Below are positions 1 through 64,000 of a stretch of 64,000 nucleotides of DNA, in pieces. Every line of letters starts with the position of its first letter. Position 1 is the stretch's first letter. Source of the DNA: Lampris incognitus (Eukaryota > Chordata > Actinopteri > Lampriformes > Lampridae). Both the position numbers and the translations under genes were made by a program. The stretch is from contig NC_079221.1 in assembly GCF_029633865.1 (NCBI RefSeq), positions 3,412,230 through 3,476,229 on the forward strand, given 5' to 3'. The notes below the pieces were generated by a model. That model was given only the letters and a program-made list of their open reading frames with translations. It was not told where the DNA came from and did not search any database.

Positions 1-195
1 TTGGATAAGTGTGTTAGTTTGGTTAAGTGTGTTAGTTTGGATTTGTGTGTTAGTTTGGATATGTGTGTTAGTTGGGATATGTGTGTTAGTTGGGATATGT
101 GTGTTAGTTGGGATAAGTGTGTTAGTTTGGATATGTGTGTTAGTTGGGATATGTGTGTTAGTTGGGATAAGTGTGTTAGTTGGGATATGTGTGTT
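1..195. repeat. 18-bp tandem repeat at the window edge
   Basis: About ten copies of an 18-bp unit with core GTTAGTTGGGATATGTGT run from the first base to about 195, so the array probably continues outside the window. Copies differ at a few sites (TTGG/TGGG, ATAT/ATAA). Because 18 is a multiple of three, both open frames translate into short repetitive Cys-Val-Ser/Trp peptides; I treat these as non-coding. Confidence 0.9.
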
Positions 196-199
196 CTTG

Positions 200-3100
200 T
201 AGTTCTTGGGTGTGTTTTTGTATGCTGCACTGCTGTGGGCTGGGGAAACAGAGTTTCGTTTCATTTCATGTGCACAAGCACATGAGGTGAAATGACAAAG
301 TGTTCCTGATTCCAGTGGCGAATGTTCAGTTTCTGTTCTGCAAGTACAAGTGAGTGACAAGGGCAGTACAATCTTTCCCCCCCCCCTTTTCTTGTGGATC
401 CACAGGATATAGAAATACAAGGAGCAAAGGGCACAAGATATGATACGGAAGGTCTCAATCACATATTTATCTTATTTTTCAATCATAAATGTAAAAAAAG
501 GTAAATATAGGAAGGCTAACTTGCACATTTCATCCGTCAATGTATTCAATAAGAGTACTCTCTTTGGGCAAGGATTGCCTATTTTTCTAACACTAACACC
601 ACGCGGACAATCAGTAACAGGCTAGCCAGACCTTTTGACCCTGCTGGGTTCACACAAGGAGTGTATATCACTACAATGAGCAACTAACATTTGCAACACA
701 ATACGTTGGAGACAGTGTAGCACTGTAAAGGTTTATCACCAACGTGGTTAGTATGCAAGTCCGGCATACAAATAATTACCTACGAGTTATGCGTAGTTGT
801 GCACTGTGGAGTTGGTAAAGGTAAATGATTCTTATTTTTCTTTGTCAGCAGTTATGGTCATTAGGACGGCAAAAGACGACGGCAATACTTTACTTAGCAG
901 CTTCAGTGGCTGTCGTTAATTCTGCCAAGATTTACGCTTTTTAAATCTAATTTGTCCATTGTAATTACTCGGCGCCGTCTTCTAAAGATGCAGAGTAAAG
1001 AGACAGAATCGGCCACTGATTCATTGTTTAAGGTTGTAATTTAAAGGACTGCACTTTTCGCCTACACAAATCGTACATGAAGTCAGCCTAATTGGTTAAG
1101 GTAATTAAGACACAGAGATGCTCCTGAATAAAAGATGCGGAGGAAAATCCTTATTCAGCATTTGTAATTTAAAACAGTCTTATTTGCTTGCTTGTTCACC
1201 GTCCCTTGGCGTTCATTGATTTTTTTTTTCTTCCTTTTCAGCCTTATTCTGGGTCAGTTCAGATACTGCAGTCACAGGAGCTGCTGACTGGATTGGGTGA
1301 AACTCATAACCGCCTAGATCGACAGACCTGGTGGGAGAGGGGGGAAAATTATTTGATGATTTTGTTATCCAAGCAATGGGATGCCCGAGTTTTTAATTGT
1401 ATTGGGGGAATCTTCATTAGGGAGAGTAGTGAGCGATGAAAAAGATCAGAGCGGCATCAATCTAAAAGCCTTTCCTGGCCAGTGCTTTTCACATACAATC
1501 AAAATGTCAGCCTCACCTTGGTCATTTGTAACATAATAAATGGCAGCCGAACGACTGCAATGTATGCAGCACGCTGGGGGAAGGGCAAGCAGTCTGGCCC
1601 CTTTAAAGGGGTCTTGATTAGAAAGTATAATGAGATACCGAAGACACAGCAAAGATGATCTCTCAGGAGACTGATGGAAAACAAATTAAGATGGTGATTT
1701 TGTTTTAATTATTGTTTTTCTATCTGTCCACAGTAAGCTCAGGATGCCCACAAGGCACGAGAGTTGGGCTTATCATCATTGATTTTTTTTTTTTGCCTGA
1801 CATATTTAAAGAATACAGATTTTAATCATCTCAGAACACAATACTCTGATCCCATTAAAAACAGGAGCCTTCCAGCATCACACATAAATTTGATTTAGAA
1901 AAAAATAGCACATCTTCTCTCCAAGGTACAAACAGTGCAAATGTACCCTTAAAGTTGTGTGTGTGTGTGTGCGCACGTGCATGTGTGTGTGCACGCGTGC
2001 GTGTGCAGGCCTCATCCGGCTGAAGGCACTAACACTAGGCTGACAACAACCGCTGTGCTGAATAGTTGCAAGAAATTAATAGCATATTTCAATTACGCCT
2101 TTACAAGTGAGATTTCAGTTTGCTAACACCATCACTATGTAAGGAAAGAATGACATGTTTTGGTAACAAATAGGCCATAACCCTTAAAACATTACGAGGA
2201 AGGACTGGCATATAGGCGCATACCTGATTCCTGATTTGTCTGGTGCAAATACACATACGAAAGATCATCTGATATAATCTGATCTGGCTCCATTAAAGGG
2301 TCTAAAAATGTAATTTTATGATTTTGAAAATGTTTTATCTAAACACACATTGCACTAATCCAAACACAGGTGTGCCGCCCCCCAACACTGCCATTGTTGA
2401 AAAGTCAGGTTTTAAGCATTCACCTGACAAATAGAACAAATAATGAGGATTTGTGTGATGGATGGATGGATGGTGGAGGGCGAGGGCAGAAATGACTGTG
2501 CCATGTCTTGTCTGGCATGCCTGTGCCAGACAAGACATCATTCATTATATTTTAAGGAACAGCCCTCGTACCATGATCGATGAGAGCGAGAGGAGTCATA
2601 GGTCAAGATTCATGGCTCAAATAGACTTTATTCAGAATGCCTATTCGGGGGACGAGCCAAGTAAATAGGTGCCTTTGTTTTTCCTCTGTTAATTGGAGCA
2701 TGTTCCAGGACAGTGAATGGAGGAGGGGGGACAAGAGACCTGCAGAACATGAGAACCAGATGCTCCACACTTCTGTCTACAGGCACCTACCCCTGAAACA
2801 GCAAACGGATGAATGGAGGATGAGCAAGGACAGGCAGAACAGACTTGCGATGAACCCTTGATTCAAAAGAAACACACACAAGCGTGGCGAAAGAAGAAAA
2901 TCAAGGAATAGATGGTTTGGATGACAACAGCGGCCAGACAGCAGTCACATGTATGGTAAAACACAACAAACTGAGCGCATTTACTCTTTCTCATGTTGTA
3001 AAAAAAAAGTGGTTGAAAACGTGCCTCCACTCACACTGGTCTAGAGGTATAAGACGTTACCTCATCTATGAGCAAATCCTTGGTTCGGACTTAAGTATAA

Positions 3101-5090
3101 TTTGTGGGAAACCACAACTTTTGTCAACTTGTGTAACGCATTAATTCACAGACTGAATAAACTGATGTCTTGTGATCCATCACGGCTCTCATTTTCATTA
3201 CAACTGTCACTTTGTGTCATATTTTATTCATGCAAACCACTGTCCATTTTAATTTGTCATTTCAAGTCAGTGCAAACCCCTTCCACCTCCAGCCAGCGGC
3301 ACAACAGAAGTGTGAACAAAACGTACTTACTATAATTTGCACCAAAATAGGCCTTTGCAGAGATAATAAGGCGAGAGTCCCTCCGACACACGCTTTTAAT
3401 ACAAAAAAAAAACCTTACGGTATAAACCGTATAAAAGGGAAAAACACAAAGACTTTTTTGTTTTGCATTATGAAGCGACCAAAACGCTTGATAAACCACT
3501 AAAATCTGAGATGACTACGTGGCAAAAGGTCTTCATGAATTAAATAAATTCCATTATTCCCATAAACATCAAATGAGGCTTTTCCACCTATATTAATGGT
3601 ACAATTAATTATGATAATCACTTCTGCGCACGAAGACAAATTGAACAAGACCCCCCCCCCTTCACGGCCAGCTATCAGCTTTTGTTAATATTGTACCAGA
3701 GCACCACACAATGCTCTAAACCGTGGTTTTGCACATCCATTGCTGGTGAGATAGATGCTAAATGCTTTTCTGCAGTATTACAACAAAAGATAAATCTTTG
3801 CAAATGATCAAGCTCATATTCGAGCATAACTCTGGCTCTTGGGGGTAAAAATAAAAAAGACCTTTTAAAGACGCTTTCTAAGCTCTCTAAATACGTCATT
3901 CAACGTTCCATTCACGGACAGCGCTTTTCACAGCGCGCTGCTATTGTATCCCCAACCAATAAATTATGCTTTGTTGCATATTCATGCATGCCTTGTCCAA
4001 AGCAAAGAGGCTGAACAAGGCTCTTGGGCCTTGGGAAAATGGGTGAGGTTTAACAAGAAGAAACGTCACAAAGCATTCCTGCGTTACTGCCCATCTGATG
4101 AATGTGATGTGCAGCTAATCCCCCCCCCCCCTGGCCTGTTTTAAGGAAAATAATTTCCATCAACTGTCGTCATATCTCACTGCCCTGACTCATAGGCAAA
4201 AATGGGCGGAAAATTTGAACCATGACTTTAATGGGAGGCAGCGGTGAGTGACTTTGTAGTGCAAAATGTGGCGTTGACACCGAGATAGCCGTGGGATTTT
4301 GGTTCAGAGAAATAATAATCCATGTCACCGTGTCCTCCTCCTCGTTGTTGTTGTTGTTTTATATACTGTACTAACCTCACACTGTCTCTGGTAGATCTGC
4401 ACGTCCTCCTCTCTGAGGCTTAATCCCCACGTCATCACATATGTTAACTATTGGCTTTTTCCTTTCACATTGTGGAGGACCCCTGAGGGTCCACTGAGCT
4501 TCCTTGTACCTCAGTGGAGTTTGAATTTTGTGTGTTTTATATATTTGTTGTGCTTTATTATTATTTCTATCATGTGCTCGCTGAAATAATCTAACCCTTC
4601 TGTGTCACTGATTGAAATGTCTTAGATCAGTGCCATCACTGTCAGAACAGATCCCTCATGTTTGTATCACTATAATGTTTACAAGAAGCGCATTTCTTTC
4701 TGTTCTGTGTATTGTACTGTTTTATGTTTCTCATTATAGCCTGCTGTTAGCTATGACGGCAGCTGACTGGGGTGTTAAAAAACAATTTGGTCCTTTATTA
4801 ACGATAAACTCTGGGCTTTTATATGTGAAATCTGCAGGGAGCACACTGTTTCATGACACTGCCTCATCTTCTATGCTTTTGGACGCTTCCTATAAATAGC
4901 GAGTGATTCTTGTGCAGAGCAGGACCCCTGAGACTGCGGACAGAAAGACGACTCACTGTCCCCTCTAGTGGGCAAACCCCTAAACTGTCGGCCACTCTCA
5001 GCAGACGTTAAACGAGCTCCCCTCTTGTGCAAGCCAGGCTGTGATTCTTGCGTGACCTTTTCTTGGCGGCTCAACGTTCAGTAAATAAAC
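200..5090. other. No gene recognised; mostly AT-rich unique sequence
   Basis: This stretch holds only short open frames (under 100 codons) with no recognisable domain. It includes poly-C runs (near 380, 3650 and 4120), a (GT)n/(GC) tract near 1957-2005 and a GATG run near 2457-2475. I saw no exon-like block with convincing splice sites that matches a family I know. Short exons of a neighbouring gene cannot be excluded by eye. Confidence 0.5.
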
Positions 5091-5630
5091 GTGACAGCTG
5101 ATGCAAAGCCCCACTCCCAAACACATGAACGGAGCAGGACGCGCGCTGCTCTTCCACGTGAACGCAACACAAGCAGGCATCTTAAAGGGCCAGTTCGCCC
5201 AACATCAACACTACAGGTTTGTCCTCTTACCTGCTGCGCTGTTTCTGCATCAGGTGGTTGCGGCGTGAGCGGCCGAGGTTCGGAGGTACCGGCCGCGCAG
5301 CTCGTCCGCCCTCTCTTGAATACCACGGACCTGGATGGCGCTCGGCTTGTGTCGCTCAAAGCGCCGAAAGCAAAACAAAACAAAAGCAAAGGTTTGGGTC
5401 ACTTCCGGAACCTGAGTTTACGCTGCGCTTTTGTACGTGGCTGCGGTCTTGCTGAAAACGGAAAGGGTTTTTTTTCCTTCGCGTTTTAAAAAAGCTCCGC
5501 GTCCAGACGACATCGTTTCGAATACGATCCGCACGCACACGGATCGGCGAGACACGACTGGAGACGCTGTAGTGCGCACGCCGGGCCGGTAGAGGGCGGT
5601 GAAACTTTGTAGTCGAGAGCTCTTCCGGTG
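5090..5630. promoter_or_regulatory. CpG-rich block, possible promoter or GC-rich repeat
   Basis: CpG density rises sharply relative to the AT-rich sequence on either side. No TATA box, initiator or downstream exon could be tied to it, so a promoter role is only inferred from composition. The block ends abruptly at a short telomere-like tract at 5633-5651. Confidence 0.3.
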
Positions 5631-5632
5631 GA

Positions 5633-5651
5633 CCCCTAACCCTAACCCTAA
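5633..5651. repeat. Short interstitial telomere-like tract
   Basis: Three tandem copies of the vertebrate telomere unit (CCCTAA) sit at the boundary between a CpG-rich block and an AT-rich LINE relic. Such short tracts are commonly scars of double-strand-break repair; that origin is inferred here. Confidence 0.7.
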
Positions 5652-5789
5652 CATTTCAATTTGACAAAAGGTAGAACAGAAAGAAGACCAGGGTCATTAG
5701 TTCCGCGCCAGAAGTGTACGAACTGAATAAAACAAGATCAAAAAACAAACAAACAAAAACAACAACATATGGACCCACACAAGAGGTTT

Positions 5790-6466
5790 ACTTAATCAGG
5801 TATAATCCTGAAGAGTTTGCATACATTGATAGTTTTGGTTAATTTCTTATTACATGTTTTGAAACGTAGTAGAGTTTGAAGATATGTGCTTAGATCTGTT
5901 TGTTTAAATGTTACATAAGATGGTAACTTCTTCCAAAGTTTCATTTTATGAACATACAATTAGGCTAAAATAATGAGCAGGTTAATGACATACTGTTCAT
6001 TGCTGGAGAAATTAGGATTGCTGAATATCAATAACAAATCATGTTGTTTGAGTGAAATGTCCTTATCAAAATGTGTTTTAAGATCCAACTGGAAATCAGC
6101 CCAAAAGCATTGTCGCATGTACACACTGAATAAAAACATGTTCTAGAGTTTCCACCACATAATTACACAAGAGCATTTGTCTTCTATATTGGGAATACAT
6201 TTACAAGTAATGGAATCGACAGGGTAATATCTACGTATGATTTTAAACAAAAATCATTTGATTTTGTTAGGTAACATATTTGTAGGGGAGAGTAAATACG
6301 GTGTTCCATGTTTTACCATCAAGAGCTTGGTCTGTCCATTTATAGTTACACAGGCTTTATTGTTCTTTGAGTAAATGAGACTCTGATGAAGCTGTTGTAA
6401 ACTACTAATAAGACACGTTAGTGACGTCGCCTTGTGGTGCAGTACACTCCGCATCGAATCCCGCAC
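5790..6466 (-). pseudogene. Degraded L1/Tx1-like LINE ORF2 C-terminal relic
   Basis: Read on the minus strand from about 6466 downwards, broken frames give the pattern typical of the C-terminal part of fish L1/Tx1-type ORF2 proteins. A segment like KIIRRYYPVDSITCKC is followed by a Cys-rich stretch, then FWADFQLDLK, then INLLIILA and KLWKKLPSYVTFKQTDLSTY further on. The frame is interrupted by stops (one within the segment near 6237, others near 6150 and 5960) and a frame change, so it is a dead copy. The reverse-transcriptase core and 5' part are absent. Assignment to the L1/Tx1 group comes from remembered family pattern, not from a search. Confidence 0.65.
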
Positions 6467-6478
6467 CGGGCAAGAAAA
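6420..6478 (+). mobile_element. Possible tRNA-like SINE head fragment
   Basis: A short stretch resembles a tRNA gene remnant, with GTTAGTGACG as a possible A box and GCATCGAATCCCGC as a B-box-like segment. It abuts the LINE relic. There is no clear tail or target duplication, so it is only a weak call. Confidence 0.3.
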
Positions 6479-6689
6479 TAGCCGGTTACAGTGTTATTAT
6501 TTTTTTTGTTTTTTTGTCAAAGATGGAAATTCTGTCAACAGTAATGTTATAATTGGTTAAAGTAACACTGTCATGTATGTTAGAATCGCAACGTGGTGAG
6601 CTTATAATGCCAACTGACAGTGCATTAATAACAGTACTGCAACGTGCATGGATAAGAAGACCCGCTGGCCGCCGGCTCGCGGGTCTAAC

Positions 6690-6770
6690 CTTTTAGTCTA
6701 GCGGTTAGCGATGCCTCCTGCGGTGCGGGCGATACGGGTTCGCTTCCCGGCCGCGGCACTTCCTGTGGTT
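6690..6770 (+). mobile_element. tRNA-derived SINE head
   Basis: The sequence has a tRNA-like layout: TCTAGCGGTTAGCGATGCC at the A-box position and CGGGTTCGCTTCCCGG as a good B box about 40 bp downstream. No CCA end or well-folded acceptor stem was seen, so a SINE-type relic is more likely than a functional tRNA gene. Confidence 0.5.
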
Positions 6771-7049
6771 GCGTTGTCCCCTGAATTCGCAACAGTACTA
6801 TTCTCCTTTTGGGGGCCAGGAACACTGTACTTCTCTATAAAATCCTCATATGAATACGGAAGCCCTTCACAGTTAAATCGCAGCTTTACAAATAGAATGT
6901 TAGAGAATAGTTGTGTTTATACAGAAGGGAGGGAGCGACACAGAAGAGCCTGCTTGTGAAAGTTGGAGGGTTTGATAGGAAGTTTACCGACAGCATGATG
7001 TGGGCATATTAATTAATTAATTAAACAAAATTAACACCACCTACTTTTT

Positions 7050-7560
7050 TTAAACGGACCCCCCCCAGTAACACTGCGCGCATGCGCACAAGCGCTCTCT
7101 TCTGGGAGCGGCGAGTAAACGAACAGACTTGTCCGGGTCTTGTCCAAAAGCGTCTTTTGGTTGCCCTCCGTCGGCGAACAGGTGGGTTGAGGACTCGGCG
7201 CCTGTAGTAAATAAGCGTCTCCGCTGATCGCAGCAGTGGTGCAGCAAGTCTACGCTTTGCTGGAGGAGCGTTACGTTAATAAACTTGGCGGAGATAACGG
7301 CGCAAACACAGCTCGCTAATCCGCCATCGTTAACGGAGTCTTACTCGCGGTTTGACTGAAAACCTAATGCGCATGTGCGAAGTGGAGCCGTGACGTCACC
7401 GTTTTCGCAGGGAGCGGTTTTGCTGGTTTACGCGGCGACGCTGGAGTTGCGTCTTCAGAAGACGTCACTCCGGGACCCGGTTTCAGAAGTTTGCGTTTTC
7501 GGGCCTCCAAAACGCCGCTGTCGTGTGAACGAACGGCCAAAACGCAACAATACTTGACCG
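7050..7560. promoter_or_regulatory. CpG-rich block, possible CpG island
   Basis: GC-rich sequence with many CpG dinucleotides, including GCGCGCATGCGCAC. No coding exon could be attached. It could be the promoter of an unrecognised neighbour or simply GC-rich repeat-derived DNA. Confidence 0.3.
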
Positions 7561-7654
7561 TTTTATGTCGAAAACGTTGCCGTGGGAACGGCCCGGCATG
7601 CGTGAGATGTCTCACTATGGGATACGCCCCCTCACGTATTCACAGAGGCCCTTG

Positions 7655-7722
7655 TACCACGACGTCAGCCCTGATTGGCTGGCAGTCATGACGTCTGCGT
7701 CAGGGCCCTGCGCCTTATTTAA
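7655..7722 (+). promoter_or_regulatory. Promoter-like motif cluster (CRE, CCAAT, TATA-like)
   Basis: Within 70 bp there are GACGTC/TGACGTCT cyclic-AMP-response-like sites, a GATTGGCTGG CCAAT box in reverse, and a TTATTTAAGA TATA-like element. A SINE starts immediately downstream, so the cluster might drive nothing more than the SINE's neighbourhood. No transcript start can be confirmed. Confidence 0.25.
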
Positions 7723-7723
7723 G

Positions 7724-7995
7724 ACGGATGGTAGCGTAGCGGTCTATTCCGTTGCCTAGCAACACGGGATCGCCGGGTCGAATCCTCGTGTTACCTCCGG
7801 CTTGGTCGGGCGTCCCTACAGACACGATTGGCAGTGTCTGCGGGTATTTGTCCTTGTCGCTGCACTAGCGCCTCCTCTGGTCGGTCGGGGCGCCCCCTGG
7901 ATCGGCAGAGAGGGGGTGGAGCAGCGTCCGGGACTCTCAAAATCGGCCAGATACAATTGGGGAGAAAAACTGGGAAAAAAGTGGGTAAAAAAAAA
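7724..7995 (+). mobile_element. tRNA-derived SINE, family A copy 1 (internally deleted)
   Basis: The copy begins with a tRNA-like head (TAGCGTAGCGGTCTATTCCG and B box CGGGTCGAATCC). It continues through a conserved body (CTTGGTCGGGC, then CTGCACTAGCGCCTCCTCTGG) and ends with ACAATTGGGGAGAAAA followed by A-rich sequence. The same body and tail occur at 39860-40255 and 48640-49058 on the minus strand. Relative to those, this copy lacks about 140 bp from the middle. Confidence 0.8.
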
Positions 7996-8135
7996 GACTG
8001 ACGCAGCGTCACTCGCCTTCGCTTTGCAAAGCGCCCCCCCCCAAAAAACGTGAAAAAACTCAACAGCAATGTTCCAGAAACCATGACCCGGTGACTCAAG
8101 ATAAACCACAGACCTTGTTGCTACTAGCAGTTTCA

Positions 8136-9297
8136 TGTAGGTATAAACGATCTAGACGGATACATAGTACTACAGGTATAAACGATCTAGACGGATACAT
8201 AGCACTACGGGTATAAACGATCTAGACGGATACATAGTACTACGGGTATAGACGGTCTAGACGGATAAATAGTACTACGGGTATAAACGGTCTAGATGGA
8301 TAAATAGTACTACAGGTATAAACGATCTAGACGGATACATAGCACTACGGGTATAAACGATCTAGACGGATAAATAGTACTACGGGTATAGACGGTCTAG
8401 ACGGATAAATAGCACTACGGGTATAAACGGTCTAGATGGATAAATAGCACTACGGGTATAAACGGTCTAGATGGATAAATAGCACTACGGGTATAAACGG
8501 TCTAGATGGATAAATAGTACTACGGGTATAAACGGTCTAGATGGATAAATAGCACTACGGGTATAAACGATCTAGACGGATAATAGTACTACATGTATAA
8601 ACGATCTAGAATGGATAAATAGTACTAAAGGTATAAACGATCTAGACGGATAAATAGTACTACAGGTATAAACGATCTAGACAGATACATAGCACTACGG
8701 GTATAAACGGTCTAGACGGATACACAGCACTACGGGTATAAACAATCTCGATGAATACATAGCACTACGGGTATAAACGATCTAGACGGATAATAGTACT
8801 ACAGGTATAAACGATCTAGATGGATAAATAGTACTACAGGTATAAACGATCTAGACGGATAAATAGTACTACAGGTATAAACGATCTAGATGGATAAATA
8901 GTACTACAGGTATAAACGATCTAGATGGATAAATAGTACTACAGGTATAAACGATCTAGACGGATAAATAGTACTACAGGTATAAACGACCTAGATGGAT
9001 AAATAGTACTACGGGTATAAACGACCTAGATGGATAAATAGTACTACAGGTATAAACGATCTAGACGGATAAATAGTAATACAGGTATAAACGATCTAGA
9101 CGGATACATAGTACTACGGGTATAAACGACCTAGATGGATAAATAGTACTACAGGTATAAACGATCTAGATGGATAAATAGTACTACAGGTATAAACGAT
9201 CTAGATGGATAAATAGTACTTCGGGTATAAACGATCTAGAATGGATAAATAGTACTACGGGTATAAACGATCTAGATGGATAAATAGTAGTAAAGGT
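8136..9297. repeat. 35-bp minisatellite, about 33 copies
   Basis: Each unit contains GGTATAAACGATCTAGACGG followed by a variant of ATACATAGTACTAC. Units differ mainly at CGATCT/CGGTCT, ACGG/ATGG and ATACAT/ATAAAT, and a few are a base shorter or longer. There is no open frame across the array. Confidence 0.95.
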
Positions 9298-9299
9298 AC

Positions 9300-10223
9300 G
9301 AGGAAAAACATGTACGTAGTTTTAATTTGGGGTGAACTGTCCCTTTACGCAAAGACTTAGAAAGAAATAATCAGATGACCCCCCCCCCCTTAATGATTAA
9401 AATACGGTGCATGGTTGCTGAAGGTTTTTTTTAAATTATTTTAGGAATTTGGCTCATACAGGAAAAAGGCAACGGCTAATCCCGTTGACCACGTGGGGAG
9501 AAGACAATTCTCCTTCCTTCAGAATCAGATGACAGTGATGTGGATGTCATTTGAGAAATGAGTGGCCTCAGTTTTAGGATCCATATTCATCATTTTCTAT
9601 TCAATTATGCATTGACAGACATATTTAGCTATTATGTTCTGTAAGGATCATAGAAAGGAAATAATGCTGATGTGAATTTTTTTTACTTGCAAACTCATAA
9701 CGTTCCTGAACAACATAGTTGAAAGGGGATGTATTGCTCTGCTGTTAAATGGCAGTTCCAATTACTGGCTATGGGGCCAGAGCAGTGCAGCGTTGGAAGA
9801 GACAACCCCTGAGTTCAAATCAGCCCTTGTTTATTATGAAACACAGACACACACACACACAGGGCTCTTATCAGACAAAAATGAATTTATAGGATATTGC
9901 ACAGTGAACACAAAGATTTTGTTGAGGAAAACGTGTAACGGAAATAAAAGCGACACTTCACATAATTGCATGAAATTCTGCAACATCATCAGCTACTCAG
10001 AATCAGAATCAGAACACTTTGTTCATCTCGGGGGGAAACTGGGTATTCAGGTCTGAGTTTATCAACTTACTTGCACTTCCTTAGCAAAACACAAGTCACA
10101 CTCCCAAGCACGTTTTTTTTACTGCAGTCAGTGCATTGTCTCCTAGATATGCTTTAAGATCTTAAAAGAAAATATATATATATATATATAAAATGCCTTC
10201 ATGACTTCTAACCACTTGCAGGT
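9300..10223. other. Unique AT-rich sequence, no gene recognised
   Basis: It contains a short (AC)n, an (AT)n run near 10172-10190 and a poly-C run near 9380. No exon or transposon family was recognised. Confidence 0.5.
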
Positions 10224-10697
10224 ACACACCGATCATTAAAACCACCTGCCTAATTTTGTGTAGGTCCCTCCTCGTGCCGCCAAAAAGCTCTGACCTGTCG
10301 ACTCCGCAGCAGCTCTTCTGTGGGGTGAAGTGTCAAACCACACACCACCCGTCTCGGGAGGAGTTTCTTTCCACAGGCAGGTTGCTGAACAGCTGACACA
10401 CCCATAGGCACCTTACATTGGTGTGTTATCGTGTACTGTATATTGTGTATATAATGTATGAGTTCACTGTGTACATAGCCTAGTTAGGTCTGTGGTGTTT
10501 TCATTTTGGGGGGGGGGTGGTGTGTCCTTGTGTCCCTGTGTCCCTTGTGTTTAGGCAGAGGGAAGCAGAGCACAGGAATTTCACTGTATTCTAGTACTAC
10601 ATACAACAGTAAGACTGAACCTGGACTTGTAACAAGATAATCAATGTGATTCACGTCACCGGTCAGTGGTTTTAATGTTTTGGCTGATCGGTGTATA
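10224..10697. mobile_element. MITE-like DNA transposon with ACACCGATCA termini
   Basis: The left end reads ACACCGATCATTAAAACCAC. The right end is its imperfect inverse (GTGGTTTTAATG, then TGATCGGTGT), with a few extra bases between the two conserved blocks. The element is about 470 bp with no coding capacity. Termini of this type are familiar from an abundant nonautonomous DNA transposon family in fish. A minus-strand ATTAAA at 10671-10676 inside the right end is the first polyadenylation-like signal I found downstream of cd302. Confidence 0.75.
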
Positions 10698-11080
10698 TGC
10701 ATACCAGCAAGCCTTCTTGACTATTCCTGACCAAAACTGCCCTCTGAAGGATATGACTGAAAAAATATATATTTTTACCATCGGGACACTGTCCGGAGGG
10801 ACACCTTTAGCGTACAGTTAAAAACATTTCCATTAGGATCCCGACTACTTACAACAGCAGCGTGTAGAATCGTTTATCAAGTTGGACAGAAGCATAGAAA
10901 ACCAACTGCGGACGGTTATTCTGACAGGAAACAGGGCAGAGAAAGTAGGCGGGGCGAGTCTCTGGGACGGCGTTAGTCTAGGTTGACATTACCGTGTCAA
11001 CAGCGCCACTTCACCGGTGAAACCAGCTCTTTCGGACAATAGAACTCCATCTCAACCCCCTGCTGCTCACCATCGGGGGA

Positions 11081-11660
11081 CTGAGGGTGTACTCACACTA
11101 GGGAATCCGTACCGTGCCCGAGCACATTTGACCCCCAAGGGACAGTTGGTTTGACGAGTCCGATCGCTCGGTACCGTGCTCGGGCACGTTTCAGCGTACC
11201 GTGCCCTGGCCCACTTGAAGAGGTGGGCTCAGGCACGGCTCAGTTGGACTCGGGCACGGTACGCAACCCATGTGATCACTAACTCTGCCCGAGCACGCAA
11301 CTCGAACGCTATGATGTCAATTATGCAAATATCCCATTAAAAAAAAAAACCCCATTCTTATGCGTGCAGCACAATTTACTGAAAATTGCTGCGTTGCATA
11401 ATTGATAAATCTGTAAGGCGCGTGAGAGAGTCGCGTGTCACTGCTCCCGAAACGACTCCAACTAAGCCACAAGGCACAATGTGAGAGAGCTTCTCCTCAA
11501 CACAGAAAGTAGCCTCGTGACGACGTAAGCGTGCTCGGGCCCAGAACAGTAAAGCGCAACGTGAGCACAGGTGGGGAGGGAGTGGGGGGGAGGGGGGGGG
11601 GGGACAATCATGCTCGGGTATGGTACAAGGCAACTGTGCCTAGTGTGAGTACGCCCTGAG
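11081..11660. mobile_element. Nonautonomous TIR element abutting cd302
   Basis: The left end AGGGTGTACTCACACTAGG (about 11085) and the reverse complement of the right end, AGGGCGTACTCACACTAGG (to about 11657), match at 18 of 19 bases. The interior repeatedly uses ACCGTGCTCGGGCAC-like palindromic segments. There is no transposase frame. No clean target duplication was visible. The right end lies only about 16 bases past the cd302 stop codon. Confidence 0.75.
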
Positions 11661-11675
11661 AGAAGGCTCTCTCCT

Positions 11676-11878
11676 CTATGGCATGTCGTCCGTCTCCTCG
11701 GCCTCCACCAGGCAGGACCGGTCGGCGCCCGGGGTCCGGAAAGGTGGGTGGTACTCAAACGAGGTGAACATGGTGGAGCCAAAGTCATGTTTCTGGTGCA
11801 GGAACCAAATGACTGCCGATACACCCATGATAGCTACCACAGCCAGTATGACGAGGGCAGACACCAGCGGGGTAGGTT
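11676..11878 (-). CDS. cd302: cd302 coding exon 6 (transmembrane helix and tail)
   Basis: The acceptor TGTCCTTCTCAG precedes 11878. It encodes EPTPLVSALVILAVVAIMG and the rest of a hydrophobic helix, a WFLHQKH stop-transfer, and a cytoplasmic tail ending DDMP-stop. The mammalian equivalent has the same SALVI...IWFLYKKH pattern. Confidence 0.93.
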
Positions 11879-12127
11879 CTGAGAAGGACAAATAACAATG
11901 CAAGGAAGGTCACGACAAGAAACACAGGCCCACCGAGGGATGAGTAGAGAAATGGCAAACAAAGGCTCGGAAGTCTACTTACCCCGCTTGCCCTCCGCTG
12001 CCCCTGAAACACCAAGAAAACCGAAGCATGGTGAAAACATAAGAAACCCATATGGTAGATCATTCTGACATCTTAAGAAGTACAAGTGAAGTGGCCGTGG
12101 GTACACAAGTGTACATGCAGGTGAGCT

Positions 12128-12203
<76 letters not shown>

Positions 12204-14595
12204 CCTTACAATGGGAAAGCTGGACTCACTTTCTGCAGTCTCACAGATGACTCCATTCTCCACCTCGTCCAGACAGCTGACGTTCTCCCACTTCCCCGTG
12301 TTGCTGTGCATGGCCACACACGTGTCCACAGGCACCAGGTCGGACGGGCTGGAAGGGTCCTCCCAGTTTGTGAAGTTCACAGCTTGCTCCCCGAACCACT
12401 TCATGTCCTCACCTGGCGAGACACATCGATCACCACGAGAGAGCGGGACACGGCACGTAGCCTAAAAACCGACCGCTGAAGCATATGGGGGGTAACGAGT
12501 TATACAGCAATGAGGGAATAATCGTGTCGCTTTGTCCTTTTCTTTGGTCCCATGTTTTATCAAAGACCGTACGGCAAAACGGCACTGACGGATAAAACAG
12601 TGTTGTTCAAACACAGCCATTTTAAATGTCACTAGATCCATTTCAGTTCCCCCAAAAGAGTTGCAAAAGAAAAAAGAAATCTGATTTTGAACTGCTTTTT
12701 CTGTCTGGTCAGCTTTGCGGCTTCCTATAACTGGCTTCACAAAAGGCAGGATTTCCTGAAGTCCCCAAGAGGAACAGACAGCGAGCCGAACACAGGAGGC
12801 CAACCACTGCTGCTGTTGCCTGTTACCCACATTTGCCCCAGCAGCATGATGAGGGGCATGCACAGGGCTAATGGACCTTGCTCAGCACAACATGTCTGCA
12901 CGTTTATTAAAGGCTTAACCCCAGAATCTGATGCAGCGCAGACACACAGTAAAACTAGGCCATGACATGACCCCAGTCAACGGAACTGATAAATCTTTGC
13001 TTCCGGTGTGTAGTCTTATTTAGGAATCACGGCATTCCCTGTGTGAAGCGTTATGCTCCCTGGGAACACCTTCCAGCAGTGCTAGAGCCACGCGGTACTT
13101 TCTGCTTTGTGTAGTCTTACTTAGGAATCACGGCATTCCCTGTGTGAAGCGTTATGCTCCCTGGGAACACCTTCCAGCAGTGCTAGAGCCACGCGGTACT
13201 TTCTGCTTTGTGTAGTCTTACTTAGGAATCACGGCATTCCCTGTGTGAAGCGTTATGCTCCCTGGAAACACCTTCCAGCAGTGCTAGAGCCACGTGGTAC
13301 TTACTGCTTTGTGTAGTATTATTTAGGAATCACGGCATTCCCTGTGTGAAGCGTTATGCTCCCTGGGAACACCTTCCAGCAGTGCTAGAGCCACGTGGTA
13401 CTTACTGCTTTGTGTAGTCTTATTTAGGAGTCACGGCATTCCCTGTGTGAAGCGTTATGCTCCCTGGGAACACCTTCCAGCAGTGCTAGAGCCACGTGGT
13501 ACTTACTGCTTTGTGTAGTCTTATTTAGGAGTCACGGCATTCCCTGTATGAAGCGTTATGCTCCCTGGGAACACCTTCCAGCAGTGCTAGAGCCACACGG
13601 TACTTACTGCTTTGTGTAGTCTTATTTAGGAATCACGGCATTCCCTGTGTGAAGCGTTATGCTCCCTGGGAACACCTTCCAGCAGGGCTAGAGCCACACG
13701 GTACTTACTGCTTTGTGTAGTCTTATTTAGGAGTCACGGCATTCCCTGTGTGAAGTGTTATGCTCCCTGGGAACACCTTCCAGCAGTGCTAGAGCCACGT
13801 GGTACTTACTGCTTGTGTCGTAATACATGCCGAGCCAGACGTGCATGGTGCCTTTCCAAACCGCCCTGCTGTAGTCCAGGATGAAGTCGCTCTCCTCGGA
13901 GCTCTGGACAGTCACAAGTTCTGCAGGGAAGAACAGGTTGTAGTGTGACCACAGGGCCCTGCTGAGAGACCTGCAAATGCTGCTATACTGACACAAACCA
14001 CTGGAGACGCTGCGGTACCGAAGTTCTGGCAGAGCGTCTTGGCGCCCTCGAACGTGTAGCTCTTGGCTTTGTCTTCTTCCCCGTGGACCAAGTGGTAGCA
14101 TCTCTGGTTGAAGGGCACCCAGGTGCGTCCGTCCGCGGGGCAACCTGTGGGCGAGACAAGGGACCTTTAACCCCCCAGAGGGCAACGCTGCTGCTGCTGC
14201 TGCGGCGTCCTCTACTTTTACGCAACGTACGCGAGCCCCGCGCGTTTGCACGCGACACAATGTTGCGTTACTGCCGCACGACAAACACGCTCCAACGAGT
14301 GAACCCCCCCCCTCGCCTAAAAGCGACACGTGTCCAGACCCCGAAACGAGTTAATAACGCGCGTTTATCGGTTCCAACTCAACCGCAAACCCAAAAGCAA
14401 TCCGAGTCCCGTAGGATGTGACGCACACGACGCTCGGCACACCGCCCAAACCTGCAGCAAACAAGACCACAAGCCCACGCTGACAGGGACCAAACGTGCA
14501 TTTCTGCAGCACTCACCCCCACCAGCACCACCACCAGCACCACCACACACAGACGGCTGCAGATTTACAACACTGACGACCAGCCAGAGAAACAT
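11676..14595 (-). CDS. cd302: CD302 antigen-like C-type lectin receptor (six coding exons)
   Basis: The joined exons 14595-14517, 14144-14019, 13920-13810, 12412-12230, 12003-11983 and 11878-11676 total 723 nt and encode 240 aa; human CD302 has 232 aa. All introns are GT-AG and all interrupt codons after the first base. Domains: hydrophobic signal segment (residues 1-17), Gly/Ala linker, one C-type lectin-like domain (about 28-165) with six Cys (28, 42, 65, 137, 152, 162) and the VWLGMYYDTS core, a short stalk, a transmembrane helix (about 178-200) and a 40-residue tail with an acidic end (VEAEETDDMP). Potential N-glycosylation sites are NFT (118) and NVS (149). Canonical EPN/WND sugar-binding motifs are not evident, as in the mammalian protein. 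The family is known for endocytosis, phagocytosis and adhesion/migration in myeloid cells. An in-frame Met 12 codons upstream (14631) is possible; 14595 gives the better signal peptide. CTLD, microexon stalk, transmembrane segment and position near rbms1 all support CD302 over other lectins. Confidence 0.93.
11983..12003 (-). CDS. cd302: cd302 coding exon 5 (21-nt stalk microexon)
   Basis: The acceptor TTGGTGTTTCAG and donor GTAAGTAG flank exactly 21 nt, giving seven residues (RAAEGKR with split codons) between lectin domain and transmembrane helix. Length is a multiple of three and both junctions have the same phase, so skipping would leave the frame intact. Confidence 0.85.
12129..12200. 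repeat. (CA)36 microsatellite in cd302 intron 4
   Basis: An uninterrupted dinucleotide tract, (GT)n on the gene's sense strand, fills about a third of the 226-bp intron 4. It lies between the exon 4 donor and the acceptor of a 21-nt microexon. Confidence 0.97.
12230..12412 (-). CDS. cd302: cd302 coding exon 4 (C-terminal half of lectin domain)
   Basis: The acceptor CTCGCCAG precedes 12412. Residues 106-166 include KWFGEQAVNFTNWED, PVDTC, KWENVSC and NGVICETAE, with the last three lectin-domain cysteines. The donor is GTGAGTCC. Confidence 0.93.
13008..13809. repeat. 101-bp minisatellite in cd302 intron 3, about 8 copies
   Basis: The phase is set by TAGGAATCACGGCATTCCCT (variant TAGGAGTCAC in some copies), which recurs every 101 bp (13021, 13122, 13223 and so on). 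On the gene's sense strand each unit contains AAGCAGTAAGTACCACGTGG or a variant, the same sequence as the end of exon 3 plus its donor. The first two units (near 13100 and 13200) have AAGCAGAAAGTACC instead and so lack the GT. The array joins the real donor without a break. Confidence 0.95.
13810..13920 (-). CDS. cd302: cd302 coding exon 3 (lectin domain core)
   Basis: The acceptor TTCCCTGCAG precedes 13920. Residues 69-105 include ESDFILDYSRAVWKG and VWLGMYYDTS, which align with the mammalian NAFILD...WKG...LLGMFYDT region. The donor GTAAGTACC after 13810 is the sequence copied repeatedly in the intron 3 minisatellite. Confidence 0.92.
14019..14144 (-). CDS. cd302: cd302 coding exon 2 (N-terminal half of lectin domain)
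   Basis: The acceptor CCCACAG precedes 14144. The exon encodes residues 27-68, including CPADGRTWVPFNQRCYHLV, the first Cys pair and C65. The donor is GTACCG after 14019, a weaker match to consensus than the other donors in this gene. Confidence 0.9.
14517..14595 (-). CDS. cd302: cd302 coding exon 1 (signal peptide)
   Basis: It encodes MFLWLVVSVVNLQPSV plus a Gly/Ala-rich stretch (residues 1-26 and one base of codon 27). The donor GTGAGT follows at 14516. The Gly/Ala stretch comes from a GGTGGTGCT-type trinucleotide-rich run and may vary in length. Confidence 0.85.
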
Positions 14596-14599
14596 GGAG

Positions 14600-15060
14600 G
14601 CAGAGAGCTGATGTTGTGGGAGCGACTCCATTACGGCGCGTCTCACGTCCCAACTGCAACTTCTGAAGTTCCGAAACACGTTCGGAACGCCGTGCGTACG
14701 TGCGTACGTACGCACGCACGTGGGAGAAACCCCGCCCACACTTATGACCCGCCCCCTCCCCCACACACGCACGTATTTCTTCTACTTCTAGCTTTGCGAG
14801 GACCCCCTCTCTGACCGCGTTCGCCCCCTAGCAGGGGTGGAGCACAGAATTCGGGGCCCTAGCCACCTTATGCCTAGCCCCCACGATGCCTTGCGTAAAT
14901 TATGGGCGCGACTTCCGGCGCGTCCTGTCGCCGAACCGGAACGGCGTTTTCCATGGTAACGGTACGCTAGAGCCATGTGTAGGGCGTCTCATTCATTCAT
15001 GAAGACCCAGCCGGCCAGACGAGCTCCTGAGGCGGGGGCAGCGCCACCTCACGGAGCTCT
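14600..15060 (-). promoter_or_regulatory. cd302 promoter region, CpG-rich
   Basis: GC-rich sequence directly upstream of the first coding exon, with a palindromic CGTACGTGCGTACGTACG-type run near 14698-14720 and many CpGs up to about 15060. No TATA box was identified. The role follows from position and composition only. Confidence 0.5.
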
Positions 15061-15311
15061 AGTAGGCGGAAACAACACCACCTTCGGCGCCCGTAATAGA
15101 TGGTGGGGAAGATGACGTGAAGAAGTGGCCTCGTCTCACGCACGGCAGCGTTTCCAGCTGTGTTGTGGAGTCCGTTGCCTGTGACGGAGTCGGCCGGGGG
15201 TTATTTAAGGATGTTGGGAACTGCCCTGCGAGTAAAAGTCCTGCATTCAACCTCAAGTAAGGAAACGGTATGGAGAACACTGGTCTACACAAATATAGTG
15301 GTTATTTTCTT

Positions 15312-15726
15312 GCATGGACTTTGGAGAGTGTTGTTGGCTAATTTCGGGCTGCTGAATCCAAATCTGAGCTCAGGTTTGCTCCGTCACATCAAGTGTTCGT
15401 GCTACCTGTACGCTCCTTATTCAGGATTTTACAAAGGTTGACCATCTAGTCCGGCAGTCTTGGTGGGGATAAAAATGACCCCCATTCATTTCCTAAGTAA
15501 TATCGTGCTAGGCTGAGTGTTTATTTAATGATTGTAATCATTTTTGCATCTATCGATCTTCTAATGCAGCGGTGTTTTTTAACTCCCCGAGTGTAAAATT
15601 GCTGTTTTCTCAAAAATAATGATTTTTCATAGTTCCAAAACCTGATGTGACAGGCAAGAACTAACGCCAGATTTGGATTCAGCACCCAAAAGTGAGCTAG
15701 AATCCGTTGAGAAACCCCACGCAAGA
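15312..15726. repeat. Imperfect inverted repeat pair
   Basis: The arm at 15312-15400 contains GCTGCTGAATCCAAATCTGA. The arm at 15638-15726 contains its inverse, CAGATTTGGATTCAGCACCC. Similarity extends about 85 bp with many mismatches. It may be an inverted pair of a dispersed repeat or a foldback element; open frames across it have no recognisable domain. Confidence 0.6.
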
Positions 15727-15729
15727 AAC

Positions 15730-16570
15730 ATCTCGTTGACCAGTGTGATCAGTCAAGTCTACTTCAAATCTGAACAGGGAAAGTACACGTGGTGCAGGAA
15801 GACGTCCCCTGTCAGTGTTATGAAGTATTATATTTGATGTGTTTGGATTAATATTCCTGCTGCATTAACGTGCTTGTTGCATTTTGCTGCTGTAGATGTT
15901 TAAAGCGGAGCTGAGTTGAACTACTTTCTATACCAACCGTTACATAGATACGTTATTTTCATATATAGTTACGAAACGTATTTGTTTAAATTCGTATGTA
16001 TTTAACGAAAACGTGCGAGCCTCTGTTGCCTATACTGCTTGTTACTTTAATGTACAGCAATGCGTCCTATTCTATAAGCTCGTCATATGTCTGTAGCATG
16101 GCTGTCCTGTCAGAATCACGTATCTCTTAAAAAATAAATCAGAAAACAGCCTGGTCTCAGCTTTGTGCTCGATATGGATTTTCCAGCTAGTCCAACGGGT
16201 TTTTTTTAACATGGTTTATTCAGATGAAGTGGGGGAATTCTCTCAACCCATAACGGAAGACTTCATCCTTCAGTTTATCCCGAACGCTCAGATTCAGCAC
16301 GTCTGGTTTTCCCTGGACAGGAATGCTATGGACAAGTGTCTGACAAGTAAACAGTAACTAAAGCTGTCAGATGAATGAGGTGGAGTAAAAAAAACTACAA
16401 TATTTGCCTCCGAGATGTAGTAGAAGTACAAGGTTGCATAACATAGACATACTCAAGTAAATTACAAGTACCTCAGATTTGTACTTCAGTACAGTACGTA
16501 GTTACACGACGCCCCTGGTGGTTAGTCATGCTGACGGTGTTAAGTCATCGTAGGTCCACAGTATGTAAGC
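15730..16570. other. Unique AT-rich sequence, no gene recognised
   Basis: A 64-codon plus-strand frame at 16163-16357 includes EDFILQFIPNAQIQHVWFSL. I do not recognise it and it lacks clear exon borders. Otherwise no feature was seen. Confidence 0.4.
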
Positions 16571-16575
16571 CTGTA

Positions 16576-17935
16576 CAGGGGAGTCCCTGTGTAGAGCAGG
16601 CCGGCTCCACCCTAGCAGGGGAGTCCCTGTGTGGAACGGGCCTGCTGCACCCTAGCAGGGGAGTCCCTGTGTAGAGCGGGCCTGCTGCACCCTAGCAGGG
16701 GAGTCCCTGTGTGGAGCGGGCCGGCTGCACCCTAGCAGGGGAGTCCCTGTGTGGAGCGGGCCGGCTGCACCCTAGCAGGGGAGTCCCTGTGTAGAGCGGG
16801 CCGGCTCCACCCTAGCAGGGGAGTCCCTGTGTAGAGCGGGCCGGCTCCACCCTAGCAGGGGAGTCCCTGTGTGGAGCGGGCCGGCTGCACCCTAGCAGGG
16901 GAGTCCCTGTGTAGAGCGGGCCGGCTCCACCCTAGCAGGGGAGTCCCTGTGTAGAGCGGGCCTGCTGCACCCTAGCAGGGGAGTCCCTGTGTGGAGCGGG
17001 CCGGCTGCACCCTAGCAGGGGAGTCCCTGTGTGGAGCGGGCCTGCTCCACCCTAGCAGGGGAGTCCCTGTGCGGAGCGGGCCGGCTGCACCCTAGCAGGG
17101 GAGTCCCTGTGCGGAGCGGGCCGGCTCCACCCTAGCAGGGGAGTCCCTGTGCGGAGCGGGCCTGCTGCACCCTAGCAGGGGAGTCCCTGTGCGGAGCGGG
17201 CCTGCTGCACCCTAGCAGGGGAGTCCCTGTGTGGAGCGGGCCTGCTGCACCCTAGCAGGGGAGTCCCTGTGTGGAGCGGGCCGGCTGCACCCTAGCAGGG
17301 GAGTCCCTGTGTAGAGCGGGCCGGCTCCACCCTAACAGGGGAGTCCCTGTGTAGAGCGGGCCGGCTGCACCCTAACAGGGGAGTCCCTGTGTGGAGCGGG
17401 CCGGCTCCACCCTAACAGGGGAGTCCCTGTGTAGAGCGGGCCGGCTGCACCCTAGCAGGGGAGTCCCTGTGTGGAGCGGGCCGGCTCCACCCTAGCAGGG
17501 GAGTCCCTGTGTGGAGCGGGCCGGCTGCACTCTAGCAGGGGAGTCCCTGTGTAGAGCGGGCCGGCTGCACCCTAACAGGGGAGTCCCTGTGTAGAGCGGG
17601 CCGGCTCCACCCTAGCAGGGGAGTCCCTGTGTAGAGCGGGCCTGCTCCACCCTAGCAGGGGAGTCCCTGTGTGGAGCGGGCCGGCTGCACCCTAGCAGGG
17701 GAGTCCCTGTGTAGAGCGGGCCGGCTGCACCCTAGCAGGGGAGTCCCTGTGTAGAGCGGGCCGGCTCCACCCTAGCAGGGGAGTCCCTGTGTAGAGCGGG
17801 CCTGCTCCACCCTAGCAGGGGAGTCCCTGTGTGGAGCGGGCCGGCTGCACCCTAGCAGGGGAGTCCCTGTGCGGAGCAGGCCTGCTCCACCCTAGCAGGG
17901 GAGTCCCTGTGTGGAGCGGGCCGGCTGCACCCTCT
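16576..17935. repeat. 40-bp GC-rich minisatellite, about 34 copies
   Basis: The unit core is CCCTAGCAGGGGAGTCCCTG followed by GTGTGGAGCGGGCCGGCTGC with few variants (GTAG/GTGG/GCGG, CCGG/CCTG, CTGC/CTCC). It is very homogeneous, which suggests recent expansion or ongoing homogenisation. Confidence 0.97.
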
Positions 17936-18224
17936 TTCACTGGGACAACAGACACACACCGAGCACCCTCTCAGGGCACGGTGGTGGAGCTGCCAAGCCA
18001 CATGTGACGGTTGGTGTTTTGGAGTAGCTGTGGTCCTCCACCGCCGGGTCTGTCCACTGAGTTTGGGCGTAATGAAAGAGGACCCGACTCCTCCCAAACC
18101 TCCACCTCACCTGACTCATCTGCAGGCCGTGCATGACGCACATTTAGGTCACAGTTTGTTTTAATTTAACCTTTATTTATACAGACGACGGGGTCTGGTT
18201 CTCAAGAGGGACCGGTCCTGGAGC

Positions 18225-20213
18225 AAACACAAACAACACAACACAACACCGAGGTACACAAGACAACACTGAGCTACACAATACAACACTGAGCTACACA
18301 ATACAACACTGAGTTACACAATACAACACTGAGCTACACAATACAACACTGAGCTACACAATACAACACTGAGTTACACGACAACACTGAGTTACACAAT
18401 ACAACACTGAGTTACACAATACAACACTGAGCTACACAATACAACACTGAGCTACACGATACAACACTGAGCCACACAATACAACACTGAGTTACACGAT
18501 ACAACACTGAGTTACACGACAACACTGAGTTACACAATACAACACTGAGTTATACAATACAACACTGAGCTACACAATACAACACTGAGTTACACGACAA
18601 CACTGAGCTACACGATACAACACTGAGTTATACAATACAACACTGAGCTACACAATACAACACTGAGCTACACAATACAACACTGAGTTACACAATACAA
18701 CACTGAGTTACACAATACAACACTGAGTTACACAACACAACACTGAGCTACACAATACAACACTGAGTTACAAGATACAACACTGAGTTACAAGATACAA
18801 CACTGAGTTACACGAGACAACACTGAGTTACACAATACAACACTGAGTTATACAATACAACACTGAGTTACACAATACAACACTGAGGTACACAATACAA
18901 CACTGAGGTACACGAGACAACACTGAGTTACACAACACAACACTGAGCTACACAATACAACACTGAGGTACACGAGACAACACTGAGCTACACAATACAA
19001 CACTGAGTTACAAGATACAACACTGAGTTACAAGATACAACACTGAGTTACACGACAACACTGAGTTACACAATACAACACTGAGTTATACAATACAACA
19101 CTGAGCTACACAATACAACACTGAGCTACACAACACAACACTGAGCTACACAACACAACACTGAGCTACACAATACAACACTGAGCTACACAACACAACA
19201 CTGAGTTACACAATACAACATTGAGTTATACAATACAACACTGAGCTACACAACACAACACTGAGCTACACAATACAACACTGAGCTACACAATACAACA
19301 CTGAGCTACACAATACAACACTGAGTTACACAATACAACACTGAGCTACACAATACAACACTGAGCTACACAATACAACACTGAGCTACACAACACAACA
19401 CTGAGCTACACAATACAACACTGAGCTACACAACACAACACTGAGCTACACAATACAACACTGAGTTACACAACACAACACTGAGCTACACAATACAACA
19501 CTGAGCTACACAATACAACACTGAGCTACACAATACAACACTGAGCTACACAACACAACACTGAGCTACACAATACAACACTGAGCTACACGAGACAACA
19601 CTGAGCTACACAACACAACACTGAGATACACAATACAACACTGAGCTACACAATACAACACTGAGCTACACGAGACAACACTGAGCTACACAACACAACA
19701 CTGAGTTATACAATACAACACTGAGCTACACGATACAACACTGAGCTACACAATACAACACTGAGCTACACGATACAACACTGAGCTACACAATACAACA
19801 CTGAGCTACACAATACAACACTGAGCTACACAATACAACACTGAGCTACACGAGACAACACTGAGCTACACAACACAACACTGAGCTACACAATACAACA
19901 CTGAGCTACACAACACAACACTGAGCTACACAATACAACACTGAGCTACACAACACAACACTGAGCTACACAATACAACACTGAGCTACACAATACAACA
20001 CTGAGCTACACAACACAACACTGAGTTATACAATACAACACTGAGCTACACAATACAACACTGAGCTACACGGGACAACACTGAGCTACACAACACAACA
20101 CTGAGCTACACAATACAACACTGAGCTACACAACACAACACTGAGCTACACAACACAACACTGAGCTACACAATACAACACTGAGCTACACAACACAACA
20201 CTGAGTTACAGAC
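18225..20213. repeat. 20-bp minisatellite, about 100 copies
   Basis: The unit is CACTGAGCTACACAATACAA, repeated across about 2 kb. Variants include GAGTTA for GAGCTA, ACACAACA and ACACGAGA, with occasional shorter units lacking AATA. Copies after about 19050 are more uniform than the earlier ones. Confidence 0.97.
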
Positions 20214-20741
20214 ACACAAGTTGATCAGTGCAACACAAAACACACGAGACGTATTGCTTCAGTAGAACAGCAGATGGAAAAGTACACAAAGACGGACGGA
20301 AATGAAATGTACACAAATGTAAAGTACAACGTTCAGATAGTATGAATGAATGATTAGTTTAGGCTTTGTGAAGGATCTGGAAGGGCAAATAGTAATAACA
20401 AAACGTATCTCACAGACGCCGCTAGGGGCGCCCTGTAGCCTACTAGGTGTGTCATGACCATGGTCATGACGCAATAGAACGTCAGAAATGTTGAACAAAG
20501 ATGGCGGAGCGATGCTCCTGACTGCTGTCGTTGCCAACTTCTCCTTTTATATTTTGCATAACTATGCATAATTACCATAATTATATTTTAATGTTCTGCT
20601 ATTTTTTATAGGTGCTCCTGATCATCCCCAATAACCTCCAAAAAGGGTCGAGGCCCCGAGTGCTTTCTTATAGACTCCCACACAGACACACGTGGTGACA
20701 ATACAGGAGTAGAGCAGGTAGACATGGGAACACTCGGGCAG

Positions 20742-20975
20742 CGGGGCGGCGTGGCTCGGGAGGTGGAGCGGGCCGTCCTGTAATCAGAAGGTTGCTGGTT
20801 CAATCCCCGGCTCCTTCCAGCGGGGCGGCGTGGCTCGGGAGGTGGAGCGGGCCGTCCTGTAATCAGAAGGTTGCTGGTTCAATCCCCGGCTCCTTCCAGC
20901 GGGGCGGCGTGGCTCGGGAGGTGGAGCGGGCCGTCCTGTAATCAGAAGGTTGCTGGTTCAATCCCCGGCTCCTTC
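20742..20975 (+). repeat. Triplicated 79-bp tRNA-like SINE head
   Basis: Three direct copies start at 20742, 20821 and 20900. Each has GTGGCTCGGGAGGTGGAGCG in the A-box region and GCTGGTTCAATCCCCGGC as B box. The third runs into a SINE body, so one SINE's promoter-bearing head has been tandemly multiplied. Confidence 0.9.
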
Positions 20976-21185
20976 AGAGGGCATGCCGAAGTGTCCTTGA
21001 GCAAGACATTGAACCCCCCAACTGCTGCTGATGAGCAGCTTGGCCCCTCGCAGTGGCAGGCCAGCCACCGGTGTGTGGACGTGGGACACACCGGAAGCTC
21101 CCGAGCTCCCCCCCCTCCCCCCTTTCTGGGCCCTTGTTGGGCCTTCCCCCTTTTCCACCCACTACGAAGCCGCTGTCCCCCGGCC
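20900..21185 (+). mobile_element. tRNA-derived SINE, family C
   Basis: After the head the body continues AAGTGTCCTTGAGCAAGACA and then TTGAACCCCCCAACTGCTGC, a segment typical of abundant fish SINEs. The 3' border is not certain because it runs into another repeat near 21185. Confidence 0.7.
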
Positions 21186-21345
21186 CTTAAGCTAAACCTG
21201 ATCCCAAACCCAAGTCCGGACCCTAAAATAGACCCTTAAAGAAGCCAGGACCGGCTAAAATGTCCACACTCTGCAAAAATGTCCTCACATCTCTGGTTAA
21301 AAAGCTGAAACTGGTCCTCAAAAAGATACAAAGATAGATGTACAA
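21185..21345. mobile_element. Half-copy of the foldback element seen at 37386-37676
   Basis: The segment with CCTAAAATAGACCC, TGTCCACACTCTGCAAAAAT and CTGGTCCTCAAAAAGATA...GTACAAGAACACACA matches the right half of the element at 37386-37676, including the shared (CA)n border. The left arm is missing. Confidence 0.65.
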
Positions 21346-21346
21346 G

Positions 21347-21347
<1 letters not shown>

Positions 21348-21400
<53 letters not shown>
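21348..21400. repeat. (CA)n microsatellite
   Basis: An uninterrupted dinucleotide run of about 52 bp bordering a truncated foldback element. Confidence 0.95.
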
Positions 21401-21401
<1 letters not shown>

Positions 21402-21540
21402 CAATACAAAAATGACAGTACTGATATACCATTTACTAAAACTTAGACAAGTAATTTGAACATGTTCTTGGTTTTCTGGACCTCATACACAGCAGACGCA
21501 CAACAGTTTACATCTGACATGGATGTCCTAAAGAGGGGAA

Positions 21541-22255
21541 GGGTCGCGGTCTGAGCCCAGAACGGTCCAGGCTGAGCCCGGAAGGGTCACGGTCTGAGCC
21601 CGGGTGGGTCACGGTCTGAGCCCGGAATGGTCCAGTCTGAGCCCGGAAGGGTCGCAGTCTGAGCCCGGAATGGTCCAGTCTGAGCCCGGAAGGGTCGCAG
21701 TCTGAGCCCGGGAGGGTCGCAGTCTGAGCCCAGAATGGTCCAGTCTGAGCCCGGAAGGGTCGCAGTCTGAGCCCGGGAGGGTCGCAGTCTGAGCCCAGAA
21801 GGGTCGCGGTCTGAGCCCGGGAGGGTCGCAGTCTGAGCCCAGAAGGGTCGCGGTCTGAGCCCGGGAGGGTCGCAGTCTGAGCCCGGAAGGGTCGCGGTCT
21901 GAGCCCGGAAGGGTCGCGGTCTGAGCCCAGAATGGTCCAGGCTGAGCCTGGAAGGGTCGCAGTCTGAGCCCGGGAGGGTCGCAGTCTGAGCCCAGAACGG
22001 TCCAGGCTGAGCCCGGGAGGGTCGCAGTCTGAGCCCAGAACGGTCCAGGCTGAGCCCGGGAGGGTCGCAGTCTGAGCCCGGAACGGTCCAGGCTGAGCCC
22101 ACGAGGGTCGCAGTCTGAGCCCGGGAGGGTCGCAGTCTGAGCCCGGGTGGGTCACGGTCTGAGCCCGGGTGGGTCGCAGTCTGAGCCCGGGAGGGTCGCA
22201 GTCTGAGCCCGGGAGGGTCGCAGTCTGAGCCCGGGTGGGTCACAGTCTGAGCCCG
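21541..22255. repeat. 22-bp GC-rich minisatellite, about 32 copies
   Basis: The unit core is CTGAGCCCGGGAGGGTCGCA with the alternative ending GGTCCAG in place of GGGTCGCAG. The minus strand lacks stops in all three frames, giving long frames made of RAQTATLPGSD-type peptides. These are a by-product of the repeat. Confidence 0.96.
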
Positions 22256-22361
22256 GAAGCTCCACCAGGCCGAGACCGTGTTCTGAGATGATCTGCTCTG
22301 GTTTGTTTTTGGCGTCAAATGTATGGCTGCAGAGCACTGGAACAGGAGAAGGTCTTCTCCT

Positions 22362-22364
22362 TTG

Positions 22365-22411
<47 letters not shown>
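22362..22411. repeat. (GT)n microsatellite
   Basis: About 25 uninterrupted GT dinucleotides between the 22-bp and 33-bp minisatellites. Confidence 0.95.
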
Positions 22412-22414
<3 letters not shown>

Positions 22415-22674
22415 ACGTGCATGAACTGTAAGCCTCTTCAGGTTCAGCCATGTAGAAACAAATCACAACGGTCCTCTAGATGGCGCTACAGGGGCATGAT
22501 TTGACGGATGACGAGGGCACGTTTCCCCGACCTGAGTGTGGCTGTGTGCTGCAGAGGGTTGTTAGCTCAGCGTAACAAGCAGAGCTGAATGGAGAACTGG
22601 AGCGTTCATGGCCTCCCTGGCTGTGGGGACCAGGTCCTCCCTGCTGGAGATGACCAGACAGGTCAAACCGTGAA

Positions 22675-23163
22675 CCCACAACCGGAACCATTCGGCCAGA
22701 ACTTTAACCCACAACCTGAACCGTTCGGCCAGAACTTTAACTCACAACCGGAACCATTCAGCCAGAACTTTAACCCACAACCTGAACCATTCAGCCAGAA
22801 CTTTAACCCACAACCTGAACCATTCAGCCAGAACTTTAACCCACAACCTGAACCATTCAGCTAGAACTTTAACTCACAACCGGAACCATTCAGCCAGAAC
22901 TTTAACCCACAACCGGAACCATTCAGCCAGAACTTTAACTCACAACCGGAACCATTCGGCCAGAACTTTAATCCACAACCTGAACCATTCAGCCAGAACT
23001 TTAACACAAAACCGGAACCATTCAGCCAGACCTTTAACCCACAACCTGAACCATTCATCCAGAACTTTAACCCATAACTGAACCATTCAGCCAGAACTTT
23101 AATCCAGAAGTTGAACCCTTCAGCCAGAACTTTAATCCACAACCTGAACCATTCAGCCAGAAC
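22675..23163. repeat. 33-bp minisatellite, about 15 copies
   Basis: The core is CAGAACTTTAACCCACAACC followed by GGAACCATTC(A/G)GC. A unit divisible by three leaves a frame open on each strand (plus: QPEPFSQNFNP; minus: LAEWFGCGLKF-like). A plus-strand stop at 22861 and divergent units argue against selection for protein. Confidence 0.93.
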
Positions 23164-23267
23164 TTGTCAAGAACAGTATTTGGAAGAAAAATGGCAAACA
23201 AAATGCTTTGGGTGTCAAAACAACTGATGGGAATGAGTTGTGTGGTTGTACTGACAACAACCATGTT

Positions 23268-24470
23268 GATATACTATAGAATATATAATATAGACGGACT
23301 CATCACATAGAATCTATAATATAGACACTCATCATATAGAATCTATAATATAGACAGACTCATCACATAGAATCTATAATATAGACAGACTCATCACATA
23401 GAATCTATAATATAGACAGACTCATCATATAGAATCTATAATATAGACGGACTCATCGTATAGAATCTATAATATAGACAGACTCATCACATAGAATCTA
23501 TAATATAGACAGACTCATCATATAGAATCTATAATATAGACGGACTCATCACACAGAATCTATAATATAGACAGACTCGGCATATAGAATCTATAATATA
23601 GACGGACTCCTCATATAGAATCTATAATATAGACAGACTCATCATATAGAATCTATAATATAGACAGACTCATTATATAGAATCTATAATATAGACGGAC
23701 TCATATAGAATCTATAATATAGACAGACTCATCACATAGAATCTATAATATAGACAGACTCATCATATAGAATCTATAATATAGACAAACTCATCACATA
23801 GAATCTATAATATAGAGACTCATCATATAGAATATATAATATAGACAGACTCATCACATATAATCTATAATATAGACGGACTCATCACATAGAATCTATA
23901 ATATAGACAGACTCATCATATAGAATCTATAATATAGACAGACTCATCACATAGAATCTATAGACACTCATCATATAGAATCTATAATATAGACAGACTC
24001 ATCATATAGAATCTATAATATAGACAGACTCATCACATAGAATCTATAATATAGACGGACTCATCACATAGAATCTATAATATAGACAGACTCATCACAT
24101 AGAATCTATAATATAAACAGACTCATCACATAGAATCTATAATATAGACAGACTCATCACATAGAATCTATAATATAGACAGACTCATCATATAGAATCT
24201 ATAATATAGACAGACTCATCACATAGAATCTATAATATAGACAGACTCATCACATAGACTATAATATAGACGGACTCATCACATAGAATCTATAATACAG
24301 ACAGACTCATCATATAGAATCTATAATATAGACAGACTCGTCATATAGAATCTATAATATAGACAGACTCATCATATAGAATCTATGATATAGACAGACT
24401 CATCATATAGAATCTATAATATAGACAGACTCATCATATAGAATCTATAATGTAGACGGACTCATCAAAA
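23268..24470. repeat. 32-bp AT-rich minisatellite, about 37 copies
   Basis: The unit combines TAGAATCTATAATATAGACA with GACTCATCA(C/T)A. Some units are shortened (near 23310, 23700, 23820 and 23960). Confidence 0.96.
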
Positions 24471-24760
24471 TCCAACTATTTCAGTTGTAATGCTGCCTGC
24501 AGGTCCGTTTGCAAGCTTAGTAAATGCTGTCACCGTTTTGATAATGCACGTTAACCTCACAACGATGTTACTGCTTAACCTTCCGTCGTCTTCTGGGTCC
24601 AAATGACCCACAACAGAGTTGAACAGCGGAGGAAAGACTCCACGTGATCTTCTTCGGCCTGAAATGGGATGACTTTTCCTACCGCCACCCCAACGGTAGA
24701 AAGAGTCAGACATTGTTTCTGTTCACATTTCCATGAAAGCTGTCCACCACTGGGATACCA

Positions 24761-24850
24761 AGACGTGTCTTGGGGTCATGTGTGACCCTAAGACACGTCT
24801 TGGGGTCATGTGTGACCCTAAGACACGTCTTGGGGTCATGTGTCACCCTG
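24761..24850. repeat. 30-bp tandem repeat, three copies
   Basis: The motif TCTTGGGGTCATGTGTGACC recurs at a 30-bp interval (anchors at 24771, 24801 and 24831). Confidence 0.9.
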
Positions 24851-25652
24851 TAAAACGAGGGGTGTCCACTGATTAAATGCAGTCTTTCTGCACGGTGAAG
24901 AGGGAAAACCCAGACAGTTGCACAGTTTGTGATGAATGACAGCTTGTTTCTTCGTGCAGAATAGATTTGGGGTTTAAAATTAAATTAAGTTGCTTTAATT
25001 TAGAGGTTTAATGAAGGCGGGTCATCAGCGACCCTAAAGACCAGGGCCGTATACAGAATGGGTGGACAACACAAGGGTTAATTAACGAGTCTATATATTA
25101 AATTATATCATATAAAACGTGTTACTTGCCTTCGTGTTCTTGGACTCCACAGAACCCAGACCAGATAGTTTTAAGAGACTGGCACGCAGAATTTGTTCAT
25201 GTTGTCCGAAAAGTGAGCACGTATAAACATGAATGCATTGAGACCAGTGGCGGCTGCTGCTAAAAATGTTTTGGGGGGGGGCGCAATGTACCTTGGTGCA
25301 GCACACCTGACAGCCGCTTTAATGCCCACACAGTCGCAGAGGTATTCAGAAGGACAATGCAGCCTATAGGTTTTATCAGGGCTCGTAGACGGTGGATGAT
25401 TGACAGTCGAGACGAGGCGTCGTGGTGGGTGTGAACATGATTGACAGCCACGAGAATTGTCCAATCACATTAGATCAAAAAACATTAAAACAATACCAGT
25501 TCACTGCCAATAAAAGTGGGAGTGTCTGGGGCAGCGCAGAACTGCGCCCCCTGGAAAACCTGGAGAAACCAATCAGACAGCAGCCTCAGGTCACCTGCTC
25601 ACCACAAGTTCGAGGGCTTATATAAGGTATGGTTTGGCCGGTGCCCCTCACC

Positions 25653-25740
25653 CAGGAAGTATATGTATTCAGACAGGAAGTATATGTATTCAGACAGGAA
25701 GTACATGTATTCAGACAGGAAGTAAATGTATTCAGACAGG
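25653..25740. repeat. 21-bp tandem repeat, four copies
   Basis: Units of CAGGAAGTATATGTATTCAG plus one base, with one substitution in the third and fourth copies. Confidence 0.9.
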
Positions 25741-25744
25741 AACC

Positions 25745-27240
25745 AACCAAACACCATTTGAACCAGTATTTAATGCTGCTGACAGGCGCTCACAGACTGA
25801 CAACACTTTTATTTCATAATTTTTTGCATCAAAGGACTGAAAACACTTTTATTTCATAATTTAAATTATATTTAACATGTTTTAAGTAGATTTTCATCTC
25901 TTGATATTTGAAGGGGGAAGCGCCCAAGCGCCCTCTACTGGCCAGCCACCACTGATTGAGACGTACACGTTAACACTGTTGATATGTGTATTTAGTCATT
26001 TTTGTGATATTGGGCTCGATTTCCTACACTGTAGAGTGGAGCATAGAAGCGGTGTGTACAGTGTGTGTTACCTAAGTAGGTTAGAGAGGGATGGGTTCAG
26101 AGTGAGGGGGCGGGAGGTGTGGGTGGTGTGGAGGGTGGTGGGGGCGAGGAGGCACTCGATGCATGGCTTCTAAAGCGCAGGTGGCACAACCACAGACAGC
26201 TGGAGCGTCGAGTCTCGCTCCTCGTCTGGTGTTGGCGGCCTCCTGTAGGGCGGCACCGCACCCTGCAGGGTTTTGGGGAGACCCCATCTGCCACGGCAGG
26301 GTCTGGTTATAAACTACACATCCTCCAAGCTTCCGATGCAAATCCCCCAATTTGCCTCCCGGTAGTACCCTGACTCACCCGCATTAGGCTGTGTGCATTT
26401 TCTCCAACAGTGCTGAGTCCAGCAGTCCGTCCAGCTAGCCTGTCGCCCAACCCAGGGAGGACGCCCTGCTTATACTTCCTGCCTCGTTTCACTTGTCGGC
26501 GTACCGAGGACGCTGGGGGTGCAGACACGAGACACAACAGCTGAAGACAGACGCGATCTATGAACGATTAACTCTGCTAACTTCAGCAGTCCTAGGAGGA
26601 GAGGTTCAGCGACAGAAGAAACCCCGCTGTCACGCGCTGGCCTCTTTCTCCTGGTCTGCAGGCCCAGCGGTACGAGAGAGGACGGCATCAATAACCGACA
26701 GCCTTTCAAGCCGTGGAACCGGTCCCGTAAAGCTGCACGATGACGGCGCATCACATCCATCCTCCCCCTGGCCTGGGGAATCAGTCTCTTGCAGTGGGTG
26801 AGTATGAATCCTCCTCCAGTCTATATGTCTGAGGGAGAGGGAGGTCGGTGTCACTTTATTGGAGACTTGGCACATTATTGACATTCTGATCTGCCCAGGA
26901 GGAAACTGCCAAGAATAATATCACCGCGGGACCTTTTGTCGGCTCCCGGCTGGCAGGTAGGATTGAACAGATGGCCGTTCCTTCTCCTCTGCCACTTCCA
27001 CAGCAGAGTTTGCGGAGGACTATCCAGTATGCGGTCTATCCAGGACTGGTTTGAAGTTACTGACATTCTAATGAGGGCAGATGAAATACCTGATTGGAAC
27101 CTCGTCAAGAAAGACGTCACCGTTGCATCTCATCTTCTGAGGAAATCAAAAGCCAGCCAGACCAGGTTTAAGACCACCGCACAATCTTTTGTTAGTTTTG
27201 TCTTACATGACGATGGCTCGGGCCTACCTGTCTGGTCTTA
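25745..27240. other. Unique sequence, no gene recognised
   Basis: Several short frames occur, the longest on the plus strand from 26936 with LNRWPFLLLCHFHSR and SIQDWFEVTDILMRAD. None matches a family I know and none has paired splice sites. Remnants of the missing neighbour genes could be hidden here but I cannot show it. Confidence 0.4.
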
Positions 27241-27243
27241 TAA

Positions 27244-27697
<454 letters not shown>

Positions 27698-28249
27698 TGC
27701 CAATATCAACCAAACAAAAGATAATTTTCAAGTTTTAATTAGGTGGGTTTCCCCCCTCTCTGGTTTACATGATCCTTGAGCAAATACAGGTTCGAGCCGG
27801 GTGTACGCGTACCCTTGCTGACCACGTCCATCTTTTCTTCTGTGCCCCTTTTCGCTCCTTCCTGCTATTTCCAAGAGGAAGGAAATGGAATACCCTCTGT
27901 CCTTGCCATAAAATGTTTTTGACATCTTGCAGGCCAACTGTGTTCTTTTCTGCCACAATAACATCCCAACACACTGTCCTTACTGGTAATCTACACAATA
28001 CACCTGCACCTTAAATGAATACGCCTGTGTGTGTGTCTGCACATGCATGTATATTCTTTTACAGACCAGCATCCACTGGTAGGAAACCATCCATCCACTC
28101 CATTCCCAGTTCTCTAGGAGTCTGGAGCAAGTCTACATTGCAAGGTTTGATCGTTTGACTGAGAAAGACAAACTGCTGTCAGACAGTCATTATGGGTAAT
28201 GTGGTAGTCGCCCCTTCATCCGGCAGCACTAAACATTACATAGCCCAAC

Positions 28250-28372
28250 ATCACAAACTGCCCTGTGACGGCCAGGCGGCCTGTCCGGGGTGTGTCCCCG
28301 CCTGCCTCGCGGTGGCTGCTGGGATGGGCTCCAGCATCTTGCAGCCCCACTGAGGATGAGCGGTTTGGTAGT
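28250..28372 (+). mobile_element. SINE family B tail fragment
   Basis: The segment has GCGGCCTGTCCGGGGTGTGT, CTGCTGGGATGGGCTCCAGC and GATGAGCGGTTTGG. The tRNA-like head is missing. Confidence 0.75.
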
Positions 28373-28461
28373 GTATCGTAGCCACAACACAGGGTCCAGA
28401 AATGTTGCACCACTGTGCACAAAACCATCCGTCCTAATCAGGTTTTGACATGTATGTAAGC

Positions 28462-29060
28462 GGCGGCACGGTGGTGCAGTGGTTAGTGAGGTCGCCTCAC
28501 AGCAAGAAGGTCCTGGGTTCGAGCCCCGGGGTAGTCCAACCTTGGGGGTCGTCCCGGGTCGTCCTCTGTGTGGCGTTTGCATGTTCTTCCCGTGTCTGTG
28601 TGGGTTTCCTCCGGGTGCTCCGGTTTCCTCCCACAGTCCAAAGACCTGGAGGTCAGGTGAATTGGCCGTACTACATTGTCCCTGTGTGTGTGTGTGTGTG
28701 TGTGGGGAAAACCAGTGCACACAACACTGTGTAGCAAAGCGTGCAAAGAGGCATGCTCACAAAGCTGCCCCTACCCCCCTCCAGTACCACTTTTCCATGC
28801 CGGTCTGCAACCGCAACTGTGCATCCAGGATCGGACTATTCAGCCACCAAAGGACCCACAAATAGAAGAAGATGGTCATCATCGGGCACGATGGACAACC
28901 AGCAAGCAAGAGTGTGTGTGTGTGTGTGTGTGGGCCCTGTGATGGCCCGGCAGCCTGTCCGGGGTGTGTCCCCACCTGCCTCCCAGGGTGGCTGCTGGGA
29001 TGGGCTCCAGCATCCCAGCAGCCACCCTGGGAGCAGGAGAAGCGGTTCGGGTAGTGGACG
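28462..29060 (+). mobile_element. SINE family B copy split by a LINE 3' end
   Basis: The head GGCACGGTGGTGCAGTGG, B box GGGTTCGAGCCCCGGG and body run to a short (GT)n at about 28685-28703. After about 210 bp of LINE-derived sequence, a second (GT)n at 28915-28931 is followed by the remaining SINE tail (GATGGCCCGGCAGCCTGTCC, CTGGGATGGGCTCCAGCATC). Confidence 0.8.
28705..28912 (+). pseudogene. Non-LTR retrotransposon 3'-end fragment
   Basis: A plus-strand frame ends CNRNCASRIGLFSHQRTHK-stop. This zinc-knuckle-like C-terminus (C-x3-C, then RIGL-x-SHQR-x-H) is typical of several fish LINE ORF2 proteins. The sequence after the stop, with GATGGTCATCATCGG and CGATGGACAACC, fits the short 3' UTR of such elements. 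No reverse-transcriptase or endonuclease region is present. Confidence 0.65.
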
Positions 29061-29208
29061 GAAGGCTGTAGGTCAGCACGGGAGTCGGACGTGCACGCGT
29101 CTCGTGTCACCGTGTCACGCGACGGTTCAGACGACACGAGGAACTCGGCCGCCCCTCATCCACAAAGACCAAACCCATAACAAACGGTAGCTGTAAGTTT
29201 CTTGAAGT

Positions 29209-29214
29209 TTTATT
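29209..29214 (-). promoter_or_regulatory. rbms1: Candidate distal polyadenylation signal of rbms1
   Basis: AATAAA on the minus strand in the context TTGAATAAAACTTCAAG, preceded by A/T-rich sequence. It is the last canonical signal seen before SINE-filled intergenic sequence. Confidence 0.5.
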
Positions 29215-31267
29215 CAAAAAATGTCAAAGAAATAAACAGAAATAAAGCTTAGGTAACAATCTACCAAAAAAAAAGAAAAAGAAAAAAGTCTTTGGCTTTT
29301 AACAAACACGATGGAACAAAAACACAGAGGAAGGCTTCCTTAAACTGGACATACAGGTTACCACTGGCAAATGTGTGGCACGTGTAAAACAAAATAAAAA
29401 AACCTCTCATATAGATTATAGATATCTCTATGAAACTCTTTTATTTCCTCAAACGGTCTGTACAAAACTCTTCATAAATTATTACTTTTCATTTAACTTA
29501 ACGACTGTTCAACATGATGGTTTACTTATGAGCAAATTCTTTTGTATTCCTCCTTAGATGCACCTTCCCCAACTCTTGACCTCGCTAGTATGGCACTTGG
29601 TTCAGACACCGCTAGCAGCATAAACCTCGCAAGACTCGACAGTGCGACTCCCCCCCCGCCCCCCCCCCTCGTCCGGCACCGCGCGCGAGTCTGTTACGCC
29701 GGGCACGAGCCGTCACGCCGGCGGCGCTCGGGCCTGCGACGCAGGAGAGACGCTGCTGCACGTGCGCGCTGGACTCATTGGACAAAGCGACAAAAGACGT
29801 CTGGTTTTTCGGAGCGGATCCAGCGAACGCCACAAACTCTCCCACTTCCCGACGTCGACGGCCTTCCAGGATCCGCCTCTGGAATCTCTCGCCGCGGTTC
29901 TTCCTTTGGAACTACGAAACTGAAAAAGTCTGAACACAACTAGAAATAATAACGCCGTATGCACAACTGCCCTCACGCTTGTCACGGTAACACATCGTTT
30001 AAAAAAGAAAAAGGTTGATGAACGTAAAAAGAGAAGAGAGAGAGAGAGAGAAAAGAAAAATGACACCCTGAAAGAAACAGCTGTGAGTCGCCAGCTCCCG
30101 AGCGTGGCGGTTGGTCTGGAAACGCGGGCAGGACCTGCTAACCCGGCCTTGTAAAGAGGAGAAGAAAGAAACTCTGAGGTAGATAACGGGTCGGGACCGA
30201 CCACCGGGTCTCATCACGGCTTCCTGGAAGACGCCTCGATCGAAACGCCAGCTTCCGCCTGCTGCCGTCGCCGCCAAAGAACAGGAAGAGCTTCGCGGGG
30301 ACGCCAGCGGCTGCGCTGCGTCGTCACTTCCGTTTCCAACCCTCTTCTTTCCCACTTCGTCAGTGAATTTACGTCGCTTTGTGTTTTTTCTTCCTTTTTT
30401 CCCCCGTTTTTTGTTTTTTTTTCTGCAGCAATGAAATCTTTGTGTGGCACTTGTTGGATCCAAGCCGTCCTTCATGCTTGTGTGTGTGTGTGTGTCCTTG
30501 CGTAACTAACACCTACGATAACTGAATGTAAATGTCAAAAAGGCACATTCTCTAAACTGCAGACCAGTCTTGCAGAGTCCGTTTGTATCCTGATTGGAGA
30601 GACAGATGACGCCATGTGTCCTCAGCGTACTAGCTCACAGTCTTTGGTGGAGTAAACTACGATTCAAAGTGCCGAGCTTGTTTGTTTTGTTTCCTGTCCA
30701 AGAGCGAGGTGCATTGTAATCCGCGTGTGGGTCTCAGTTGTCCCCCAACTCAGTGAACTTCTGCCTGGGTTGTGTATCAAGGCTGAGATTTGTTTTTGCA
30801 CAATCAATCACACATGTTCCTGCTAGAAGTTCAAATTAAAGTGAAAAAAAAAGAGACACAACCTGTCAAAATGACAGTTACAATCACCCCAAAAAAGACA
30901 AATATGACCAACAAACAAACAAACATGTTGTCCGCTATCCCACGCCCCCACCTCGGCAAATCGATTTCCCGATCATCTACAACATTAAGTAATCCAAAAA
31001 GGCAAGTTTCAAAAAATGTGATCGTTCAGCAGAATTTCTACCACATTCCAACAACCGGAGACATGTCATGTCCTCCGATTAAATAAACGTGATTTCTCTA
31101 AATCATCAGATTTAGAGTAGTTCATTCAAAACACCTTTCTTCCTGTCTAAAATGTCTACTTATATTAGTCTGGGGAGAGGAGAGAAGAAATAAAAACAGC
31201 TAACACAGCAGATTTAATACACTATATTCAAAGAAAAGCCCTATACAGCTGATTTACAAGGCGGTCG

Positions 31268-32850
31268 CTCGAAATGTGTCCTGCTCACTGCCGGCCTCAC
31301 GCTGCCGGCCTCGCGCTGCCGGCCTCGCACTGGCCTGCCCTGCTCACTGCCGGCCTCGCACTGGCCTGCCCTGCTCACTGCCGGCCTCGCGCTGCCGGCC
31401 TCACACTGGCCTGTCCTACTCGCTGCCGGCCTCGCGCTGCCGGCCTCGCACTGGCCTGTCCTACTCGCTGCCGGCCTCGCACTGGCCTGTCCTACTCGCT
31501 GCCGGCCTCACACTGGCCTGCCCTGCTCACTGCCGGCCTCGCGCTGCCGGCCTCACACTGGCCTGTCCTACTCGCTGCTGGCCTCGCACTGGCCTGTCCT
31601 ACTCATTGCCGGCCTCGCGCTGCCGGCCTCACACTGGCCTGTTCTGCTCACTGCCGGCCTCGCGCTGCCGGCCTCGCGCTGGCCTGTCCTACTCGCTGCC
31701 GGCCTCGCGCTGGCCTGTCCTACTCATTGCCGGCCTCGCGCTGCCGGCCTCACACTGGCCTGTTCTGCTCGCTGCCGGCCTCGCGCTGCCGGCCTCACAC
31801 TGGCCTGTCCTACTCGCTGCTGGCCTCGCACTGGCCTGTCCTACTCATTGCCGGCCTCGCGCTGCCGGCCTCACACTGGCCTGTTCTGCTCGCTGCCGGC
31901 CTCGCGCTGCCGGCCTCGCGCTGGCCTGTCCTACTCATTGCCGGCCTCGCGCTGCCGGCCTCACACTGGCCTGTCCTGCTCCCTTCCGGCCTCGCGCTGG
32001 CCTGTCCTACTCATTGCCGGCCTCGCGCTGCCGGCCTCACACTGGCCTGTCCTGCTCCCTTCCGGCCTCGCGCTGCCGGCCTCACACTGGCCTGTTCTGC
32101 TCACTGCCGGCCTCGCGCTGCCGGCCTCGCGCTGGCCTGTCCTACTCATTGCCGGCCTCGCGCTGCCGGCCTCACACTGGCCTGTTCTGCTCGCTGCCGG
32201 CCTCGCGCTGCCGGCCTCGCGCTGGCCTGTCCTACTCATTGCCGGCCTCGCGCTGCCGGCCTCACACTGGCCTGTCCTGCTCCCTTCCGGCCTCGCGCTG
32301 GCCTGTCCTACTCATTGCCGGCCTCGCGCTGCCGGCCTCACACTGGCCTGTCCTGCTCCCTTCCGGCCTCGCGCTGCCGGCCTCACACTGGCCTGTTCTG
32401 CTCACTGCCGGCCTCGCGCTGCCGGCCTCGCGCTGGCCTGTCCTACTCATTGCCGGCCTCGCGCTGCCGGCCTCACACTGGCCTGTCCTGCTCCCTTCCG
32501 GCCTCGCGCTGGCCTGTCCTACTCATTGCCGGCCTCGCGCTGCCGGCCTCACACTGGCCTGTCCTGCTCCCTTCCGGCCTCGCGCTGCCGGCCTCACACT
32601 GGCCTGTTCTGCTCACTGCCGGCCTCGCGCTGCCGGCCTCGCGCTGGCCTGTCCTACTCATTGCCGGCCTCGCGCTGCCGGCCTCGCGCTGCCGGCCTCG
32701 CGCTGCCGGCCTCGCGCTGCCGGCCTCGCGCTGCCGGCCTCGCGCTGCCGGCCTCGCGCTGGCCTGTCCTACTCATTGCCGGCCTCGCGCTGCCGGCCTC
32801 ACACTGGCCTGTTCTGCTAACCGCCGGCCTCGCGCTGGCCTGCACAACTA
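31268..32850. repeat. GC-rich minisatellite with 211-bp higher-order unit, in the rbms1 3' UTR
   Basis: Blocks of CTGCCGGCCTCGCGCT and CTGGCCTGTCCTACTCATTG are shuffled, with CACACTGGCC and CTCCCTTCCGGCC variants. From about 31960 the order repeats with a 211-bp period; for example, identical minus-strand frames end at 32262 and 32473. All plus frames are long and open only because the repeat contains no stop triplets. Confidence 0.95.
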
Positions 32851-33405
32851 CTGTATGGAAACTATTAAGGCAAATTGTCGACAGCAAGATCAATCTAGAG
32901 CACTAAGAAAAATCACTTTACAAAAAAAACCCCACATTGAACACTTCACCATAGCAACACTCACACAGCAAGCACAAAACACAATTTTCAAGAAATTTTC
33001 AAGATGTCTTAGGAAAAAAAAATAAGAAAAAAAGAAAATTATTAACAAAAAGACATATTTACTGTCATGCACTTTAAACAACTACTCACATGTTCCTTTA
33101 GATCCTTGTATCCTGTGGCAATTCTTGGTAAAAAATAAACGTTTTGTATTTCCTTATCAAAATAAACATTTTTTTCAGCTTTTTTTTTTGTTGTTTTTTT
33201 TTTTGTTATAATTAGCATCATTTGATGAAATCAATCATTTATTTGCACCCTCTGGAACTTATACCAAAAATAGTCTCGCATATTCTTATTATAAACATAA
33301 GGAAATAATTGCAGAACCTGTGCAAAACGGTGAAAAATCCTTAGCGTCCATTGCATTTGAGGCGGCTATGATTGTTTTAGCTGTATTTCCACTTTCACCT
33401 CAATA

Positions 33406-58238
<24,833 letters not shown>

Positions 58239-58353
58239 CGTGGGTCCGGGTACGAAACCAAGCGAGCTTTGTGTTGCGGTCCTAGTCTCTAAGCAGGCGG
58301 GTCCAGCGAAGTGGCAGCGGGGAGCGCCGCATAGATCTGTGGGTGGGGGTGTG

Positions 58354-58404
<51 letters not shown>

Positions 58405-59169
58405 CTATCTGGGTACGAGTGTGTGTGTGTGTCGCCTCCTCCTCAGTCCGCTAAAGCGCAGGCGGCGGCGGCGGCGGACATCATATCTTCCTATCCGGGT
58501 TCGCAGGCCGGCAGCTCGGCGACACAAGGCGCCTTCGGGTCGTCCCAACTTCCAGCGTCCGGCGGCCTCGCGCTCCTTCCACTCCTCTCATTGGTTAGCG
58601 GCGCTCCGGAGCGCAGCGCGGACCGCCGCTACGGCGGGAGGAACCACCGCGCCGCCCGGCGCGGGGGGGGGGTTCGCTGTGACGGCAACACACAAAACGC
58701 CGCTTTTCTCGGCGACTTCGCCGATTCGGCGGTAAAAACGCGCTGTTCTGCGCCCTGGATATAGATCCCACTCTTTGTCTTGGTCAGTAGCGGCGACGCT
58801 GCCTAATGATTACGCCACTGTTTAATCGCGCCCCCCCGGCTTCCCGTCCGTCCGTCCGTCCGTCAGGCGGGGACGCATACCTAGAATTCCGCGCTGCGGC
58901 CGGCAGCGGAGCCGCGGCTCCGCAACGCGGAGATGCGTCCGCTTCCGAGCTCTCCGCGGGAGTTCGTGTGTTCGGCGTTTGTTTACCACGGCAGGGACCG
59001 GAACCAGAACCAGAACACCCCCCTCCTCCTCCCCCGTTCACTCCCAGCAAAGCGGGAATGCGGTGGTTATTGCACGCGTGCGTTGCGCGTGGTGTATCGT
59101 AGCCTGCGTTTGATCAGCAGGAGGCGTTGGGACTAATTAGCGGCAGGTTGCTCATTTTGTGTCCTTTTC

Positions 59170-62100
59170 CCAACACCCGCTACACACCCGCTACACACCC
59201 GCCGCACCCCCGCCGCACACCCTCTACACACCCGCTACACACCCTCTACACACCCGCTACACACCCGCTACACACACCTACACACCCTCTACACACCCGC
59301 TACACACCCGCTACACACCCTCTACACACCCGCTACACACCCGCTACACACCCTCTACACACCCGCTACACACCCGCTACACACCCTCTACACACCCGCT
59401 ACACACCCTCTACACACCCGCTACACACCCGCTACACACCCGCCACACACCCGCCGCACACCCTCTACACACCCGCTACACACCCTCTACACACCCGCTA
59501 AACACCCTCTACACACCCGCTACACACACCTACACACCCTCTACACACCCGCTACACACCTGCTACACACCCGCTACACACCCGCTAAACACCTACACAC
59601 CCGCTACACACCCGCCACACACCCGCTACACACCCGCTACACCCGCTACACACACCTACACACCCGCTACACACACCTACACACCCGCTACACCCGCTAC
59701 ACACACCTACACACCCGCTACACCCGCTACACACACCTACACACCCGCTACACACACCTACACACACCTACACACCCGCTACACACCTACACACCCTCTA
59801 CACACCCTCTACACACCCGCTACACACCCTCTACACGTCTACACACCCGCTACACACCCTCTACACACCCGCTACACACCCTCTACACACCCTCTACACA
59901 CCCGCTACACGTCTACACACCCTCTACACACCCGCTACACACCCGCTACACATCTACACACCCGCTACACACCCGCTACACACCCGCTACACACCTGCAC
60001 ACCTGCACACACCCGCTACACACCCGCTACACACCCGCTACACACCTGCACACCTGCACACACCCGCTACACACCCGCTACACACCCTCTACACACCTGC
60101 ACACCCTCTACACAACCGCTACACACCTACACACCCGCTACACACCCGCTACACACCTACACACCCGCTACACACCCGCTACACACCTGCACACCCGCTA
60201 CACACCCTCTACACACCCGCTACACACCCTCTACACACCCGCTACACACCCGCTACACACCTACACACCCTCTACACACCTACACACCCGCTACACACCC
60301 GCTACACACCTACACACCCGCTACACACCCTCTACCCACCCGCTACACACCTGCACACCCGCTACACACCCGCTACACACCTACACACCCGCTACACACC
60401 CTCTACACACCCGCACAGCCGCTACACACCCGCTACACACCTACACACCCGCTACACACCCTCTACACCCGCTACACCCGCTACACACCCGCTACACACC
60501 CGCTACACACCTACACACCCTCTACACACCTACACACCCTCTACACACCTACACACCCGCTACACACCCGCTACACACCTACACACCCGCTACACACCCG
60601 CTACACACCTACACACCCGCTACACACCCTCTACACACCCGCTACACACCCTCTACACACCCGCTACACACCCGCTACACACACCTACACACCCGCTACA
60701 CACCTGCACACCCGCTACACACCCGCTACACACCTACACACCCGCTACACACACCTACACACCTACACACCTACACACCCTCTACACACCCGCTACACAC
60801 ACCTGCACACCCGCTACACACCCGCTACACACCTGCACACCCGCTACACACCCGCTACACACCCGCTACACACCCGCTACACACCTGCACACCTGCTACA
60901 CACCTACACATCCTCTACACCCCTACACATCCTCTACACCCCTACACATCCTCTACACACCTACACACCCTCTACACACCTACACATCCTCTACACCCTA
61001 CACTTCCTCTACACCCCTACACATCCTCTACACACCTACACACCCTCTACACAGCTACACACCCTCTACACACCTACACATCCCCTACACCCCTACACAC
61101 CCTCTACACACCTACACTTCCTCTACACCCCTACACATCCTCTACACACCCTCTACACCCTCTACACACCTACACATCCTCTACACCCCTACACACCCTC
61201 TACACACCTACACATCCTCTACACCCCTACACATCCTCTACACACCTACACACCCCCTACACCCCTACACATCCTCTACACACCCTCTACACACCTACAC
61301 ACCCTCTACACCCCTACACATCCTCTACACCCCTACACATCCTCTAGACACCTACACACCCTCTACACCCCTACACACCCTCTACACCCCTACACATCCT
61401 CTACACCCCTACACACCCTCTACACCCCTACACACCCTCTACACACCTACACATCCTCTACACCCCTACACATCCTCTACACACCCTCTACACACCTGCA
61501 CATCCTCTACACCCCTACACATCCTCTACACCCCTACACACCCTCTACACCCCTACACATCCTCTACACCCCTACACACCCTCTACACCCATCCTCTACA
61601 CCCCTACACATCCTCTACACACCTACACATCCTCTACACCCCTACACATCCTCTACACCCCTACACACCCTCTACACCCCTACACATCCTCTACACCCCT
61701 ACACATCCTCTAGACACCCTCTACACACCTACACACCCTCTACACCCCTACACACCCTCTACACCCCTACACATCCTCTAGACACCTACACATCCTCTAC
61801 ACCCCTACACATCCTCTACACACCTACACACCCTCTACACCCCTACACACCCTCTACACCCCTACACACCCTCTACACCCCTACACATCCTCTACACCCC
61901 TACACATTCTCTACACACCCTCTACACACCTACACACCTACACATCCTCTACACATCCACTACACACCTACACATCCTCTACACCCCTACACATCCTCTA
62001 CACACCTATACACCCTCTACACACCTACATATCCGCTACACCCCTACACATCCTCTACACCCCTACACATCCTCTAGACACCCTCTACACACCTACACAC

Positions 62101-62415
62101 CCTCTACACCCCTACACATCCTCTACACCCCTACACATTCTCTACACACCCTCTACACCCCTACACACCCTCTACACCCCTACACATCCTCTACACCCCT
62201 ACACATTTTCTACACACCCTCTACACACCTACACACCTACACATCCTCTACACATCCACTACACACCTACACATCCTCTACACCCCTACACATCCTCTAC
62301 ACACCTATACACCCTCTACACACCTACATATCCGCTACACACCTACACATCCGCTACACACCTACACATCCGCTACACACCTACACATCCGCTACACACC
62401 TCCACACCCGCTACA
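59170..62415. repeat. 3.2-kb satellite based on an 11-bp unit
   Basis: The first half (to about 60900) is CTACACACCCG / CTACACACCCT units of 11 bp with occasional shorter ones. The second half is dominated by CTCTACACCCCTACACATC units of about 19 bp. A block of about 140 bp at 61904-62045 recurs at about 62203-62340, roughly 299 bp later. The plus strand lacks stops, giving a 972-codon frame that is purely repeat-derived. Confidence 0.97.
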
Positions 62416-62429
62416 CAGCGGCCACAGAA

Positions 62430-64000
62430 CAGCACGCTAACTCGCCTGACGGTGACAGGTGCTCGCCACGCGTATAAATACCAAACAACGTTTGATAGAA
62501 TTAAAATATATATATAAATAAAACCCCAACGTCCACAAGTGAAGATCGTTTCACCGTTTACCTTTAGCCCGTATTCATACGGGTCGACACGCAACAGTTG
62601 GGTCTTATCTTCCCCCTCCCAAATGTGACCACGTGGCTAATCTGCGTCTACTTTTATGATAAATGCTAAAGTCAAAGATCTTAAAGCTACAGTGAAGGTA
62701 GCCGTTCATTCAAGAACAGTGCCAATTTACACACCAAGAGGAAAGAAAACAGCCTCTAAACCCACGTTTAGGCTTTCCACAGCGAGACCGGCCTCTTGTT
62801 CAGAGCAGGACTAGGACCTGGGTTTACGTTGTTGCCTAGGCGGTGATCTAGCCGGGAGGGAGGGGAGGCCGCCGTGCAGCAGGACCAGCAGGACCAGCAG
62901 GACCAGCAGCAGCAGAGGCCTCGCTGCCTTCATGCGAGCGATGGGCAGGGTGGCTGCGTTTACTGGAGCAGGGAGACGAGCTACCTTATAGATTAAAAGC
63001 GATTTACCCGCCGCCGTTAGCCGCTGATTGAAAAACCGAGACGATGTACATGAATGATGACCTTCAGAGAGACACGAGCGCCGTGCTCAGAGCTCTCTTT
63101 CTAGCCTTCGTGCAGCAGCCCCGCCGACCACACCCACGTCTCTGCACATCGGGTTGGGCGGCGGTTGTCTGTCTCCCGCTAACGCCTGGAGGCTTCAGCG
63201 CCAGAGGCGACCACGCTGTGTCACCTGGTCCGAGGTCGTTACGCGGACCCTCTCCTTCACTACACTACGGCAGTAAAGCACAGGAGCGCCAGGACCCAGC
63301 CAGCGGCCCTTAAGCTGAGGCCCCTGAGCCAAACGCTGATAAACATACCAGCTAGACGGGCCCGGTGCAAGCCGCCAGTGGAGATCAGCGCAGAGGGGGG
63401 CTTACAGAGGGAGGTTTAAATGTGTTGAGGAGTGAGGTTAAGATGCCACACCGGGGGCCCCTTTGCACCGAGGGCCCCCCCTCCCCCAGCCCCCCTCAGG
63501 AACCAGCCAACTGCTCAACCGGTGAAGTCAAAGAAAAACATAAACAGTAGAGATCTCCTCTGTGCTGTGCCGCTGGGCCCAGGCGCCCCACTAGCGTGGC
63601 TTCCTTTTTAATTCTGTATCCTTTCCACGCCGGCAAACCGGTGCGTCGCGGCGTCAGTCGGAAACCGAACAACCACCGAAAAGCTCAAGTAAGATCGTCC
63701 AGTTCTCAAGGCCCCCTCGTGATGACGCGGCGGCGGGCCCGTGTCCTTGTTGCAGGCGTTTAAAGCCGGGCCCGACGTGAGTCCGTCGAGGTGTGGATAT
63801 GTGATACGCCGTTGGTAAATGAAGCCAAAGGTCAGCAGGGGAGCATGTGGAGAGGTTCAGCGGGCCACCGCGAGGAGTCAATAGGTCACCATTAAAGTAC
63901 AAGAGAGAAGTCTGACTCAGCACTCTGGTCAGGTCAAAGAGTGAAAGGGGGTCCGGGGCAGGCAGAATGGCCGTGCGACCCCCCCTTTCATGAAGCGGTG
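62430..64000. other. GC-rich sequence upstream of rbms1, no gene recognised
   Basis: It contains a short CAGGACCAG triplet-like repeat near 62880-62910 and several poly-C stretches. Small frames have no recognisable domain. Further upstream rbms1 exons could lie here or beyond, but none was identified. Confidence 0.45.

Follow-up and report, generated by a model that had tools for sequence, protein, structure and literature searches.

The window, a stretch of 64,000 nucleotides from Lampris incognitus, lies on a 60-Mb contig of a 1.48-Gb assembly with 537 contigs. Its minus strand carries a cd302-like gene, for which the following exons were modelled.

14517..14595, minus strand: cd302 exon 1, coding from the chosen ATG, 79 nt (gene model)
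14019..14144, minus strand: cd302 exon 2, 126 nt, with a less certain donor end (gene model, donor score)
13810..13920, minus strand: cd302 exon 3, 111 nt, phase 1 at start and end (gene model)
12230..12412, minus strand: cd302 exon 4, 183 nt, end of the lectin domain (gene model, Pfam)
11983..12003, minus strand: cd302 exon 5, 21 nt (gene model)
11676..11878, minus strand: cd302 exon 6, coding part of 203 nt, with the transmembrane segment and tail, by inspection (gene model)

Joined, the six exons give an open frame of 723 nt, encoding 240 residues. All five introns have AG acceptors and GT donors, and all lie in phase 1. In exon 1, a second in-frame ATG was seen by eye upstream of the chosen one. 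Pfam recognizes Lectin_C in a single stretch of the product (6.8e-14), and searches of solved structures returned relatives including CD302, LY75 and PLA2R-type receptors. By whole-chain score, LY75 and PLA2R-type chains stood above CD302 in the two structure searches, with 7qsr present in the second only. Among the single-domain scores printed, CD302 was the best in both (82.5 bits in the first, 83.0 in the second), the others being 9wyt (58.0 bits) and LY75 (43.8 bits) in the first search and 9wyt (38.6 bits) in the second. Because the product has a hydrophobic N-terminus, one lectin domain and a single hydrophobic segment close to the C-terminus, followed by a short tail (the hydrophobic parts recognized by inspection), it has the layout of CD302, and cd302 is a fitting name for the gene. 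The donor of exon 2 (TCG/GTACCG at 14019, the slash marking the exon border) is poor, scoring -3.2 by an approximate weight table. Near this donor the joined protein appears to run a few residues short, judged against human CD302. The exon 2 border may therefore sit elsewhere, which leaves the reading of exon 3 unaffected.

A minisatellite extends into the 3' terminus of exon 3. The tandem repeat finder TRF called it at 13007-13818, with a period of 101, 8.0 copies and 97% matches. When split in register, it resolved into eight head-to-tail units of exactly 101 bp each, spanning 13008-13815, and seven units matched the reference unit at 13311-13411 at 95-98% in strict register. Only 11 of the 101 columns vary among the eight units, and any two units differ at 1-6 of 101 sites. 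The array thereby has the head-to-tail arrangement, the unit size (roughly 10-100 bp) and the high identity of a minisatellite. The initial annotation described it as running without a break into the true donor, which holds: the exon-proximal unit itself contains the exon 3 donor. The array and its donor positions, where "decoy" stands for an intact copy of the true donor, are listed below.

13008..13815, minus strand: minisatellite of eight 101-bp units (TRF, unit split, variable columns)
13715..13815, minus strand: exon-proximal unit with the true exon 3 donor (unit split and gene model)
13700..13713, minus strand: decoy donor 1, AAGCAGTAAGTACC (unit split)
13599..13612, minus strand: decoy donor 2, AAGCAGTAAGTACC (unit split)
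13498..13511, minus strand: decoy donor 3, AAGCAGTAAGTACC (unit split)
13397..13410, minus strand: decoy donor 4, AAGCAGTAAGTACC (unit split)
13296..13309, minus strand: decoy donor 5, AAGCAGTAAGTACC (unit split)
13195..13208, minus strand: lost donor in the next-farthest unit, AAGCAGAAAGTACC (unit split)
13094..13107, minus strand: lost donor in the farthest unit, AAGCAGAAAGTACC (unit split)

Exon 3 ends at 13810, and the GT of its donor occupies 13809-13808. Read on the minus strand, which is the sense strand, the 14-mer AAGCAGTAAGTACC covers the true donor at 13801-13814 and recurs in five of the seven other units, with starts at 13296, 13397, 13498, 13599 and 13700. The exon-proximal unit opens with CAAGCA and the other seven with AAAGCA. 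This start is followed by GTAAGTACC, except in the two most distal units, where GAAAGTACC (GAAAG) stands instead. The combination AAGCA/GTAAGTACC is repeated exactly in five of the seven non-proximal units. In the whole window GTAAGTACC occurs six times on the minus strand and not at all on the plus strand, the same number as the true donor and its five copies. The five decoys are identical to the true donor from -5 to +9, which bears out the earlier statement that five of the seven extra units carry a donor in tandem: all 14 bases agree, in register. Local sequence gives no distinction between the true donor and the decoys by the donor 9-mer (-3 to +6), the donor score or the modelled U1 duplex, whose energy is -7.0 kcal/mol for all six; the scores that rest on the weight table and the U1 5' end are approximate.

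The two units farthest from exon 3 have indeed lost the GT, as had been noticed initially, and both read AAGCAGAAAGTACC. Because these units differ from each other at only 1 of 101 sites, the two dead copies are best read as a single loss copied by duplication, the simplest account of the sequence. We found no sign of selection for the decoys. The 14-base donor segment holds 1 of the 11 variable columns, with 1.5 expected by its length; it is not depleted in variable columns, and selection keeping the decoys was rejected. Masking of the donor by a hairpin was likewise rejected, as the exon-proximal unit, the one unit folded, folds no better than shuffles (z -0.58; 53 of 200 shuffles reach a fold at least as good). 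G triplets, present twice in each of the eight units, were set aside as unexceptional for the composition by our own estimate.

What would follow from use of a decoy can be read from the frame. All five intact decoys lead to one in-frame TAA in the first unit and to a product of 132 residues, and the two dead positions, if used, would lead to the same TAA and the same product. In this product, DTSS is the last stretch in the true frame, and 26 foreign codons follow before the stop; it had no match in Pfam at E 0.001. The initial annotation proposed that decoy use would add intron sequence to the lectin domain. Foreign codons are indeed added, but the TAA cuts the domain, and the predicted product is one truncated inside the lectin domain, not a lengthened one. 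The stop is followed by exon junctions 4/5 and 5/6. By the usual rule, junctions far beyond a stop favor nonsense-mediated decay (NMD), and the decoy transcript is probably an NMD target. Since every intact decoy hits the same early stop, stray use of any of them would lower the amount of productive cd302 mRNA and create no new lectin. Exonisation inside the array through an acceptor within a unit was considered and rejected as improbable: the four acceptor-like CAG/TAG sites of the single unit examined have poor tracts of 5-8 pyrimidines in the 16 bases upstream, compared with 9-13 of 16 at the five acceptors of cd302.

We favor a reading in which a segment with one end in exon 3 was duplicated and expanded, and in which the copies are passengers while the exon-proximal donor is mostly used; on the sequence, we give it a probability of roughly 0.7. 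About 101 bp, beginning at the tail of exon 3 (at least AAGCA) and reaching approximately 96 bases into intron 3, would have been duplicated in tandem. The array would then have grown to eight units, most likely through unequal exchange or slippage, as for minisatellites, with the exon-proximal unit retaining the working donor. One ancestral copy would have lost its GT before being duplicated itself. As passengers, the decoys would leave most transcripts spliced from the exon-proximal donor. The decoys most likely do little, and calling them mostly silent is our guess.

Among identical donors, those nearer to the acceptor may be preferred. Where donors compete, SRSF1 shifts the choice to the intron-proximal and hnRNP A1 to the intron-distal site, according to the part of PMC5585400 that treats them. 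If the decoys were meaningfully used, the ladder would be a switch to unproductive mRNA whose strength depends on how many copies are intact, and we consider this unlikely. The perfect match of five decoys to the true donor would suit such a switch, as would the common stop and the two downstream junctions, the usual NMD setting. Precedents also exist: in the passages concerned, the length of the MIR137HG variable number tandem repeat (VNTR) goes with alternative 5' splicing (PMC6692358), and in IFI6 two repeat units farther downstream reportedly act as donors (PMC4526556). Yet the donor columns carry no mark of selective maintenance, and two of the seven copies are dead. A copy-number rheostat, in which the share of unproductive cd302 splicing follows the count of intact decoys and more units mean less CD302, is in our judgment very unlikely.

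Under the favored reading, duplication and expansion with passenger copies, the array was likely born at the exon 3 splice donor, because the donor unit belongs to the array like any other, in register, and the copies keep five exonic bases; the order of events is taken from the anatomy. The initial annotation saw here direct evidence of a repeat born at a splice site. The register and the five kept bases speak for its claim that the array came from an exon-intron boundary, and the birth itself is deduced from this anatomy and not directly evidenced. The alignment of the units with exon 3 and intron 3, which it had called for, confirmed a donor unit in register, while the part of the exon that is exactly shared with the copies amounts to five bases (AAGCA), and what lies beyond is within chance: the likeness between exon 3 and the unit upstream of AAGCA was matched by 685 of 5000 shuffles and is not significant. 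The end of exon 3 was also compared with the distal edge of the array as possible breakpoints, and scores at least as good came from 404 of 5000 shuffles and from 78 of 5000 pieces drawn at random from the window; this microhomology is weak and suggestive only.

These two results would fit an array that arose within the intron and included the donor later, perhaps through conversion at the exon edge. Such an origin is quite unlikely. It needs an extra step, and the donor unit sits in register, its 2-6 differences per 101 sites from the other seven being much like those that separate them from one another. In 20,000 draws of a random-placement trial with 13 arrays, one of the five donors of cd302 was covered by an array in 0.4% of cases, and a cd302 donor or acceptor in 0.8%. 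By extrapolation, the capture of a donor by an array is unusual for one gene and expected somewhere in a genome.

Searches of the species' own genome placed the array and its flank at this locus. Querying with 401 bases of the array yielded four matches, all inside the cd302 array, the DNA of exons 2-3 matched one place, and a protein search gave five matches, all in the cd302-like gene, from 17 scored candidates; as the searches skip very common words and score the best candidates only, these matches are not proof of uniqueness. In the DNA (exon 2-3) and protein searches, no array-free paralogue was found that could serve as an outgroup. That the copy number, or the reach of the array to the exon, is an assembly error is highly improbable. 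Tandem arrays in general are often misassembled, whereas this one is shorter than 1 kb, mixes unit differences at 11 columns and lies on a 60-Mb contig, with an exon-side flank that matches a single place.

Donor-like sequences in repeats are also found elsewhere. Thirteen arrays of the window were scored for donors. The cd302 array holds eight minus-strand sites that reach at least the score of the true donor, namely the six donors and two others, and two of the 12 other scored arrays hold such sites as well (4 and 199). The larger number belongs to the minus strand of an array at 59216-62417 (over 3 kb, with periods of 11, 19 and 30), again by the same approximate table. Genome-wide, three AGGTRAGT motifs at steps of 80-110 bases, the range covered by the scan, gave 2,386 matches (1,645 forward, 741 reverse), many of those listed overlapping within single arrays, and the reversed-pattern control gave 4,824 (2,453 and 2,371). 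The cd302 ladder reads CAGTAAGT and does not fit AGGTRAGT, so the scan concerns donor-like ladders in general. Such ladders are ordinary in this genome and do not exceed the control. What is uncommon is that the cd302 ladder probably descends from a real donor. The commonness of ladders and the two other scored arrays might hint that repeat composition gave the cd302 ladder its donor-like motifs by chance, with no tie to the donor of exon 3; this is scarcely credible given 14 of 14 bases matching in register with a true donor that itself lies within a unit.

The window is rich in tandem repeats. Those with a period of at least 10 and a length of at least 100 make up 20.6% of it, about five times the 3.9% in genome samples, which were thirteen 10-kb pieces, two of them flanking the window and three containing N (2,500, 1,697 and 144 bases). 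At 20739-20975, three copies of a 79-bp unit match at 100% and include the stretch GGTTCAATCCC, which we take to be tRNA-like. This is possibly a young SINE-derived array.

The array in cd302 is an experiment of nature on spliceosomal choice between six donors that are identical over 14 bases and differ only in context and position. The readout would be simple, with a single truncated product predicted from all intact decoys. If the decoys are used, the effect is probably a loss of productive cd302 mRNA. Read for its likely origin, the locus also tells of a splice site swept into a minisatellite, in a gene whose joined reading frame is still open.

Several known systems resemble this one. In human IFI6, a minisatellite has been described as providing multiple splice donors (cited in PMC2572611 and PMC4526556), with two downstream repeat units said to serve as donors, giving three mRNA species (PMC4526556). 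The cd302 array is alike in that tandem units adjoining an exon offer further complete donors. The units of IFI6 are said to be used in mRNA, whereas the cd302 unit is 101 bp long and its intact decoys are candidate donors leading to an early stop. Tandem duplication that copies splice signals is also the theme, in the relevant portions of PMC4974935, of potato RdRp, where the copied segment of a tandem genomic duplication crosses an intron-exon boundary, and of fission yeast genes, where a 24-bp AGGT segment was multiply duplicated. Both are cases of intron gain. In cd302, by contrast, the copies sit by their anatomy inside the existing intron 3 and probably create no new donor-acceptor pair and no new intron. 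The cd302 unit is also longer than the fission yeast segment, and the outcome would be unproductive if the decoys were used. The MIR137HG VNTR is comparable as a repeat whose length is tied to alternative 5' splicing; the alternative sites of that locus fall within the sequence of pre-miR-137, and the passages of PMC6692358 on splicing do not call the repeat units donors. The cd302 ladder itself was not met in the titles and abstract openings searched, a coverage outside which most subscription papers fall. Splice donors borne by repeats are thus of a known kind, to which the cd302 array adds a further case.
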